IMG/VR virus record: IMGVR_UViG_3300030102_006261
Coordinates: 62,001-126,000 of that record
Direction: 5' to 3' (one strand)
Source of the DNA: a virus
Length of the DNA stretch: 64,000 bases
The position numbers and the translations under genes were made by a program. Positions within the stretch are counted from its first letter, which is position 1; each line of letters begins with the position of its first letter. The notes beneath the pieces are model-generated. The model saw nothing but the letters and a program-made list of their open reading frames with translations. It was not told the origin of the DNA and made no database searches. This document shows positions 1 to 64,000 of this stretch, piece by piece.

Positions 1-30
1 AAAGAAAAACAACTTTAGTAGGATAAAGTA

Positions 31-792
31 ATGCCAAGTCTTTTTGATGATGATTTAGTGTCTGAACTTGCTAACTGGGAGGATCCATTTCCTGCTCCGA
101 TAATTGAAGAGCACGATGGGTTTATGATTGTTCGCGATGATCTACTTAATGGTGGATCGAAAATGCGTTTTGCTGATTACTTAATTAAAAGTCAACCGGA
201 GATAGAAGAATGGGTATATGGGAGTTCTCCCGCAACTGGGTACGCACAGATTTCACTTTCTTACTTGTGCCGCAAATATGGTAAGAAGTCAGTTATTTTT
301 ATGGCAAATAGAGCGTGGGATAAATTACACAATTATCAAATAGAAGCATTAGAAGCTGGAGCAGATATGAGATTTGTTCCAAATGGGATGTTGTCAGTAA
401 CAGAGAAAAGAGCAAGAGATTATGTACAAGAAAGTCCTAACACCCGTAGATTACTTCCTATTGGGTTCGATCATCCTAGTGTTATCGCTTCCGTTACTCG
501 GGTTGCTCAGACCATGGACATTGCACCCAGAGAGGTTTGGACAGTTGGATCTTCCGGAACTCTCACTAGAGGATTGCAGCAAGCATGGCCAGATGCATCG
601 TTCCATTGTGTTGCTGTGGGGCACAAAGGTGACTACGGAAGAGCCAAAGTTTACAAATGTGAAATCCCATTCAATAAGGAAACAAAAGTAAAGCCTCCCT
701 TTCCATCGGCACCAACGTATGATGCAAAGGCTTGGGAGTTCATGAAGCAATACGCTTCTAAGGGTGCTTTGTTTTGGAATGTCGGTGCTTGA
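31..792 (+). CDS. PLP-dependent enzyme, fold type II (ACC deaminase / tryptophan synthase beta-like)
   Basis: 253 aa. The N-terminal part matches the ACC deaminase / D-cysteine desulfhydrase pattern: an acidic RDDL stretch, then GGSKMRF, whose Lys44 would carry pyridoxal phosphate. GSSPATGYA (about 64-72) stands where these enzymes bind the carboxylate, and VGSSGT (about 174-179) is the glycine-rich phosphate-binding loop. It is shorter than the usual 320-340 aa, so it is a minimal version. An AGGA ribosome site lies 8-12 bases before the ATG. The next gene is a DNA methyltransferase. The substrate is unknown; a role in phage DNA base modification is only a guess from the neighbour. The fold is fairly certain and the reaction is not. 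Confidence 0.7.
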   Translation: MPSLFDDDLVSELANWEDPFPAPIIEEHDGFMIVRDDLLNGGSKMRFADYLIKSQPEIEEWVYGSSPATGYAQISLSYLCRKYGKKSVIFMANRAWDKLHNYQIEALEAGADMRFVPNGMLSVTEKRARDYVQESPNTRRLLPIGFDHPSVIASVTRVAQTMDIAPREVWTVGSSGTLTRGLQQAWPDASFHCVAVGHKGDYGRAKVYKCEIPFNKETKVKPPFPSAPTYDAKAWEFMKQYASKGALFWNVGA

Positions 793-816
793 CAATAAAG
801 TTTAAGTTGATATAAT
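789..816 (+). promoter_or_regulatory. Early sigma70-type promoter, leaderless
   Basis: TTGACA (789-794), 16-base spacer, TATAAT (811-816): both boxes are perfect. The ATG of the methyltransferase gene is at 825, so transcription would start on or within about 3 bases of the start codon. There is no room for a ribosome binding site, and the mRNA should be leaderless. Confidence 0.85.
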
Positions 817-824
817 ACACTGTC

Positions 825-2405
825 ATGAAAAAGTTCTACGAAAGAAATGATTATGTAATTAATAGTGACGTGAATGTGTTGTTCGAAGAACTTCTGTCTA
901 TGACAGTTTCCGAGTTCGAGGAGTGGGTTATCCGTATGCGGAGAGAGATAACGTATGCGTGGGATACATACGGATGCCCTCCTCGAACTGGGAAAAATAA
1001 AAATGACATACTTGATTCCTTTAACAAATTAGCAGAGTATCCAGTTCATCTATTCACTAAAACAGATGAACTTTCTGACATCGATGATGATGTTATCACA
1101 AACAAATCTCGTGCTGGTGTTGAGGTTGATCAATGGTTTTCTAATATGTTTAAAACGAGAATTAATTATAATGAAAAAGATGAAGGATATTCTATTTACG
1201 ATTTGGTTGCTAATCCTGATTATCTCGGGCGTGTTATACGTGGTGCTTCTAGGCACTTACGACGGGATTCATTTTATAGTCACGCGCTATCTGCAATCAA
1301 ACACAGTAAAAAATACTCCATCATTGACGTTTCATCCGGAGAAGAGTGGATAAAGGCTTACTTTAAAAACCCTGATGTGTTTAGAGGGTATGACTTCATG
1401 ATAGAAGAGGTAAAGCTCAGGGATGGGTTGAACACTAGTTACTTTCAGCTTGAGCAGTCTGATATACTACAATTAACAAAAGATCAAATGAATGAGTGGA
1501 AAGATTTACTCTCATACAGACATCACTCTACATTTGATATAGAGGATATGTCTGATGAAAAACTTTATGCCATCAGAATATACAAAAAGGGAAATCGGAT
1601 ATTTCCTTCTGGCTTTAAGTGTTTTAGAATTGGTTATATACAGCCTGCTGTTAACTTTCCTCCTATGACGGCTAAATACCTTTATGAGAGGTTTACCAAT
1701 GACATTAAATCACAGGAAACAATTAAAATCTTTGACCCGAGTTCAGGCTGGGGTGGTAGAATTCTTGGGGCTATGTCTTGTCGTGATGATAGGAATATTC
1801 TTTACATTGGCACTGATCCCAATCCTGACAATTTCTATGCTGATGGCACTTCTAAATATTCTTCTGTTGCCGATTTTTATAATACGGAAACGTATCGCGG
1901 CAATCCCTTCTTCAGTTCAACAAATAATTACGAGCTATACCAGCTAGGATCTGAGGAAATACACAAGGATGAAAGCTTTCAAAAACATCGGGGATCGATT
2001 GATTTGGTATTTACTTCACCTCCTTATTTTAACAGAGAGGCGTATAGTGAGGATGAGAATCAGTCTTACAAAAAGTATGGCTCGTCGTATGAATCATGGA
2101 GAGACGGATTTCTTCGTCCTACCCTAAAGAATTGTGTTGACTGGCTTAAGTCTGAACGTTATCTTTTATGGAATGTAGCGGACATAAAAGTCAAAGATAG
2201 CTATCTTCCCTTGGAAAAAGATTCTAGAAATATTCTAGAAGAATATGGGATGGTATATAAATATACACTGAAAATGGCAATGGAATCTATGCCCGGTCAA
2301 AATAGGTTAGATGAGAATGGAATCCCTAAGTGTAAAAACTTTTGTAAAGTAGATGGACGTTACCTTAAGTATGAACCCGTATTTGTTTTTTGGAAACCAA
2401 AATGA
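825..2405 (+). CDS. DNA methyltransferase-like protein (SPPY type, N4-cytosine/N6-adenine family)
   Basis: 526 aa. The C-terminal half holds the amino-methyltransferase motifs: the SAM-binding DPSSGWGGR (about 304-312, a variant of DPFxGxG), an acidic turn in IGTDPNPD, and the catalytic TSPPYF (about 395-400). The N-terminal 280 residues are not a domain I recognise. They include GCPPRTGKN and may recognise DNA or a partner. The gene has its own strong promoter with a leaderless start. The next gene starts inside its stop codon. It may modify phage DNA against host nucleases, perhaps with the PLP enzyme upstream. The methylase fold is well supported; target base and sequence are unknown. Confidence 0.75.
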   Translation: MKKFYERNDYVINSDVNVLFEELLSMTVSEFEEWVIRMRREITYAWDTYGCPPRTGKNKNDILDSFNKLAEYPVHLFTKTDELSDIDDDVITNKSRAGVEVDQWFSNMFKTRINYNEKDEGYSIYDLVANPDYLGRVIRGASRHLRRDSFYSHALSAIKHSKKYSIIDVSSGEEWIKAYFKNPDVFRGYDFMIEEVKLRDGLNTSYFQLEQSDILQLTKDQMNEWKDLLSYRHHSTFDIEDMSDEKLYAIRIYKKGNRIFPSGFKCFRIGYIQPAVNFPPMTAKYLYERFTNDIKSQETIKIFDPSSGWGGRILGAMSCRDDRNILYIGTDPNPDNFYADGTSKYSSVADFYNTETYRGNPFFSSTNNYELYQLGSEEIHKDESFQKHRGSIDLVFTSPPYFNREAYSEDENQSYKKYGSSYESWRDGFLRPTLKNCVDWLKSERYLLWNVADIKVKDSYLPLEKDSRNILEEYGMVYKYTLKMAMESMPGQNRLDENGIPKCKNFCKVDGRYLKYEPVFVFWKPK

Positions 2406-3082
2406 TATCTGAAACTGCATGTACTCTTGAAAATTGGATTGATGAATATATCACTGCTCTCCAGACAAATAGTAATGTTGTTCGAAAAAATGTAAAGAGT
2501 TTGATAAAAACTAATCGTGTAAAGCCGCGAGAGGCTAAAAAAATATCTGATCACTTTCGTCGTCTTTTGGACGAGGTCAATTGTGTTCTACATAATGATG
2601 ACGAAGATTTAGCTGAGGGATGGTCTTATTTGAACCACACCAAACTAAAACGACTTCAGGGGTATTTGGAAACTATCGTCGATGAGTTTGCAATCGCTGG
2701 AACCATCAAACGTAAAAAGAAGAAAATTTCTCCAGATAAACTTGTTAGATCACTTAAGTATCTACCCAGTTTTAATTCAATGTCTAGTGTAGATCCAATC
2801 GGTGTGATCGGTGCAAAGGGAGTTCTTTTGTATAATGTAAAACAAAAGAAAATATCTCTATATGAATCAAAAACCGGTCTTTCGATTAAAGGAAGCACTC
2901 TACAGAATTTTGATTCTGGTGATGTAAAAAGTTGTGGACGCAAAGATACTAAATGGTTAAATCTTTTAACAACTTGCACTGTGATGAGAATGAAAAAAGA
3001 GATAAATACTTTGAGGGCTAAGACACAGGAGCCTACCGGCAGGATAAATAAAGACACACTAATCTTAAGAATCATAAGATGA
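2402..3082 (+). CDS. Unknown protein, lysine-rich
   Basis: 226 aa from the ATG at 2402, which overlaps the upstream stop (ATGA). A start further upstream at TTG 2390 is possible but less likely. The first 110 residues are predicted helical and charged and contain a basic KRKKKK run near 105. The second half, with SPDKLVRSLKYLP and VIGAKGVLLYNVKQKK, looks like a beta-rich domain. I recognise no catalytic motif. The ATGA overlap with the fibre-like gene after it suggests translational coupling. It could be a minor virion or assembly protein, but nothing in the sequence shows that. Confidence 0.6.
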   Translation: MISETACTLENWIDEYITALQTNSNVVRKNVKSLIKTNRVKPREAKKISDHFRRLLDEVNCVLHNDDEDLAEGWSYLNHTKLKRLQGYLETIVDEFAIAGTIKRKKKKISPDKLVRSLKYLPSFNSMSSVDPIGVIGAKGVLLYNVKQKKISLYESKTGLSIKGSTLQNFDSGDVKSCGRKDTKWLNLLTTCTVMRMKKEINTLRAKTQEPTGRINKDTLILRIIR

Positions 3083-3417
3083 ACTACACCACAATTAAAA
3101 AAATCTCTAATTTTGATGCAATATCCTTTAGGGGTGATTTTAAAATGAACAACACAAAAGGATCTCCTACGATTTACTCTCGTGGTGATGTGGTTCTTTA
3201 CGAGGGTAAAACTTTCATAGCAAACGAGACTGTTTTTGGAGTATATCCTACGTTCGACAAAGAACAAAGATGGTACTGTTTAGCTGGAAGTGCAGTTTAT
3301 GTGCAAAGTGATGTTCCTCCATCAGCCAAAAATGGAGATGAGTGGTTCAATTCATCGAGCGGTAGATTATACCGATACCTACAAGATGCCTCGGGGGAGC
3401 AGTGGGTAGAAATTTAG
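3079..3417 (+). CDS. Small fibre/baseplate-associated protein with tail-type WF...WVEI module
   Basis: 112 aa. The middle (YSRGDVVLYEGKTFIA) resembles small carbohydrate-binding or fibre modules. The C-terminus has the pattern D-x-P...GDEWF-N/D-S-S-G-RLYRY...WVEI, common at the ends of phage tail proteins. The collagen-like protein at 26609 ends with the same kind of module (GELWFDTS...WFEI), so the two are probably related virion parts. The start ATG overlaps the preceding stop codon. It is most likely a structural or host-contact protein; its exact position in the virion is unknown. Confidence 0.6.
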   Translation: MNYTTIKKISNFDAISFRGDFKMNNTKGSPTIYSRGDVVLYEGKTFIANETVFGVYPTFDKEQRWYCLAGSAVYVQSDVPPSAKNGDEWFNSSSGRLYRYLQDASGEQWVEI

Positions 3418-3427
3418 CAAAAGGATT

Positions 3428-3455
3428 TTGACTTGACTAGTAAAAATGATAAAAT
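3428..3455 (+). promoter_or_regulatory. Probable promoter of the clamp / clamp loader / regA operon
   Basis: TTGACT (3428-3433), 16-base spacer, TAAAAT (3450-3455). Spacing and boxes match the other early promoters here. A second TTGACT directly follows (3433-3438) and overlaps the TTG start of the 64-aa ORF. A transcript from this promoter would begin near 3462, so it could serve gp45, gp44, gp62 and regA but not a full 64-aa protein. Confidence 0.55.
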
Positions 3456-3627
3456 AAGTGATCATAATCATGGTGATTATGAACAATATGATTATTCTGA
3501 TATCAGAAAACAAAGAAACAAAAAGAGAAACAAAAAAAGACGACATCGATCTAAGGATATACTTAGAGATGTAAAGAATGGAAATATAGATTATGACTCA
3601 TTTGAAGAATGGAGCGAATTTCAATGA
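3433..3627 (+). CDS. Small charged protein, unknown function
   Basis: 64 aa, TTG start with an AAAGGA ribosome site about 8 bases upstream; there is no ATG in the frame. A very basic stretch (RKQRNKKRNKKRRHRSK, about 26-42) is followed by an acidic, aromatic tail (NIDYDSFEEWSEF), a layout typical of small nucleic-acid- or polymerase-binding peptides. The stop overlaps the gp45 start (ATGA). T4 carries small polymerase-binding proteins near gene 45, but I see no convincing match to RpbA. The gene start overlaps the operon promoter, which makes its expression odd. Confidence 0.55.
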   Translation: MTSKNDKISDHNHGDYEQYDYSDIRKQRNKKRNKKRRHRSKDILRDVKNGNIDYDSFEEWSEFQ

Positions 3628-4295
3628 AACTCTCTAAGGGGACTCTCTCAGTCCTGAAAAATTATTCGTCAATCAACACGAATATTCTTGTTCATCCGGG
3701 ATCTAAAATTTCAACTATTACACCAGCGAAGAATTTACTTTCTGAGGCAGTGGTTGAAGAGGATTTCCCAGTTCAATTCGGTATCTGGGATCTACCTAAG
3801 TTTCTGGGTACAGTATCCTTGTTTCAAGATCCTGATTTTTCATTTCATGATAAGTATGTTCTAATTAAAAGTTCAACGGGATCATGTGTTAAGTATTACT
3901 ACTCGGAACCATCATTGCTTACTGTTCCTACTAAAAAGCTGGATATGCCCACCGCTGTTGTCAACTTTAAGCTAACAGAGTCTGTGTTCAACGAAATTCT
4001 TCGCTCCGCATCTGTTCTGCAACTGCCTGACTTGGCGATTAGATCCAGTTCGGGTAGAGTGTTTGCTGTTGTTTTTGACAAGAGTGAACCAACCAGCAAT
4101 GATTATTCAATTGATTTGGGTGAGCATAATGGAACTAGTGAATTTGATTTTCACTTCAAGATTGAAAATCTCAAGTTCCTCCCCGGTGAATATGAAGTTG
4201 GTATTAGTAATAAGGTGGTTAGTCAGTTTAAGAATGTGAGTAATTCAGTAACATACTGGGTTGCATTGGAATCAACTAGCACTTATAGTGAGTAA
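3624..4295 (+). CDS. gp45: Sliding clamp, DNA polymerase processivity factor gp45
   Basis: 223 aa (T4: 228). It begins MKLSKGTLSVLKNYSSIN, closely matching the T4 clamp start MKLSKDTTALLKNF, so I take the ATG at 3624 that overlaps the upstream stop and not the ATG at 3609. Further matches are the IWDLPKFLG stretch near 50 and the final YWVALESTSTY. The protein forms the trimeric ring that holds the polymerase on DNA. In T4 it also activates late transcription, which fits the TATAAATA late promoters in this window. It is followed directly by the clamp loader genes. Confidence 0.93.
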   Translation: MKLSKGTLSVLKNYSSINTNILVHPGSKISTITPAKNLLSEAVVEEDFPVQFGIWDLPKFLGTVSLFQDPDFSFHDKYVLIKSSTGSCVKYYYSEPSLLTVPTKKLDMPTAVVNFKLTESVFNEILRSASVLQLPDLAIRSSSGRVFAVVFDKSEPTSNDYSIDLGEHNGTSEFDFHFKIENLKFLPGEYEVGISNKVVSQFKNVSNSVTYWVALESTSTYSE

Positions 4296-4301
4296 TAGAA
4301 A

Positions 4302-5234
4302 ATGACTGGTCTCTTTGTTGAAAAGTATCGTCCAGCGACGATCAATGATTGTATATTGCCTGACTCACTTAAGAAAACTTTTAATGATATCGTTAAGAGT
4401 GGTGAGTGTCAGAACCTTCTTTTGACTGGGGGCGCAGGGTGCGGAAAGACTAGCGTGTCTCGCGCTCTTTGTAATGAGCTAGAAGCAGACTACATTCTAA
4501 TTAACTGTTCGGAGGATGGTAACATAGACACTCTCAGAACTAAGATTAGAACGTTTGCAAGCACAGTTTCAATTAGTGGTGGTAAGAAGATCGTAATTCT
4601 AGATGAGTTTGATTACAGTAACGCACAAAGTATTCAACCTGCTCTTCGTGGTGCTATTGAGGAGTTTGCTGATAATTGTAGATTCATTATCACTTGCAAC
4701 TACAAGAACAGAATTATCTCACCAATTCACTCTAGATGTACGAACATCGAGTTTATTATCCCGTCTGATGAAAAGCCAGCACTCGCTGCTCAATTCATGG
4801 AGAGAGTCAAATACATACTCGGTGAGGAAGGGATTCGATACGAGGACTCCGTTCTCGCTCAGTTGATAACCAAATATTTTCCTGATTTTCGGCGAGTTCT
4901 TAATGAGCTACAGCGGTATTCGGTTGCCGGAATTATTGACGTTGGAATTTTATCTCAGGTTGGTGAACTACAAGTTAAGGAACTTGTCTCTTCAATGAAA
5001 GAGAAAAATTTCACGGAGGCTAGGAAATGGGTAGTGTCTAATTTAGACAACTCCCAAACAGAATTGTTCCGAAAAATATATGATGGGTTATATAAGTACA
5101 TGGAGTCATCATCTATTCCGCAAGCGATTCTTATCCTAGCCGATTATCAACACAAAGCTGCCTTTGTTGCAGATCAAGAAATTAACCTAACGGCGTGTAT
5201 CGTCGAACTTATGATGGAGTGTGAATTTAAATGA
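4302..5234 (+). CDS. gp44: Clamp loader large subunit gp44 (AAA+ ATPase)
   Basis: 310 aa (T4: 319). It has the AAA+ motifs in order: Walker A GGAGCGKTS (about 43-51), Walker B VILDEFD (about 98-104), sensor 1 ITCNYKN, and the arginine-finger SRC motif near 146-148. The N-terminal FVEKYRPATI is the typical clamp loader opening. With gp62 it opens gp45 and loads it on primer-template DNA. It lies 6 bases after gp45, and its stop overlaps the GroES-like gene. Confidence 0.95.
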   Translation: MTGLFVEKYRPATINDCILPDSLKKTFNDIVKSGECQNLLLTGGAGCGKTSVSRALCNELEADYILINCSEDGNIDTLRTKIRTFASTVSISGGKKIVILDEFDYSNAQSIQPALRGAIEEFADNCRFIITCNYKNRIISPIHSRCTNIEFIIPSDEKPALAAQFMERVKYILGEEGIRYEDSVLAQLITKYFPDFRRVLNELQRYSVAGIIDVGILSQVGELQVKELVSSMKEKNFTEARKWVVSNLDNSQTELFRKIYDGLYKYMESSSIPQAILILADYQHKAAFVADQEINLTACIVELMMECEFK

Positions 5235-5527
5235 GAGTGATACCCACAGGAGATTATATTGCAATCGCACCATGGAGTCCCCCAAGCACTACTGCTGAGG
5301 GAATTCATTACACCCCCAGAGAGAATCCTCGGATTGGTAAAGGTATTGTTGTCGGGATTGGACCTGGTGCTATGACATCACGGGGGTGGATTTATGAGCA
5401 CGACCTTAAGGTTGGTGATTGTGTCCTCTATGATAAAAGTGACGGATTCAATGTTGTCACTGGTAATGCGATGATTGATGTGAGAAATATCGTAGCAGTT
5501 ATTGATGAGAGTATAGAAATAGAATGA
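5231..5527 (+). CDS. GroES-like cochaperonin
   Basis: 98 aa, the normal GroES length. The sequence follows GroES: MRVIPTGDYIAIAP at the start, a mobile-loop region around 15-35, GKGIVVGIGPG, KVGDCVLYDK and the end RNIVAVIDESI. In T4 the matching protein is gp31, needed with host GroEL to fold the capsid protein. Here the gene stands between the clamp loader subunits, overlapping gp44 upstream and gp62 downstream by ATGA junctions. The mobile loop (AEGIHYTPREN) differs from the cellular GGIVL type, so its GroEL partner preference is open. Confidence 0.85.
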   Translation: MRVIPTGDYIAIAPWSPPSTTAEGIHYTPRENPRIGKGIVVGIGPGAMTSRGWIYEHDLKVGDCVLYDKSDGFNVVTGNAMIDVRNIVAVIDESIEIE

Positions 5528-5913
5528 AGCTATCAGATTATCTCAACTCCATCAATTACACAAAACAAGATCTATTTGACACAGAGGATCACACTGTAGA
5601 AAAGGAGTATGTTCCTTTTGTTACGAATAGGTGTCTATCGTATTTTCCGGATACTATTCTGTATGTCAATCAGATGAATAAATATTGCTCTTTGGATAAA
5701 AAGATGCAGTTTGATTACCTTCGCATGTCAATCAGAAAGCGAAAGCGGTTTAGTAAGTGGTTGAAAAGGGAATCCGTGGAGAATCTTGAGTTAATCAAGA
5801 CTTATTTCAACTACTCGGATACTAAAGCCAGAGAGGCATTGGAAATTCTATCACCCGAAGATGTGGAGAAAATTAGGCAAATGAGTTACCAAGGGGGTAA
5901 AAATCCTATATAA
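5524..5913 (+). CDS. gp62: Clamp loader small subunit gp62
   Basis: 129 aa, shorter than T4 gp62 (187 aa) and, as I recall, close to the length seen in marine T4-like phages. Recognised by VPFVTNRCLSYFPDTI followed by NQMN, a family hallmark, and by its place after gp44. It forms the 1:4 complex with gp44 that loads the clamp. Its start overlaps the stop of the GroES-like gene, so translation of all four genes from gp45 on is probably coupled. Confidence 0.88.
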   Translation: MKLSDYLNSINYTKQDLFDTEDHTVEKEYVPFVTNRCLSYFPDTILYVNQMNKYCSLDKKMQFDYLRMSIRKRKRFSKWLKRESVENLELIKTYFNYSDTKAREALEILSPEDVEKIRQMSYQGGKNPI

Positions 5914-5945
5914 GTAAGCTACATTCTTTTTTATGAGGAGTTAGG

Positions 5946-6353
5946 ATGTGTGATGAAGATGACATTTTTCAAGGTTTAGGGATAGAGATCGCCCTAAAAG
6001 AAAAAGATGATTTCCTTAAGATAAGAGAAACTTTAACTAGAATTGGTGTTTCTTCTAGAAAAGAGAACAAGCTTTTTCAGTCTTGTCATATTCTTCATAA
6101 GCGTGGTAGATATGCCATTATGCACTTTAAAGAGCTTTTTGTTCTTGACGGGCTTGAAAGTGATATTTCAGACGCAGACATAAAAAGAAGAAACACCATA
6201 GTCAATCTTTTGTTAGAATGGGGCCTAATAGAGACCGATGAAGAGGATTTGTTCAAGGAAAATCTAGGAAGTCTCGCTCAGATAAAAATTATTTCTCATA
6301 AAGACAAGTCAGACTGGGAACTGATACCTAAATACCATATCGGAAAAAAGTGA
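5946..6353 (+). CDS. regA: RegA translational repressor
   Basis: 135 aa (T4: 122). It lines up along its length with T4 RegA: IEIALKEKDDFLKIRETLTRIG, the strongly conserved QSCHILHKRG, the MHFKELFVLDG stretch, a WGLIE core and the ending IPKYHIG. In T4 RegA binds start regions of early mRNAs, including gp44, gp45 and its own, and blocks translation. A GAGGAG ribosome site precedes the ATG. In T4 the polymerase gene comes next; here a 25 kb insertion follows. Confidence 0.95.
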   Translation: MCDEDDIFQGLGIEIALKEKDDFLKIRETLTRIGVSSRKENKLFQSCHILHKRGRYAIMHFKELFVLDGLESDISDADIKRRNTIVNLLLEWGLIETDEEDLFKENLGSLAQIKIISHKDKSDWELIPKYHIGKK

Positions 6354-6381
6354 CTAACTATTAAAATGGAGAATTTACATC

Positions 6382-7182
6382 ATGAAAGATAATCTGATAA
6401 CTGAAAAACCAAAACTACTAATCAAAGCTCCTACTAGAGCAAGACCAGATAAATTCAAAGAGGTGTTGCAAAAGTATGTTGACTACCTGTCCAATAAATA
6501 CCCTGTTCGTTTTGTAATCACATGTGATACTGATGATGAGACAATGAACAACCAAGAAATGCGTGGTTGGATGGATCAGCTTGCGGATAAATTAAAGGAA
6601 AAAAATCATTCTTTGGTTTACCACTTTGGTGACTCTAAAAATAAAATTGAAGCAGTCAATGCCAATATGGAAAATGAAGAGTTCGACGTTCTACTTCTTT
6701 TTTCTGATGATATGATACCAAAGGTTGTTGATTATGATGAGATTATCGTTAGGAGCATGGAGTATATTTTCCCTGAAGGTGGCGGTGCCTTGAATTTCAA
6801 TGATGGTTACAGAAGAGACTGGCCAGCACTCATGACACTAACTGTTATGCATTATGATCTGTACAAAAAATTTGGATATATCTATAGTCCAGAGTACATT
6901 TCCTTGTGGGCGGACAATGAGCAAACACTAGCATGTAGAATGATGGGTAAATTGGCTGATGTTAATCTTTGTATCATTAGACATGAATGGGTGCCAGGTA
7001 ATGATCCATCCGCTGATGAGTTGCACATTAGAAACGAAGATCCTGCCATGTATGAGCATGATGAGAAGATTTTCAAAAATAGAATGCAGAGAGATTTTGA
7101 TATTAAAAAGGAAGATCTTAAATTTAAATTAACGATAAATGACAAAAATCAGTTTACCATGGAAACAGTCGGTAATGATTAA
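6382..7182 (+). CDS. Glycosyltransferase, GT-A / GT2-like
   Basis: 266 aa, first gene of the sugar cluster. The start LLIKAPTRARPDKF and the CDTDDETM and LFSDDM stretches fit a GT-A nucleotide-sugar binding fold; the DDM at about 113-115 would be the metal-binding DxD-type site. ENEQTLACR and the final quarter look like the acceptor side. A TGGAG ribosome site lies about 13 bases upstream of the ATG, separated from regA by 28 bases. Sugar donor and acceptor are not visible in the sequence. Confidence 0.65.
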   Translation: MKDNLITEKPKLLIKAPTRARPDKFKEVLQKYVDYLSNKYPVRFVITCDTDDETMNNQEMRGWMDQLADKLKEKNHSLVYHFGDSKNKIEAVNANMENEEFDVLLLFSDDMIPKVVDYDEIIVRSMEYIFPEGGGALNFNDGYRRDWPALMTLTVMHYDLYKKFGYIYSPEYISLWADNEQTLACRMMGKLADVNLCIIRHEWVPGNDPSADELHIRNEDPAMYEHDEKIFKNRMQRDFDIKKEDLKFKLTINDKNQFTMETVGND

Positions 7183-7984
7183 ATATCTTTTATATACAAA
7201 CACAGGTGCTAGTGATATGGCACTTAACTGTGTGTATAGTATGATTAAATCGGGTATAGAAAAAAATGACATTCTGTTATACACGATTGATACTGACACA
7301 GAAAATAAATTCAAAGATCATAATATAAATGTCACTAAATTGGACGCATCAGAATCTATTGGTGAGTCTAATTTGTTTGCTGACAGTAAATATCAGGACT
7401 GGAACACAAAGGGCTTTCACAGAGTTGTTCACTACAAAATAAAGTCAATTATTGATGCTTTGTCTACAGGTGATGATATTTTTTACTTGGATACTGATAA
7501 CGTTGTATTTAAAGATCCTAGAGAGTTTGTAGAATCTGTTGACTCAGACATAGTTATTCAAGATGATTCTGATATCCATGGTAGATGGAAAAGTCTGTGT
7601 ACCGGAGTTGTTTTTATTAAATCAAACGAAAAGACTAAACTGTTCTATGAGAAGTGCTTGGACTTACATATGAAAAACATAGAACTAGACAAGTCAACTG
7701 GAGATCAGGCGGCATTCAATCAAGTGTTAGTGGAGAAACACAGACATGGATTAAGTGATTTGATTGTCTCGGTTTTTCCACATGAAATATTCCCAAACGG
7801 TCAAATTTACTTTGAGTCATCTGTAGACAAAGAAAACATGTATCTTTTCCACAATAATCATATTAGTGGACTGGAGGCAAAAGTAGAGAGATTCAAAGAC
7901 AATGGTTATTGGTATGTTGACTGTGATAATTTTTATAATGTATTGAGTGGAAAAATCTGTGGACAAACTCAAATTACACCTTGA
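7175..7984 (+). CDS. Nucleotide-diphospho-sugar transferase (GT-A fold)
   Basis: 269 aa from the ATG at 7175, overlapping the previous stop; the longer frame from 7139 would overlap the upstream gene by 44 bases. The metal-binding motif is clear: IFYLDTDNVVFKDP (DTDNV, about 102-106), followed by the typical STGDQAAFNQVL near 180, as in galactosyl/xylosyltransferase-like families. It should transfer one sugar from a nucleotide donor. The end overlaps the next gene by 38 bases. Confidence 0.7.
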   Translation: MIKYLLYTNTGASDMALNCVYSMIKSGIEKNDILLYTIDTDTENKFKDHNINVTKLDASESIGESNLFADSKYQDWNTKGFHRVVHYKIKSIIDALSTGDDIFYLDTDNVVFKDPREFVESVDSDIVIQDDSDIHGRWKSLCTGVVFIKSNEKTKLFYEKCLDLHMKNIELDKSTGDQAAFNQVLVEKHRHGLSDLIVSVFPHEIFPNGQIYFESSVDKENMYLFHNNHISGLEAKVERFKDNGYWYVDCDNFYNVLSGKICGQTQITP

Positions 7985-8954
7985 TATAAAAAAAATCGAG
8001 CTGTCTTCGTTACATGCGAAAAACGAATTGGTTTTTGCTTTACCCTTTTTGAAAAAAGAGCAGTTTGAATATTTTAATAATGTTGTTCTTCAACCACATG
8101 AAAAAGCAAGATTTGTTTCTGTGTATAGTGATGGAAGATCTTATGTTGAGTTAACTTCAGTTGAAGATTGTGAATATGTTCTACTTCCATTTAAATGGAA
8201 AACAACACAGTTAGATCAGACTGACGGTAGACGCTTTGCGGAACCATACATCAAACTAGCTAAAGATAATGGTAAGAAGCTATTAGTTCTTTTTGAGGAT
8301 GATTATGCAGGTCCTCTAAATCTAAGATCAGATGAGGGCATTATTCTTAGAACTTCTTTCTTCAAATCTAAAAGAAGATCTAATGAATTTGCTTTACCCG
8401 TTTTTAGATGTGACAGATTTAAAAGTGGTAATTATATCAAGGAAAAACCAAAAAAGCCTACTGTTGGATTTTGTGGATTTTTTAATTCTCCAGCGCACGG
8501 TATCCGAAAATATGCACTACACAATCTAGAAAATGATAATAGAGTCCACTCTAATTATATTATTCGAGATTATTTTTGGGCACATGGAATAGATAAAAAT
8601 TTAGCAGTATCAGATCATTATACTAACGTAGAAAATAACATGTTTACGTTGTGTTCTCGTGGTGCCGGTAACCATTCGATGAGATTATATGAGGTTTTGT
8701 CGATGGGTAGGATACCTATTCAGGTTGACACCGATTGTGTTTATCCATTTGAAGATGTGATTGACTGGTCTAAGCATTGTGTGATTGTACCAGAAAAGGA
8801 TATACATAATATTGGTGATTATGTTATGGATTTTTATAATTCTAAAAGCTCTGGTGATTTATTAAATATGCAAAAGAACAATAGAAAAATTTGGGAAGAA
8901 TATCTATCACCCTTGGGTTTTATGAAAAATGTGAAGGAGTCTTTTCATGATTGA
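7947..8954 (+). CDS. Exostosin-like glycosyltransferase (GT47 type)
   Basis: 335 aa with a GTG start at 7947; GTG 7959 would shorten the overlap with the previous gene and is an alternative. The C-terminal half has the exostosin pattern CSRGAGNHSMRLYEVLSMG followed by RIPIQVD and a downstream DW, where the nucleotide sugar binds. The N-terminal half is the acceptor side. The next gene has the same C-terminal pattern, so the pair may be an old duplication. Enzymes of this family transfer GlcA, GlcNAc or related sugars; the donor here is unknown. Confidence 0.7.
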   Translation: MEKSVDKLKLHLDIKKIELSSLHAKNELVFALPFLKKEQFEYFNNVVLQPHEKARFVSVYSDGRSYVELTSVEDCEYVLLPFKWKTTQLDQTDGRRFAEPYIKLAKDNGKKLLVLFEDDYAGPLNLRSDEGIILRTSFFKSKRRSNEFALPVFRCDRFKSGNYIKEKPKKPTVGFCGFFNSPAHGIRKYALHNLENDNRVHSNYIIRDYFWAHGIDKNLAVSDHYTNVENNMFTLCSRGAGNHSMRLYEVLSMGRIPIQVDTDCVYPFEDVIDWSKHCVIVPEKDIHNIGDYVMDFYNSKSSGDLLNMQKNNRKIWEEYLSPLGFMKNVKESFHD

Positions 8955-9924
8955 TCCAATTAGCAGTTATCCATATATTTCTTCGTATACTTTTAGAAAA
9001 GAATGTGACTGGGCAATAATGACCAGTAGGGATACACCACACATTCTAAAACTAGGTAGTGGTGTGGATCCAGAAAAAGTTAAATCTGGCGCTCGTATTT
9101 ACGTCACAACAGAGGGACTCCCGTACTTTCTAAATGAGATTGAACCAAAAATTAAAGTGCCATATTTTCTTCTCACTGGAAGAAGTGATGTGCAGGTGAA
9201 TGGTGAATTAGCCTCTCATGTCTTACGACCAAATCTAATTCGTTGGTATGCTGTTAATGTTAATCTAGAAAAAACACACCCCAAAATAGTGTCAGTCCCT
9301 CTTGGTTTGGATAATGCAAATTGGAATGTTGACGGCAATCCTCAAACTGATATAACGCTTTTCTTTGATGTCAATCAAGACAATATCCAAGCAGAAAAAG
9401 ATATTTTGATTTCTTTTCAAAGACACACCAATACACATCAAAGAAATAAATGTTACGACTATTTTAAAGACAATCTAAAAAAGATTTGTACATTTAGGAA
9501 GTATAAAAACAAAAACAGACTCGATAGAGACTTTTTGCGAGAATATTATGTTGAAGTCAAAAGACATAAATTTAATGTGTGTCCACCGGGTGCAGGTTTT
9601 GATTGTCATAGAATATGGCAAACATTGATTCTAGGTTCATTTCCAATAGTGAAAAATAGTTGGGCATGGAGGGAGTTTCAAGACTTACCGGTATGGTACG
9701 TGAACAGGTTCTCTGATGTAACTAAGAAGTCTCTAGACGAAAAATATGAGGAAATAGTTACTAATCTAAAATCAGGAAAGTATAATCTAGATAAAATTAA
9801 ATTTGATTATTGGAAAAAGGTGATGGACGATGACAGAATTAATTTCTACAGAAACTATAAAGAAGAAAATACAGGATCTACAATTCACAAGTCCTATAAT
9901 ATCGACGAACTTCTTACTGGGTGA
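8947..9924 (+). CDS. Second exostosin-like glycosyltransferase
   Basis: 325 aa. The donor-binding region reads CPPGAGFDCHRIWQTLILGSFPIV (about 215-238), parallel to CSRGAGNHSMRLYEVLSMGRIPIQ in the preceding gene, and is followed by WYVNRFSD. The start lies inside the end of the upstream gene (8-base overlap) with a GGAG ribosome site. The C-terminal 30 codons overlap the start of the next gene. Substrate unknown. Confidence 0.65.
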   Translation: MIDPISSYPYISSYTFRKECDWAIMTSRDTPHILKLGSGVDPEKVKSGARIYVTTEGLPYFLNEIEPKIKVPYFLLTGRSDVQVNGELASHVLRPNLIRWYAVNVNLEKTHPKIVSVPLGLDNANWNVDGNPQTDITLFFDVNQDNIQAEKDILISFQRHTNTHQRNKCYDYFKDNLKKICTFRKYKNKNRLDRDFLREYYVEVKRHKFNVCPPGAGFDCHRIWQTLILGSFPIVKNSWAWREFQDLPVWYVNRFSDVTKKSLDEKYEEIVTNLKSGKYNLDKIKFDYWKKVMDDDRINFYRNYKEENTGSTIHKSYNIDELLTG

Positions 9925-10789
9925 CTTAGAGATTGGTGGATTTGGTGCGATGGTTGCTAGAAGGAAACTTCTCATGCAAATTGGTTATGCAACTAATAGA
10001 GCAGTTTTATTCAGACATACCTCGTATCTTTATGATGAGTGTTACCAACCGCCATCTAGATATAAAATGTTGGACGTAATCAATGGTTATCAAGGTAAAG
10101 TAAAATCGATAGATGATATCAATGACTCCTCTTGTTCCTTGATTTATTTTGATTTTGACTACTATTGGAATCACCCACAATATAAGGATCATTATCAGTG
10201 TTGGAGACCTGATGGTATAAGTTATATTGAGTTCTGTGGAGCCATTCTTGATGAATTTAAACTGCTACCAGATTATCAAGAGTATGTTGATTCTGTTCGT
10301 CAGCGTTTATCAATCGATCATGAAACCATAGGATTGCATATCAGGAGAGGGGACAAGGGAATCGAGACTGGTAAGCATACCTTTGTTTCGCTTGATGGAT
10401 ATGAACGTGAGGTGAGAAAAGCATCCGAAAAATTGGGATCTAAAAGAGTTTTCATTTCATCAGATTCAGAGGAAGCGATGGGGGAAATGAAAAATCGTCT
10501 AGATGGGTATGATGTTTTTTGGGATGAAGACGAGAAACGTTATGATAACGCTAATTGGTCCATGGTAAAAGAAAATCCAGAAATGCGTAGAGATGAGACG
10601 ATGACAGGGGCGAAGATTATCGATCTTTTTGGTTCCTGTGGCCATGTTATTGGGCAGGAGAATACTCAGTTTGCTAAACTAGGTGGATCTCTTTGTTGTG
10701 CTAGGACTGGTAATAAAGATTGTATGACACTAATTGAATATGGATCCGAGGAGGTTGTCAAATATGGCTCAAGATCATCCAACAGTTAA
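9830..10789 (+). CDS. Fucosyltransferase-like protein (GT23/FUT8 type)
   Basis: 319 aa. The opening LEIGGFGAMVARRKLLMQIGYATNRAVLF matches the start of the GT23 fold, and HIRRGDKG (170-177) is the GDP-sugar binding HxRRxDK motif. The end ENTQFAKLG is the matching C-terminal region. Enzymes of this type use GDP-fucose. With a GDP-mannose 3,5-epimerase in the cluster, GDP-L-galactose is an alternative donor. The frame overlaps the previous gene by 95 bases, unusually long, but no later start keeps the conserved N-terminus. Confidence 0.7.
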   Translation: MTELISTETIKKKIQDLQFTSPIISTNFLLGDLEIGGFGAMVARRKLLMQIGYATNRAVLFRHTSYLYDECYQPPSRYKMLDVINGYQGKVKSIDDINDSSCSLIYFDFDYYWNHPQYKDHYQCWRPDGISYIEFCGAILDEFKLLPDYQEYVDSVRQRLSIDHETIGLHIRRGDKGIETGKHTFVSLDGYEREVRKASEKLGSKRVFISSDSEEAMGEMKNRLDGYDVFWDEDEKRYDNANWSMVKENPEMRRDETMTGAKIIDLFGSCGHVIGQENTQFAKLGGSLCCARTGNKDCMTLIEYGSEEVVKYGSRSSNS

Positions 10790-11483
10790 GGTTGGTTTCT
10801 CTGTAACGAATCACTACAGCGAAAGGATTCGCCCGCAAGGGAGAGAGTTGCTCTCAGCGTACCTAGAATCGCTTGAGAAGTCCTGTAAGTATCCTTTTGA
10901 GGTATTCATCGTTGATAATGAATCAGAGGATAGATTGGATGAGAATAAGTTACCAGATCATTATCACTATTACTATATTGAGAATCAGACTACCGGTGGT
11001 TTGACACATGCGTGGAACACTGGTATACGAAAAGCATTTGATCATGGTTGTGATATTGTATTCAATACAAATGAAGACCTAACTTTCAATGAATCAATAA
11101 ATAATTTTGTTGATGTGATACTTAATCACGAGGACAGTAACGTCGCTTTATATGGTCCGATGTCTGATGGTGTCTCTACACACCATCAACAGGCGACTGA
11201 AGCTGGTGAGAACGTTTTAATTGAAACAACAAACGATGCTTGGGACAATAGGCGTGGGTATGCTTTGAATGGTTTTTTCTACGGGTTAACAAAGGAAATG
11301 TATGAAAGATTCCGATATGATGAGAAGAATCTTTTTAGCACAGAATATTGGTGTTCTTGGAACGGGCAAGAAATTGAAATTCATGATAGGTGCTGGCCGC
11401 TGGGTATGCGAAGTTTCATCGCTCAGGGGTGTTTTGTCCCACACATTAAATTAAAAGACTGGCAACATTTTAGGAGTTGTTGA
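10764..11483 (+). CDS. Glycosyltransferase family 2
   Basis: 239 aa from the ATG at 10764, chosen because a strong GAGGAGG ribosome site lies in front; the frame opens further upstream at 10734. VGFSVTNHY opens the GT2 fold. FIVDNESED carries the first acidic motif, TTGGLTHAWNTGIRKA is the usual N-x-G region and NTNEDL is the DxD-like site. It is an inverting transferase that probably works on the growing glycan. The stop overlaps the next start. Confidence 0.75.
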   Translation: MAQDHPTVKVGFSVTNHYSERIRPQGRELLSAYLESLEKSCKYPFEVFIVDNESEDRLDENKLPDHYHYYYIENQTTGGLTHAWNTGIRKAFDHGCDIVFNTNEDLTFNESINNFVDVILNHEDSNVALYGPMSDGVSTHHQQATEAGENVLIETTNDAWDNRRGYALNGFFYGLTKEMYERFRYDEKNLFSTEYWCSWNGQEIEIHDRCWPLGMRSFIAQGCFVPHIKLKDWQHFRSC

Positions 11484-12298
11484 TGATTGTATCTACGATT
11501 GATTCTGGATTGGGAAATAGAATTAAGTGTCTTCTAAGTTGTATGAGACTAGACGAAGACACAAAATTAATTTGGCCTCGTAATAGGTTTACCACATGTG
11601 ATTTCAACCAGTTGTTTGATGGAGATTGGGAGATACCCTCTGTCCCTGAAGCGGCTGATGTAGCAACACGTTTCAATGAAAGATTACTTGTTCTTGATTC
11701 TGATCCCATTGGTGACGGCTTTGCTCAGGAACATCCCAATAAGAAGCACGAGAACGGTAAACTTCGTAAAAAGATAGAGGTTAACAATGGCAGAAACATA
11801 GATCATGAATATGAAAGAATACCACAAAGTGTAAAGGATTCATACATCGAGCAAGTCAGAAAGCTTACTCCAGTAAAATACATTCGAGATCAGATAGAAG
11901 AATTTTCATCTGTGAACTTTGATGAGGATACTGTGTCTGTTCATATGCGATCTTGGGCTGATGATCCTCGAAGACAATGTTTGTTTAGTTACGAGGATTA
12001 TTATAAGCATATGGACAAGATGGAAGATAAGACATTCTTCGTTTGTGCTGATCATCAAAGTTGTATAGATACGTTGAGACGTAGATACGGAAACAGAGTA
12101 TTTGATTATCCAAAAAGAGGTGACGGGAATTATAGTCCAGGCACCGCTTATATGACAACATTGGAAGCATCTCAGGATGCAATTATTGAAATGTATCTTT
12201 TAGGTAAAAACCCGACCATACTTGGATCTTACCTCAGCACCTTTGTTGAAGTTGGTTGGTGGTTGAATGAATGTAAAGGAAAGGTAACAATAGTATGA
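11483..12298 (+). CDS. O-fucosyltransferase / NodZ-like glycosyltransferase
   Basis: 271 aa, ATG at 11483 with AGGAG 6 bases upstream and TGATG overlap with the previous stop. It begins STIDSGLGNRIKCLLSCMRL, the GLGNR-type opening of GDP-sugar transferases of the fucosyltransferase superfamily. VSVHMRSWADDPRR (about 150-163) takes the place of the HxRRxD donor motif, with the second Arg changed to Ser-Trp. TLEASQDAIIEMYLLGK is the conserved region before the C-terminus. Activity is probable; the donor is a guess. Confidence 0.6.
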   Translation: MIVSTIDSGLGNRIKCLLSCMRLDEDTKLIWPRNRFTTCDFNQLFDGDWEIPSVPEAADVATRFNERLLVLDSDPIGDGFAQEHPNKKHENGKLRKKIEVNNGRNIDHEYERIPQSVKDSYIEQVRKLTPVKYIRDQIEEFSSVNFDEDTVSVHMRSWADDPRRQCLFSYEDYYKHMDKMEDKTFFVCADHQSCIDTLRRRYGNRVFDYPKRGDGNYSPGTAYMTTLEASQDAIIEMYLLGKNPTILGSYLSTFVEVGWWLNECKGKVTIV

Positions 12299-12954
12299 GT
12301 AACATACCGGCGGCGGGAGTGTGGAACAGTGATTATGAAAATGCTCGATACAATTGTCCATATTTAAACGAGAATAGTTGTGTTTTGGATCTCGGTGGGT
12401 ATATGGGTGAATTTTCTCATAAGATACAAGAAAAGTATGGGTGTGATGTTCACGTATATGAGCCTATCCATGAGTATTGTGATGCCATCGAAGAAAAATT
12501 AAATTCAAAAATTCACGTTAACAGATTCGCTTTGGGTTCATCTACAGGTGAAGAGAAAATTTTGTTGAGTGGTGAAGGCACTACCTTAGAAAAATACGAC
12601 AGAAGAAACAACTCTTCTCATAAAGGCAGCCCGGGTGAAGACATTAAATCATCTCCATCAGAAGAAATTGATGTGGTAGATATTTTAGATGAAATTAAAA
12701 AGTATGATGAAATTGATTTGATGAAAATAAATGTGGAAGGGGCTGAGTATGAGATATTACCAATTTTAATTGAATCTGGTGATATCAAAAAAGTCAAAAA
12801 TCTTCAGGTTCAGTTTCATAGTTTTGTTGATAATGGCTATGACATGTATGTTGAATTGAAACATATTTTGTCTGAGACACATGAGGTAGTATTGGATTCT
12901 GTATGGAAGTGGACATTCTGGACAAGGAAAAATCATGCCGATATCAAACGGTAA
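12295..12954 (+). CDS. FkbM-family methyltransferase
   Basis: 219 aa. Motif I is VLDLGGYMGEFS (about 30-41), followed by HVYEPIHEYCDAIE (motif II, the acidic residue that holds the SAM ribose) and DLMKINVEGAEYEILPIL, the FkbM hallmark. FkbM enzymes O-methylate sugars or polyketides, so this one probably methylates a sugar hydroxyl of the glycan. It overlaps both neighbours by a few bases. Confidence 0.85.
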   Translation: MSNIPAAGVWNSDYENARYNCPYLNENSCVLDLGGYMGEFSHKIQEKYGCDVHVYEPIHEYCDAIEEKLNSKIHVNRFALGSSTGEEKILLSGEGTTLEKYDRRNNSSHKGSPGEDIKSSPSEEIDVVDILDEIKKYDEIDLMKINVEGAEYEILPILIESGDIKKVKNLQVQFHSFVDNGYDMYVELKHILSETHEVVLDSVWKWTFWTRKNHADIKR

Positions 12955-13729
12955 TAAAGAAGCTAAAAAACAGGTAATATTCATTCATATACCAAAAACA
13001 GCGGGTCACAGTGTCCGAAATGCCATGGAGAAAACTGGTTATGAATGGTTTGATTTTGTCAATAAACACATGCCTGCACGGCTTGTAGCTGAAGCTATGG
13101 ATCTGACTCTCGATAGAATTCAAACACTTGTCGATGTTAAGTTTAATTCAGATGAGTTTCTGAGTTTATCTAGAAAGCATGGGGAAATAAAATCATACAA
13201 ATGGATTATTAACATGTTAAGTCAATTGTATAAAAACAAATGTTACAACTTAGATACCTTTGATGTATATTATTCTTTCGGTTTTGTTAGAAATCCGTTT
13301 GCAGTCGCTCTATCTAGATTTCTTTATCACCACAGGGATGACAAAAAAACTGATCTTGATCTTGCAGTAAAAAATGAATTTGACCGTAGCTCGCTAGGAT
13401 TTAACAAATGGTTAGAGAAACTAGAAGATAAACAATGGGATAGGTATTTTTACCACAACATGGGAAGTTTTAAAAATACACAAGCTAGTTACTTGATGGA
13501 TAACACTAACAGAATTATGGTTAATGATGTGTATCGATATGAAAATTTAAAAAATGACTATGCCAAAGTGTGTTCTATTCTTGGTTGTACTAATTATTTG
13601 GATGAATTTCATTTCAATAAGTCAAGTAAAACACCTGTGAAATATAAGGATTACTATACTTCAACTGGTATAGATATCATTGAAAAGATATACAAAGATG
13701 ATTTGGAGTATTTTAATTATGAGTTTTAA
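12935..13729 (+). CDS. PAPS-dependent sulfotransferase
   Basis: 264 aa. The 5'-phosphosulfate loop is FIHIPKTAGHS (16-26), the consensus HxPKTAGTS. The 3'-phosphate motif is FGFVRNPFAVALSRFL (about 115-130), with Arg119 and Ser127 in the expected spacing. This is the carbohydrate-sulfotransferase branch, so a sulfated glycan is likely. Sulfated polysaccharides are typical of marine algae and of some marine bacteria. The cell must supply PAPS, as no PAPS synthesis genes are seen in the window. Confidence 0.85.
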   Translation: MPISNGNKEAKKQVIFIHIPKTAGHSVRNAMEKTGYEWFDFVNKHMPARLVAEAMDLTLDRIQTLVDVKFNSDEFLSLSRKHGEIKSYKWIINMLSQLYKNKCYNLDTFDVYYSFGFVRNPFAVALSRFLYHHRDDKKTDLDLAVKNEFDRSSLGFNKWLEKLEDKQWDRYFYHNMGSFKNTQASYLMDNTNRIMVNDVYRYENLKNDYAKVCSILGCTNYLDEFHFNKSSKTPVKYKDYYTSTGIDIIEKIYKDDLEYFNYEF

Positions 13730-14843
13730 TTTAGCTGTTGTTGGTATTGGTAGATTGGGATTGTGCTTTGCCTTAAATTTAGAAAAAGCAGGGCACAAGG
13801 TAGTAGGGTATGACATTAGAGATGACTATATTGATTCAATCAACGATAAAACGTTTCGATCATCTGAGCCGTATTTAAATGAGTATGTAAAAAATTACAG
13901 TAACTTTAAGGCAACTTCTTCTTTGAAAGATGTCCTTGATACGTCCGATATGCTTTTTGTGACATTACGAACAGAGTCAGATGAAAATGGTAAATATAAT
14001 CACGATCAAATAGAAAGTTTTTTGGAAAGATTGCTGTCTTTCGGTAAGCAAGAAACACAAAAGCATTTGGTAATATGTAGCAATGTGCAGCCCGGTTATA
14101 CAGATACCGTCGCAGAAAGAGTCAAAGAATATAACTACACCACTACATTTAACCCAGAGACAATTGCACAGGGTCAGATTATAAAGGATCAACTGAATCC
14201 CAGTATCATAATTATTGGAGAAGAGAAGGATTGTACAAAAAAGGAGGATAATAGAACTCCCGGTAATATGTTAGCGGAGATATATGAGAGTATGTGCGTA
14301 CCCACATATGATCTCCATTTCATGGATAGAACAAGCGCAGAATTAACTAAGGTTGGTCTTAATTGTTCACTCACCGCAAAAATATCAATGGCTAACACCA
14401 TAGGTGATGTTGCAATTAGAATGGGAGCAAACCCAGATAAAATATTAAATGCGATTGGTTCCGATGACAGAATCGGCAACAAATATTTTAAGTTTGGATT
14501 TGGATATGGTGGTCCTTGTTTCCCACGAGATAACAGAGCCTTTATTCGATCTGCTGAGTCTGTTGGTGTGACAGCACACATGAACATAGCGTGTGATAAA
14601 ACAAATGAAGATCATTTAGAACACCAATTGAATCATTTTTGTGAAAATCGAGATAAGAAAAATCCAATTGTGGCTAGACAGGTTTCATTCAAAGAAAACT
14701 GTCCAAGCATAGAGGAGTCTGAGCAATTAAAATTTGCAGTCGGACTTGCACATAGGGGGTATTCTGTTATAATAGCTGACTCAAAAGAAGTTATAGAACA
14801 AGTACGTGACATATATGGCGATTTATTCACTTATGCAAAATAA
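13719..14843 (+). CDS. UDP-glucose / GDP-mannose dehydrogenase family protein
   Basis: 374 aa from the ATG at 13719. NAD-binding VVGIGRLGLCFALNL is at 7-21, and FGYGGPCFPRDN holds the catalytic Cys267 of the NAD-dependent 4-electron dehydrogenases. STAELTKV appears here as TSAELTKVGLN. The products of the family are UDP-GlcA, GDP-ManA or UDP-ManNAcA. At 374 aa it is shorter than the usual 430, with a reduced C-terminal domain. It supplies an acidic sugar to the cluster; which nucleotide it uses cannot be told. Confidence 0.85.
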   Translation: MSFNLAVVGIGRLGLCFALNLEKAGHKVVGYDIRDDYIDSINDKTFRSSEPYLNEYVKNYSNFKATSSLKDVLDTSDMLFVTLRTESDENGKYNHDQIESFLERLLSFGKQETQKHLVICSNVQPGYTDTVAERVKEYNYTTTFNPETIAQGQIIKDQLNPSIIIIGEEKDCTKKEDNRTPGNMLAEIYESMCVPTYDLHFMDRTSAELTKVGLNCSLTAKISMANTIGDVAIRMGANPDKILNAIGSDDRIGNKYFKFGFGYGGPCFPRDNRAFIRSAESVGVTAHMNIACDKTNEDHLEHQLNHFCENRDKKNPIVARQVSFKENCPSIEESEQLKFAVGLAHRGYSVIIADSKEVIEQVRDIYGDLFTYAK

Positions 14844-15849
14844 AAAAATATTGATCTTCGGTGGTTCTGGTTCTCTAGGTAAAACATTAATTAGTCGTTT
14901 GTATAAGCATAATGATGTATTGATTTACTCTAGGGATGAGGCTAAACACTGGACAATCAAAAACACGTTCAATTCAATTAATCTTAGTTTTAGTGTTGGT
15001 GACATACGAGATTTTAGTAGAATTAAAGAAATCTTGTTTCAGTTTCAGCCAAATATTATCATAATGGCTTCTGCATTAAAGCAAGTTGATACTTGTGAGT
15101 TGTCTCCTAATGAAAGTATACAGACGAATGTAATTGGTATTGATAACATTGTTAGGGCAGTCGAGGAAAACATCAATAATCTTCCTGAACTAGAGTCTGT
15201 CTTGATGGTTAGCACAGATAAGGCTTGCGCTCCAGTTAATGTATATGGTATGTGTAAGGCAATATCAGAGCGAACTGTCACCGCCAGATCACGATTTGAT
15301 CATTTGGGTGGAGTTAATTTTCTTTGTGTTCGTTATGGAAATGTTCTAGACTCTAGAGGGAGCATACTCCCTCTGTTTAGGCACCAAGTTAAAACTCAAG
15401 ATTTCATAACAGTCACACACCCAGACATGACAAGATTTTTGATGACACTCGATGAGAGTGTTGATTTGATTTTAACAACACTAAAAACTGCTAAATCTGG
15501 TGAGACTTGGATACCTGTTTTAAAGTCTATGAGAATTTTAGACTTAGCTAAAATATATGCGGATATGTATGGTAAAGACATACAGATTAGTGGTATAAGA
15601 CCTGGTGAAAAATTACATGAGGCACTAGTGTCTGAGTGTGAATCAACACGAGCTAAGATGATCAATGATCACCACGTACTGGAACCATCGTATAGTTCTC
15701 AAATAAACGATAATATTTTTAGTTACACAAGTGAAGATTCTACGATGTCCGAGGTAGAGCTTAAAGACTACTTGGTTGAATTGGATCTTCTTGACAGAGA
15801 TCCTGAAGATTTTATTGGTAAAACCATAGAAGAACAAAAGAGACATTAA
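14833..15849 (+). CDS. Nucleotide-sugar 4,6-dehydratase, CapD/PseB type
   Basis: 338 aa from the ATG at 14833. It is an extended short-chain dehydrogenase with NAD motif FGGSGSLGKT (about 9-18) and the PseB/CapD-type catalytic stretch STDKACAPVNVYGMCKA (TDK, then YxxxK). GIRPGEKLHE near 255 is a further family marker. The family removes water from UDP-GlcNAc to give a 4-keto-6-deoxy sugar. An aminotransferase and a formyltransferase follow directly, which would make a 4-amino and then a 4-formamido sugar. Confidence 0.85.
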   Translation: MQNKKILIFGGSGSLGKTLISRLYKHNDVLIYSRDEAKHWTIKNTFNSINLSFSVGDIRDFSRIKEILFQFQPNIIIMASALKQVDTCELSPNESIQTNVIGIDNIVRAVEENINNLPELESVLMVSTDKACAPVNVYGMCKAISERTVTARSRFDHLGGVNFLCVRYGNVLDSRGSILPLFRHQVKTQDFITVTHPDMTRFLMTLDESVDLILTTLKTAKSGETWIPVLKSMRILDLAKIYADMYGKDIQISGIRPGEKLHEALVSECESTRAKMINDHHVLEPSYSSQINDNIFSYTSEDSTMSEVELKDYLVELDLLDRDPEDFIGKTIEEQKRH

Positions 15850-15850
15850 G

Positions 15851-16987
15851 ATGAAAAAGTATGACTATCCAATGTTCAAAGTTCATGTTGATGTTAATTC
15901 TGCGTTGGACGAATTGAGCAATGTTTTATCTAGTGGGTTTTTGAATGAGGGTGAGCAAGTAAAGAAATTTTCTGATGCAATGTCGTCGTACTTGGATCAC
16001 CCACATGTAATTCCACTTAATAGTTGTACGAGCGCGTTAACATTGGCATTAAAGTTATCTGGTGTTGATCCGGATAGTGAAGTTATCACTACATCGATGA
16101 CATGCATAGCATCTATAACTCCAATATCAAATCTTGGTGCCAAAATTGTCTGGGCAGATATAGAAAAAGATACAGGTAATATATCAGTGGATAGCGTAAA
16201 AGAATTGATTACAAAAAAAACTAAAGCAGTTTTATGTGTTGATTGGGCTGGTTTGCCTTGTGATTTAATCGCTTTGCAGAAGTTGTGTCGTTCACATAAT
16301 ATTAGGTTGATACAAGATGCGGCTCATGCTTTTGGATCAAACTATGAGGGAAAGTCGGTGTGTCACTTTGCTGATTTTACATGCTATAGCTTTCAGGCTA
16401 TAAAGCACATTACGTGTGGTGATGGGGGACTTTTAGTTTGTGCTAATAAAGGAGACTATGCTAGGGCTAAGAATTTAAAGTGGTTTGGTTTTGATCGAGA
16501 TGGTTGTAAAACTTCTAAGGGGGAGTGGAAGGGTCAACGTTGGGAAGTTGATATAAATGAGGCGGGGTACAAATTTTACATGAATAATGTGTCTGCTGCG
16601 ATAGGGTTGTCGCAACTCAAACATATTGACAATGTGTTAAGCTCCCATAAAAATAATGCTAAGATATATGCGAAATACTTCTCCGATAAATTTGAAGTAG
16701 AACCATTGACAGTCTCTATTGGTGGAGATCCGGCATATTGGGTTTATACGGTTTTACTTGATGAAAGTGTGGATAGAGACGGTATTCTGAAAAACTTAAA
16801 TGATATGGGCATAGGTGCAGGTTTGGTTCATATACCCTGTCACAATTATAGTTGTTTTAGTGAGAGTTTCACAGAGCTACCAATGACTGATTACTTTCAC
16901 ACACATCAATTATCGTTGCCTTGTGGGTGGTGGTTAACTGATTGTGATGTAAAAAATATCATCAATGAAATGGATGCTATGTTATGA
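15851..16987 (+). CDS. DegT/DnrJ/EryC1/StrS sugar aminotransferase
   Basis: 378 aa. Lys185 in SFQAIKHIT is the PLP lysine, QDAAHAFGS (155-163) holds the Asp that contacts the PLP ring nitrogen, and GDGG follows the lysine as usual. LNSCTSAL (56-63) is the phosphate-binding turn. It converts a keto sugar to an amino sugar with glutamate as donor, most likely the product of the dehydratase one gene upstream. Only 1 base separates the two frames. Confidence 0.9.
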   Translation: MKKYDYPMFKVHVDVNSALDELSNVLSSGFLNEGEQVKKFSDAMSSYLDHPHVIPLNSCTSALTLALKLSGVDPDSEVITTSMTCIASITPISNLGAKIVWADIEKDTGNISVDSVKELITKKTKAVLCVDWAGLPCDLIALQKLCRSHNIRLIQDAAHAFGSNYEGKSVCHFADFTCYSFQAIKHITCGDGGLLVCANKGDYARAKNLKWFGFDRDGCKTSKGEWKGQRWEVDINEAGYKFYMNNVSAAIGLSQLKHIDNVLSSHKNNAKIYAKYFSDKFEVEPLTVSIGGDPAYWVYTVLLDESVDRDGILKNLNDMGIGAGLVHIPCHNYSCFSESFTELPMTDYFHTHQLSLPCGWWLTDCDVKNIINEMDAML

Positions 16988-17721
16988 CAATAACTTGTGG
17001 GATACTTTTTAATTGTAAACAAAAGTTTGATCCATACGTTGATTGGTTGTTGGAAAACCAAGATGTTTATGGGTATACAGTTTATGGTATCCACGCATCA
17101 ACAGACTATACCATACAACAGTTTATCAGATACAATGATTCATTTAAAACTTTTGATGAAGTGGTTGAAAATTCTGATATTATATTATCATTAGGTTATT
17201 GGAATATAATAGATAGTTCCACCATAAAAAAGATCCCTATGGGGATCATAAATTTTCATCACTCATACAAGTTGAAATACAAGGGTAGACACTGCGCCAC
17301 ATGGGCTATAAAAAATAAAGAATCAGTGCATGGTAGCACCATGCACTTTATCGATGAAAAGTTAGATTGTGGTAAAATAATAGATACAAATTATTTTAAA
17401 ATACAAGATTATCATACTTCCCAAGATCTTTTCACGAGAGCGACTGATGTTGGATTTAATTTGTTGAAGGATAATTTCCCAAAAATAATTGGTAAAGAAC
17501 ATATTGAATATAAATCACATAGCGAAAAGTCTTTTTATAATAAAGAGGTTGATCTGAATCATAAAATTGATGTCTCTACCTTACAAGACACAGATGAACT
17601 TTATAGGCATATTAGATCTTTAACTTTTGCTGGTTGTCCATCACCATATGTTGTTATTGGTGGTAAAAAGGTATATCTTAAGTTGGAGGGTTATGATACA
17701 GGGGTTTTACATGCAAAGTAA
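16984..17721 (+). CDS. Sugar N-formyltransferase (methionyl-tRNA formyltransferase fold)
   Basis: 245 aa. The formyltransferase centre is present: IINFHHSYKLKYKGRH, with Asn90 and His92, then GSTMHFIDEKLDCGKII with the catalytic Asp128. Such enzymes take the formyl group of N10-formyl-tetrahydrofolate and put it on an amino sugar (as for Qui4NFo or Rha4NFo). It directly follows the aminotransferase, whose stop it overlaps. No anticodon-binding part of the tRNA enzyme is present. A tRNA formylating role is unlikely. Confidence 0.8.
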   Translation: MTITCGILFNCKQKFDPYVDWLLENQDVYGYTVYGIHASTDYTIQQFIRYNDSFKTFDEVVENSDIILSLGYWNIIDSSTIKKIPMGIINFHHSYKLKYKGRHCATWAIKNKESVHGSTMHFIDEKLDCGKIIDTNYFKIQDYHTSQDLFTRATDVGFNLLKDNFPKIIGKEHIEYKSHSEKSFYNKEVDLNHKIDVSTLQDTDELYRHIRSLTFAGCPSPYVVIGGKKVYLKLEGYDTGVLHAK

Positions 17722-18394
17722 TAATAGGTTTACTATAAAATATTATGATGAAATAATCAAAAAAGCAAAATCGAATGATTATGTTTTTGTTACTGTGCAT
17801 GAATATTTTGATCTAGGTTGCCCTACCACGGGGTATTTTATTCTTAGACATGATTTAGATAAACACCCACAAACATTACAGAAGCAATTGGATGTTGAAA
17901 TTTCTAATGGTGTTCGTTCAACAATTTATGCGAGGGTCACTGCAAACGATTATAATGTTTTGTCATATCCAGTTTTAAAAATGTTAAGGAGTGCGGAGGA
18001 TGATGGATTTGAAATTGGATTGCATACTAATTTTGTCGAATACGCAACAATAAATTCTTTAGATCCTATGAAGGTTTTGTCCATGGAGAATGAACTATTA
18101 AGTTCTTTTTTTGATGTGCGAGGTCTTGCTCCACACAGGGATTTAAATTATGCGTACAACTCTCTTCCGTTCATAAAAAGAAATTGGAACCAAATAAAAA
18201 CTATTGGTTTTGACTATGAGGCATATGATGATCAAATCTTTTCCTCTTGTGTGTACGTAAATGAAGGTTTTAATCCACATCTATGTTGGAGAAATAACGC
18301 ACCAGAAGATGTGATTGAGACTGGTGTTTCAATTTATATGATGACACATAACCACTGGTGGTATGATGAAAATCCATTCGAGGAGTGGAGATGA
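17711..18394 (+). CDS. Polysaccharide deacetylase-like protein
   Basis: 227 aa from ATG 17711, overlapping the previous stop. FILRHDLDKHPQT (about 46-58) matches the first metal-binding motif of a deacetylase branch found in capsule clusters, GFEIGLHTNF (about 101-110) the second, and APHRDLNYAY a third. No full NodB HxxxH is seen, so catalysis may differ. It could remove an acetyl group to free an amine for one of the two formyltransferases beside it. That is an inference from position. Confidence 0.6.
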   Translation: MQSNNRFTIKYYDEIIKKAKSNDYVFVTVHEYFDLGCPTTGYFILRHDLDKHPQTLQKQLDVEISNGVRSTIYARVTANDYNVLSYPVLKMLRSAEDDGFEIGLHTNFVEYATINSLDPMKVLSMENELLSSFFDVRGLAPHRDLNYAYNSLPFIKRNWNQIKTIGFDYEAYDDQIFSSCVYVNEGFNPHLCWRNNAPEDVIETGVSIYMMTHNHWWYDENPFEEWR

Positions 18395-19035
18395 AACTAG
18401 CATTACTTGGCTATAGAAAATGGGCATTAAATGCTTTTAGTCTTATTCAAAAAGAATATCCGATGCATGATTACACCGTGATCACGAATCCAGACGAGGT
18501 TGGAGATTTAGAGGATTGTGTTGTTTTAGGTGCTGGGTGGAGTTGGTTGATCTCTAACGAGTTTTTAGCTAAAAATGAAATAGTTGCATTGGTACATCCA
18601 TCTGATTTACCTGAATATGCAGGGGGCACACCAATACAACATCAAATACTCGATGGACTATTGAATACGAAGGCCACTTTGTTTGAAGTTACTAATAAAC
18701 TTGATGCAGGACCTATAATCTACAAAACAGATTTCAATTTGTCTGGTAGCATGGATGACATATTTGTTTCTCTAACCAAAGCAACCATGAATCTTTTTTC
18801 TAATTTCTTAGATAATTATCCTGACATACCCAGACGATCACAGAAAGTGGGTATGGTTCGAAAAAGGTTAACCCCCGATCAAAGTGAATTATCGGCTGAT
18901 GACTTTAAAACTATGTCTGCACATGACATATATAATCATATTAGATGTAGAGAGTATCCTTATCCAAATGCGTATATTGAGGATCACTCAGGTAGATTAT
19001 ATTTTAGTAATGTTCGTTTTGAGAGAAGTGAGTAA
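18391..19035 (+). CDS. Second sugar formyltransferase-like protein
   Basis: 214 aa, ATG 18391 with GAGGAG upstream. VHPSDLPEYAGGTPIQHQIL (about 70-89) replaces the NFH...LP.Y.G core, and LFEVTNKLDAGPIIYKTDF carries the Asp of the active site. The Asn of the usual Asn-His-Asp set is not obvious (VHPSD in place of NFH). It may use another folate or acyl donor, or be a specialised formyltransferase. It lies four genes after the dehydratase, within the formamido-sugar block. Confidence 0.65.
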   Translation: MKLALLGYRKWALNAFSLIQKEYPMHDYTVITNPDEVGDLEDCVVLGAGWSWLISNEFLAKNEIVALVHPSDLPEYAGGTPIQHQILDGLLNTKATLFEVTNKLDAGPIIYKTDFNLSGSMDDIFVSLTKATMNLFSNFLDNYPDIPRRSQKVGMVRKRLTPDQSELSADDFKTMSAHDIYNHIRCREYPYPNAYIEDHSGRLYFSNVRFERSE

Positions 19036-19037
19036 AA

Positions 19038-19955
19038 TTGAAAGAAGATATAATTCAAATTGGAATACCTTGTTTTTCCTACGAGGGTGATTGTGAAAAC
19101 TACGTTAGATTTGTCATACAATCCATGGTTTTGACTGCCAATGATTCAACAAAGTTGGAATTTTTAATTGGTCTAAATGGTGATGGTATTGATTTAAAGA
19201 AGATGTCTGGTGTGCATGATAACGTAAAGTTTATAGATGTGATTGGCGAGATTGAACGAAGAGTCGGTGATGCCCCGCATAAAACTAAGTTTACGACTTC
19301 ATCATTAAATCATGGTGAATTATTAGACACTCTGTTTAAACATCTTGATTCTCGTTATGGTATGTGGGTTGATTCAGATATGGCATTTTTATGTCTTGAT
19401 TGGGACATAAAAATGAAAGCTTGCTTAAATGAAAACTGTGCCATAGTTGGATTGACGTACCCAAAAAATAGAAATAGATATGAGGATTTTCCTACTGTGA
19501 TGGCTTGCATGTTTGATGTGGAAGTTATGAAAAAATTAAACATGACGTTCACCACGGAAAATATGGGATCTGTTAGATCAACTCTTGTAGATCAAAATGA
19601 AAGTAAAATTTTTAATCAGCAAGTAGGATCCACAATAAATCTTGATAGCGGAGAAATGTTACCTACTATTCAGCTTCACGGATACAGTGGTAAGCCCATA
19701 CATAGTATTCATCTTTTTCAAGATGACGGTGTTAGAATTTTCTTGGATCGTGACTTAGACGTTGCTAGGAGAAAATCACCAGTCAAAGGTGGGAATGGTA
19801 AAATTTGTGAGGGACATTTAGATGGTGAATTAATTTTAACGCACTTGTCGGAATCGCGGTATAGAAAATACAATGATGATCCTTTGTCGATAATTTGGCT
19901 ACAAAAAGTTCAACTTTGGCTCAAAGAAAAATGTGGTGTTGAGGTAGAGATATGA
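19038..19955 (+). CDS. Probable glycosyltransferase, GT-A-like
   Basis: 305 aa. TTG at 19038 is the first possible start after an in-frame stop. The N-terminus IQIGIPCFSYEGDCENYVRFVIQSM is GT2-like, and YGMWVDSDMAFLCLDWD carries a DSD that would hold the metal and donor. The rest is not familiar. Its place between the formyltransferase and a fucosyltransferase-like gene supports a sugar transferase. Confidence 0.55.
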   Translation: MKEDIIQIGIPCFSYEGDCENYVRFVIQSMVLTANDSTKLEFLIGLNGDGIDLKKMSGVHDNVKFIDVIGEIERRVGDAPHKTKFTTSSLNHGELLDTLFKHLDSRYGMWVDSDMAFLCLDWDIKMKACLNENCAIVGLTYPKNRNRYEDFPTVMACMFDVEVMKKLNMTFTTENMGSVRSTLVDQNESKIFNQQVGSTINLDSGEMLPTIQLHGYSGKPIHSIHLFQDDGVRIFLDRDLDVARRKSPVKGGNGKICEGHLDGELILTHLSESRYRKYNDDPLSIIWLQKVQLWLKEKCGVEVEI

Positions 19956-20776
19956 AAAAAGTTGTTTCAGTGAAATACAGTGATGGATTTGGTAATCACA
20001 TATTTCAGTACTGTGGATCTAGGGTATTGGCGGAAAAAAATGGATATGAGTTATCACATCATGGCATACCAGAGTTAAATCTTAAAGACAATATTAGAGA
20101 CGGTAGTGTTGGTGATACTAGATTTATTTTCAATGTGACAAATAATTTTGAAGACTACACCTTATATAAGGATAGACTTGACGACATTAGATCATGGTTT
20201 CCAAAAGTAGAAAAAACCAACACTAAGGATCTGATATTACATTTGAGATTGGGTAACAGAATAGCTCAAAATACTCATCATATGAATCATGTTGATTCTA
20301 AAAGATACTGTAGTGTCATTGAAACTTTTGATTTTGATCGACTGCACATCATAACTGATGCAGATAAATGGGATGTTCATGAAACAGAGGATGTTAGAAA
20401 TCTGTACTCAGAATTACAATCATTCAATAGTGTTCGAGGATTCGATCCACGGCACAATTTGGTATCTGAGTCTACTGCGGTTGATTACATAAACGAACTG
20501 GTGAGTGGACTCTCTCATTATGATCCCATAATACACACAGAAAAAGCTGGTGTGATTAAAAATGAATCTGCCCTTAAAGCTAATTTTATAGATCATTTTA
20601 ACTTCATTCGTTCCTTTGATAAAATATTATTTAAGGACAGCACGTTCTCTTGGTGGGCATCAGTTTTGAGTGAGGCCACGGATGTCTGTGTATATGGTCC
20701 ATGGAAACCAAATAAAGGGAAGAAAAATAAAAACTTAGGTAAAACAGATTATGCTGGATGGAGATCATGGTCATGA
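19952..20776 (+). CDS. Glycosyltransferase family 11-like (alpha-1,2-fucosyltransferase type)
   Basis: 274 aa. DGFGNHIFQYCGSRVLAE (10-27) is the GT11 opening (GxGNQxFQY). LILHLRLGNR stands for the HxRRGD motif, and DSTFSWWASVLSEATDVCVYGP near 235-256 is the GT11 C-terminal signature. It should transfer L-fucose or a similar GDP-L-sugar. It is the third protein of the fucosyltransferase superfamily in the cluster. Confidence 0.75.
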   Translation: MKKVVSVKYSDGFGNHIFQYCGSRVLAEKNGYELSHHGIPELNLKDNIRDGSVGDTRFIFNVTNNFEDYTLYKDRLDDIRSWFPKVEKTNTKDLILHLRLGNRIAQNTHHMNHVDSKRYCSVIETFDFDRLHIITDADKWDVHETEDVRNLYSELQSFNSVRGFDPRHNLVSESTAVDYINELVSGLSHYDPIIHTEKAGVIKNESALKANFIDHFNFIRSFDKILFKDSTFSWWASVLSEATDVCVYGPWKPNKGKKNKNLGKTDYAGWRSWS

Positions 20777-21837
20777 ATGAGATAATCGCAGATAGAGTTC
20801 GTAATATAGAAAAGAAAGTCGGTAAGAATCAACTGTATCCGTTAAATATTGTACCACCTAGACGGTTGATTCTTGATCGTATCCCAGAAAAAAGAAAGTT
20901 ACTCGGAACAATAATTCCTGGCGCTCAGGAAACATATGTGTTTACTGAGCAAGAACCATACTATAAAGATTATCAAGAAAGTTATTTCGGATATAATTGG
21001 AAAAAGGGTCAATGGGATACAGGGAGAAATCAGGAAATCATGATGAATGGTTGTGTCCCTTTATTCATGGATATAGATAAATGTCCTGAGTATTGTCTTA
21101 TGCATCACCCCAAAGAAAAATATGAAAGCATTAGAAATCGATACGCTGGAAAATCTCTGGGATATATTAATAATTTTGATGGTGATGAATATGAGCAGGA
21201 CTGTTTATGGTTGATGGATTACTGTAGAGAAAATTTAAACAGTGAGGCAATGGCTAAATTTTCTTTATCAGTAACACAGAATGAGAAAGTTAAAAATGTA
21301 CTATTCATTACACTTGGTGATCGAGCAGATCAATTGAATGATTACATGTTTATCGGATTTAGAAATTTATTGGGGAGTGGTGTGGTTGAAACTAATAAAT
21401 TGTGGTGGGTATATAAAGATGTTAATGAGGGATATACCTATAGAGGAACTAATGATGATCGAGTTCAGATAAATCCAAATGATCCAAATTTGTCAAAAAA
21501 GGACAGAGATGGTTTAGTAAAAAATAAAGTTAAGGTTACCGAGTTGCGTGGTGGTGGCTTTACTTACTCTGGTCATCTAGATGATGTTGATGTTGACCGG
21601 GAGAATATAGAGGATAAAATAAGAGATAAATATTATGATCTAATTGTTTATGGATCTTTTAATAGGTGCAAAGATCACTTAGATTTGGTTTTAGATAATT
21701 ATGAAAAAGATAATATTTTCTTTTTTGATGTTGATGATGATGTAGTAAACAAAAAAATTAGACCTGATACGTATGAAAAATACAAAAGCAAAGGTATTTA
21801 TTTTTGTCCAGATTTAAGGGTTATGCTGAATGATTGA
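20773..21837 (+). CDS. Uncharacterised cluster protein, possible glycosyltransferase
   Basis: 354 aa from the ATG at 20773 (ATGA overlap). GRNQEIMMNGCVPLFMDID recalls the exostosin donor region. VKNVLFITLGDRADQLNDYMFIGF starts a second part, so the protein may have two domains joined near residue 175. YDLIVYGSFNRCKDHLD near the end is unfamiliar. I do not recognise a family with certainty and assign it to the cluster by position. Confidence 0.45.
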   Translation: MNEIIADRVRNIEKKVGKNQLYPLNIVPPRRLILDRIPEKRKLLGTIIPGAQETYVFTEQEPYYKDYQESYFGYNWKKGQWDTGRNQEIMMNGCVPLFMDIDKCPEYCLMHHPKEKYESIRNRYAGKSLGYINNFDGDEYEQDCLWLMDYCRENLNSEAMAKFSLSVTQNEKVKNVLFITLGDRADQLNDYMFIGFRNLLGSGVVETNKLWWVYKDVNEGYTYRGTNDDRVQINPNDPNLSKKDRDGLVKNKVKVTELRGGGFTYSGHLDDVDVDRENIEDKIRDKYYDLIVYGSFNRCKDHLDLVLDNYEKDNIFFFDVDDDVVNKKIRPDTYEKYKSKGIYFCPDLRVMLND

Positions 21838-21857
21838 ACAAAAGGATGTGTGTTGAT

Positions 21858-22559
21858 ATGAAAAAACTAACGATTGTAATGACGTATTATAACCAAGATA
21901 AAATGCTCAAGAAGCAAATTGAAAATTGGAATTCATATTCCAAAGATATCAGAGATCAAGTGCATTTTATTTTGGTTGATGATTGTTCAATGGAAAATTC
22001 AACGGAAAGTTTTGATTTTTCTGGGTGTGATTTTGACCTTGATGTTTACAGAGTTCTTGATGACGTTTACTTTAACGTTCCGGGTGCGGTGAATCTCGGT
22101 GCGGATAAAACGGAAACTGAGTGGTTTATCAAGCAAGATATGGATACAATTATTCCAGAATACACCATGGATGAAATTATACAATTAACTGAATCTGCAC
22201 CGGAGAAGTCTATCTACAAGTTTTATAGAATAAACGGCACAGAAATAAGCAACGCAAACAAAATTACCCCAGGTCAGTTTATGATTCGCAAGGATGATTT
22301 TTGGGATATCGGTGCTTGGGATGAGGATTTTTGTGAAGACTATGGTATGAATGATCCTGCGTTTTTCTGGAGAGCGTCCCAAGATAATTACACAGTCTTT
22401 GAAAGACACGATCTTCACGTTACTATTGATGGTGATGGTGAGTCTGACATAGAGAGAGATTGCACGGTAAACTCTACTTTACTGGAGCAAAAGAAGTCTG
22501 GTCAAGTTGAGTGGTCGGATGATTATATCAGATTTAATTGGAAACAAATCGAAATATGA
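21858..22559 (+). CDS. Glycosyltransferase family 2
   Basis: 233 aa from ATG 21858; ATG 21846 and TTG 21834 in the same frame are alternatives. TIVMTYYNQDKMLKKQIENW opens a GT2 domain, ILVDDCSMENS holds the first aspartates, NLGADKTETEWFIKQDMDTIIP has the DMD metal site, and GAWDEDFCEDYGMNDPAFFWRA matches the base region of processive-type GT2 enzymes. One sugar transfer step of the glycan; the donor is unknown. Confidence 0.75.
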   Translation: MKKLTIVMTYYNQDKMLKKQIENWNSYSKDIRDQVHFILVDDCSMENSTESFDFSGCDFDLDVYRVLDDVYFNVPGAVNLGADKTETEWFIKQDMDTIIPEYTMDEIIQLTESAPEKSIYKFYRINGTEISNANKITPGQFMIRKDDFWDIGAWDEDFCEDYGMNDPAFFWRASQDNYTVFERHDLHVTIDGDGESDIERDCTVNSTLLEQKKSGQVEWSDDYIRFNWKQIEI

Positions 22560-23212
22560 AGATAGCTCTATACACGGTGAATATTGGAAACTACGATGAA
22601 AGAATCGTAGCTCCTGAGATACCCGGAGTTGATTTGTACATGATCACCGATGATGAGGAGGAAGTTCAGGTTCCCGGTTGGAGAATGAAATCTCCCATGG
22701 TTCTGTCGGACACGGCTAGAAAAACCTCAAGACATCCGAAAATTAATTCCCACTTATACTTTCCCGACTACGACTACACAATTTATATTGATTCTAATAT
22801 GTTCATCAATAGACATCCAAAGTTTTTTATAGAAGAATTTCTTGGCGAACATGATATCGCTCTACACAAAAATCCATACCGATCATGTGCGTATGATGAA
22901 GCAAAAGAAATACGGGATGTTCTGAAGTATGAAGATCCAGACGTTGTTGATCAGCAAGTAGCACATATGCGGTTTAATGGTTACCCAGAACATAATGGTC
23001 TTGGTGCCTGTCATTTATTAGTGCGACGTAATACACCACAGATATCTAAATTAAACGAGCACTGGTGGTCTATGGTCGCTCAGTTTAGTTACAGAGATCA
23101 GTTGAGTTTTAATTATTCTTGTTATAAAACTAATAATAAATATAAGGTAATAGAACCATATAAAAAATATACGGTACAACAGAATCACAAAAAGAAGAAA
23201 GTGACTTTTTAA
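22556..23212 (+). CDS. TOD1/MUCI70-like glycosyltransferase domain protein (DUF616)
   Basis: 218 aa from the ATG at 22556 (ATGA overlap). ALYTVNIGNYDE, then ARKTSRHPKINSHLYFPDYDYTIYIDSNM, is the DUF616 pattern, with the DSN standing for a DxD motif. Plant members act on cell-wall polysaccharides. The lysine-rich end (NHKKKKVTF) is a normal finish for short family members. It probably adds a sugar to the same glycan. Confidence 0.7.
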   Translation: MKIALYTVNIGNYDERIVAPEIPGVDLYMITDDEEEVQVPGWRMKSPMVLSDTARKTSRHPKINSHLYFPDYDYTIYIDSNMFINRHPKFFIEEFLGEHDIALHKNPYRSCAYDEAKEIRDVLKYEDPDVVDQQVAHMRFNGYPEHNGLGACHLLVRRNTPQISKLNEHWWSMVAQFSYRDQLSFNYSCYKTNNKYKVIEPYKKYTVQQNHKKKKVTF

Positions 23213-23213
23213 A

Positions 23214-24218
23214 ATGAAAGTATTGATTACAGGTGTAGCAGGGCTTTTAGGATCTAGGTTAGCTGATTGGATTATAGAAAATAAACCAGAGTGTGAAGTT
23301 GTCGGTTATGATGATATGTCTGGGGGATATAAAGAAAATGTAAACCCCGAGGTTAAATTTTGGACTAGACACCAAGAAAATTTGTTAAACTCAGAGAATC
23401 TAAACTGGGTGTTCGAGGAAGAGAAACCTGATTATGTTTTTCACTTCGCAGCGTATGCAGCAGAGGGTCTTAGTCCATTTATCAGGAGTTACAATTATCA
23501 AAACAATACTGTATGCACCGCAAATGTTATTAATAATTGTATTAACCATGATGTTAAGCGTCTAGTTTTTACCTCTAGCATGGCTGTTTATGGTGATCAA
23601 CAACCACCCTTTTCAGAGGAGATGGTACGATCACCCATTGATCCGTATGGTATTGCAAAATCTGCGTGTGAGCAGGATATAGAAATAGCGGGTAAGCAGC
23701 ATGACCTTGACTGGTGTGTTATTCGTCCACATAACGTATATGGTATCAAACAAAATATCTGGGACAAATACAGGAATGTTTTAGGTATTTGGATGTATCA
23801 ACATCTCAATGGACAACCAATAACTATTTTTGGGGATGGAGAACAGAAGAGGGCGTTTAGCTACATTGATGATTGTGTCGAGTCATTGTGGAAAGCTGCG
23901 GTGGATTCAAGAGCCTCTAGAGAAATAATTAATCTCGGTGGTACGAAAGAATATTCGATCAATGAAGCCGCTAATATTTTACTTGACGTAATGGGCGGTG
24001 GTGAGGTAAAATACTTAGAGGAAAGACACGAAGCAAAATACGCTTGGTCTACACACCAGAAGTCATTGGATCTTTTGGATTACGAGGACAAGACTTCTCT
24101 TAAAGATGGTCTAACTGAGATGTGGAACTGGGCAAAAAAACAAGAAAATCGCGAACGTCGAGATTTTGATAAATTTGAAATTGACAAGGGAATTTATTCG
24201 TTTTGGAGAAAAAAATGA
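23214..24218 (+). CDS. NAD-dependent nucleotide-sugar epimerase/dehydratase
   Basis: 334 aa extended short-chain dehydrogenase, UDP-glucose 4-epimerase-like. ITGVAGLLGSRLADWI (5-20) is the NAD motif, TSSMAVYGDQQPP holds the catalytic Ser, DPYGIAKSACEQ the YxxxK pair, and RPHNVYG and AFSYIDDC the family markers. It may convert UDP-Glc/GlcNAc types or form a keto sugar for the following epimerase. The last codons overlap the next start. Confidence 0.85.
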   Translation: MKVLITGVAGLLGSRLADWIIENKPECEVVGYDDMSGGYKENVNPEVKFWTRHQENLLNSENLNWVFEEEKPDYVFHFAAYAAEGLSPFIRSYNYQNNTVCTANVINNCINHDVKRLVFTSSMAVYGDQQPPFSEEMVRSPIDPYGIAKSACEQDIEIAGKQHDLDWCVIRPHNVYGIKQNIWDKYRNVLGIWMYQHLNGQPITIFGDGEQKRAFSYIDDCVESLWKAAVDSRASREIINLGGTKEYSINEAANILLDVMGGGEVKYLEERHEAKYAWSTHQKSLDLLDYEDKTSLKDGLTEMWNWAKKQENRERRDFDKFEIDKGIYSFWRKK

Positions 24219-25300
24219 AAACAGCATTAGTTTGTGGAGCAGGTGGTTTTATTGGTGGACATTTAGTTCAAAGACTAAAGGACGAGGGCTATTGGGTTCG
24301 TGGGGTTGATATTAAAAACCATGAATACACGGATCTTCCGTGTGACGATTTTCAGATTCTTGATCTAAGAAGCGAAACCAATGTTAGACGAGCAATGAAA
24401 GCTGCTCTAGGCGATCTCAGTATTACATTCGACGAAGTATATCAACTTGCTGCGGACATGGGTGGTGCTGGTTACATTTTCACTGGAGACAATGATGCAA
24501 ACGTTATGCATAACTCAGCGATGATTAATCTTAATGTCGCTAAGGTGGCTAGTGAGTTTAGTAACCCACCCAAGATCTTTTACTCTTCGTCTGCCTGTAT
24601 GTACCCCGAGTATAACCAACTGGATCCAGATAACCCAAAGTGCTCTGAGGATTCCGCATATCCCGCTGCACCCGACAGTGAGTATGGTTGGGAGAAGTTG
24701 TTCAGTGAAAGACTTTACTTCGCGTTCAATAGAAACTACGGGCTTGATATTAGAGTCGCTAGATTCCATAACATCTTTGGACCCCAAGGATCTTGGAACA
24801 ATGGTAAAGAGAAGGCTCCAGCAGCTATGTGTCGTAAGGTAGCAGAAGTTGAGGATGGTGGAGAGATTGAAATGTGGGGAGACGGAGAACAGACTCGTTC
24901 GTTCCTTTACATTGATGAGTGTCTTGATGCGATGCGTAAGATGATGGAAAGTGATTTCATGGGACCAATGAATATTGGATCAGAGGAGATGGTAACAATC
25001 AATCAGCTAGTTGATATTGTCAGTGATGTTTCAGGTAAGACAGTGAATATTAATCATATTGATGGTCCAACTGGTGTCCGGGGTAGAAACTCTGATAACG
25101 ATCTTATGCGAGAAAAGCTAAATTGGAGTCCATCGAAGTCTTTGCGAGAGGGTATTGAGAAGACATACGCATGGATTAGTCGTAATGTCGAAATGGGATT
25201 AGATGATGTTGTTATGACAAACGAAGAAGCGATTGAAACTAATCTAAATACATACACAGAAACCGCAGAGTTAGATACTGCTGACAAGTTTTCATTATAA
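24215..25300 (+). CDS. GDP-mannose 3,5-epimerase-like protein
   Basis: 361 aa from ATG 24215. The sequence follows plant GME closely: QLAADMGGAGYIFTGD (78-92), SSSACMYPEY (124-133) with the general acid/base Cys128, YGWEK (Tyr157/Lys161), RFHNIFGPQGSWNNG, and GKEKAPAAMCRK with Lys200 at the second acid/base position. All catalytic residues of the Arabidopsis enzyme are kept. It would turn GDP-D-mannose into GDP-L-galactose and GDP-L-gulose. About 40 residues after 320 are extra and acidic. This is the best-defined nucleotide-sugar step of the cluster. Confidence 0.88.
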   Translation: MKTALVCGAGGFIGGHLVQRLKDEGYWVRGVDIKNHEYTDLPCDDFQILDLRSETNVRRAMKAALGDLSITFDEVYQLAADMGGAGYIFTGDNDANVMHNSAMINLNVAKVASEFSNPPKIFYSSSACMYPEYNQLDPDNPKCSEDSAYPAAPDSEYGWEKLFSERLYFAFNRNYGLDIRVARFHNIFGPQGSWNNGKEKAPAAMCRKVAEVEDGGEIEMWGDGEQTRSFLYIDECLDAMRKMMESDFMGPMNIGSEEMVTINQLVDIVSDVSGKTVNINHIDGPTGVRGRNSDNDLMREKLNWSPSKSLREGIEKTYAWISRNVEMGLDDVVMTNEEAIETNLNTYTETAELDTADKFSL

Positions 25301-25309
25301 GGATTCACC

Positions 25310-26608
25310 ATGGACAAACCAACAATTACATTATGCATGATCGTAAAAGACGAAACTCACGTTATCGAAAGGTGTTTGAGATCAATCGCGCCCTTTGTGG
25401 ATCGTTATGATATCACTGATACCGGATCGACTGACGGAACACCAGAAAAAATTGAAGAGATTATGAAGGAGCTAAATGTTCCCGGTAAAGTGCATCTCTC
25501 AGACTGGAAGGGGTTTGGTGATCACGGTGAAAAGAAAGGCTCACGAACTGAGGCATTTGAAAACGCAAAAGAAGGTGGTGCTGATTACGCTTGGGTAATT
25601 GATGCTGATGATGAAATTGTTGGTGATCCTGACATTAGCTCCTTAGAGTTTGACTCTTATGCGTTGTTAATTCATCGTGGTGATTACAGTTGGTGGAGAA
25701 ATCAAATTTTTAAACTCTCTGCTGGGTGGAGATATGTTGGTGTTCTTCATGAGTACGCTGAGTGTATTGGTACACCTGAACCAAAAATTGGTAAATTGGG
25801 TGGTGATTACCATGTTCTAGCCAGAACAGAGGGTGCGAGAAATGTTGGTATTGATCCAAAGGAAAAATACGAACGAGATGCTAAGGAGTTAGAAAAAGCT
25901 CTTGAGGATGATCCAAAGAACGGCCGTTATCAGTTCTATCTTGGACAGAGTTACTTTGACTCTCAGCAATGGGAGAAATCTGCCGAGGCTTATCAGAAAC
26001 GAGCAGAGATGGGTGGATGGCCAGAGGAGTGCTATTTTTCATTACTTAGAGTTGCCATGTGTTACGCTCTACTTGGTAAACCATTTGAAGAGATACAGGA
26101 AAAATTTCTTCTTGCACACGCTGCTCGGCCGACTAGAGCGGAGGCTCTTTATCACTTAGCTAGAATTAATAGGCTGAATGGTAGACCAGCCATCGCATAT
26201 GTATTCGCTAAAAATGCAGTAGAGATACCATATCCACAAGATGATATTCTTTTTGTTCAGGAGGACGTATATAAGTGGGGAGTCTTGGATGAAATTGGTG
26301 CATGTGCTTATTATGCAGGTAAGCCACATGTTGGATATTCTGCTTGCAAGAAACTCTTAGAAGACAACCTAGTTCCAGATGGTGAAGCAAAAGAAAGAGT
26401 TACGAAGAACTTTTCTGAGTATGAGCGTGTCTTAGGTGAAATTCATGCGGATGAATTTAAAAATAACATGGATCACGAGTTAGAGGCAATCAAAAAACAA
26501 AAAGATGAGATGGAAAAGAAGTTAGAGAAGAAAAAGAATCGGGGAGTTAAGAAGTCAACCAAAACTCCCGGAGCAAAGGGAAAAAAGAAAACTGTAAAGA
26601 GTAGGTAA
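25310..26608 (+). CDS. GT2 glycosyltransferase with TPR-like repeats
   Basis: 432 aa. Residues 1-200 are a GT2 domain: TLCMIVKDETHVIERCLRSIAP, DTGSTDGTPE and WVIDADDEI with the DAD metal motif. Residues 210-390 have TPR-type helices (YQFYLGQSYFDSQQWEKSAEAYQKR and repeats). The C-terminal 55 residues are lysine-rich coiled coil. This combination resembles peptide- or protein-modifying transferases. It is the last sugar gene, directly before the collagen-like fibre, so the fibre could be its acceptor. Confidence 0.75.
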   Translation: MDKPTITLCMIVKDETHVIERCLRSIAPFVDRYDITDTGSTDGTPEKIEEIMKELNVPGKVHLSDWKGFGDHGEKKGSRTEAFENAKEGGADYAWVIDADDEIVGDPDISSLEFDSYALLIHRGDYSWWRNQIFKLSAGWRYVGVLHEYAECIGTPEPKIGKLGGDYHVLARTEGARNVGIDPKEKYERDAKELEKALEDDPKNGRYQFYLGQSYFDSQQWEKSAEAYQKRAEMGGWPEECYFSLLRVAMCYALLGKPFEEIQEKFLLAHAARPTRAEALYHLARINRLNGRPAIAYVFAKNAVEIPYPQDDILFVQEDVYKWGVLDEIGACAYYAGKPHVGYSACKKLLEDNLVPDGEAKERVTKNFSEYERVLGEIHADEFKNNMDHELEAIKKQKDEMEKKLEKKKNRGVKKSTKTPGAKGKKKTVKSR

Positions 26609-27793
26609 ATGCAATTCATAGTTGCCAAAAACATACACGAAAACTTACCAGTTGGTTCTGTAGTTGAGCAGGTGAATCCAACTGATCCTGATGTCACTAT
26701 ATCATTGGGATTTGGTTTGGGTGAAGTGCATGTAATAAGTGAAGGTGGTGAAATATTTCTCTTTCAGGGACCTCAAAAAACAATTAAACAGGTTTTAGAG
26801 GTTGTCTATGAAAGTAAACCAACAAAAACTTTACCACCAAAAGTTAAGGAATCTGTCACTAAACCTAAACCAGTTGTGGAGCAAGTTCAAGGTAGACCTG
26901 GTGTACCCGGACCTCCCGGTCAGAAGGGAGATCCGGGTGTCATGGGTCCGGAGGGACCGAGAGGCTTACCCGGTGCTGATGGTGCTGATGGTGCTGATGG
27001 CGTGCCCGGCCCACAGGGTGAACAGGGTGAAGTTGGACCACAAGGAGCACAGGGTGAGCCTGGTGTGCAGGGAGAGCAGGGAATCGCTGGACCTCAAGGT
27101 GAACCAGGCGCGCCCGGATCTCCCGGTTTGGATGGGAAAGATGGTGTTGATGGTAAAGATGGATTAGACGGCAAAGATGGTGTTGATGGTAAAGATGGTG
27201 TTGATGGTAAAGATGGTTTAGACGGCAAAGACGGCACTGATGGTAGAGATGGTATAGACGGAAAAGCTGGTGCAAAGGGTCAGCGTGGTCCAAAAGGTTC
27301 AAAGGGTGATCCGGGTAAGATTGGACCGAAGGGCGATCGAGGTGATGCAGGTGAAAGAGGAGAAAAGGGAGATGCAGGAAAAGATGGTGAAGCTCCTGTA
27401 ATGAGAGCTAAATTCCCTCTTAAACTCGAAGAGGATGGTGTGTTGTCATTCGACAGAGTTTCTTTGGACAACTTACTTCGAGTTAGTTCTGGTACAAACG
27501 GTCCTGACTATGCCGCCGTGAATGACTGGTTGGCAGCAGCGGGTGGTGCGGTTGGTATTAGAAAAGATGGTAATCTTTTAATTAGTTCCGTTAGTGATAT
27601 GAAGTTTCGTGGTATAAATATGAATGTAACACTACAAGGAAAAGATGTGGATCTAACCTCTGGTGTGTATATTTCAGACACTGATCCTACCACAGAGGGT
27701 GTAGAGACTGTGTCAGGCGAACTTTGGTTTGATACAAGCGGCGGGGGCGGAGTTTTAAGAATGAGAAACGTTAACGAATGGTTTGAAATCTAA
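26609..27793 (+). CDS. Collagen-like tail fibre protein
   Basis: 394 aa. Residues 95-262 are 56 unbroken Gly-X-Y triplets, first of the GPP/GEP type, then the hexapeptide run G-x-D-G-K-D and finally basic triplets. A non-repetitive N-terminal domain (1-94) and a C-terminal domain of about 130 aa flank the collagen rod. The C-terminus ends SGELWFDTS...NEWFEI, the tail-protein module also seen at 3079. It should form a trimeric fibre. There is no gap after the GT2-TPR gene, and the stop overlaps the next start (TAATG). Confidence 0.85.
   Translation: MQFIVAKNIHENLPVGSVVEQVNPTDPDVTISLGFGLGEVHVISEGGEIFLFQGPQKTIKQVLEVVYESKPTKTLPPKVKESVTKPKPVVEQVQGRPGVPGPPGQKGDPGVMGPEGPRGLPGADGADGADGVPGPQGEQGEVGPQGAQGEPGVQGEQGIAGPQGEPGAPGSPGLDGKDGVDGKDGLDGKDGVDGKDGVDGKDGLDGKDGTDGRDGIDGKAGAKGQRGPKGSKGDPGKIGPKGDRGDAGERGEKGDAGKDGEAPVMRAKFPLKLEEDGVLSFDRVSLDNLLRVSSGTNGPDYAAVNDWLAAAGGAVGIRKDGNLLISSVSDMKFRGINMNVTLQGKDVDLTSGVYISDTDPTTEGVETVSGELWFDTSGGGGVLRMRNVNEWFEI
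27125..27250 (+). repeat. 18-bp tandem coding repeat in the collagen-like gene
   Basis: Seven units of 18 bases encode the hexapeptide G-(L/V/T)-D-G-(K/R)-D. Units such as GGTGTTGATGGTAAAGAT are nearly identical, so the number of copies may vary by slippage and change the fibre length. Confidence 0.85.
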
Positions 27794-29196
27794 TGGGTAA
27801 AGAAACAATTGCATTTCCAACAACAGGATTAGTCACGAATGTGAGTAAGCACACCATCGGTACCAAGTCGTGGGTGTGGAATGGTTCTGCGTGGGATAAA
27901 GACGAACATGGGCACAGTGGAAATAATGTTGTTGATTCTTTCAACGGTCAAACTGGTGATGTGACAGGTGTTGGTTCATTTGATGGTTTGACTGGTAGTG
28001 TTCTTGCACGGAACATATTACCACACATTCACCTAGCAGGTATCTCCTCCGATGGTGGAGCAACCTTTGGTGGTATCGTCAACCACAGTGGTGACGTTAA
28101 TATTACAGGTGCATTGGACGTAACTGGTAACTCCCACCTCATTGGTGGTATATCTGCTGACAGGGGAGCAACACTCAGTGAAATTACTATCGTGGCCGGT
28201 AGTGGTATTAAGAACACGAATGATGCACCTAACCTAGCAGTCAAATTCGAAACCGGCAAAGTAACATTGGGTGACGCCTCGGGTAGTGATGATAACACAA
28301 CAGTTGTGGTTGATGATGGGAATACAACAATTGAATTGAACTCCCCCACTGTCACAGTCAGTGAGGACATCGTTCATTCTGGTGACACGAATACTAAACT
28401 CACATTCAACACAGATCAGATTAAAACTGATGCTGGTGGAAACACAATAATAGAAGTGAACGCTGGTGATTTCAAAGTCCTTACTGGTATATCCGCAGCA
28501 GCAGGGGCCACGTTCGCAGGGTTGGTAGAGTCGAGTGGTATATCGTGTGGTACGTCCACAGTCGGATCGGTTACTATTGGTGGTGGTGTCATGGTAGGTA
28601 CAGCAACTGTCGCTCTTTTGGCAAACACCGCAACAGCAGCGACTACTGCAACTAACGTTAGTATATCAGCAGTGGATGATGATACACAATATAGAATTCC
28701 TTTTGCAGCAGGTGCAGCAGCAGGAACAGTCGCTCTTGGATTAAAGAGTGACAGTGGTAACACATCTGAAGGGCTGTTCTTCCGCCCTGACATCGCAACA
28801 CTCACAACCGGAACTGTGCAAGCTCTTGGTGTAACTTTAGGTGACAGAGGAATTACGTTTGCTGATGGAACTGGTATTGTCACCGCCACGAGAACTGATT
28901 CATACACTGGACAAATCGAAACTGTATCGGACAAAACATATATCATCGATCCCTCTGCCGCCACTGACAGAACAATTACCGGGTATTATATCAAATCTGG
29001 TGCTGGTACGGTAACAGCAACTCTGAAAAACGCAAACGACACAGTTAAGGCTGCTAGTGTTGCGACTACAAGCGGTGATCAAAGTTCTTTGGCTAATACC
29101 TCCGTGTCCGCAGGTGCAACCATGAGTATTGTTACGTCCAGTAATTCGTCTGCAACTGATGTCGTGTTCAGCGTGGAGTATACTACAATATCATGA
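27793..29196 (+). CDS. Tail fibre / virion repeat protein
   Basis: 467 aa, rich in Gly, Thr, Ser and Val. The motif GIS-x3-GATF/L recurs (GISSDGGATFGG, GISADRGATLSE, GISAAAGATFAG), a repeat of the kind found in marine phage fibres. HSGDVNITGALDVTGN is typical beta-structure of trimeric fibres. The N-terminal 60 residues could anchor it to the collagen-like protein upstream. It probably contacts the host. Confidence 0.7.
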   Translation: MGKETIAFPTTGLVTNVSKHTIGTKSWVWNGSAWDKDEHGHSGNNVVDSFNGQTGDVTGVGSFDGLTGSVLARNILPHIHLAGISSDGGATFGGIVNHSGDVNITGALDVTGNSHLIGGISADRGATLSEITIVAGSGIKNTNDAPNLAVKFETGKVTLGDASGSDDNTTVVVDDGNTTIELNSPTVTVSEDIVHSGDTNTKLTFNTDQIKTDAGGNTIIEVNAGDFKVLTGISAAAGATFAGLVESSGISCGTSTVGSVTIGGGVMVGTATVALLANTATAATTATNVSISAVDDDTQYRIPFAAGAAAGTVALGLKSDSGNTSEGLFFRPDIATLTTGTVQALGVTLGDRGITFADGTGIVTATRTDSYTGQIETVSDKTYIIDPSAATDRTITGYYIKSGAGTVTATLKNANDTVKAASVATTSGDQSSLANTSVSAGATMSIVTSSNSSATDVVFSVEYTTIS

Positions 29197-29654
29197 GCCC
29201 CAAATGGTTATTTTTTCCTGCACCAGCACCAGATCAATACATCTATACATTCAATACTGATAGATCAGTTGTTCGCGGTTCCGCATCACCCACCGCCAGG
29301 AAGCAAACAGCAGTCGGTACAGAAAGTGGAACTCTAGTGGATCAATTCGCTCCATTTGCTACCAACACTCAAATACAGTTGTCGATCCCAAACAGAATTA
29401 CATTTAAAGTTCAGAGTAACGATACGTCTACGCCGGGGTTTGAAAACACCACGAACATAGCAAACAATATAACGGCTTGCACTCTTACTGTGGGAGGTAA
29501 TACGTTTACTCCAGAGTCGATAACAATAGGCGGGAATAACACCAAACCACAATTTCAAATGAACACCACTGATGGCTCCGCTAGTACATTTTATAGTGAC
29601 AACAACCTTGATGACACTGACAACATAGATATTGTCATGACACTAACATTCTAA
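29193..29654 (+). CDS. Fibre-associated unknown protein
   Basis: 153 aa, start overlapping the previous stop (ATGA). It is beta-rich with many Asn and Thr (TLTVGGNTFTPESITIGGN) and no catalytic motif. Its place after two fibre genes suggests a fibre tip or chaperone-like virion protein, but that is inferred from position. Confidence 0.55.
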   Translation: MSPKWLFFPAPAPDQYIYTFNTDRSVVRGSASPTARKQTAVGTESGTLVDQFAPFATNTQIQLSIPNRITFKVQSNDTSTPGFENTTNIANNITACTLTVGGNTFTPESITIGGNNTKPQFQMNTTDGSASTFYSDNNLDDTDNIDIVMTLTF

Positions 29655-29665
29655 AGGTAGATAAG

Positions 29666-30190
29666 ATGACAGAAATTAGATACGAAGTGAATGTTCCAAA
29701 TGGGGTCTCTGGTAACTTTAAGGTGGTTGGTGGGGACGAGACAGTTCTCTACCAAAACATCGGTGATAAGTGGATGAACATAATGGATGACAGTGAACTT
29801 GAAGCAGAACAAGCGACCGCATTTCTGTCTGCTGCAACTGGTGATGTTTTACTCGCTGGACTGGGGTTGGGTATGGTCTTACAGCCGCTGATCGATAATC
29901 GAAATGTGACGAGTATTACCATCATAGAAAAATATCAAGAAGTCATTGATTTGGTTTCGCCTCATGTTGTTTCCTCGAAGACAATTAATATTATAAATGA
30001 TGATATCTATACTTGGACACCAGACAAAAATTATGATGTGGCGTGGTTTGACTCTTACGTCTACCCACAGGATGGTGATGAGCCTCTTGGGGATTATCTT
30101 ATTGACATGACAAACAAATATAGAACAGTTGTTGGATCAGCATATTTTTGGCCCGGTGGTTCCGTAATCACTGGCCATCGTGCTTGGTAA
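29666..30190 (+). CDS. SAM-dependent methyltransferase-fold protein (spermidine synthase-like)
   Basis: 174 aa. DVLLAGLGLGMVLQPLI (about 60-76) is motif I, SITIIEKYQEVIDLV is the acidic motif II, and INDDIYTW and DVAWFDSYV are motifs III and IV. This is the compact Rossmann fold of spermidine synthase-like methyltransferases. An AAAGG ribosome site precedes the ATG. It stands at the end of the fibre block; the substrate is unknown, and a virion protein or sugar could be its target. Confidence 0.65.
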   Translation: MTEIRYEVNVPNGVSGNFKVVGGDETVLYQNIGDKWMNIMDDSELEAEQATAFLSAATGDVLLAGLGLGMVLQPLIDNRNVTSITIIEKYQEVIDLVSPHVVSSKTINIINDDIYTWTPDKNYDVAWFDSYVYPQDGDEPLGDYLIDMTNKYRTVVGSAYFWPGGSVITGHRAW

Positions 30191-30197
30191 AATATAC

Positions 30198-30225
30198 TTG
30201 ACTTTTGATACGAGAATGCTATTAT
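30198..30225 (+). promoter_or_regulatory. Early promoter of the dUTPase gene, leaderless
   Basis: TTGACT (30198-30203), 16 bases, TATTAT (30220-30225); an overlapping TATAAC (30223-30228) would give a 19-base spacer. The ATG is at 30232, so the mRNA would start on the start codon. This decides the gene start, because the TTG at 30205 that opens the frame lies inside the promoter. Confidence 0.7.
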
Positions 30226-30231
30226 AACTAC

Positions 30232-30786
30232 ATGCAAATACACAAACTTTATCCTAACGTAATCGTGCCCAAGCGACAGACGGATCTTTCGGCTTGCTAC
30301 GATATTCACGCACATCTAAGAAGCGGTGTTATCTCGGAGGACAGAACACCTGAATTCAGAAAGATCAAAATGATTGATCGAATGAATCATGCAATTGAAA
30401 TTATGCCGGAAACCACATGGGATAGTGATATGCCACACACTACCATTACAATTCCAGCTAATACTCGTGCGCTGATTCCCACAGGTATCATCTTCGATGT
30501 TGAACCAGAATATTCAATTCGTATGCATCCAAGATCAGGTCTATCTTGGAAGCATGGTGTTACCATGATCAATTGTGAGGGTGTGATCGATGCAGATTAC
30601 AGTGAAGAAGTCTTTATCCCACTGTTTAACGTGTCTGAGGCACCATACACAATTGAACACGGAGATAGGATTGCACAGTTTGAAATTGTTCGATATTATG
30701 ATACAGTTACGTATCTTACTGTAACTGAAGCAGAAGCAAAGAGAAAAACAAATCGAGTCGGCGGATTCGGATCAACAGGAGTATAA
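30232..30786 (+). CDS. dut: dUTP diphosphatase (dUTPase)
   Basis: 184 aa from ATG 30232 (MQIHKLYPN). All five trimeric dUTPase motifs are present: SACYDIHA, MHPRSGLSW, GVIDADYSEE, GDRIAQFEI, and VGGFGSTG at the end, which closes over the active site. It hydrolyses dUTP to dUMP, which ThyX (37976) can use. An insert of about 45 residues after motif 1 makes it longer than the usual 150 aa. The gene has its own leaderless promoter. Confidence 0.93.
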   Translation: MQIHKLYPNVIVPKRQTDLSACYDIHAHLRSGVISEDRTPEFRKIKMIDRMNHAIEIMPETTWDSDMPHTTITIPANTRALIPTGIIFDVEPEYSIRMHPRSGLSWKHGVTMINCEGVIDADYSEEVFIPLFNVSEAPYTIEHGDRIAQFEIVRYYDTVTYLTVTEAEAKRKTNRVGGFGSTGV

Positions 30787-30789
30787 ATT

Positions 30790-31284
30790 ATGAATCGCGA
30801 TGAGTTACTGAAGTTTCACGCATCGGTGTGTGAAGACGCTAGAAATCTTATGAAGCTTAAGAATCGTGACTATGCTGGGAACGGTGGAACAGAGCCTTTT
30901 GCTAATTTTACTAGGTGTGAAGCGATGGGTGTATGTCAGACTGAAGCTGGTATTCTTGTTCGGGTAATCGATAAGATTAGTCGAATGAGTTCTTTTCTTG
31001 AATCTGGTAAGATGCATGTCGAAGATGAGAGTTTTTATGACGCGATGATTGATGTTGTAAACTACATGGTTCTTCTTGGTGCTTATGTGCAAGACAAGGA
31101 TAAATCAGCAAATGCCGAGACGCTTCCCGGTAGTCTGGTGAAAAATTGGTCTTATGGTGAGGAGGATCTAACTCCAAAGGAAGTAGTGTCTACCATGGAC
31201 ACACACCTTAGTTCTACAGTATCGATGTATGACGAAGAGACTAAAGATTTACCAAGAGAAACCATTTTTCATCACCAAGTTTAA
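30790..31284 (+). CDS. Nucleotide-modification-associated domain protein (Nmad1/DUF1599-like)
   Basis: 164 aa. The pattern KNRDYAGNGGTEPFANF, CEAMGV, GILVRVIDKISRMSSFLESG and ESFYDAMIDVVNYMVLLGAY matches DUF1599, named nucleotide modification associated domain 1, an all-helical relative of NTP pyrophosphatases. It follows dUTPase by 3 bases. In phages the family tends to accompany altered bases, so it may sanitise or process a nucleotide. The ending after residue 110 is variable. Confidence 0.75.
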   Translation: MNRDELLKFHASVCEDARNLMKLKNRDYAGNGGTEPFANFTRCEAMGVCQTEAGILVRVIDKISRMSSFLESGKMHVEDESFYDAMIDVVNYMVLLGAYVQDKDKSANAETLPGSLVKNWSYGEEDLTPKEVVSTMDTHLSSTVSMYDEETKDLPRETIFHHQV

Positions 31285-31286
31285 AT

Positions 31287-33809
31287 ATGCAAAATTTTTA
31301 TACTAATGTTTCGCTAGTTGGGGATGGTATTCTCTATCGGGCGGTGGAGAACGGTGTATCCGTGAAGAGAGTTGTCAAGTATCAACCAACTCTCTTTGTT
31401 CCATCCAATAAAGAAACTAAATTCAAAACTCTTGATGGAAAGTTTGTTGAACCAATAAATCCTGGTCATATTTCCGATTGTCGTGAGTTTGTAAACAAGT
31501 ACAAAGATATTCCTAATTTTAATATTCATGGCAACACAGACTACGTTTATCAGTACATTGGTGACGAATTCGCAGATGAGGTTGACTATGATATGAATAA
31601 GATCGTAGTCGCTCATATCGATATCGAAACTCAATGTGAGCACGGGTTCCCCCAAGTCGATGATCCTCAAGAGGAAGTGATTGGTATTACACTTTCTGTT
31701 AATCGTAAAAAGTATGTTTTAGGATTGGGTGATTTTAACATTGATGGTGTTGATTGTAGAAACTATGAACACGAGGAAGATCTTCTTGCCGACTTCTTAG
31801 ATATTTGGAAGAGTGAACACCCAGACATCGTGACTGGTTGGAACATTAAGTTCTTTGATATTCCATACCTTGTCCAGAGAATGAACAAACTTCTTTCCCC
31901 GATGGAAACATCTAATCTATCACCTTGGAAAAAGATTCGTGAAAAATTTATTGAGAGATCAAGTAAAAAGCATCGAACATTTCAAATTCTTGGTGTGTCT
32001 ATCCTTGATTATCTGGATTTGTATAAAACATTCACATATACAAATCAGGAGTCATATAGACTTGATCATATTGCTTTTGTTGAACTTGGAGAACGAAAGT
32101 TGGATTATGGTCAATATGAGACTATTCGAGATTTTTATCGAAATGATTTTCAGAAGTTTATGGAATATAATGTTCGAGATGTTGAACTGATTGAAATGCT
32201 CGAAGATAAGATGAAACTCCTAGAACTCGCACTTGCACTCGCCTATTCTGCAAAGGTCAATTATGAGGATGTCTTCTCACAAGTGCGAACTTGGGATCAA
32301 ATTATCTACCACCACCTGAGAAAGGATAATATCGTAATCCCACCCAAGAAGGGTGGTAAGAAAGATGAGCAGTACGTTGGAGCATATGTTAAGGATCCGA
32401 TCACGGGTATGCATGACTGGATTGTTTCTTTTGACTTGAATAGTCTGTACCCTCACCTAATCATGCAGTATAACATCAGCCCGGAAACTATGATCCATCA
32501 AATGCAGGATCATATTATCACACCCAATGCTATTCTTGGTGAGCAATCCAACCATTTGAAGCAAGCGTTAAAAAAGCACACCGATAAAAATTATTCGGTG
32601 GCGGCAAACGGTACTTGTTACAGCCGAGATACTCGTGGGTTCCTTCCAAAGCTTATGTCTAAGATGTATGACGAACGTAAAGCGTACAAGAAGAAGATGA
32701 TCGAGTGTCAGAAACAAAAAGAAAAAGATCCCAGCAATAAGAAGCTCGACTTTGAGATTGCAAAATACAATAACTTCCAGATGGTTCGTAAGATTCAATT
32801 GAACTCAGCTTATGGTGCAATCGGAAATCAGTACTTCCGGTATTACGCCACTGATATGGCTGAAGCAATTACAACTTCTGGTCAATTAAGCATTCGGTGG
32901 ATCGCGGACAAACTCAATGAATTTTTAAATTCTACTGTTGGAACAGACGGATACGATTATGTTGTTGCATCAGATACAGATTCAGTTTATATTCGTCTTG
33001 GTAAATTGGTGGATAAGTTTTTAGATAAAGACTCTGTTGACACGGATAGAATTATTAAATTCTTGGATGACAGTTCTGAAAAAATCATTCAACCTTTCAT
33101 TGACAAGCAATATGACGAACTATGTAAAATGATGAACGCATATGAAAACAAAATGCAGATGGGTAGGGAGGTTATTGCGGAGAGAGGTGTTTGGACCGCC
33201 AAGAAACGATATGCTCTTAACGTTTGGGACTCTGAAGGTGTTCGTTACGAGAGTCCAAAACTCAAGATCATGGGGATTGAAACCACTAGAAGTTCAACTC
33301 CGGCAGTTGTGAGACAAAAACTAAAAGAGGCAATCCGTCTTATTCTAACCACGGATGAAAAGTCTATACAAAATTTTGTGCATGATTTCCATGAATACTT
33401 CTTTGCTCTAGATCCAGATGAAATCGCCTTCCCTCGAAGTGTTTCTAATCTGGAGAAGTACTCTTCTTCTTCTGACATCTACAAAAAGGCTACACCAATC
33501 GCAGTTAAGGGATCACTAATTTACAATCATTTCATAGAGGGTAAAAACTTATCATCCAAGTATGAAAAAATTCAAGAGGGTGATAAAATTAAGTTCATCT
33601 ATCTAAAAGAACCAAATCCAATTGGTGGTGGTAGAGGTGATAAGGTAATATCTTTCCCAACAAAATTACCAAAAGAACTAGATTTACACAGGTTTGTAGA
33701 TTATGATAAGCAATTCAACACGAGTTTCTTGGATCCACTTGAGAATATTCTAAATGTGGTTGATTGGAAGTCCAAACAGGAAGCTTCTTTGGAGGATTTT
33801 TTCTCATGA
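31287..33809 (+). CDS. gp43: DNA polymerase, family B, gp43
   Basis: 840 aa (T4: 898). Exonuclease motif I is AHIDIETQ, with Asp112 and Glu114 at the same numbers as in T4; exo II is TGWNIKFFDIPYL (Asp191); exo III lies in YNVRDVELIEML. The polymerase motifs are SFDLNSLYPHLIMQYN (A), KIQLNSAYGAIGN (B) and ASDTDSVY (C, the two metal-binding Asp). The C-terminal EDFFS probably binds the clamp. The whole enzyme appears intact. Its distance of 25 kb from regA is unlike T4. Confidence 0.97.
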   Translation: MQNFYTNVSLVGDGILYRAVENGVSVKRVVKYQPTLFVPSNKETKFKTLDGKFVEPINPGHISDCREFVNKYKDIPNFNIHGNTDYVYQYIGDEFADEVDYDMNKIVVAHIDIETQCEHGFPQVDDPQEEVIGITLSVNRKKYVLGLGDFNIDGVDCRNYEHEEDLLADFLDIWKSEHPDIVTGWNIKFFDIPYLVQRMNKLLSPMETSNLSPWKKIREKFIERSSKKHRTFQILGVSILDYLDLYKTFTYTNQESYRLDHIAFVELGERKLDYGQYETIRDFYRNDFQKFMEYNVRDVELIEMLEDKMKLLELALALAYSAKVNYEDVFSQVRTWDQIIYHHLRKDNIVIPPKKGGKKDEQYVGAYVKDPITGMHDWIVSFDLNSLYPHLIMQYNISPETMIHQMQDHIITPNAILGEQSNHLKQALKKHTDKNYSVAANGTCYSRDTRGFLPKLMSKMYDERKAYKKKMIECQKQKEKDPSNKKLDFEIAKYNNFQMVRKIQLNSAYGAIGNQYFRYYATDMAEAITTSGQLSIRWIADKLNEFLNSTVGTDGYDYVVASDTDSVYIRLGKLVDKFLDKDSVDTDRIIKFLDDSSEKIIQPFIDKQYDELCKMMNAYENKMQMGREVIAERGVWTAKKRYALNVWDSEGVRYESPKLKIMGIETTRSSTPAVVRQKLKEAIRLILTTDEKSIQNFVHDFHEYFFALDPDEIAFPRSVSNLEKYSSSSDIYKKATPIAVKGSLIYNHFIEGKNLSSKYEKIQEGDKIKFIYLKEPNPIGGGRGDKVISFPTKLPKELDLHRFVDYDKQFNTSFLDPLENILNVVDWKSKQEASLEDFFS

Positions 33810-33997
33810 AAATAGAGATTACATCGCAAGAATTGGAAAAGATGAAAAGTGTGATAGATAAATTATACCAAAATTACAGTGAACAAATTAGACAAGCTTA
33901 CGCAGATGAAAACACACCGATAAAAGAAATAAATCGACTTAATGGTGAGAGAGATGATCTCAAGCCAATTTTAGAGATGCTTAAAAGACATAGATAG
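33806..33997 (+). CDS. Small coiled-coil protein
   Basis: 63 aa from the ATG at 33806 that overlaps the polymerase stop (ATGA). It is a single charged helical segment ([28 protein letters not shown], then a second helix), probably a coiled coil. No known family. Lying between gp43 and uvsX, it may be a replication accessory factor. Confidence 0.55.
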
Positions 33998-34005
33998 GAG
34001 ATAAA

Positions 34006-35070
34006 ATGGATCAATTTTTAAATGATTTTGTAAAAGAGAGCGGTAACAAATACGCTAATGTGGTTTGTGATGGTCTGGAAGGAGCCGATGTTGATGGATT
34101 TGTTGATACTGGATCTTTCGCTTTTAATGCTCTGCTCTCTGGGAGTATTTACGGCGGAATTCCTAATAATAAAATCATCGCAATCGCCGGGGAGTCTGCC
34201 ACAGGAAAGACTTATTTCACGCTTGGGATCGTGCATAAGTTTCTTTCTGACAATCCTAGCGGGGTGGTATTGTATTTTGATACTGAGCAAGCTGTAACTT
34301 CGAGCATGTTTACTGATCGTGGAGTCGATTCTAGTAGAGTGGCAGTTTTCCCTGTTGCAACGATTGAAGACTTCCGACATCAAGCGATCAAGATTGTTGA
34401 CAAGTATCTGGAACTTCCTAAGTCTGAGAGAAAGCCGATGCTAATCTGTCTCGACTCACTTGGGATGTTGAGCACTGATAAGGAGATCGTTGATACCGCA
34501 GAGGGTAAAGGAACCCGAGATATGACTCGCGCACAGATGATCAAGTCCACATTTCGTGTGTTGACCATCAAGCTGGGTAAAGCTGGTATTCCTCTTATCC
34601 TCACTAACCACACTTACGATGTGATTGGTTCCATGTTCCCCCAAAAGGAAATGGGTGGTGGATCTGGTCTCAAATACGCTGCCTCTACCATCGTTTATCT
34701 TTCGAAGAAGAAGCTAAAGGAGGGGACAGATGTGATTGGTAATATTATTCACTGTAAGTTGTACAAGAGTAGGTTCACAAAAGAAAACTCTATGATTGAT
34801 GTGATGTTGAACTATGATGAGGGTCTTAACCCATACTATGGTTTAATTGATCTCGCTCTGAAGTATGATCTAGTGAGTAAAGTTTCAAATAGAATTCAAT
34901 TTAAGGATGGTAGCAAGGTATATGAAAAGCAAATCTACAAGAACCCAGAAAAATACTTTTCTGAAGATTTTATGCAAGAACTGGATAGAGTCGCACAGAG
35001 AGAATTTAGATATGGAAAAGATGATTCGGGAAGTTATAGTGAAGGGGTGGAGGACCAGAACGATGGATGA
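34006..35070 (+). CDS. uvsX: UvsX recombinase (RecA-like)
   Basis: 354 aa (T4: 391). Walker [12 protein letters not shown] is at 61-71; [10 protein letters not shown] and [12 protein letters not shown] supply the catalytic Glu and Walker [25 protein letters not shown] is the L2 loop region. It forms filaments on single-stranded DNA and drives recombination-dependent replication. A GGAG ribosome site lies 6 bases from the ATG. The 102-aa frame starts within its end. Confidence 0.95.
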
Positions 35071-35371
35071 TAATACAGGCTTTAGGTATGTGGATGAGCA
35101 TACGGATGGTAATATCCCGGTCGAAATAACTGAGGGTAAGTTTAAGGGATTTCAATTTAGATATGATGGTGTCTACTTTGAAGAGAAGGACGAAGAGTTG
35201 CATTTCAACTATGATTATGATATAGTGAAGAATGAACAGGACTTCGACGAGGATGATCCAGAACTAAAGAAAGCCATGAATAATATTCTGTTTCAGGTTT
35301 TAGATGAACAGCTTTCAATGGTTGGTGAAGAAGAGGAACTTTTACGGGAGACTAATGACGAAGACTCTTGA
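35063..35371 (+). CDS. Small acidic protein between uvsX and the helicase
   Basis: 102 aa from the ATG at 35063 (GGAGGACC ribosome site); the frame is open upstream but lies within uvsX. Very acidic, ending in a Glu-rich helix ([15 protein letters not shown]). It contains [27 protein letters not shown], a small beta unit. T4 uvsY, the UvsX loader, is not seen in the window, and this small acidic protein does not resemble it clearly. Confidence 0.55.
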
Positions 35372-36761
35372 AAAAATCATACTACAGAATCTTTTGTACA
35401 ACGAAGATTATTCTAGGAAAGTTGCTCCGTTTTTAAAGACGGAGTATTTCCATGACAGAAGCGAAAGAATAATTTTTGAGATAGCTCAAGGTTTTATATT
35501 GAATTATAATAACTTACCCACAAAAGAAATAATTACCATTGAGGTGGATAAACTTAAGACAATAACCGAAGAGGATTTCAAAAACATACAAAATATTTTG
35601 ACCGATCTCTGTGAGGAGGACGTTGATTTTTCATGGTTAGTTGAGCAGACTGAAAACTTCTGTAAGGACAAAGCGGTTTACAACGCGATTATGGAATCAA
35701 TTCACATAATCGATGGTGAATCTAAGACTCAAAACTCTAATGCAATACCTGAAATTCTTTCAGATGCTCTCGCTGTATCTTTTGACACACACGTTGGACA
35801 TGATTATCTAGAGGACTCAGATGATCGATTTGATTTTTATCATCGTGTTGAAAAGAAAGTCCCATTTGATCTAGAATACTTTAACACAATCACTGCCGGT
35901 GGTACACCTCAGAAAACTCTTAATATTATCATGGCTGGGACTGGTGTTGGTAAATCTTTGTTTTTGTGTCATCATGCTGCAAACTGTCTGTCACAAAACA
36001 ACAATGTATTGTACATAACATGTGAGATGGCAGAGGAGAGGATCGCAGAAAGAATTGATGCTAATCTTTTTGACATGACCATTGATGATGTGCAGGATTT
36101 ACCTAAGTCCATTTATAGCAAAAAGTTGGAGACGTTAAAGTCTACTATTAAGGGTAAGTTGATTGTCAAAGAATATCCTACTGCAACTGCGAACGTAAAT
36201 CACTTCCGCGCTCTCCTTGATGAGTTATGGATGAAAAAGCAATTCAAACCAGATATCATTTTCATTGACTACTTGAATATTTGTGCCTCTGCTAGACTTA
36301 AAAATGGAAATAACGTTAACTCTTATAGCTACATAAAGGCGATAGCAGAGGAACTGCGTGGGATGGCCGTGGAAAGATCAGTGCCCATATTTTCAGCGAC
36401 TCAGGTTAACCGTGGTGGTTTTAATAACACTGATGTTGGCTTAGAGGATACGTCTGAATCTTTCGGGTTACCCGCAACGGCAGACTTTATGATAGCATTA
36501 ATTTCAACAGAGGAACTGGAAGAATTGAATCAGATCATGGTGAAACAACTTAAGAATCGCTATAATGACGTAGCGAGTAATAAGAAGTTTCTTCTCGGAA
36601 TCAACCGAGGCAAAATGAAATTGTATGACGTTGATCATGGATCCGGTGAATTAGTTCAGTCAAATCAAACCGATAGTCATGATAATGGTAATGGGTTTAA
36701 CGGAAAAAATTTCGATTCTAAATTTCAAAGTAGTTCTAAATTTGAAAGTTGGAGTATATAA
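35355..36761 (+). CDS. gp41: Replicative DNA helicase gp41 (DnaB-like)
   Basis: 468 aa (T4: 475) from ATG 35355. The N-terminal helical domain begins [18 protein letters not shown]. Walker A MAGTGVGKSLFLCHHAA is at about 193-209, the Walker B-like FIDYLNICAS and the ATQVNRGG motif follow, and RLKNGNNVNSYSYIKAIAEEL is DnaB-like. It unwinds DNA at the fork as a hexamer together with the primase next to it. The last codons overlap the primase start (TAATG). Confidence 0.93.
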   Translation: MTKTLEKIILQNLLYNEDYSRKVAPFLKTEYFHDRSERIIFEIAQGFILNYNNLPTKEIITIEVDKLKTITEEDFKNIQNILTDLCEEDVDFSWLVEQTENFCKDKAVYNAIMESIHIIDGESKTQNSNAIPEILSDALAVSFDTHVGHDYLEDSDDRFDFYHRVEKKVPFDLEYFNTITAGGTPQKTLNIIMAGTGVGKSLFLCHHAANCLSQNNNVLYITCEMAEERIAERIDANLFDMTIDDVQDLPKSIYSKKLETLKSTIKGKLIVKEYPTATANVNHFRALLDELWMKKQFKPDIIFIDYLNICASARLKNGNNVNSYSYIKAIAEELRGMAVERSVPIFSATQVNRGGFNNTDVGLEDTSESFGLPATADFMIALISTEELEELNQIMVKQLKNRYNDVASNKKFLLGINRGKMKLYDVDHGSGELVQSNQTDSHDNGNGFNGKNFDSKFQSSSKFESWSI

Positions 36762-37813
36762 TGACAACTTACATCGATAAAAAGTTTATCAATCTAGTTT
36801 CGTCCCACCTAGATAAGTTTAGTTGGAAGAAAAATGATTTAGCGAATTGTCGATGTCCAATTTGTGGAGATTCAAAGAAAAACAAAACAAAGGCTCGTGG
36901 TTACTTTTATCAGAAAGGTAACGATTTTTTCTACAAGTGTCACAACTGTGGTGCAGGTCACTCGCTATATAGATTTTTAGAAATGATTTCTCCTGTTTTG
37001 ATGAAGGACTATTCCATGGAGAGATGGAAGTCTGGTGAAAACGGGAGATCAAACTATATACAACCAGAGGAGCGAGAGATGTTAGGTATTAAATCGAAAC
37101 CTAAATTTAAACCACAACCAGAGTTACTAAAGAATTTGACGCGGGTGAAAGATCTAAGCAAAGATCACCCAGCTTATAAATTTGTACAATTAAGAAAAAT
37201 ACCAGAAAAGTTTTATGATATTTTATATTATACAAATGATTTTGGTAGTTTTCAAACTAAGTTAGATCCAACGGCCATGGCTCTGGGTGAAGAGGAAAGG
37301 TTAGTCATTCCATTTTTTAACAAGAGTGGTGATCTTGTTGCTGCACAGGGTAGATTGTTAAATCTGAAATCTGAACAAAATGCGAGACATACGGCTAGGT
37401 ACATAACTGTGAAGGCTGACAAAAGCATAGATCGACTTTGGTATGGAATGTGGAGGGCAAATCCAAAAAAGAGGGTATATGTCGTAGAGGGTCCTCTAGA
37501 TAGTCTCTTCATATCAAACACTATCGCCATGGTTGGTGCCGGTGCGATTGAAAAAATACATCCTAGATTCGACTCCAGTGATGTAGTTTATGCCTTAGAT
37601 AACGAGCCTAGAAACAAACAGATCATAAACTATATGGAAAGATTAATTGATAAGAAATGCAGTGTTTGCATTTGGCCAGATAACGTGAAAGAAAAAGATA
37701 TTAACGATATGATCTATACGAGATCTCATAGAGAAATAAAGAGTATCATCGATAGAAATGTTTACACAGGATTAGAGGCAAAAATGAAACTGATGAAATG
37801 GAGAAAGGTATGA
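36761..37813 (+). CDS. gp61: DNA primase gp61
   Basis: 350 aa (T4: 342) from ATG 36761. The N-terminal zinc site is CRCPICGDSKKN and CHNCGAGHSLYRFLE. The TOPRIM catalytic part follows: VYVVEGPLDSLFI with the conserved Glu and Asp, and YALDNEPRNKQI with the second acidic group. It makes the pentaribonucleotide primers with gp41. All key residues are in place. Confidence 0.92.
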   Translation: MTTYIDKKFINLVSSHLDKFSWKKNDLANCRCPICGDSKKNKTKARGYFYQKGNDFFYKCHNCGAGHSLYRFLEMISPVLMKDYSMERWKSGENGRSNYIQPEEREMLGIKSKPKFKPQPELLKNLTRVKDLSKDHPAYKFVQLRKIPEKFYDILYYTNDFGSFQTKLDPTAMALGEEERLVIPFFNKSGDLVAAQGRLLNLKSEQNARHTARYITVKADKSIDRLWYGMWRANPKKRVYVVEGPLDSLFISNTIAMVGAGAIEKIHPRFDSSDVVYALDNEPRNKQIINYMERLIDKKCSVCIWPDNVKEKDINDMIYTRSHREIKSIIDRNVYTGLEAKMKLMKWRKV

Positions 37814-37992
37814 TGGAAGAGGATATCCCAGATGAGGTTTTTCTTGAGGCCACCATTCAGTTTGCTAATCACTTCTCTGATTACATAAAAGAATGGAATC
37901 ATGATGTTTGGAGAAGAGCAGTGGACTACGCAAAGAGTTATACTGAACTAGAAGACTTTGATATTTTTTACGGAGATGACAAACGTGACTAA
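37810..37992 (+). CDS. Small acidic unknown protein
   Basis: 60 aa from ATG 37810, overlapping the primase stop (ATGA); ATG 37798 is an alternative. Acidic and rich in aromatic residues (FADHFSDYIKEW-like stretch, DFDIFYGDD at the end). Its end overlaps the ThyX start region. No recognised function; it may be a small regulator between primase and ThyX. Confidence 0.5.
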   Translation: MMEEDIPDEVFLEATIQFANHFSDYIKEWNHDVWRRAVDYAKSYTELEDFDIFYGDDKRD

Positions 37993-38716
37993 AATTTTAA
38001 ACGCAGGGCATGTTGAATTAGTTGATCATATGGGAAATGATTTAACTGTGGTTAATGCTGCTAGAGTTTCTTTTAATAAAGAAAGTGAATGGACGTACGA
38101 TGAAGAGGCAATGGAAAGAATTAAGGGATCAAACTGGCAATCTGACAGACTGAGAGAAGAGTTTAAAAAATTATCAGACGCAGATAAAAAACTCATATCA
38201 TATTTAGCCAAACACAAGCACTGGACACCTTTTGCACATCCACAGATCACGTTGAGAATTAAAGCTCCCGTGTCAATTAGAACTCAGTTCTTTAAGCATA
38301 AGCAGGGATTTGTTGAGAATGAAATCAGTCGAAGATATGTCTCATATGATCCAGAGTTCTATTTACCTCACTGGAGAGGGCAACCAAAGAATGGTGCTAA
38401 ACAAGGGAGTGAAGATTTTATAGCTTTACCATCAGAATCAATACGAGCATATTCTAAAGCACTCGACGCTTCTTTGGAGGCATACCATAAACTAATTGAC
38501 TCTGGTGTTGCTCCGGAACAAGCACGTTTCGTTTTACCACAAGCGATGTACACAGAATGGTATTGGACTGGATCTCTCGCAGCATACGCTAGATTTTACA
38601 GTCAAAGATCAGATCCACATGCTCAATGGGAAATTCGTGAGTATGCTAGAGTCATTGGTGAAATAATTCAACCACTTTTCCCATTTTCGTGGAAATCGCT
38701 TACTATAAATACATAG
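37976..38716 (+). CDS. thyX: Flavin-dependent thymidylate synthase ThyX
   Basis: 246 aa from ATG 37976; GTG 37985 has better spacing from the GGAG site and may be the real start. The ThyX motif RHRxxSxNExSxRY appears as FKHKQGFVENEISRRY (about 109-124), with Lys replacing both Arg, a change I recall from other phage ThyX. RFVLPQAMYTEWYWTGSLAAYARFYSQR carries the dUMP and FAD binding residues. It makes dTMP from dUMP with methylene-THF and NADPH. The late promoter of the next genes lies in its last codons. Confidence 0.92.
   Translation: MTNVTKILNAGHVELVDHMGNDLTVVNAARVSFNKESEWTYDEEAMERIKGSNWQSDRLREEFKKLSDADKKLISYLAKHKHWTPFAHPQITLRIKAPVSIRTQFFKHKQGFVENEISRRYVSYDPEFYLPHWRGQPKNGAKQGSEDFIALPSESIRAYSKALDASLEAYHKLIDSGVAPEQARFVLPQAMYTEWYWTGSLAAYARFYSQRSDPHAQWEIREYARVIGEIIQPLFPFSWKSLTINT
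38704..38711 (+). promoter_or_regulatory. T4-type late promoter
   Basis: Exact TATAAATA core, 18 bases before the ATG at 38729 and overlapping the end of thyX. It separates the replication genes from the structural genes at 38729 and 39223, as expected of sliding-clamp-activated late transcription. Confidence 0.7.
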
Positions 38717-38728
38717 TAAGGAAAACTT

Positions 38729-39211
38729 ATGGCACAAAAAAATTACGACATAGAAATAGATCAGGGTGAAAAGTTTGGACTGTACTTTCAGTTTACTGAT
38801 GATAATGATAGTCTAATAGATCTTAACAGTTATAAGGCAAACATGGAGCTTCGTAGGTTTGCCGGTGACTCCGAGATTCTTGTTCACTTGAGTGGTAGTG
38901 GTCCAACTGGAATGGGTGCAGGGACCGGTGGTAGATATGGAATTACCGGGGGTGGATCAACTGGATTCTTTAGTTCCTTGGCCACTGGGGGTGTGTCTGG
39001 AACTGGAGGTATTTTCTTTAATGCATCCTCGACTGGATCTGTTGTATATAATGCAACCGGAGGAGTATTCATTTCTATGGATGCAGAAACAACTTCAAAT
39101 GTCCCGTTCGGAAGACATTTCTATGATTTAGAATTTTTAAATCCTTCAAAAGAAACCATTAAGGTTTTAAAGGGAAGATTTGTTGTCAACAGAGAAGTAA
39201 CTAGAGATTGA
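38729..39211 (+). CDS. Baseplate/fibre-type structural protein with Gly-rich insert
   Basis: 160 aa. The N-terminus YDIEIDQGEKFGLYFQFTDDNDSLIDLNSYKANMELR and the end FYDLEFLNPSKETIKVLKGRF form a fold common in phage baseplate-upper-protein-like subunits. Between them lies a 55-residue Gly-Ser-Thr-rich loop (GSGPTGMGAGTGG and similar). It is driven by the late promoter 18 bases upstream. A virion part at the tail, probably. Confidence 0.65.
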   Translation: MAQKNYDIEIDQGEKFGLYFQFTDDNDSLIDLNSYKANMELRRFAGDSEILVHLSGSGPTGMGAGTGGRYGITGGGSTGFFSSLATGGVSGTGGIFFNASSTGSVVYNATGGVFISMDAETTSNVPFGRHFYDLEFLNPSKETIKVLKGRFVVNREVTRD

Positions 39212-39222
39212 TTGGAGAATAG

Positions 39223-42200
39223 ATGCCTTTTCATGGTGGATTTGGTCAAGACCAAGATGTTGTAAATCCTGAACTTTACTTAAAACGTTATGTTGAGGGT
39301 GATATCTATTCTGGTGCGGTGTTACTAAACGAAAGTCCAACTTCGGTTGATGCTACTCAATATGAATACAGTCTGAGTGTATTCTCCAACATGTTCTCTG
39401 GAGCAAACTCTGATTTTTTCTCAGCGGATGAATGGCCGATAGAACTACCAAACTCAAATGGACTTTTTCAGTTTACTGGTAAACTGGGATCCTCCACTAC
39501 TGCGTTTAAGCAACTTGGCTTTGCGGGACGAAACTTTACCACTGTAGGATTTGATTCTAACTCTGATGGGGTGATTGACAATCCTGTTAGTTCATATAGA
39601 TATAATTTTTCTACAATAAATGAGATCTCTCCTATTCAGACCTTACCGGGTGTTAATTTATCTTACGATCCAGTTGAGTCTAGTGCTGTTACAAGATTTA
39701 CTTATAATCGGGCGTTTCCTGAATTTGCTAGTACAGACTTATATACTACACTCTCAGAGAGAATCCCAAGACGGCCGAAATACTATAAGTATGGAATGTA
39801 CTATGATACATCCGAAAACGAAATGCGAAGTATAAAAGAGCAGTCTTTTGCTTGTGGATTCGACAACGGATTTTATGTTGATCAAGAGGGTAAGATAAAA
39901 GTGATGAGTCAAGGTTATGAATTTGCTCGCTCCGCACCAATTTTTGGTATATTTTCTTTCATGGACAAATTTTTGTTTAATGAAAATGGTATAGAAACAG
40001 CTACAGAATATAATAGTGTTTTTGATCCATCATCTGAGTATTTTATACCAGAGGGAGTTGACTGGGAGTATGATTCAAGTGAGGGGCCTTTTCTTGGACT
40101 AGATCATAACGCTAGGATGACTAAGTACCTAAATGAGCCTTACGCAAATGTTGCACATTTAATTAGGTTGTATTTAAATAGAAAATTCTTTGATAAGATG
40201 CTGGAGCAGTTACCAGAGTGGTCACATCTATGCTCCGTTATTCAATATTATGACGAAGACTTGGAAATAAAATCTATTGCTATGGCAGCGAATGATGCTG
40301 CTATCTTATTGGACACTGAGGGAAAAATACACGTAATCAGTAACGCAGGTAAAACTTCCAGTACTACCACCGATGTAAGTAGCTGCTCTTACGGCGCCGC
40401 CCGTGATTTAGTTCAGCATCTTATGGTTTACTACCCCGAAAAATATAGAAAACAAGATTGGAATCAATATTTAGATTCCAATGGTGTACCAGAAGATCTA
40501 GGCTCTTTCCCATACATGAGTTCTGAAAAATATTTTTGGGTCGATGACACTGGAGAATTGGTCGATACTGAGGATGTAAAGTTTGTATCTGTGCAGGCTG
40601 ATGGAGGATCTCTTCCGGGAGAAGGTGTCACTTTTCTTGCGATAGATGATCAGGGTAAAGTGTATGCTCGTGAAATAAAGAGCACGATGACATATGAACC
40701 GGTTAGGGTGAATATTCCAGCGACAAATGGAGAGGGTTATAGACGTTTCATAGAGAGACCTAAATACTCGTCATACAGTTCATCTGGGCTACCATCTTCG
40801 GAGCTACATCCTGAATTCATGAAGGGTGGTGAGTTCATAGACTCGACTGGTGGTCGAACAAGATCACAACCAACGCTGGGTTTCGACGACTTCACTGATC
40901 TGCTTGAGGATGTCTTCAATGATATTGGATACGCTTATCCATCTGATCCCACAAATCCCAATGCAGAAAACATTCCGTTCTTTGATCCCAGAGTTCGTGA
41001 AAGGTATGATAGATTCTTGTTGAATGGTGATCCACACCGAGTGGCTGCTCGTTATAGGGACATCACAAATCCCGCAAGTGTAATGATCAATCCGGAAACA
41101 GGGAATATTCTTCATACAGATAATTCAATTATGAGATTTTTGGCATCGAGTCTGAGAGAAATACCTCTAGACGCTAATGGAAATAGGTGTCGTGTTTTAT
41201 CACTTACGGACACCTTTGAGCACTTGAGTGCCGTTTTGTATGTAGATGTTAGTGGTAGGAGTCATGCCACTCTACCCGATGATCCTGGTCCTCTGAATAT
41301 TGACGCAGAAACGGAGGTCATACCAAACGGTAGGATAGGAATCACTCATATCGGGACAATGCAACTGCGCAATGGTAATTTGATGACTTTTCTTTCCAAG
41401 AAACTGTCTCCAAGATTGCTTGTAAAAACTTTTGATCAAAATAAAGATCCCCTTGACCCATCTTTATATGAGTATATTGATAATACGTCAACGTTTGAAG
41501 ACAAAACTATGTCTTTTGATATAGCCACGTATCGTAAATTATTTTTACGAGAGGTTGACGGTAATGAGCACTATATTCCACCTAGAAATATAGGTGGTAC
41601 TCGATCTGGAGTGGTGATACACTCAAACAATGATAAAATAGCTTATATTACGGCTAGACAGTGGAAAGGTTCTGAATTTGATCCACCACAGATACAGAAT
41701 CTACAAGGGCAGGTAGCAGAACTACCCGGTCAAGTACGATCAATATCAGCGTTTAGTGTCCCTCATCCATTATACTTTAGGACACGACCTCGGGCTAGTG
41801 GAATAGATGATATTGTTCCAGATTATGAGCCGTGGAGAAGTTATAATAACTTTACTTCTTTTAATCTGATGTATAATCGAGGTAATCTTATGGCAAACAT
41901 GTTCCTCCCAAACAATAGAGTTAATTATAGTTTTAATAACATACAACAAACATGGGATGATAAAATATACCCCGCATACTCAGATCCCCTGTATGACAAG
42001 ACAAATGGAATTCCAATGATGGGATCTCTAAATGGGTTCAACGGTACATTTTTCAATGCATACGCTTCAGCATACCCCGGATTGTGCAATCCTCCAATGA
42101 TTTTTCCAGACGCAGTACCCGGTCCCGCTGACAGCCCCACCCCTCTTTTAGGCTATTTACCCGGCATTCCACCACATGAACCTGGCGGAATTGTCCCGTA

Positions 42201-43143
42201 TTATACAGGGTGGTATCCTGATGGTATTGAGTCTGGTGGTGGACAGCAATATGGTAGGCCTGGCGCTTTCTACGGTAACCTAGCACAAACTGATGGGCTT
42301 GCTGTAGATTTTGATTATATAGATTCTTTGATGGGTGGTAATGGCGAAGAGCGTTTCCTAGACATAACACACTACGATGTGGATGAGGAGGGGACAGTTG
42401 GTGAGGCATTAGTTGACTATAAAAAAGGTTTTTCATTCTGGGCCAACACTGGACAACTTCCCACCACTATCCCAGAGGAATATACAAGTGATCCACTGTA
42501 TATGAAAGATTGGCGTATACCGAATGTGGTTAACGAAAAAGCCTTTATTGATGAATCAAATGTAGAGTGTATCCCATACCCAGATTCTGTGGGTAGAGAG
42601 TACCTACGAAACTCCGATTACACTTTGAATTCTGCAAATCTTTTAATTGTTGACTCTGCAAATTTAGCCGATAATAGTGGAAGAACAATTGAATATGCCA
42701 CAGCACACGCTGACGTTTATTATATTGTCTTGAGTGATGGAACGTGTCGTGGTATGTCTTATCGAGTGGACGATTCTGACAGTTTAATTTGGTATCCTGC
42801 TAGGGGTCCTTTTGATCAGGATGTTACTCAACCTAGAATTGGATTATCTAGACCTACTAGTGCGTCTTTAGATAGAGAAGCTGGTGTTAGATTAAGAACT
42901 TATGGTCCTCCTCCAAAACCAAAACCAAAAAGCTCAGAATCTGAGACACCACCAGCGGCACCACCAGTGACACCACCAGTGACACCACCAGTGACACCAC
43001 CAGCGGCACCTCCCGCTGTACCACCAGCGGCACCTCCGCCACCAGCGGCACCTCCACCACCACCAGCGGCACCTCCGCCACCACCAATGTCACCACCACC
43101 ATCCCCACCATCTTCAGGTGGCGGTGGAGGATACGGATATTAA
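39223..43143 (+). CDS. Giant virion protein with RCC1-like repeats and Pro-rich tail
   Basis: 1306 aa. Several segments follow the RCC1 / beta-propeller blade pattern, for example AAILLDTEGKIHVISN (about 363-378), TFLAIDDQGKVYAREIKS, AVLYVDVSGRSHATLP and YIVLSDGTCRG. The final 75 residues are PP-A/V-A-PP repeats ending SSGGGGGYGY. No enzyme motif is seen. It lies in the late operon and is probably a long host-contact protein on the tail. The Pro-rich arm could act as a flexible spacer. The GGGYG ending recurs in the Cys-rich protein at 62976. Confidence 0.65.
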   Translation: MPFHGGFGQDQDVVNPELYLKRYVEGDIYSGAVLLNESPTSVDATQYEYSLSVFSNMFSGANSDFFSADEWPIELPNSNGLFQFTGKLGSSTTAFKQLGFAGRNFTTVGFDSNSDGVIDNPVSSYRYNFSTINEISPIQTLPGVNLSYDPVESSAVTRFTYNRAFPEFASTDLYTTLSERIPRRPKYYKYGMYYDTSENEMRSIKEQSFACGFDNGFYVDQEGKIKVMSQGYEFARSAPIFGIFSFMDKFLFNENGIETATEYNSVFDPSSEYFIPEGVDWEYDSSEGPFLGLDHNARMTKYLNEPYANVAHLIRLYLNRKFFDKMLEQLPEWSHLCSVIQYYDEDLEIKSIAMAANDAAILLDTEGKIHVISNAGKTSSTTTDVSSCSYGAARDLVQHLMVYYPEKYRKQDWNQYLDSNGVPEDLGSFPYMSSEKYFWVDDTGELVDTEDVKFVSVQADGGSLPGEGVTFLAIDDQGKVYAREIKSTMTYEPVRVNIPATNGEGYRRFIERPKYSSYSSSGLPSSELHPEFMKGGEFIDSTGGRTRSQPTLGFDDFTDLLEDVFNDIGYAYPSDPTNPNAENIPFFDPRVRERYDRFLLNGDPHRVAARYRDITNPASVMINPETGNILHTDNSIMRFLASSLREIPLDANGNRCRVLSLTDTFEHLSAVLYVDVSGRSHATLPDDPGPLNIDAETEVIPNGRIGITHIGTMQLRNGNLMTFLSKKLSPRLLVKTFDQNKDPLDPSLYEYIDNTSTFEDKTMSFDIATYRKLFLREVDGNEHYIPPRNIGGTRSGVVIHSNNDKIAYITARQWKGSEFDPPQIQNLQGQVAELPGQVRSISAFSVPHPLYFRTRPRASGIDDIVPDYEPWRSYNNFTSFNLMYNRGNLMANMFLPNNRVNYSFNNIQQTWDDKIYPAYSDPLYDKTNGIPMMGSLNGFNGTFFNAYASAYPGLCNPPMIFPDAVPGPADSPTPLLGYLPGIPPHEPGGIVPYYTGWYPDGIESGGGQQYGRPGAFYGNLAQTDGLAVDFDYIDSLMGGNGEERFLDITHYDVDEEGTVGEALVDYKKGFSFWANTGQLPTTIPEEYTSDPLYMKDWRIPNVVNEKAFIDESNVECIPYPDSVGREYLRNSDYTLNSANLLIVDSANLADNSGRTIEYATAHADVYYIVLSDGTCRGMSYRVDDSDSLIWYPARGPFDQDVTQPRIGLSRPTSASLDREAGVRLRTYGPPPKPKPKSSESETPPAAPPVTPPVTPPVTPPAAPPAVPPAAPPPPAAPPPPPAAPPPPPMSPPPSPPSSGGGGGYGY
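42946..43090 (+). repeat. Degenerate repeat coding for the Pro/Ala arm
   Basis: Units of 12-15 bases built from CCACCAGCGGCACC and CCACCAGTGACA encode PPAAPPVT-type steps. The copies are close to identical in DNA, so copy-number change by slippage is likely. Confidence 0.75.
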
Positions 43144-43151
43144 TTTTTACA

Positions 43152-43179
43152 TTTACTTATCAAATAAACCATATATAAT
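43152..43179 (+). promoter_or_regulatory. Putative promoter of the ribonucleotide reductase gene
   Basis: TTTACT (43152-43157), 16 bases, TATAAT (43174-43179). Transcription would start near 43186, giving a 30-base leader with a GGAGA ribosome site before the ATG at 43216. The -35 box is weaker than at the other promoters. Confidence 0.5.
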
Positions 43180-43215
43180 AGTGTTTTTAAAAAAGAGAGT
43201 TGGAGAATTTTTGTT

Positions 43216-45177
43216 ATGAGTGTAGAGTTACCAAGTTTATATCAGTCGTTCATTCATCTATCCCGTTACTCTAGGTGGTTACCCGAGAAGGGAAGAAGAG
43301 AGACTTGGTCTGAGACTGTTGGTCGTTACTTTGATTTCTTTGAAGGACATCTAAAAGAATATCATAATTATAAAGTAACTAAAAAAGAAAGAGAAGAGTT
43401 AGAACAAGCAGTTCTTAATTTAGAAATCATGCCTTCGATGCGAGCTTTGATGACCGCTGGTGATGCATTAAAGCGAGATAATATTGCTGGTTATAACTGC
43501 TCTTTTGTGAGTGCAGGTAGAGTTCGTTCATTTGATGAAATCTTGTATGTTCTGATGTGTGGGACTGGAGTAGGGTTCAGTGTTGAACGAGACTTTCTTA
43601 AGAAACTACCTACCATAGCAGAGGAGTTTGAGGGTAGTGATACGACCATTGTTGTACAAGATAGTAAGATGGGTTGGGCCAAGTCGTATAAGGAACTCAC
43701 CTCCCTTCTTATTGGAGGTCAGATTCCCAAGTGGGATCTCTCGAAGATTCGACCTGCCGGAGCGAAACTCAAGACTTTCGGTGGTAGAGCTTCGGGGCCA
43801 GAACCACTGGACGATTTATTCCGGTTCACAGTGGAAACCTATAAAAAGGCTGCTGGAAGAAAACTCACCTCCATCGAATGTCACGATATCGTCTGCAAGA
43901 TTGCTGAGATTGTCGTTGTTGGGGGGGTACGTCGAAGTGCCCTTATCTCACTATCTTCGCTTACCGATGAGCGGATGCGCGATGCGAAGCACGGACAGTG
44001 GTGGATTTCCGACCCTCAAAGAGCACTATCGAATAACTCGGTAGCTTATCGAGAGAAGCCAGAAATCGGCACATTCATGGAGGAGTGGCTCTCCCTCTAT
44101 AAGAGTAAGTCTGGTGAACGAGGTATTTTCAATCGTGACGCAGCACAGAAACAAATTGAACGTGCAAACGAACACCGTCAGAGCATGGGTGATGGATATC
44201 GTCTTCGTGAATCCAACCACGAGTTTGGTACAAACCCCTGTAGTGAGATTATTCTTCGCGATAAGGAATTTTGTAATCTAACTGAAATTGTCATTCGTGG
44301 TGATGATACCGCAGAGTCTCTAGAAAGAAAGGTTCGACTTGCTACCATTCTTGGTACATGGCAGTCTACTCTGACTAACTTCAAGTACCTCTCAAGTGAG
44401 TGGGAGCGTAACTGTGAGGACGAGAGACTTCTTGGTGTGTCTATGACTGGTATCATGGACTGCAAGCTGACGAACGGTAAATCTAGGGGTCTACAAGAGC
44501 TTCTGACAAACCTGAAGACTGCTGCAATCCAAGAAAACAAGAAAGCAGCGAAGAACATCGGAATCAATGAGTCTGTCGCTATTACTTGTGTTAAACCCAG
44601 TGGAACCGTCTCTCAGCTTGTAGACGCAGCATCAGGTATTCACGCTCGTCACAATCCATACTATGTCCGCACAGTCCGTGCTGATATGAAAGATCCTCTG
44701 TGTAGATTCATGGAAACTCAGGGATTCCCTTGTGAGCCAGATGTAATGAAACCAGAACACACTATGGTGTTTTCTTTCCCAATGAAGACACCAAAGAGTG
44801 CCGTGTTCAGGACGGACATGACTGCAATCGAACAGTTGGAGCTTTGGTTGCAGTATCAAAGATTTTGGTGTGAACACAAGCCTTCAATCACTGTCTCTGT
44901 GAAGGAGGATGAGTGGATGGGTGTTGGTGCATGGGTATGGGAACACTTTGATGAAGTTTCCGGTGTTTCTTTCTTACCTTTCTCAGATCATACATATAAG
45001 CAAGCACCATATCAGGACTGCACTGATGTGGAATATGAAGAACTTTTAACATCCATGCCACAAGATGTGGATTGGAGCAAATTGGGAGAGTACGAACAGG
45101 AAGATAACACAGCGGGAACGCAGACGTTTGCCTGTTCTGGAAATTCATGCGAAGTAGTTGACTTAACAACAAATTAA
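43216..45177 (+). CDS. nrdJ: Class II (adenosylcobalamin-dependent) ribonucleotide reductase
   Basis: 653 aa, single-chain type. The substrate loop NPCSEIILRDKEFCNLTE (usual NPCGEI) carries active-site Cys. MCGTGVGFSVER, CVKPSGTVSQLVD and the C-terminal CSGNSC pair, which would be re-reduced by thioredoxin, complete the set. No small subunit or class III activase gene is seen, in line with a B12-dependent enzyme. It supplies deoxynucleotides with ThyX and dUTPase. The host must provide or import B12. Confidence 0.9.
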   Translation: MSVELPSLYQSFIHLSRYSRWLPEKGRRETWSETVGRYFDFFEGHLKEYHNYKVTKKEREELEQAVLNLEIMPSMRALMTAGDALKRDNIAGYNCSFVSAGRVRSFDEILYVLMCGTGVGFSVERDFLKKLPTIAEEFEGSDTTIVVQDSKMGWAKSYKELTSLLIGGQIPKWDLSKIRPAGAKLKTFGGRASGPEPLDDLFRFTVETYKKAAGRKLTSIECHDIVCKIAEIVVVGGVRRSALISLSSLTDERMRDAKHGQWWISDPQRALSNNSVAYREKPEIGTFMEEWLSLYKSKSGERGIFNRDAAQKQIERANEHRQSMGDGYRLRESNHEFGTNPCSEIILRDKEFCNLTEIVIRGDDTAESLERKVRLATILGTWQSTLTNFKYLSSEWERNCEDERLLGVSMTGIMDCKLTNGKSRGLQELLTNLKTAAIQENKKAAKNIGINESVAITCVKPSGTVSQLVDAASGIHARHNPYYVRTVRADMKDPLCRFMETQGFPCEPDVMKPEHTMVFSFPMKTPKSAVFRTDMTAIEQLELWLQYQRFWCEHKPSITVSVKEDEWMGVGAWVWEHFDEVSGVSFLPFSDHTYKQAPYQDCTDVEYEELLTSMPQDVDWSKLGEYEQEDNTAGTQTFACSGNSCEVVDLTTN

Positions 45178-45186
45178 ACGTATAAT
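45158..45186 (+). promoter_or_regulatory. Strong sigma70-type promoter of the porin unit
   Basis: TTGACT (45158-45163), 17 bases, TATAAT (45181-45186). The -35 box lies in the last codons of the reductase gene. The transcript would begin near 45193 and carry a leader of about 60 bases, unlike the leaderless early genes. Confidence 0.8.
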
Positions 45187-45205
45187 AGAACTTTTATTAA
45201 TCCAG

Positions 45206-45229
45206 TGTGTTCGTCGGAGAATGAACACA
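45206..45229 (+). promoter_or_regulatory. Leader hairpin of the porin unit
   Basis: TGTGTTC (45206-45212) pairs with GAACACA (45223-45229); the 10-base loop contains GGAGA, a ribosome-site look-alike. It sits near the 5' end of the leader, 26 bases before the ATG at 45255, and may stabilise the mRNA or tune translation. Confidence 0.55.
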
Positions 45230-45254
45230 TATACTCTAACAAAAGGAGAAACCT

Positions 45255-45449
45255 ATGAGTAAAACTACTGGAGATTGCCCCGCCGCAGGTTGCGGCAAAG
45301 ATTTTGTACAGAATTGGCTTGGAAAGATCGGAATCACCCGTTCCCTCCTCGTCACACTCGCTCTCGTGCCTTTCGCATGGGATGGTGTCCTTTGGTTCCG
45401 CGATGCGGTCGCAACCGTTTGGGACTCAGTAACCACTTGGGGTGGCTAA
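45255..45449 (+). CDS. Small membrane protein upstream of the porin
   Basis: 64 aa, start fixed by an AAAGGAG site 9 bases upstream. One hydrophobic segment (SLLVTLALVPFAWDGVLWF, about 30-48), two Cys near the N-terminus (CPAAGC), and a Trp-rich end (WDSVTTWGG). It is followed 21 bases later by the porin with a nearly identical ribosome site. It could assist the porin or act on its own in the inner membrane; I know no family. Confidence 0.6.
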   Translation: MSKTTGDCPAAGCGKDFVQNWLGKIGITRSLLVTLALVPFAWDGVLWFRDAVATVWDSVTTWGG

Positions 45450-45470
45450 AGCCACTAAAGGAGAATCACT

Positions 45471-46499
45471 ATGATTAATATTGCAACTATTCTTCTTTCT
45501 GCACCTCTCATGAGTGGTGCAGCGGAAAACGTTAACGTTCATGAACTCATCATGGGGGTTCGCGAAGATTCTGCAACTCGCATGAGTCTTCGGGGTGACG
45601 ACAGTCCCGTTACTGTCGATGTTTCTGGTTTCCTTCAGTTCCGTTATCTTTACAATGATGCCGGCTCGAATGAAGCCACCAGAGGATTTGACATTGATCG
45701 TGCCCGGATTAAGTTTTCGGGTGAAGCGTATGAATTTGGATATGCGATCAGTGGACAGTGGAGTGATACTGAGTTTGAACTCAAGGATGCGTTCCTCACC
45801 AAGAACATTGGTGGGTTTGATGTCAAGGCGGGGCAGTTCGTAACTAGTTTCTATAACGGTTACGTCTCTGATCCAACCACGCTTGTGACTGGTGACTACA
45901 GCATCACTGCTCTAACTTATGGACAGGGTTACTCGCAAGGTATTGAAGTTAGCAGAGAGTACGATTCTTTCTCATTCTACGCATCATATAACGATGGCTT
46001 CAACACCGACAACAGTAGCTTTGGTGACAATGACTATGGAGTCAGTGGACGAGTGGAATTTACTGGTATCGATAACGTGACTCTTGGTGGTGCATTTGCA
46101 AATGAGCAGACTGCAACTGAGAGCTATGATACTTACACGTTTGATGCCAGTTTTGATTTTGATGAGTTTGTATTTGATGCTGCGTATGTCGCATCAAATC
46201 GTGTTGAAGATAGCTGGAACAACTACTCCATTGTTGGCACTGCCAGCTACGTCATGAGTTCTGATTTCCAGATTTTTGGACAATACGAGTATGGTGTCAT
46301 GGAAGGTGCCATGTCTGATCTGAATATTGGAACAATTGGTGCGAATATTATCTTCAACCCCAATGTTCGTTGGACTAACTCTTTTGGATATGCGTTTAAC
46401 GCTGTCGATGGTGGATACAACCTGTCCGACACTGGATGGGAAAGCTCCTCTACCGACGGTCAGTATGTCATCAAGAGTATGTTGACTATCAGTTTTTGA
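45471..46499 (+). CDS. Outer-membrane porin (OprO/P-like beta-barrel)
   Basis: 342 aa, AAAGGAG site before the ATG. The first 18 residues are a signal peptide-like stretch (NIATILLSAPLMSGAA) with few basic residues. VDVSGFLQFRYLYND, RGFDIDRARIKFSGEA and VKAGQFVTSFYNG follow the phosphate-selective porin pattern. Alternating strands run to the final Phe (MLTISF), the signal for the outer-membrane assembly machine. A porin is a cellular type of gene and rare in phages. It may change nutrient uptake of the infected cell or block a receptor. The region is more GC-rich by eye than the rest. Confidence 0.85.
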   Translation: MINIATILLSAPLMSGAAENVNVHELIMGVREDSATRMSLRGDDSPVTVDVSGFLQFRYLYNDAGSNEATRGFDIDRARIKFSGEAYEFGYAISGQWSDTEFELKDAFLTKNIGGFDVKAGQFVTSFYNGYVSDPTTLVTGDYSITALTYGQGYSQGIEVSREYDSFSFYASYNDGFNTDNSSFGDNDYGVSGRVEFTGIDNVTLGGAFANEQTATESYDTYTFDASFDFDEFVFDAAYVASNRVEDSWNNYSIVGTASYVMSSDFQIFGQYEYGVMEGAMSDLNIGTIGANIIFNPNVRWTNSFGYAFNAVDGGYNLSDTGWESSSTDGQYVIKSMLTISF

Positions 46500-46520
46500 T
46501 ATATAAAGTTATATAATGAG

Positions 46521-46547
46521 GGACTGGATCACCCTCTATCCGTGTGC
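46521..46547 (+). repeat. Intergenic element, copy 1, resembling the 16S rRNA 3' end
   Basis: 27 bases, 26 of them identical to 55590-55616. It contains CTGGATCACC (46524-46533), the sequence that ends bacterial 16S rRNA before the anti-Shine-Dalgarno, here followed by CTCTATCC. GGAT and ATCC (46526-46529, 46538-46541) can close a hairpin around the C-rich loop. GAGGG just before (46518-46522) could pair with CCCTC (46532-46536). TATAAT at 46512-46517 lies immediately upstream, and a strong terminator follows. Confidence 0.75.
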
Positions 46548-46574
46548 AAGAGGGGACTTTAAAGTCCCCTCTTG
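46547..46574 (+). terminator. Rho-independent terminator after the porin
   Basis: Perfect 28-base palindrome: CAAGAGGGGACTTT joined to its exact reverse complement, then TTATTT on the plus strand. The stem is 12-14 bp. It ends the porin transcript and would also end any short RNA starting near 46524. Confidence 0.85.
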
Positions 46575-46710
46575 TTATTTAATAATTTGTTACTATTTTT
46601 ATATTTTTTATTTTGTAGTGAACACTTTTTCTTGTAATATTGATTACTGGCATCGTGTGTCTCCCTTGCAAGTATTTATGTTATATAAGTACTTGTGAAG
46701 GGAAATATGT

Positions 46711-47277
46711 ATGATTGTAGCGGGAATCGATTATTCATTGTGCGGACCAGCGATCTGTGTATTTAAGGGTGAAGACTTGGATGTGTTTTCATTTAGTAAA
46801 TGTAAATTTTACTATCTGACAGACACTAAAAAATATGCAAAAACTTTTCTTACTAACATACACGGAAGTGTTTTTGAAGAGTATAATCATGATTGTGAGC
46901 GTTACGACACAATTTCCTCTTGGGCGGCTGATGTGTGTTACGGATGTGAACAAGTTGGACTAGAGGGATATGCATATGGAGCTAAGGGTAGAGTATTTCA
47001 TATCGCAGAAAACACTGGTATATTAAAGTACAAATTCTTTCAGAATAATATTCCAGTTGAAGTAATAACTCCATCTGAAGTTAAGAAACGTGCATGTGGG
47101 AAAGGTAATGCAAACAAAGCGGATATGCACAGTGCCTTTCGAAAAGACACTGGATATGATTTGACTAAAATAATGACACCAGATAAAAAAGAAGTTACGA
47201 ATCCGGTGTCTGATATTGTCGATGCTTACTATGTTTGCAAATGTTTGCACGATAACATAAAATATACACTGATTTAA
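46711..47277 (+). CDS. RuvC-like Holliday junction resolvase
   Basis: 188 aa. RNase H fold: GIDYSLCGPAICVF with Asp7, VGLEGYAYGAKGR with Glu85, ITPSEVKKRACGKGNANK, and NPVSDIVDAYYVCK with Asp168 and Asp171. These are the four acidic residues of RuvC-type resolvases. It probably trims branched DNA before packaging, a job done in T4 by gp49, which is unrelated. GAAGG precedes the start. It is the last plus-strand gene and faces the minus-strand block. Confidence 0.85.
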   Translation: MIVAGIDYSLCGPAICVFKGEDLDVFSFSKCKFYYLTDTKKYAKTFLTNIHGSVFEEYNHDCERYDTISSWAADVCYGCEQVGLEGYAYGAKGRVFHIAENTGILKYKFFQNNIPVEVITPSEVKKRACGKGNANKADMHSAFRKDTGYDLTKIMTPDKKEVTNPVSDIVDAYYVCKCLHDNIKYTLI

Positions 47278-47284
47278 ATACAAC

Positions 47285-47304
47285 ACCGGCGATCTCTCAC
47301 CGGT
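47285..47304. terminator. Small hairpin between convergent genes
   Basis: ACCGG (47285-47289) and CCGGT (47300-47304) form a 5-bp stem with a 10-base loop, between the resolvase end (47277) and the beta-helix end (47340). It is short and has no good T-run, so only a weak terminator is possible. Confidence 0.35.
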
Positions 47305-47339
47305 ATTGATTGGGTTTATATTCAATTGTTTTTAGACTT

Positions 47340-49172
47340 TTACTCCGTTTGTGTAAAGTAAACGCCAGTGATGGGACACCACCACGGGTCGTTTGGTCCG
47401 AAAGGATTCTCGAATACGTCATCGACATTCATGTTGGAATTCCACATGAGTTCGTCTGGACCATAGAAAGTCCATGATGCACCAGCAGTCGGTGCAGGGA
47501 ACCAAGGTTGAGTCCTATCCCAATCCTCGAAACAGTCCTCAATCTTGACATTCTCGAATCGCCAGGTTTGGTTTGTTTCACTCCATGTCCACGGGCCCTC
47601 TTCGTTTCGTGAACCATCAGGATTGCTCCTGTCGAAAGTGAACGTGCTATGTCTATCGGGAAGGTTACTTTGCTTCTGGACAAGAATACAATCCTTGAAC
47701 AAGTTGTTCTTCGCAGGACCACACCATCTCCAGATGAGAGAGACTGGACTACACTCAGGAATGCCATTTCCTCCTTGGTTTGAGAGTTGGACATTCACCC
47801 ATGCAGAGTTATGAATACCACCACCAGGCCTCTCACCGGGACAACCATGCACACCCTGCTCTCTGCAAGTATGATTGCCGTAGATGTCACGAAGAATCAC
47901 GTTCTGGTGAATGTAGTCGATACCGTTGTATTGCATGTAGTCAATGTGACATGCGGTGGGATCAATTTCACCCAAAGGATTGTGATTGGTGATTTCGATA
48001 CTCAGAAGCAACTGTGCAAAGTGCAATTCAAGTGCATCGCAAGCAACACTGTCAAGCACACAGTTACGCATAATGATGCCAGTCGTGCCTTCTTGTGTCC
48101 AAGTGTGTATGGTATCAGTCCACCACTGAAATCCACCCTTGCCTGTGACAAACATGGTTTCGGTATCCTCGCTGTAGTCGTGACCCTTGATGATACAACC
48201 ATCGTACCACCGTCCACCGTATCTCTTCGTTCCACCATTCAGAATTCTTTCCTGATCGGTATCGACGAAGACATCCTTGAGTCTGCATAGACTCTTCGTG
48301 AGAAATCCACCACCACTTGAGGTGTTCTCGTTTGCAACAATCTTACAGTCTGCCGATGCGACGCCGGGTGCCGGTGTAATCGTGAAGTATCGTCCGTTGC
48401 TTTGACGGAACGAGTTCAGTGGCCAACCGCCGCTTGCATCGATAGTGTGTTCGCCTTCGAGTAGGTAGACGGTAGTTCCACCAATCTCGGCGTATGGTTG
48501 TTGCAGACCAGAACGAAGTGCATCGTGGAGTCCCTTGTATGGGTTCTCCCGTGTGCCGTCACCATTCACATCATCACCATCGGGAGAAATATAAAGTTCT
48601 CTCGTTGGCCAGTAACCTGTATTGTTACTGAATAGGTTCACCCCGTTGTACTGGGGTAGTGGGTAGTTCTCATCGTAAACATCACGATCAAGAACGACAC
48701 TTGGGCCCATCGTGCCGAACACTTCTGCCGATACTGTAATCTTTGTGTCTGGATGTTTGCGAGTGTCAAGAGGGAACCAATACTCCATCTCACCCGTTCG
48801 AGGATTCAGAGTCATCTCCTTGACTCTAATAATTTCTGGTTTGTGTGGAACCTGATGTCCCCATGCACCAAGGAGATGAGTGATTTCTCTCCCCCCAACT
48901 CCTGCTCCCCATTGTCTCAGAAGAACAGAGAGGTCTTCCCCGTCTACAATCTCGTCGTGATTCCAATCTCCGACGTATCCTTGACGGTTGATCGTGAACT
49001 CTACACGATCTATGCCTTCTAAGTGGTAGGCGACTACTCCCACTTCAAATACACCAGTAACATCTTGCTGTGGCACAACATCAAAATATGCCATAGGGGG
49101 TTCTGTTTCTGGGGCGTAAACGGGAACGTCGCCGTTGCATAATATTGATAATCCAACCAATAAATCTAGCAT
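47340..49172 (-). CDS. Secreted beta-helix protein with dockerin-like repeat
   Basis: 610 aa from the ATG at 49172, chosen because AAGGAG stands 8 bases before it; the ATG at 49193 lacks that but would give a more basic signal peptide. Residues 1-20 are signal-like. Residues 69-89 (GDWNHDEIVDGEDLSVLLRQWG) match the dockerin-type calcium loop, and LLGAWG follows; such modules are common in planctomycete secreted proteins. YISPDGDDVNGDGTRENPYKGLHDAL opens a right-handed beta-helix that runs to the end. A polysaccharide-binding or -cutting role is likely but no catalytic residues can be named. Confidence 0.75.
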   Translation of the reverse strand: MLDLLVGLSILCNGDVPVYAPETEPPMAYFDVVPQQDVTGVFEVGVVAYHLEGIDRVEFTINRQGYVGDWNHDEIVDGEDLSVLLRQWGAGVGGREITHLLGAWGHQVPHKPEIIRVKEMTLNPRTGEMEYWFPLDTRKHPDTKITVSAEVFGTMGPSVVLDRDVYDENYPLPQYNGVNLFSNNTGYWPTRELYISPDGDDVNGDGTRENPYKGLHDALRSGLQQPYAEIGGTTVYLLEGEHTIDASGGWPLNSFRQSNGRYFTITPAPGVASADCKIVANENTSSGGGFLTKSLCRLKDVFVDTDQERILNGGTKRYGGRWYDGCIIKGHDYSEDTETMFVTGKGGFQWWTDTIHTWTQEGTTGIIMRNCVLDSVACDALELHFAQLLLSIEITNHNPLGEIDPTACHIDYMQYNGIDYIHQNVILRDIYGNHTCREQGVHGCPGERPGGGIHNSAWVNVQLSNQGGNGIPECSPVSLIWRWCGPAKNNLFKDCILVQKQSNLPDRHSTFTFDRSNPDGSRNEEGPWTWSETNQTWRFENVKIEDCFEDWDRTQPWFPAPTAGASWTFYGPDELMWNSNMNVDDVFENPFGPNDPWWCPITGVYFTQTE

Positions 49173-49252
49173 TGTAATTCTCCTTATGTACATGCCTTTG
49201 TCGAGTTGTCAAATAAATATCCCAGATAAAAACGTATCATTTTAATCGGGGA

Positions 49253-49310
49253 TCCTGCAACTTAACGCAGGAATTAAACGAGTACGACCTCGTTCCGATT
49301 CTAGAATCGG
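49253..49310. other. Three adjacent hairpins in an intergenic gap
   Basis: Three stems follow one another: TCCTGC/GCAGGA (49253-49258 with 49267-49272), AACGAG/CTCGTT (49277-49282 with 49289-49294), and CCGATT/AATCGG (49295-49300 with 49305-49310). They fill the 185-base gap between the lipoprotein and beta-helix genes. There is no T-run, so they are not simple terminators. The acceptor stem needed for a tRNA is absent. Confidence 0.6.
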
Positions 49311-49357
49311 ATTTGCATTCATAAAGAAAAATCAATTGGTATCGTAATATGTATGTG

Positions 49358-49576
49358 TTAGTTAGTTTTTTCTTTCCATGTTTTTACAGTTATTATCACT
49401 AATACGATAATAAGTAAAATATACCATGGAATCCATGTGCGAGTTGCGGTTTCTGCGGCAACCGCGATGTTATTTATTTTTTCCGGTTGTAGTGAGGGTT
49501 TAGCGTTGTTGATAACACGACCAGTTTCACAACCAAACAATAAAAGTAACGACATAAATGGAATTAAGTATTTCAT
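49358..49576 (-). CDS. Small lipoprotein with C-terminal membrane segment (possible spanin)
   Basis: 72 aa. The N-terminus MKYLIPFMSLLLLFGC is a lipoprotein signal ending in the lipobox Cys15. The C-terminal part, WIPWYILLIIVLVIITVKTW (about 48-67), is a membrane helix followed by KEKTN. A lipid anchor plus inner-membrane helix is the unimolecular spanin layout, but 72 aa is very short to bridge the periplasm. The start overlaps the stop of the membrane protein upstream. Lysis function is an inference. Confidence 0.6.
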   Translation of the reverse strand: MKYLIPFMSLLLLFGCETGRVINNAKPSLQPEKINNIAVAAETATRTWIPWYILLIIVLVIITVKTWKEKTN

Positions 49577-50022
49577 GCTCTGTTTGCCGCAACTGCATTA
49601 CCAAAGTAGAATCCTACGATGCTAATTAGAATTTGTCTATTTTCTTTCAGTAAAAGATAACCATCTACTGGCTCTAGTGTGGTTGTTGTTTGTGATCCCG
49701 CCAAACCAAAGATATCCCACCACTGTCGTCCAGTCTCTTCTATTTCAACAACTGTTGGAATTCCAAAGAATGGTAAGAGGAAGGGTGCTAGTATCGTACC
49801 AAATAATATCGCTATCACAATACCTCTACGCACCCATTTACCAGCACTCACTGATACGCGATCGACTGCACCATCGTAATTTTCATTACTTGCTTTGTTT
49901 GCTTCTATTATACGATTGAAAACTTCAGCTTGCTCTTTTCTTCTTTCTGCATTCGATCGAAATAAGAAACCAACAAGACTACTTCCCACTAGGGACAAAA
50001 ATTCAGCGGTTAAGAATTCCAT
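49573..50022 (-). CDS. Membrane protein, holin-like candidate
   Basis: 149 aa. Hydrophobic stretches lie near 9-21 (LSLVGSSLVGFLF), 67-88 (GIVIAILFGTILAPFLLPFFG) and 131-146 (ILISIVGFYFGNAVAA), with a charged helix (RKEQAEVFNRIIEANK) between the first two. Similar proteins are common near lysis genes of marine myoviruses. The lipoprotein gene follows directly with an ATGA overlap, so the pair may be a lysis cassette. No endolysin gene is visible beside them. Confidence 0.55.
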   Translation of the reverse strand: MEFLTAEFLSLVGSSLVGFLFRSNAERRKEQAEVFNRIIEANKASNENYDGAVDRVSVSAGKWVRRGIVIAILFGTILAPFLLPFFGIPTVVEIEETGRQWWDIFGLAGSQTTTTLEPVDGYLLLKENRQILISIVGFYFGNAVAANRA

Positions 50023-50574
50023 TTACTTCCTCTTTTTTCTTTTTTTCTTTCTTCTTGATAAAAAAGTTTTTCTATCCATACCAAGGGGAATATCAAATCC
50101 CTGAATCGCATCATTCCTTGATGATATACCAACGTCTGGTCCAGCACCAAATGCGGCTGCACCCATGGAGTTTGTTGCGATACCTCCAGCACCATTCTCT
50201 TCTTTCAGACTAAACATAATAGACTTTAGATTTTCAATGACATATTCTCTATCCGCTCCCATTTTTTCGGCCTCCTCGGCAAGTAAACCGAGAGCGGTAG
50301 TGAAACCTCTTAACTTATAATTGATTGCCGGATTTGGAATCATCTCAAAAAGTTGTTTAATTTTAAATACTAATTTCTTAAACGGAGTGACAATCTGTTT
50401 CTCCTCTGCGGTTAAGCTAGAGTATTTCTTAGTAAGGTCTCCCTTTTCGTTTATCAGCCCCTGTCTGTATGCATCAGTTTGCATGAATGGGGTGGTAAGC
50501 TCTTGTACAAAGGTGTATAAAGTGAACGCATTTATTAGTTCGGAAGCAGCCAAATTTTCTTCTATTCTTTGCAT
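50023..50574 (-). CDS. Unknown, probable virion-associated protein
   Basis: 183 aa, AAAGGA ribosome site before the ATG. Helical N-terminal half (LYTFVQELTTPF, then KIKQLFEMIPNPAINYKLRGFTTALGLLAEEAEKMGAD). Gly/Ala-rich middle (NGAGGIATNSMGAAAFGAG), and the end is a run of Lys and Arg (RRKKKRKKRK) that could bind DNA. No enzyme motif. It may help package or organise the genome. The family is not known to me by name. Confidence 0.5.
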   Translation of the reverse strand: MQRIEENLAASELINAFTLYTFVQELTTPFMQTDAYRQGLINEKGDLTKKYSSLTAEEKQIVTPFKKLVFKIKQLFEMIPNPAINYKLRGFTTALGLLAEEAEKMGADREYVIENLKSIMFSLKEENGAGGIATNSMGAAAFGAGPDVGISSRNDAIQGFDIPLGMDRKTFLSRRKKKRKKRK

Positions 50575-50951
50575 GTTATTTCCTTTAACTTTAGATCTAT
50601 TCTGTGATCAGTCGATATGAGATCTAAATCTATTTCGGGTATTGTTTTTGGCATTAATTTTAAGTAACTCAAAAAGCTTTTTACCATTCCGTGGTATTCA
50701 GTGTCTAATTTGTGAAACAGTAATCTAGTGCATGATCCATATTTAAATACATTGTTTAGTATTATAATGTGATTTAGTATTAACCTTATCTTTAACTCAC
50801 CTGTTTTTTCAAATCTACTAAATAACCTTTTAATGTATTTTATTCTGTTTAGATCCTCTTGGAATTCGGCTTCACTTTCACAAGACGGGTTGTCATACAT
50901 TTCACGAACAAATAAATCATAATTTTCCTCTTTAAGAGGTTGACTAAACAT
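50562..50951 (-). CDS. Conserved T4-like marine phage protein
   Basis: 129 aa. It resembles a small protein widespread in marine T4-like phages, with the pattern EMYDNPSCESEAEFQEDLNRIKYIKRLFSRF and ELKIRLILNHIIILNNVFKYGSCTRLLFHKL. It is all-helical without catalytic residues. Its ending overlaps the next gene by 13 bases. It stands in the structural region; its function is unknown. Confidence 0.6.
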   Translation of the reverse strand: MFSQPLKEENYDLFVREMYDNPSCESEAEFQEDLNRIKYIKRLFSRFEKTGELKIRLILNHIIILNNVFKYGSCTRLLFHKLDTEYHGMVKSFLSYLKLMPKTIPEIDLDLISTDHRIDLKLKEITCKE

Positions 50952-50957
50952 TCAAAT

Positions 50958-51527
50958 TCATTCCTCTTCTTCTGGTGTCACCTCTTCAGAGTCAGTTTCT
51001 TCTTCTTCCATCTCTTCGGTTGCATCATCAATGCTTAGATCTAGTCTGTGTAGACCGTTCGGTGTTTCTTCCAAATTAATTGTAAGATTTAATCCAACAC
51101 CACCTCTAGCATCAGAGATACCATCAGAGTTTATGAATCCATTTTTTAACAGATCATGATCTGGTGAAGTTCCAAAAACACCACCAAAACGTGTCATTCT
51201 GTAAACCATAGGCTCACCGGTTCGCATAGCCATTTCACAGTCATTTTTAGCGGGATTGAAATCAAAATCTAGTCCAATGATGTTCAGTTTAGATCTAAGA
51301 ATTGACAGAGCTGCCTTTGGATCTAAGTATTCTTTTCTGCTAAACGCATTCAAGAAAGCGGATACTCTCTTTTTCTGACTATCCTTCTCTATTCGGTGAA
51401 CACCTTCATCACTATGAATGGAGTTTGCTCCACCCGGAGCGGATGGTGTACCACCGAGAGCGCCACCCTCGGTATATTCCATTTCATGTAGATTTAAGCT
51501 GTTGGCGAGTTCCTTAAACTTTTTCAT
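50958..51527 (-). CDS. Structural protein with possible capsid-targeting peptide
   Basis: 189 aa. The N-terminus MKKFKELANSLNLHE ends in L-H-E, a match to the L/I-x-E cleavage rule of the T4 prohead protease. The centre (IGLDFDFNPAKNDCEMAMRTGEPMVYRMTRFGGVFG, then GVGLNLTINLEET) is a beta domain I cannot name. The last 30 residues are nearly all acidic. Overlaps the next gene by 4 bases. Probably a head or core protein. Confidence 0.55.
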   Translation of the reverse strand: MKKFKELANSLNLHEMEYTEGGALGGTPSAPGGANSIHSDEGVHRIEKDSQKKRVSAFLNAFSRKEYLDPKAALSILRSKLNIIGLDFDFNPAKNDCEMAMRTGEPMVYRMTRFGGVFGTSPDHDLLKNGFINSDGISDARGGVGLNLTINLEETPNGLHRLDLSIDDATEEMEEEETDSEEVTPEEEE

Positions 51528-52303
51528 CGATCTTCTCTCCTATAACGAGTTACTTCGTTTAGATTTTTTAGTCTACCATTATTTAGGTAATTGTAAAACT
51601 GCTCATTTTTTGATTTTCTCTTTTTACCCTTTTGCTTATTCTTTCCACGTTTTCTAGGATTCTCACCCTTCGCTCGAATAGTAGCAATAGCGTAAGCCAT
51701 GTCAGATACAGATCCTCGTGATGGCTTTAGATCACCTTTGTCGAGCAACTCTTTAGCAATCTTGTCTCTTTTTTCTTGCTCTGCCTTAGTTAGTTTTCTT
51801 TCACTGAGCATCTCGCCTTGTGGGTCATATGAGTCTTCTACTTTACTACCCGCTCTCCACTGACGACAGCTCCAGTATCCTGCTTTAGTTTTGTCTTTCT
51901 TTTCATCGCAATTGTGTCGAGCACGGAAATTTTTTCTTCTCTCTGGATCGTCTCTTTTGATCTCCATGTTTGGATCACCGAATGAAACTTTGATGATATT
52001 GCCTTTTTGGTTGCGAACATACACGCCAAACTTTTTGTTACCACCACTTTGTCGGAAAGGTTTATTGAGAGTTACCTTCTTACCCTTGTACTCAGCTTCA
52101 CTGATGTTTACTGACACACTTACTGTATCATCATAACGAAGACGAATTGAATCACTTTCTTTTTCCTCATCTAATACCTGAATTTCACAGAAACTTTTTG
52201 ATATTTTATCAAGTGACACAAACTGATATACATCATTTTCTATGATAAAAATATCATTCTCAATTAAGTCACAAACTCTTTTTTCATAGTTTTTAGATTT
52301 CAT
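51524..52303 (-). CDS. Conserved protein with basic C-terminus and FGDPNMEIKRDDPERR box
   Basis: 259 aa. The stretch KVSFGDPNMEIKRDDPERRKNFRARHNC, followed by AGYWSCRQW (about 105-150), is a strongly conserved box, which I recall from proteins of marine T4-like phages. Cys and His there could hold a metal. The C-terminal third is very basic (KRGKNKQKGKKRKSK). The N-terminal 90 residues form a beta-rich domain. It is probably a virion or assembly protein; the exact role is unknown. Confidence 0.6.
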   Translation of the reverse strand: MKSKNYEKRVCDLIENDIFIIENDVYQFVSLDKISKSFCEIQVLDEEKESDSIRLRYDDTVSVSVNISEAEYKGKKVTLNKPFRQSGGNKKFGVYVRNQKGNIIKVSFGDPNMEIKRDDPERRKNFRARHNCDEKKDKTKAGYWSCRQWRAGSKVEDSYDPQGEMLSERKLTKAEQEKRDKIAKELLDKGDLKPSRGSVSDMAYAIATIRAKGENPRKRGKNKQKGKKRKSKNEQFYNYLNNGRLKNLNEVTRYRREDR

Positions 52304-52578
52304 TGTCTACCCCTTGCTGACATCTCTTCTAGCTCTTTTCTTATCCAGAGGAGATCGGTTTTTATTTCTGCTAGATCAGCCGCTAAGGTTATCCTAAAAG
52401 CTTCGGCGGTATCTAATCGTAGATCGAGTTGAGTTAATTCAGCCTCTATTGAATCAAGTCGCATCGAATAGTTAGCATCTTTTACCGCAACTTGCCAAAG
52501 CACGGAGGCTATGGTCAACCCCCACCCAATCAATACCGCATAGATTGTGATATTATTTTTTGCTGTTTCTTTTGTCAT
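52300..52578 (-). CDS. Membrane-anchored coiled-coil protein
   Basis: 92 aa. One N-terminal membrane helix (ITIYAVLIGWGLTIASVLWQVAV, about 10-32) and a coiled coil to the end (MRLDSIEAELTQLDLRLDTAEAFRITLAADL). This is the inner-membrane spanin-like layout, and it could pair with the lipoprotein at 49358, though they lie 3 kb apart. Its start lies 26 bases inside the upstream frame. A holin accessory or assembly protein is also possible. Confidence 0.5.
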   Translation of the reverse strand: MTKETAKNNITIYAVLIGWGLTIASVLWQVAVKDANYSMRLDSIEAELTQLDLRLDTAEAFRITLAADLAEIKTDLLWIRKELEEMSARGRQ

Positions 52579-55486
52579 GCTTTACTTTCTTTTTTTGTGG
52601 GGTTTGACCTGGTGTGTCCCTTAAGTATTTATTCAGTAATTCTGTAGTGCCCTCGAAGCCAGCTCCATACTCCTCGTTTGCTCTTTTTCTTTGACCATTG
52701 TCTGATCTATTTGCACTTCTACTTCTTACTCTTAAATTTGACTCTTCATTTGAGCCACCATTACGTAAGGGTTTTTCGTGATCTACATCTTTACCCTGAA
52801 GAGCTTCTTTTCCCATTTGCTTTTCTTTTTTTCTTCTCGCCATAACTCTATCGCTGCGATTAGCTCTTTGCTCGGGCTTTGAGTGGTAGTTATCGTATTC
52901 TTTTCTGTAGTTTCTATTTTTTTCAAGAACGATGAAATCAAACATTCTATCGATGTACTCGACCTCTTCATTTGTAATCATTTCAAAGTTCGGATCTATT
53001 GGGATTCTGACACGTCTACCATTTATCTCAAGCTCGTTGAATTTGGTAGATTTGTCCATCGTGTATTCTGTGAAGTCTATTGGCTCGGTATCAACACTTT
53101 CTACACCCAATTTCATAAATTCCATAAGTTTAAATACATCTTCACCAACGTTTTCAAGTGCAGCTCGAAGGTACTCTTGACTGTTACCAGATCCGTAATC
53201 TTTGAATTGTCCAGTGTATGATGGGTCAGTGTAGCTCATGGTCTGATCAGAATACCTTTGCACATCAGATTCAAATCCACCCATGTTATAACCTGCGGGT
53301 TCCGATTCCATGTAATCCATATCTGAACCTGCCCCACTAGCGAGTCCAGAGTCACCAACACCACCAGTGTACTCTTTCAACGAAACCATATTTTTCAAAC
53401 TGATTTTTTGTTCTTGTGTAACCATTGGTGGTTGGTATTTGCCCATGTGCATCTGTAACGCTGTTCTGAAGTTAAATGCTTGGGCCTCTTCTTCAGTTGC
53501 GGGATCATCCAAATCATAAAATGGCGCACTCAGAGCTAACATCATCTTTGGTGCTTGTGCAATTTTTTCAATATATTCATCCGTGATTGGTGTTAGATTT
53601 GTATTCGTACCATCTTTGTTTCCGCTAATAATTGAATTTGCGGATGCAATTGATTCTGGACCGAACTTCAACTCTCCAGTTAAAGATTCACGCACAAATG
53701 ATTTTTTAAAATCATTATTTTGTGTGAAGATATTTTCTATGTTTGATGAGATGTCAGTTGTAACTTTCTCAATCTCTTTCATCTCTGGAAGTTCTTCAAT
53801 CGACTTTTGTTTTTCCCTCTCTGTTTTAGCTTGCATCGCGGTGATGTTTATAAAAGTCTCGCTTAGTCTCTTGGTGGTATCTTTTACAAACTTCTTAACT
53901 TTAGGGCTTTGTGCGATTGATTCACCAACCTCAGTCGTTGCTATTGCATTGAAAATTGGAGGACCGTCTGCAAGTGGATTGGATATGATTTTAGCCATAC
54001 CAATTTTCATGGCTGCTTTTATTGTTTCCTCTGATGTATCTTTCTTACCTTTAGGTTTGAAATAAACTTCAGTGATTGGAGTTGAGTCAGTTCCACCTAC
54101 TAGCTGCCAATTTTTATTTGTTTTTTCTGTTCCGGGTGTGAGAATTACCGCTTCGAAGTTTTGTGGAATCTTCTCCGTTAATTTTTCTATAGCTCTGAAT
54201 CCAGCGGCCTCTAGAGTCTCACTCTCTCCGATTTTGGACAAGTCTGGATCGTTAAGTAAACCACTAAACGGGTTGTTTTTTGTTGCAGAGTTCCAAGCAT
54301 GTACGATACCTGCATCCAAATCATTCGCACCATGATCCCAATCTGGGAATACTGATCCCTTCCCTGTTATTTCTTTCCCGTCAGGTGGTAGTCTTGGTGG
54401 TTCGGGTGGTGGTGACATCATAAGAGGGTTCATGGGTGCCATCTGTGGATCAGCCGATATTGCTTGCCCCTCGGGAGACATCTGTTGACCGCCTCCCATC
54501 TGAGGCGAATCCAAACCAAACATCTGAATTAGTCGTTTTGATGTTTTGGATTGCTCAAAGTCTGGTTCTTGCATTACGCTAAACGTGGTCTGGGGAGTAA
54601 CCTCACCTCTAGGTGGTAAACCCTTTATGTTACCTGTAACTAGTTCATGCTTTTTGTAACTGAAGTCTGCCTTTGGAATAATACGAAGCTTACCATCTTG
54701 TGTTGTTCTCACAATAGCGAGTTCTGGCCAGGGGTTAGTCTTCATTTTGTCTCTGGACGCAGCTCTGTCGGTTCTCTTGCGATCTCTGTCCACTGTCTCG
54801 TCGCCGTCAGGATTGCTTCTTGCGTTGTCTAGTTTCATCTGACGAGTGACTGGTTTTTCTTTTGTCATTTCTTGCTCTGACAATAGCTCTTGCACACCGT
54901 GATATGCGTCAGCAAATTCATAGAACTCCTCTAGATTGAACCACTCTGGAATATTTTCGTAATCAAAGTTTTCGTTTGTGTTCTGCATTTGTTTTATGAA
55001 TTCCTCTTTGGTTTCGTCGCTCACCGGAGCCATCATGTCATTTACTTGTTTTTTATTTCCGGATCTCGCTGCATCACGCAGTGCAGTGCCAGAGTGACCT
55101 CCCAAGGTCTCTCTGTCAATGGAGTTTACATTGATATTTATGCCCCCAAAGTCTTTGTGTGATGCTATTCGTTTCATTTCAGCCTCTCTGTCATCACCTA
55201 CATGGACGTTAACGGTGCTGAAATTATTTTCTCGTGCATGATCTACGGCATGTTCAAACGCATGGAATGCGCTTTTTACTGGAAGAACAGATGTTCCTTT
55301 GGGTGCTACTTCTTTTATTGCTTTTTGTCTGTGCTCTACTGTCAGGGGATATCGTGGATCCTCTGGATCGTGTTTTTGTGTCACAAAAACAAACTTGTTG
55401 TGATCCTCGGGCATTTGATTAAACACACCATGATGTGCCTTGGTGAGTCCATGATAACGCCCTACTGTAAAGCTAACTTCTGACAT
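52553..55486 (-). CDS. Large multi-domain protein: nucleotidyltransferase-like head, HNH-type tail
   Basis: 977 aa. The N-terminus has a cytidylyltransferase-like pattern, FTVGRYHGLTKAHHGVFNQM (6-25), where T-x-x-HHG replaces HxGH, followed by a Rossmann-type sheet and SGTALRDAARSG near 132-143. The middle 600 residues are Pro/Gln/Met-rich and unknown. The C-terminus, VDHEKPLRNGGSNEESNLRV (about 912-931) with flanking Arg, has the H and N of an HNH nuclease, often found at the ends of virion proteins. The gene starts after a terminator fused to a late promoter. It is probably a virion protein. Confidence 0.65.
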   Translation of the reverse strand: MSEVSFTVGRYHGLTKAHHGVFNQMPEDHNKFVFVTQKHDPEDPRYPLTVEHRQKAIKEVAPKGTSVLPVKSAFHAFEHAVDHARENNFSTVNVHVGDDREAEMKRIASHKDFGGININVNSIDRETLGGHSGTALRDAARSGNKKQVNDMMAPVSDETKEEFIKQMQNTNENFDYENIPEWFNLEEFYEFADAYHGVQELLSEQEMTKEKPVTRQMKLDNARSNPDGDETVDRDRKRTDRAASRDKMKTNPWPELAIVRTTQDGKLRIIPKADFSYKKHELVTGNIKGLPPRGEVTPQTTFSVMQEPDFEQSKTSKRLIQMFGLDSPQMGGGQQMSPEGQAISADPQMAPMNPLMMSPPPEPPRLPPDGKEITGKGSVFPDWDHGANDLDAGIVHAWNSATKNNPFSGLLNDPDLSKIGESETLEAAGFRAIEKLTEKIPQNFEAVILTPGTEKTNKNWQLVGGTDSTPITEVYFKPKGKKDTSEETIKAAMKIGMAKIISNPLADGPPIFNAIATTEVGESIAQSPKVKKFVKDTTKRLSETFINITAMQAKTEREKQKSIEELPEMKEIEKVTTDISSNIENIFTQNNDFKKSFVRESLTGELKFGPESIASANSIISGNKDGTNTNLTPITDEYIEKIAQAPKMMLALSAPFYDLDDPATEEEAQAFNFRTALQMHMGKYQPPMVTQEQKISLKNMVSLKEYTGGVGDSGLASGAGSDMDYMESEPAGYNMGGFESDVQRYSDQTMSYTDPSYTGQFKDYGSGNSQEYLRAALENVGEDVFKLMEFMKLGVESVDTEPIDFTEYTMDKSTKFNELEINGRRVRIPIDPNFEMITNEEVEYIDRMFDFIVLEKNRNYRKEYDNYHSKPEQRANRSDRVMARRKKEKQMGKEALQGKDVDHEKPLRNGGSNEESNLRVRSRSANRSDNGQRKRANEEYGAGFEGTTELLNKYLRDTPGQTPQKKKVKHDKRNSKK

Positions 55487-55507
55487 AATAACTCCATATA
55501 GCTATTA

Positions 55508-55515
55508 TATTTATA
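55508..55515 (-). promoter_or_regulatory. T4-type late promoter fused to a terminator
   Basis: TATAAATA on the minus strand, 22 bases before the ATG at 55486. Its first T is the last base of the preceding terminator's T-run, so the terminator stops upstream RNA and the promoter begins the structural unit at once. Confidence 0.75.
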
Positions 55516-55545
55516 AAAAAACCGGAGAGCCCCGAGGGGCTCTCC
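55515..55545 (-). terminator. Strong rho-independent terminator
   Basis: On the minus strand GGAGAGCCCC pairs perfectly with GGGGCTCTCC (10 bp, 55524-55545), followed by GG and seven T. It ends the transcript of the small membrane protein and of the structured region at 55548-55652. Confidence 0.9.
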
Positions 55546-55547
55546 TG

Positions 55548-55652
55548 TATTCGTGTCAAGCTTTAAGGCTTTTATATTTTAAAGGGTTTGGACTGGATCA
55601 CCCCCTATCCGTGTGCTAAAGTACTTTGAAAGACCTTAACTTAACACGAATA
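55548..55652 (-). ncRNA. Candidate structured RNA or 3' UTR with long-range stem
   Basis: On the minus strand TATTCGTGTTAAG (55652-55640) pairs with CTTGACACGAATA (55560-55548): 13 bp with one G-U pair. On the plus strand the same arms give a C-A mismatch, so the minus strand is favoured. The 79-base loop holds the complement of the repeated 27-base element. A terminator follows. It may be a small RNA or a decoy end for the upstream mRNA; no protein frame is likely. Confidence 0.5.
55590..55616 (+). repeat. Intergenic element, copy 2, resembling the 16S rRNA 3' end
   Basis: Differs from copy 1 (46521-46547) at one base only: C for T at 55604. CTGGATCACC is at 55593-55602, followed by CCCTATCC. 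GGAT/ATCC can pair. It lies in the loop of the long stem 55548-55652 and is antisense to the minus-strand transcript, but in the same plus orientation as copies 1 and 3. Confidence 0.75.
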
Positions 55653-55657
55653 GTGGT

Positions 55658-55783
55658 TTAGTCCTTATTCCATGGTAAGAATTTTTTAACCCAATTCCAG
55701 AGTGGAGTACCAATTAATGCGCCTGCTGCAAAAACTACTATGGTGAAAAAGGTGGTTCCTAATATGTCGTTAATCGCTTGCAT
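55658..55783 (-). CDS. Very small membrane protein
   Basis: 41 aa from the ATG at 55783, which has AAGGAG 8 bases upstream; the longer frame from 55849 lies within the upstream gene. One membrane helix (TFFTIVVFAAGALIGTPLWNWV), then a short basic tail (KKFLPWNKD). Such minimal proteins are common in marine phages. Its role is unknown; a holin-like or toxin-like action is conceivable. Confidence 0.6.
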   Translation of the reverse strand: MQAINDILGTTFFTIVVFAAGALIGTPLWNWVKKFLPWNKD

Positions 55784-55784
55784 T

Positions 55785-56252
55785 TTAATACTCCTTCTTT
55801 CTGCATGTGTACTTTTTGTGGTGTTTGCGCTTTCCTCGCGCAACCTCATACATTGCTGATTTATTAAGTTTATGATCCCGGCAGAACTTACTGAAGTTTT
55901 CGATTTCAGTTTCGTTTCCTTCTGGATCCGTAATTATATATAAACTTTTTTGATTGGCAACAGAATTTTTTATGGTATTTACGTCACCCTCAGAGAGCGA
56001 TATCCTTGATTTAAATGGATCTATGGGATTTATTTGATATTTTTTCTTTTGATTTGTATTTTTTTTCTTTGGTATGGGTAGGATCTTTGGTTTGTTGATT
56101 GGGGGAAAATACTGGTACCAGCTACCATTGTGTCTGAATTCTCCACCATTATTTTCCACATAAATTTTTCTTAATTGTGCAGCTCTGGTGTTATCATTAA
56201 ATTTTGTCCACATGGCAGAGTGTTTTACGTTAATTAAATCATGTACATTCAT
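55785..56252 (-). CDS. NUMOD1-like DNA-binding protein
   Basis: 155 aa. The C-terminal YIITDPEGNETEIENFSKFCRDHKLNKSAMYEVARGKRKHHKKYTC is the NUMOD1 / homing-endonuclease accessory pattern: a helix-turn-helix that recognises DNA next to a target. No GIY-YIG or HNH nuclease part is present. The basic middle (PKKKNTNQKKK) may add affinity. It could be the remnant of a homing endonuclease or a standalone regulator. It overlaps the previous gene (ATGA). Confidence 0.65.
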   Translation of the reverse strand: MNVHDLINVKHSAMWTKFNDNTRAAQLRKIYVENNGGEFRHNGSWYQYFPPINKPKILPIPKKKNTNQKKKYQINPIDPFKSRISLSEGDVNTIKNSVANQKSLYIITDPEGNETEIENFSKFCRDHKLNKSAMYEVARGKRKHHKKYTCRKKEY

Positions 56253-56632
56253 TTCGTATTTTCCATTTCACTCTTAATTCTCGTCAATAGTGTGTATGCA
56301 GCAAAAGTTCCATTTACTTCACGTTTAAATCTACTAAGTAACTTTCGTTCATCATCACCTTTCGTTTTAGACCATGAACGAAACCCCCTGTAGCTCAGTG
56401 GATATGATCTTGTTTTTCTGTACGATTGCACAAAATCAGCCAGTAATTTAGCTGCCTTGGGATTTGCATCCAATACTGATAGGAAACCAAATATTTCCCT
56501 AAACGTTTTCTTCAACAGGCCTAGATTAGATCCTATTTTTTTATCTTCTAATTTTTCGATAGCGTCCCTGAGTGCTGATCTACTGAAAGCAGATGTCTCA
56601 AAATTGACTGAAGAGATTGGTGTGTTCTTCAT
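56249..56632 (-). CDS. Unknown helical protein
   Basis: 127 aa, largely helical (RDAIEKLEDKKIGSNLGLLKKTFREIFGFL), with RGFRSWSKTKGDDERKLLSRFKRE in the second half. AGAGAG lies before the start. The first codons overlap the end of the exonuclease gene by 35 bases. No family recognised. Its position suggests it is co-transcribed with the exonuclease. Confidence 0.5.
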   Translation of the reverse strand: MKNTPISSVNFETSAFSRSALRDAIEKLEDKKIGSNLGLLKKTFREIFGFLSVLDANPKAAKLLADFVQSYRKTRSYPLSYRGFRSWSKTKGDDERKLLSRFKREVNGTFAAYTLLTRIKSEMENTK

Positions 56633-57275
56633 GGTACTCTCTTATCGTTTCATATAATTTTTTAGTATAGTCTATTGTCCTACCGCTAAAGACTTGTGAG
56701 TTACCATCTTCACAACTAATCAGTATGTGGAAGTGTGGTATCTCCTCCTTGTATATGTCTTGCCACATAAGAGCATAAGCAGTCGCTTGTAGGTAGTAAT
56801 TTTCAATGTCCCGAAGACGTTTAGTTCTCGTTGAGCCTTTGAAGTCTATGATCGATAACTTTCCATCATACTCAGCGACACAGTCCGCTCTACCAGCTAG
56901 ACCCACCTTGTCACTCCACAAACCAGTTTCTAAACCTCGTATGTTGTCTATCTTGTCTAGTTCTGGTTTTAATTGATTGAATAGTGTCAGTAAACTATCG
57001 GGAATATCGATACACTCATCAGTAATTAGAAGATTATTGTAGAGATATCGCTCGATGAGTTCATGAAACTCATTACCCCTCACTGTAACTCTCTTGGCCT
57101 CTTTTGGATTTTTTCTTCTCCAACTAGCAAAGAATTTAGACTTCTTCCAACCAGTAACCGTAGTCACGCTTGGTAGATGCTTACCAGAGGGAGAAAGATA
57201 ATATCTGCCGGTATCGGTGGTGACAGCAGATATATCTTCTAAAATCTTAGATTGTGTCACATGATTAAATGTCAT
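56598..57275 (-). CDS. PD-(D/E)XK exonuclease, MGME1-like
   Basis: 225 aa. The nuclease core reads VRGNEFHE (His71), LETGL (Glu116), GLAGRADCVAEYDGKLSIIDFKGS with Asp131, Asp144 and Lys146, and NYYLQATAYA with the conserved Gln163. This is the layout of the mitochondrial genome maintenance exonuclease 1 type. It probably trims DNA ends or flaps in phage recombination or repair. It has its own early promoter with a leaderless start and lies alone among structural genes. Confidence 0.85.
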   Translation of the reverse strand: MTFNHVTQSKILEDISAVTTDTGRYYLSPSGKHLPSVTTVTGWKKSKFFASWRRKNPKEAKRVTVRGNEFHELIERYLYNNLLITDECIDIPDSLLTLFNQLKPELDKIDNIRGLETGLWSDKVGLAGRADCVAEYDGKLSIIDFKGSTRTKRLRDIENYYLQATAYALMWQDIYKEEIPHFHILISCEDGNSQVFSGRTIDYTKKLYETIREYHEEHTNLFSQF

Positions 57276-57281
57276 AATAAA

Positions 57282-57309
57282 ATTATATCAGAATTCAGTC
57301 TTCAGTCAA
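57282..57309 (-). promoter_or_regulatory. Early promoter of the exonuclease gene, leaderless
   Basis: On the minus strand TTGACT (57309-57304), 16 bases, TATAAT (57287-57282). The ATG is at 57275, 6 bases after the -10 box, so the RNA should begin at or next to the start codon. Same spacing and layout as at 789-816. Confidence 0.85.
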
Positions 57310-57642
57310 TGAATTATTATGGGCATTAAGTAAAGATTCGCCTAAGTGAACCTTGGCTTCGTCATCGAGGTTGTTAATTTCCTCCATGATCTTTGTGCTC
57401 ATTTCATTGATCTGTTTATCATCGAACTCTACATTGAGGCTTTCCTCTACCGAGCCAATATACTCTGCAATACCCTCAATCAATAATGAGTCAATGAGAA
57501 CAGCTAACTCTTGAACTGCCTCATCAGTTTGTGTCGATTCTGACAGTTCTTGAGAAACAGTTTCCTCTTCCTCTTGAATGTCTCTGGTCATGATCTTTAA
57601 GGCAGTTTTTGCCAAATCTTTGGTTTTGTTATCTGAAAACAT
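57295..57642 (-). CDS. Acidic helical protein, unknown
   Basis: 115 aa, strongly acidic, helical throughout (EEEETVSQELSESTQTDEAVQELAVLI, then IDDKQINEMSTKIMEEINNLDDEAK). The exonuclease promoter lies within its last codons. Acidic helical proteins of this size act as scaffolds or internal core proteins in T4 relatives, but I see no direct evidence here. Confidence 0.5.
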   Translation of the reverse strand: MFSDNKTKDLAKTALKIMTRDIQEEEETVSQELSESTQTDEAVQELAVLIDSLLIEGIAEYIGSVEESLNVEFDDKQINEMSTKIMEEINNLDDEAKVHLGESLLNAHNNSLTED

Positions 57643-57683
57643 GGTTTTTTCCTTTAGTTTAGGATTACTTTATATGTATATGT

Positions 57684-58508
57684 TTAAAATGTTGAGTAGC
57701 CGGGAATGCCTTGACTCGTGAAAGTTGTGCCGAGGTAAGGATCAGTTTCACCTCTCTTGGCTCTTTCGAATCTGTCGGACTGGTATCCGTAGAACTTACC
57801 AGCAAGAACTGCTGCGAGTGATCCAGTTGCGGCCGCGGCGATATCGGGAGTTTTACTTTGTCCACGAGCCACCATCGATCGGACTCTGTTAAGTCTCTGC
57901 TGTCTGAGTTGCCCTGCTGCAACGTAAGATGATCTGGTTGGTCTATATCCGGCTGCGCGTTGCGTTGTTCCTACGGGTATCTGAGCTGCTTGAGTTGGAG
58001 TTCTACGAGTCGAACCGGTGGTCCTCGTCGCCGCTCGTTGCCCACGACTTGCTCTGAATCCCGGTGCCGCTTTTTGAATTACTTTTCCAACACCAGCACC
58101 CAGACCAACCCCTAACGCAGCAGGAAGAAGGGACATTCCAGTTTCGGGATCAGCTATTCCGGCTCCACCACCAATAATAGCACCGACGAGCCCGCCGAGC
58201 CCTCCTTTTAAAGCTCTTCTACCAATTCTCTTTGCTCTAGTTCCACCCCTAGTTCCCCCATACTGAGATGCAAGGGCACCAATGGCCGCTCCACCGGCCG
58301 CACCCCTTAGGGCTCCCTGTGGTCCATAGAGAGATGCTGCTCGTTTTGCAAGTGCTTGTTCTAATCCAGCCCTGTAATATGGAAATAGTTGATTAGAATC
58401 AGAAGCTCTCTGTGACACCGACTTGGTTTTGAGTAGATAATCACCTAGTTGGCTGAATCCCCCCTTTGGGGCTTGTTCGTTTATTGGATTTGTGTTGTTT
58501 TCTTTCAT
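57684..58508 (-). CDS. Gly/Ala-rich protein, probable internal head protein
   Basis: 274 aa. The N-terminus MKENNTNPINE ends with I-N-E, a candidate prohead protease site (L/I-x-E). The part from 60 to 145 has glycine-zipper membrane-type repeats (LRGAAGGAAIGALASQYGG, GGLGGLVGAIIGGGAGIAD), then Arg/Thr-rich segments. Such glycine zippers can insert in membranes, so it might be ejected with DNA and act at the cell envelope. That function is an inference. Confidence 0.55.
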   Translation of the reverse strand: MKENNTNPINEQAPKGGFSQLGDYLLKTKSVSQRASDSNQLFPYYRAGLEQALAKRAASLYGPQGALRGAAGGAAIGALASQYGGTRGGTRAKRIGRRALKGGLGGLVGAIIGGGAGIADPETGMSLLPAALGVGLGAGVGKVIQKAAPGFRASRGQRAATRTTGSTRRTPTQAAQIPVGTTQRAAGYRPTRSSYVAAGQLRQQRLNRVRSMVARGQSKTPDIAAAATGSLAAVLAGKFYGYQSDRFERAKRGETDPYLGTTFTSQGIPGYSTF

Positions 58509-58512
58509 GGTA

Positions 58513-60003
58513 TCACCTTGACATTACTGCGTCAACTCCTGCTGCTGTTGGTGAAAATCTTGGATTATACCCACCGAGAGATTTTAGAATTTCTAGACCT
58601 TGAGTTCCGGCGAGTAGTTGTGCTCCGCCCACACCAACATCACTTATTGCGTCTCCCACGGATCGACCGCTACCACTTTGTCCGAACCCCCCAAGCGCAC
58701 TTAATCCAAGAGTTGCAGCAATTGCTGACATTATTGACTTCCCTGTTTCTCCTTTGGGAAAGGCTGCTTTAATGCGATCTAAGACTTTTGCTGTTGTGCC
58801 ACTTTGCTCCATAATTGTTTTAGCAACTCCATATGAGAATTCCTCTCTGAATCCTCGTGGTGAGACTAACCTACCCATGCTTTGTCGTGAACGTTTGAAT
58901 TCTGGATCATCTATTGGGGGAACTAACTCCTGTGGAACAGGGCGATCTTGTTGTGGTTGGTTTGGGTTGGTTGGTTGAACTGGTCGGACTGGTTGAACTG
59001 GTTTTCCTTGATCTTTAGGAGCTGTATTGGTGTCTGTATCTGTACGAGTTATTGGTGCGGGAGCTGGACGAAGAAGTATTGTTGTCCCAGTCGCCGCGGC
59101 CGCGGCTGCGGCTGCGGCCGCAGCTTTTTGTCTGGCTGTCATTCTTCCGGGTGCTACATCCACCTCTACTTTTCTCGCTGGTGTTGTTCTTGTCGTTGTT
59201 CCTGTTTCAACCCTGGCTCTTGCGGGTTTTGGATCCATCCGGAGTCCAGGCTGAGATGGTGCCTGCTCGATATCTCTTAGTAATCTTCCCAGAGGATCTC
59301 CACCCTCCTTACCACGAGCTAATGCTTGACGTGATACTGGAACATTACCTTGAGCAATCTCTGAAGCAAATTTACCTTCAATTGCCGCCATTTCTGCTGC
59401 TTCATCTGGAGTGAAAAACTTCTGCTGCCCGGGCAGGTCAACGTTCTTCAGATCCTCGGCATCAAGATCTTTTACTGCTCTCTCCACTTTCGCTTTTCGT
59501 CTGGCTGCTGCTGCCGCCATATCAGCTTCTTTTGCTACGTCACCCATGCCTGGGAGTGCTTTTTGACCTTTCACTATTGCGGGTGCGGCCGCAGCAGCTA
59601 ACTTTACTCCACCAACAGCTTGACCAGCAGCGGGAACCATCGCGCCCACGTTCATAGCAAGATCACCTAGTTTTAGATTGACAAGAGAGTCAATTGCTGC
59701 CGCGAAATCAGCACCTGCACCAATAACTGGTGTCATTCCTGCTCCTGTGAGAGCGAGCTGTCTTGCATCATAGTCAGTCGCTAATTCAACTGCTCTGGAC
59801 GAGAGGAACTTGTTTAGCATCGACTGTTGCATGTCTGGGGTCATTCTGTCAGCGGCAGTGGAACTTGGTTTGAATCCATCAGGACCGTACATCTTGAACG
59901 GATCATTCTTCGCATTCAGAGCAGCCCTGTTATTGACTGCGTTGGGTTCATCAGTTGGGTTGCGTGACTCCATTATTTCACGATACTTTTGAAATCGGTT
60001 CAT
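58513..60003 (-). CDS. Ala/Pro-rich probable internal head protein
   Basis: 496 aa. MNRFQKYREIME|S gives an L/I-x-E site after residue 12, exactly where the next upstream gene has IME|S. A run of eleven Ala follows a basic stretch near 300, and then a Pro/Gln/Thr-rich linker. Hydrophobic Gly/Ala segments at 85-140 and near 450 could cross membranes. No enzyme motif. It stops 5 bases before the Gly-rich gene. Its role is probably structural or ejection. Confidence 0.55.
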   Translation of the reverse strand: MNRFQKYREIMESRNPTDEPNAVNNRAALNAKNDPFKMYGPDGFKPSSTAADRMTPDMQQSMLNKFLSSRAVELATDYDARQLALTGAGMTPVIGAGADFAAAIDSLVNLKLGDLAMNVGAMVPAAGQAVGGVKLAAAAAPAIVKGQKALPGMGDVAKEADMAAAAARRKAKVERAVKDLDAEDLKNVDLPGQQKFFTPDEAAEMAAIEGKFASEIAQGNVPVSRQALARGKEGGDPLGRLLRDIEQAPSQPGLRMDPKPARARVETGTTTRTTPARKVEVDVAPGRMTARQKAAAAAAAAAAATGTTILLRPAPAPITRTDTDTNTAPKDQGKPVQPVRPVQPTNPNQPQQDRPVPQELVPPIDDPEFKRSRQSMGRLVSPRGFREEFSYGVAKTIMEQSGTTAKVLDRIKAAFPKGETGKSIMSAIAATLGLSALGGFGQSGSGRSVGDAISDVGVGGAQLLAGTQGLEILKSLGGYNPRFSPTAAGVDAVMSR

Positions 60004-60791
60004 TTTCTTGTTGCTCTTTCTTTTGATCTTCTAGTCTCAAGTGTGCCTTTAACTTTTTTCTTGATTGTTTTTGATCTCGGTCCCTCTTGTGCTAGCTCTC
60101 CACCGGGAACACCCTTTAGTTTTCTTGTTTTTGCAAGTGCTGCTTCAGGTCCTCTGGGAGTGGTGACGGTTCTCTCCACACCAAGTAAAGCGTTCATTTC
60201 ATCGGGTGATGCGCCGAGGAGGTTCGACAAATAGTCATAAGCGGCTAAACTACCTACTTGAAATCCTAAACCCCTTAGAATTCCACCAAAGCTTTCGGTA
60301 ATTGTGGATTTGATGTGATCATGTCTGGTGCTTTCTAATGGTGTGTAACCTCTAGCTTCCAGATCTTTCTCTTCTTTCTCTTTTTTCTTTTTATCATGAG
60401 CTGCTATTAGCGCCATGATTTCTTCTTCAGACATACCGGGTTTAATTCCTACTTCTTCGGGGGTGCCGAAACCTGATATGACGGCGTTAGTAACATTTCC
60501 AAGAAAATCTCTAACCATCTGAAAGTAGCCCTTGCCCTCTGCTGGACTTGTTTCTGGTGACATGTAGTTATCAAAATATGGAATTTCGACATTTCGACCC
60601 AAAATGCTCTGAGTTTTAAATCCAGCGGGTTTTATATCACCGGCTGATGCCGGTGTGGGGACTTTAACAGAGGGTTCATTTCTTTTCTTTGCGAATCCGG
60701 TGGCTGGATCTAATTTAAAACCACCAGTGGGAAAATTGCCACTTCCACCAATCGACTCCATGATTGTTCTTATGTTTTTCTCTAAGGACAT
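60000..60791 (-). CDS. Probable internal head protein
   Basis: 263 aa. MSLEKNIRTIME|S places a candidate prohead cleavage site after Glu12, the same position as in the protein that follows. The rest has Gly- and Lys-rich parts and a basic tail (TIKKKVKGTLETRRSKERATRK). GAGG precedes the ATG. A terminator stands upstream (60827-60871), so this gene begins a new unit. Function unknown. Confidence 0.55.
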   Translation of the reverse strand: MSLEKNIRTIMESIGGSGNFPTGGFKLDPATGFAKKRNEPSVKVPTPASAGDIKPAGFKTQSILGRNVEIPYFDNYMSPETSPAEGKGYFQMVRDFLGNVTNAVISGFGTPEEVGIKPGMSEEEIMALIAAHDKKKKEKEEKDLEARGYTPLESTRHDHIKSTITESFGGILRGLGFQVGSLAAYDYLSNLLGASPDEMNALLGVERTVTTPRGPEAALAKTRKLKGVPGGELAQEGPRSKTIKKKVKGTLETRRSKERATRK

Positions 60792-60826
60792 ATTTACCTC
60801 ACAGTGTTATATAGTATATATAAAAT

Positions 60827-60871
60827 AACCCCCACCAAAGACGGATCACCCTCTGACTAATGGTGGGGGTT
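60827..60871. terminator. Bidirectional terminator with element copy 3 in its loop
   Basis: AACCCCCACCA (60827-60837) pairs with TGGTGGGGGTT (60861-60871), 11 bp. On the minus strand ATTTTATATA follows, on the plus strand only TTTT. The 23-base loop contains GGATCACCCTCT. It separates the LysM gene from the 60000-60791 gene. Confidence 0.75.
60843..60854 (+). repeat. Intergenic element, copy 3 (core only)
   Basis: GGATCACCCTCT is identical to the core of copy 1 (46526-46537). The flanks differ: ACGGATC in place of CTGGATC, and no ATCC partner. It lies in the terminator loop, exposed for base pairing. Confidence 0.5.
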
Positions 60872-60872
60872 T

Positions 60873-60915
60873 TAGCGCGGTCCCAAGGTAGCGGGCGCAA
60901 AGCCCATCGGCGCTA
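60873..60915. other. Folded region at the end of the LysM gene
   Basis: TAGCGC (60873-60878) pairs with GCGCTA (60910-60915), and GGGC/GCCC (60893-60896 with 60902-60905) forms an inner hairpin. The outer stem includes the stop codon of the LysM gene. With the terminator next to it this gives a compact folded 3' end. Confidence 0.4.
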
Positions 60916-61755
60916 TTTCTGGTTTATATTTTCCATTGACTTTAGTCTTTTGATATTTTTGGGTGCCATCGGACCACTCGTGTATAATCTGTTGAGTTCA
61001 CGATACATCTTTGAGTCAACGTATTCTGCTTTGGCTTTATCAACATCACCCGCTTCAATGGCAGCAGACATTTTTGGAAAGGGCTTCCCAGATTCTCTTG
61101 TTATTGCTGCCACTGTTTGTTGAACATCCTTTGGTTGCTTCGCGTAACTAGGAACAGCCTTTTCAATCTTGGGTAGATCTTTACTCAAGAAGTGGTGTCG
61201 CATCATGGATTTGTTAGTCTCTGGATCCAATCCCTGTCTGGTTCTAGGATCTAGGCTGAAGGCTTTATATGGATCCACACCGGGTTCCATCGCTGTTATT
61301 ATGTCTTTGAAGTGTCGTGGTACTTCTTTTCCATAATTAAAAGATGCGAGACCACCCTGCTGTGTTGGAACTTTTTCCTTATGTGTGGGATCCTCCTCTG
61401 CATACATTTTTCCATCAGGGCTTACTGTGAACCCTTCGGAATCTTTTTGATCAGGTAGAATATTCTTGTCGTAGTCTCGGGTGTCTCTTGCACGTTTCAT
61501 CAAGGCAAACATCTCTGGGGACATTCTATTTTTTCTTGTCGTGGTGGTTGGGGTTTCCGACTCTTCTTTTTCTTTCTTTGGTCCGGGTAGGTTTATTGAT
61601 TGTCCGATTTGAAGTTTCGTAGCATCTACATTTGGATTTGCTTTGGTGATATCATCTATTGATATGCCAAGATCTTTGGCGATACCATAAAATGTATCAC
61701 CCTTTTTTATTTCTCTTTGCTCTTGTTCTGCTAAAAAACCAATAAATGATAACAT
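60913..61755 (-). CDS. LysM-domain virion protein with capsid-targeting peptide
   Basis: 280 aa from the ATG at 61755; the longer open frame would run through the upstream gene. MLSFIGFLAE|Q ends in L-A-E like T4 internal-protein targeting peptides (FIAE). Residues 15-58 are a LysM domain (IKKGDTFYGIAKDLGISIDDITKANP, LQIGQSINLP), which binds peptidoglycan. The remaining 220 residues are unknown and hydrophilic. A head-packed LysM protein could act at the cell wall after ejection; planctomycetes do have peptidoglycan. The cleavage idea is an inference. Confidence 0.65.
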   Translation of the reverse strand: MLSFIGFLAEQEQREIKKGDTFYGIAKDLGISIDDITKANPNVDATKLQIGQSINLPGPKKEKEESETPTTTTRKNRMSPEMFALMKRARDTRDYDKNILPDQKDSEGFTVSPDGKMYAEEDPTHKEKVPTQQGGLASFNYGKEVPRHFKDIITAMEPGVDPYKAFSLDPRTRQGLDPETNKSMMRHHFLSKDLPKIEKAVPSYAKQPKDVQQTVAAITRESGKPFPKMSAAIEAGDVDKAKAEYVDSKMYRELNRLYTSGPMAPKNIKRLKSMENINQK

Positions 61756-61771
61756 GTAGATGATTCCGAAA

Positions 61772-62056
61772 CTAGCCAAGAAGATAAATTTGATTGTCTG
61801 TGTTATGACTCTCGTATGAACGAATTTGAATTGGGAGCACATATGGAAGGTTTCCGTATCCTCCGCTGAGACCTGGAACTCCGAACGTTTGGCCGGCGAA
61901 CGTGCCGAATGTAATCCCAGCACATCCTATGTTCTGGGGACCGCCGGCGGTGTCACCCACGAAGGCAATAAAGACCCCCTTGTTGGGACCGACGCCTTGG
62001 GATCCAGCGCCATTTATTAATGCTTTTGCGCTTCTGTACTGATCATAACCTGCCAT
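61772..62056 (-). CDS. Small Gly-rich structural protein
   Basis: 94 aa, AAGGAG ribosome site before the ATG. GAGSQGVGPNKGVFIAFVGDTAGGPQNIG, then GTFAGQTFGVPGLSGGYGNLPYVLPIQIRSYESHN, is a compact beta-type sequence that looks like a decoration or connector protein. Spaced 16 bases from the LysM gene and 17 from the zinc protein, probably one transcript. No named family. Confidence 0.55.
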   Translation of the reverse strand: MAGYDQYRSAKALINGAGSQGVGPNKGVFIAFVGDTAGGPQNIGCAGITFGTFAGQTFGVPGLSGGYGNLPYVLPIQIRSYESHNTDNQIYLLG

Positions 62057-62073
62057 GTGTGCTCTCCTTAATA

Positions 62074-62925
62074 CTATGTATAATCTAGTTCTTCTCGCTT
62101 AGATTTTGGTGTTAGCTTGTGTCTGAGTTTACCAAATACACCTTTATATATGCCTGTGGAGGTGCCCCATTTGTTAAGTGGACATGATGTCTGTGGCATT
62201 TTGATCTTGTTGGTGAGTCTCGCTCTTGGATTAGCGCCACAACCACACTTTGTGCAGAATCCTAGTGGATCTGGGATTTTATCATGAGTTTTTCTGTGTG
62301 GACATTCACCACAAATTTTCTCTCGCTCTTTGAATACGGTAAGAGACACTGGACCTTGAGTTGCAAGAGACTGCTCTGCTCTGAAGTAATTGATGACATT
62401 TGTCAGAGTGAACTTAGTCTTTTCCTCTTCCTTTGTCATTCTTTCAGGGGATCTGTTGATGAGATTCTCTATTTTTCTTTCAGATCTCTCTGCTGGGTGA
62501 GATTCTCTCAGTAACCTATTAATATGTAATTTTTTCTTTTCATTGCCTTCATCCACATCATCCCGAACCGCTCTGGGATTGATGGGAATATCATGTAATG
62601 TACCGTCCTCCACCTTTTTGGTATACATGTCTCGGTACTCTTTCTCCGAGTACTCCATCGCGGCCTCTTTTGGTATTGGTTGAAATCCCTCATCATATAG
62701 TTTTTTCAGATACTCTGCTTGTTTATCTGATTGCATACCATCCCAGTTTGTCTTGTACTCTCGCTCAGTATCAGCATACATGTCGTAAAGGCTGTATGTT
62801 TCATTTGGACTGAAACTTCTGTTCATCCTAGAACCATAGGACTCTTTCGTGGCTGGCTTATTACAGGTTTGACACTCAGTGTCATCTACATTTTTGTTTA
62901 GTTCTTCGTCCACTTGAATCTCCAT
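62074..62925 (-). CDS. Protein with C-terminal zinc-binding module
   Basis: 283 aa. The C-terminal quarter (about 210-257) has CGECPHR, then FCTKCGCGANPRARLTNKIKM and TSCPLNKW, a zinc ribbon-type group of at least five Cys that I recall from T4-like phage proteins of unknown role. A second pair, CQTC, stands at 18-21. The middle is acidic helix. A late promoter precedes it. It may be a virion or assembly factor. Confidence 0.6.
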   Translation of the reverse strand: MEIQVDEELNKNVDDTECQTCNKPATKESYGSRMNRSFSPNETYSLYDMYADTEREYKTNWDGMQSDKQAEYLKKLYDEGFQPIPKEAAMEYSEKEYRDMYTKKVEDGTLHDIPINPRAVRDDVDEGNEKKKLHINRLLRESHPAERSERKIENLINRSPERMTKEEEKTKFTLTNVINYFRAEQSLATQGPVSLTVFKEREKICGECPHRKTHDKIPDPLGFCTKCGCGANPRARLTNKIKMPQTSCPLNKWGTSTGIYKGVFGKLRHKLTPKSKREELDYT

Positions 62926-62967
62926 TAAATAATTTTTAATTATACAGAAAACCTAAACTACCGCAAG

Positions 62968-62975
62968 TATTTATA
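62968..62975 (-). promoter_or_regulatory. T4-type late promoter
   Basis: TATAAATA on the minus strand, directly after the stop codon of the Cys-rich gene and 43 bases before the ATG at 62925. It begins the unit that contains the zinc, small Gly-rich and LysM genes. Confidence 0.7.
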
Positions 62976-64000
62976 TCAAACCCCATAACCACCCCCAGCT
63001 TGTTCTCCCCCAGCTTGGGTTCCGTCAGATGAATCCTGACATATACCACTTTCACAATATGTGTCAGCCCCTTGGAATATTCCCCCACTGGCAACACATT
63101 CTTGCTCAGTTAGCCCGTCAGCACACTGAAGGGATCCATAGCAACATGCTCCGACTGGATCTGGACAAACATTTTCAAGTTGATCATCTTCGTTTCTCTG
63201 ACATATACAGCAAGGCTCATCCTCGTGCCAAGTCCAACCGGGGCGTTGCGTGCATTGAGCTTCTGTTTGTGCTTCAATGCATTCTTCATCACAACCGACT
63301 GGATCCCCACCACCACCTGCGGTCTGTGGTGTGGTCAGATTACCAACACCACCAGCGTCATCACCACATGCTGCTGGTGGACAACATGCACCGGTCTTCT
63401 GATCACAACCACACACATCAAGGCTCCGCGCTAGATCCACGCAAACTTCGTCCCAACCAATACCAAAGGCTTCACAGCATGTTGGATCAATGTCACATAC
63501 GGCACTACAGCACACTTCATCACTACAGAATGGGGTTTCATGTGCCGTACAACAAAGACCAGTGTCGGGAGATCCACAATATAGATCTTTACAGAATGGT
63601 GATGGTGATCCTGCCATATATGTCTCAAAGGCTTGAGTGCAGTTTTCATCCCAACCACCAAATCTACCGTCATTGCAATAATAGTAGAGTGGATTGGAGG
63701 AGAATGCATCACAGCATCGCTCTGCTATTGATACTGTTTCACCATCATACGTGCTAGTTCCGGGTATTGTAACTTCTTGTTGTTGCTCACATCTATCTGC
63801 GTTAGCCTCGGCTTGAGAACAGAAACAAGTTGGCCTCACAGAGGAATCATAGTCTCCAAACAGCGCACAGTCTGGTTTATCTATTTCAATGACGCAGGTG
63901 CCATATTCCTGAATCTCCCAATGTAATCTCGCATAAAATGCCTCTAAACAGTTTCTGAAACCATGACATGAACATGCATCATTGTACGGACCATTTAACG
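62976..64000 (-). CDS. Cys-rich repeat protein, planctomycete type (partial at its 5' end)
   Basis: At least 340 aa; the frame has no stop up to the window edge at 64000, so the start lies outside. Reading from the edge it begins ...CSCHGFRNCLEAF. It has about 48 Cys. Repeats: GWDENC and GWDEVCVDLA, VCCSAVCDIDPTCCEAFG, GACCPPAACG, GACCYGSLQCADGLTEQECVASGGIFQG. The GACC...C...GG pattern and the DP-x-CC...W-D-x-x-C unit are characteristic of planctomycete extracellular proteins. The end GGEQAGGGYGV resembles the end of the giant protein at 39223. Probably a virion surface protein with many disulfides. Confidence 0.75.
   Translation of the reverse strand, partial: LNGPYNDACSCHGFRNCLEAFYARLHWEIQEYGTCVIEIDKPDCALFGDYDSSVRPTCFCSQAEANADRCEQQQEVTIPGTSTYDGETVSIAERCCDAFSSNPLYYYCNDGRFGGWDENCTQAFETYMAGSPSPFCKDLYCGSPDTGLCCTAHETPFCSDEVCCSAVCDIDPTCCEAFGIGWDEVCVDLARSLDVCGCDQKTGACCPPAACGDDAGGVGNLTTPQTAGGGGDPVGCDEECIEAQTEAQCTQRPGWTWHEDEPCCICQRNEDDQLENVCPDPVGACCYGSLQCADGLTEQECVASGGIFQGADTYCESGICQDSSDGTQAGGEQAGGGYGV

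Follow-up and report, generated by a model that had tools for sequence, protein, structure and literature searches.

In this phage and related uncultured phages, a conserved hairpin copies the last bases of bacterial 16S rRNA and some of them have a second hairpin with the complement at another locus, which suggests from the sequence a viral RNA pair that would pair with itself and would perhaps also engage the host ribosome. No earlier report of such an element was found in the open literature. The window referred to here is the whole stretch of 64,000 nucleotides that was analysed, corresponding to positions 62001-126000 of a 142,160-bp IMG/VR record.

Copies of the repeat in the phage genome

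Copy 1 of the 27-base repeat (GGACTGGATCACCCTCTATCCGTGTGC) lies at 46521-46547 and copy 2 (GGACTGGATCACCCCCTATCCGTGTGC, as read on the + strand of the DNA) at 55590-55616. Direct reading of both bears out the original prediction, made from the letters alone, that they agree at 26 of 27 bases, and the 12-base core GGATCACCCTCT recurs exactly at 60843-60854 with hairpins beside all three copies, again as described. The shared plus orientation that had been claimed is correct for the DNA but not for the genes, with copy 1 lying in the sense direction and copies 2 and 3 in the antisense direction. The sequence CTGGATCACC occurs twice in the window versus an expectation of 0.13, a number that was reached in none of 100 shuffles. 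There is one more occurrence of CTGGATCACCC in the 142,160-bp record, within a coding gene. The match at record position 32137 is coding and was attributed to chance, and GGATCACCC has two sites, 15994 and 27304, each of which seems to lie in coding sequence; a gene of the rightward cluster carries collagen-like repeats in its coding sequence, with the unit GATGGT..., at window positions 27100-27450 (+).

The third copy is considered doubtful. A hairpin rich in G and C (CCCCCACCA/TGGTGGGGG, 60829-60869, - strand, by direct reading) between leftward genes has the core in its loop. The complementarity of copy 3 to copy 1 extends over 12 nt in the window, and the version found in the related record G001 (GGATCACTCTCTG) has one C/T change in the core and would have one mispair with copy 1.

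With Rfam, no family reached its gathering score over the whole window, and the matches around the copies were weak and fell far short of these thresholds. No rRNA match was found in the window, the likeness to 16S rRNA being confined to its last 10-15 bases, without helix 45 or flanking rRNA.

The phage has T4-like replication genes, namely those for DNA polymerase, UvsX-like recombinase, DnaB-like helicase and primase. Its B12-dependent ribonucleotide reductase has about 60% identity to the enzymes of other phages, marine ones among them; upstream of this gene, record G003 has an ORF of 3086 aa (L152 115-9375, +) at a place where a 1306-aa ORF is found in the window (39223-43143). A phage-encoded ribosomal protein S21 was not found, and a search for RegB gave no match in the phage, nor in the control genomes. 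Two leftward genes (47340-49193 and 62976-63839, both -) encode proteins that contain a dockerin-like motif (DWNHDEIVDGEDLSVLLRQWG) and show repeats in a cysteine-rich style, features reminiscent of Planctomycetota, which we take as a possible hint of the host.

Copy 1 behind the porin-like gene and its relatives

Copy 1 (+ strand, with orthologs in L001/L092 and L081-L085) is positioned in the 3′UTR of a porin-like gene (45471-46499, +), between the stop codon and an intrinsic terminator (46546-46575, +) with a 13-bp stem and a U-rich tail, which had been predicted right behind it. A RuvC-like gene is next (46711-47277, +; phrog_159, E-value 6e-30); in record G001, a gene for a trypsin-like serine protease adjoins RuvC (L081 11-769). 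The porin assignment comes from the L016 homolog, which matches Pfam Porin_O_P (E-value 6e-10) and aligns to the window protein with 40% identity. The 16S 3′-end-like core is presented in the loop ACUGGAUCA of a hairpin closed by GAGGG and CCCUC (46518-46536, +), identified from its fold, its conservation across lineages and G.U pairs in relatives. A 70-nt stretch including this hairpin folds 5.3 standard deviations below shuffles, with the terminator supplying most of this. Judged by its sequence, the sense RNA of copy 1 would be a 16S mimic.

TATAAT is indeed present 4-9 bases upstream of copy 1, from which an independent RNA of about 50 nt had been proposed. This part of the proposal did not stand, as there is no -35 element at a usable spacing, a promoter scan gives about as many sites as shuffles do, and relatives have TATATC or TATTATAC in place of TATAAT. 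Because a promoter near copy 1 is not conserved, a separate small RNA is unsupported, and the candidate was rejected as not above chance.

Related loci were fetched via RuvC and via the porin, and the sequence behind every porin stop codon was read. The core TGGATCAC follows the porin in the window, L092/L001, L082-L085, L090, L091 and L102 as well as in the group L016/L017/L110-L112/L114/L123, with RuvC downstream wherever reading continued. It is absent from L095, where the porin is followed by RuvC, and from porins in other contexts. In an alignment of nine porin 3′UTRs, representing about five lineages with porin identity down to about 38%, the 8 bases of TGGATCAC form the one long block that never changes and the only sequence common to all. 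Scans of genome contigs with RuvC and with the porin gave no confirmed match, and tblastn of the porin against phage GenBank records gave none.

Throughout these relatives the 16S likeness is kept, and in some lineages it is closer than in the window. The L016 group reads GCTGGATCACCTCC, the exact 16S end, with an optional further T in some, and the exact match to 16S extends over 14-15 bases in L016 and L153. L102 has TTGGATCACCTC, matching those 16S rRNAs that have TTGG at this point, for example that of Alteromonas (PMC6107228). The likeness to the 16S 3′ tail, which carries the anti-Shine-Dalgarno (anti-SD) sequence and the site of the assembly GTPase Era (PMC6107228, PMC10582724), consists of YTGGATCACC and in some copies reaches up to GCTGGATCACCTCCT. 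However, the phage core differs from the 16S tail in its position, which is a hairpin loop ahead of a terminator rather than the end after helix 45, in having an anti-SD part that is often C/T-altered, and in having no ribosomal RNA gene nearby.

In most lineages the core is within a hairpin loop just 5′ of the terminator, and the stems themselves change, being ACTCATT/AATGAGT in L090, ACTCGTTAG/TTAATGAGT in L091 and CATTAAAT/ATTTAATG in L016, while in L102 there is no clear hairpin around the core. Three single-sided changes in the copy 1 stems result in G.U pairs if the + strand is transcribed, with none broken; on the - strand these would be broken. The homologs keep TGGATCAC while flanks and stems differ, so that the 16S likeness withstands the refuting condition set in the original prediction, and this makes a structured regulatory RNA plausible. 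In the 0.99 Mb of fetched loci, TGGATCAC occurs in 11 distinct non-coding contexts, nine of which are these elements, versus a mean of 0.37 (maximum 3) for permuted 8-mers in the non-coding DNA of the same loci; as the loci were picked as relatives, the 11 against 0.37 measures conservation and not independent origin. Copy 1 of the window lineage also shares CTATCCGTGTGC with copy 2, a sequence missing in the other copy-1 lineages that may have been copied over from copy 2.

When GenBank records of phages were searched for the end of 16S, most of the matches were host rRNA or coding and one was an rRNA-operon fragment, and no further 3′UTR element was among the four phage GenBank matches opened. 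In Aeromonas phage AP1 (MT713136; L189 601-861), the 16S 3′ end is followed by tRNA-Ile and tRNA-Ala, and the segment looks like a fragment of a host rRNA operon that was carried or assembled into the phage record. In Klebsiella phage HMGUkp5 (L188 601-619), a gene with the annotation superinfection exclusion matches the end of 16S over 18-19 bases at its 3′ end; matches of this type are present in many Ackermannviridae records and may be a coding chance retained by descent.

A possible role for such a mimic, and one raised in the original prediction for a ribosomal protein, is that of a decoy, in which copy 1 RNA would titrate a reader of the 16S tail such as Era or a nuclease. Era recognises GAUCA together with CCUCC (PMC10582724), and in the phage copies GAUCA is invariant, with C/T variation in the CCUCC part. 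However, CACCTCC is replaced by CACTTTC in L090, and a decoy leaves unexplained both the 12 further bases that copy 1 has in common with copy 2 and the likely transcription of copy 2 as the complement. A decoy for a ribosomal protein or Era is possible, and as the explanation of the whole element we rate a protein decoy as quite unlikely.

Copy 2 in the leftward operon

The genes flanking copy 2 run leftward and have HNH-like genes among them. The operon with copy 2 is headed by an exonuclease gene (56598-57275, -; phrog_298, E-value 1e-58), just 5′ of which is a sigma-70-like TTGACT-16-TATAAT, and also includes genes for an HNH-like protein and for a small hydrophobic membrane peptide of 41 aa (55658-55783, -; MQAINDILGTTFFTIVVFAAGALIGTPLWNWVKKFLPWNKD). 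This peptide, taken from the ORF list and conserved in L153 and L013, ends in LIGTPLWNWVKKFLPWNKD and has no confident family. Copy 2 lies in its 3′UTR and a terminator found by scanning lies downstream (55524-55545, -). With copy 2 in the 3′UTR of a leftward operon, its sense RNA would be the complement of the 16S tail, probably GCACACGGAUAGGGGGUGAUCCAGUCC. The transcribed strand is most likely the - strand, giving an extended Shine-Dalgarno-like (SD-like) RNA, GGAUAGGGGGUGAUCCAGUC; no ATG start codon lies at a usable distance from this sequence in the window or in L153. The description of the copies as decoys is therefore incomplete, since not all of them are mimics, the likely copy 2 transcript being an SD-like complement able to pair with copy 1 or with 16S. 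A promoter on the + strand before copy 2 (CTGACA-17-TATTAT) was rejected, since it is weaker in G001, L153 lacks it and no + strand terminator comes after it.

Orthologs of copy 2 are found in L013 (record G001) and L153 (record G003), the latter with GCTGGATCACCTCCT, 15 bases that are identical to 16S. A wider search found only three lineages, a count that leaves out the short contigs L016, L091 and L102. The hairpin around copy 2 (55549-55651, -) was recognised from folds and from compensatory changes among the window, G001 and L153, and is composed of an outer stem (55549-55560/55640-55651), an inner stem (55563-55568/55634-55639) and an apical stem (55580-55587/55600-55607). On the - strand, its stems comprise 63 Watson-Crick, 7 G.U and 2 broken pairs, as against 63, 2 and 7 on the + strand. 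As the stem registers come partly from minus-strand folds, this count is somewhat biased, and L153 alone is neutral; the evidence for copy 2 consequently leans to the - strand but falls short of proof. Gene direction and terminators agree with the G.U pairs in placing copy 1 on the + strand and copy 2 on the - strand, and the strand and structure of both copies are thus supported but not proven.

It could be argued that the copies are sites for binding, recombination or replication that work at the level of DNA and in one orientation, given that they are nearly identical, that they share a single DNA orientation throughout, that HNH-like genes flank copy 2 and that a copy-2-type sequence appears to be present within the window copy 1. 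However, such sites would leave unexplained the 14-15-base match to 16S, the hairpins that are kept while their stems change, the strand bias of the G.U pairs and the place before a terminator, and a DNA element is regarded as very improbable.

Pairing of the copies and possible mechanisms

The complementarity between copy 1 (+) and copy 2 (-) covers 27 nt in the window lineage and about 17 bp in G003. Their loops, ACUGGAUC and GAUCCAGU, are complementary and could kiss over 8 bp in the window. The predicted duplex of copy 1 with copy 2(-) has an energy of -62 kcal/mol in the window, -58 in G001 and -33 in G003, with shuffled means of -18, -20 and -14, respectively. When both strands of the window were scanned for partners of copy 1, with its own complement set aside, copy 2(-) was the best at -50 versus -31 for the next. 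In G003, ACTG, which is absent in 16S, is found upstream in both copies, and the best partner of copy 1 there is the copy 2 of G003 itself (-32.7 versus -22.3 and -24.9). At all five core differences within genomes (one in the window, two in G001 and two in G003, one being shared by descent), copy 1 has T where copy 2 has C, a combination that preserves U.G pairing, although ordinary C-to-T mutation, a common change, could also account for these. Copy 2(-) is complementary to the 16S tail itself over 15-16 nt in the three lineages, each time with a predicted energy of -34 to -35 kcal/mol.

Hairpin loops that are complementary and from which a full duplex can form are known from the kissing-loop antisense pairs CopA/CopT and RNAI/RNAII, which are encoded on opposite strands of one locus. 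The phage loops are likewise complementary by sequence and folds, with the transcripts being predicted; unlike in those pairs, the copies belong to two loci 9 kb apart and both are in 3′UTRs. A plain antisense pair, in which kissing and RNase III would regulate both mRNAs, the ribosome would be uninvolved and the 16S likeness would be a relic, draws on the same duplex energies, partner scan and G.U evidence as the reading preferred below, as well as on the ACTG, foreign to 16S, that G003 has upstream of each copy and that co-varies between them. The core of such a pair should, however, drift in a compensatory manner, and TGGATCAC instead stays that of 16S across porins about 38% identical. This alternative is considered unlikely, while having an appreciable chance.

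Regulation by an anti-SD motif in a 3′UTR is a tested mechanism, exemplified by the UCCCC motif of Staphylococcus aureus icaR (PMC3868564), and copy 1 resembles it as an anti-SD-like motif in an mRNA 3′UTR, with RNase III as a likely follow-up. In this manner copy 1 could pair with the Shine-Dalgarno region of its own mRNA or with those of others, and the L016-type copies do have CACCTCC. However, the CACCCTC present in the window copy mispairs with GGAGG, and the pairing of copy 1 with neighbouring gene leaders is in the ordinary range and was set aside (RuvC -12.2, mean of 69 genes -11.9), including that with the leader of its own porin mRNA (-15.3), so that pairing of the icaR type with its own SD region was not found. 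In addition, whereas icaR pairs with its own SD region, the best partner of the phage element is another 3′UTR and its 16S match is far longer. An anti-SD regulator is considered very unlikely. Copy 2, for its part, shares features with the STAB-SD of cry3A mRNA (PMC4113751), as it is SD-like, complementary to the 16S tail and without a start codon, and is proposed to be capable of binding to the 3′ end of 16S with no translation being started. STAB-SD is in a 5′UTR and protects against RNase J1, whereas copy 2 is in a 3′UTR hairpin and has a complementary partner RNA.

Two constraints seem to act on the element, in that copies 1 and 2 remain complementary and that the core remains that of 16S over a long divergence. 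The constancy of the core points to an invariant third partner, either the tail of 16S or a protein recognising this tail, and with both constraints the simplest model is one in which copy 2 docks on the 16S tail and copy 1 competes as bait. In this preferred model, the 3′UTR of the rightward porin mRNA would carry a hairpin with a copy of the 16S 3′ tail in its loop, and the 3′UTR of the leftward operon a longer hairpin with the extended SD-like complement in its loop. These loops would kiss over 8 bp and then extend into a long duplex. We infer that both RNAs are transcribed and that copy 2 RNA would bind, or compete for, free 30S subunits via the 16S tail, with copy 1 as a 16S-like bait that would titrate copy 2 or send it to RNase III. 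L095, with porin and then RuvC and the motif missing, speaks against this model, which is our leading explanation and is put forward tentatively, at somewhat less than an even chance. Its strongest form, with copy 2 RNA seizing 30S by 15-16 bp and copy 1 switching copy 2 off, is rather unlikely.

Overall, the 16S likeness that was originally noted is upheld and a structured regulatory RNA is plausible, without support for a promoter of its own for a 50-nt RNA and with the decoy as an incomplete account. As the 16S tail is nearly universal, the idea of an RNA pair is directly testable. Phages are known to attack host translation mostly by proteins, and a viral copy of the 16S tail together with its complement would be an RNA route to doing so. 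Such an RNA pair would also constitute a compact part for ribosome sensing or titration and, if the model is true, it would mean that a virus controls translation with two RNAs whose design rests on mimicry of ribosomal RNA.
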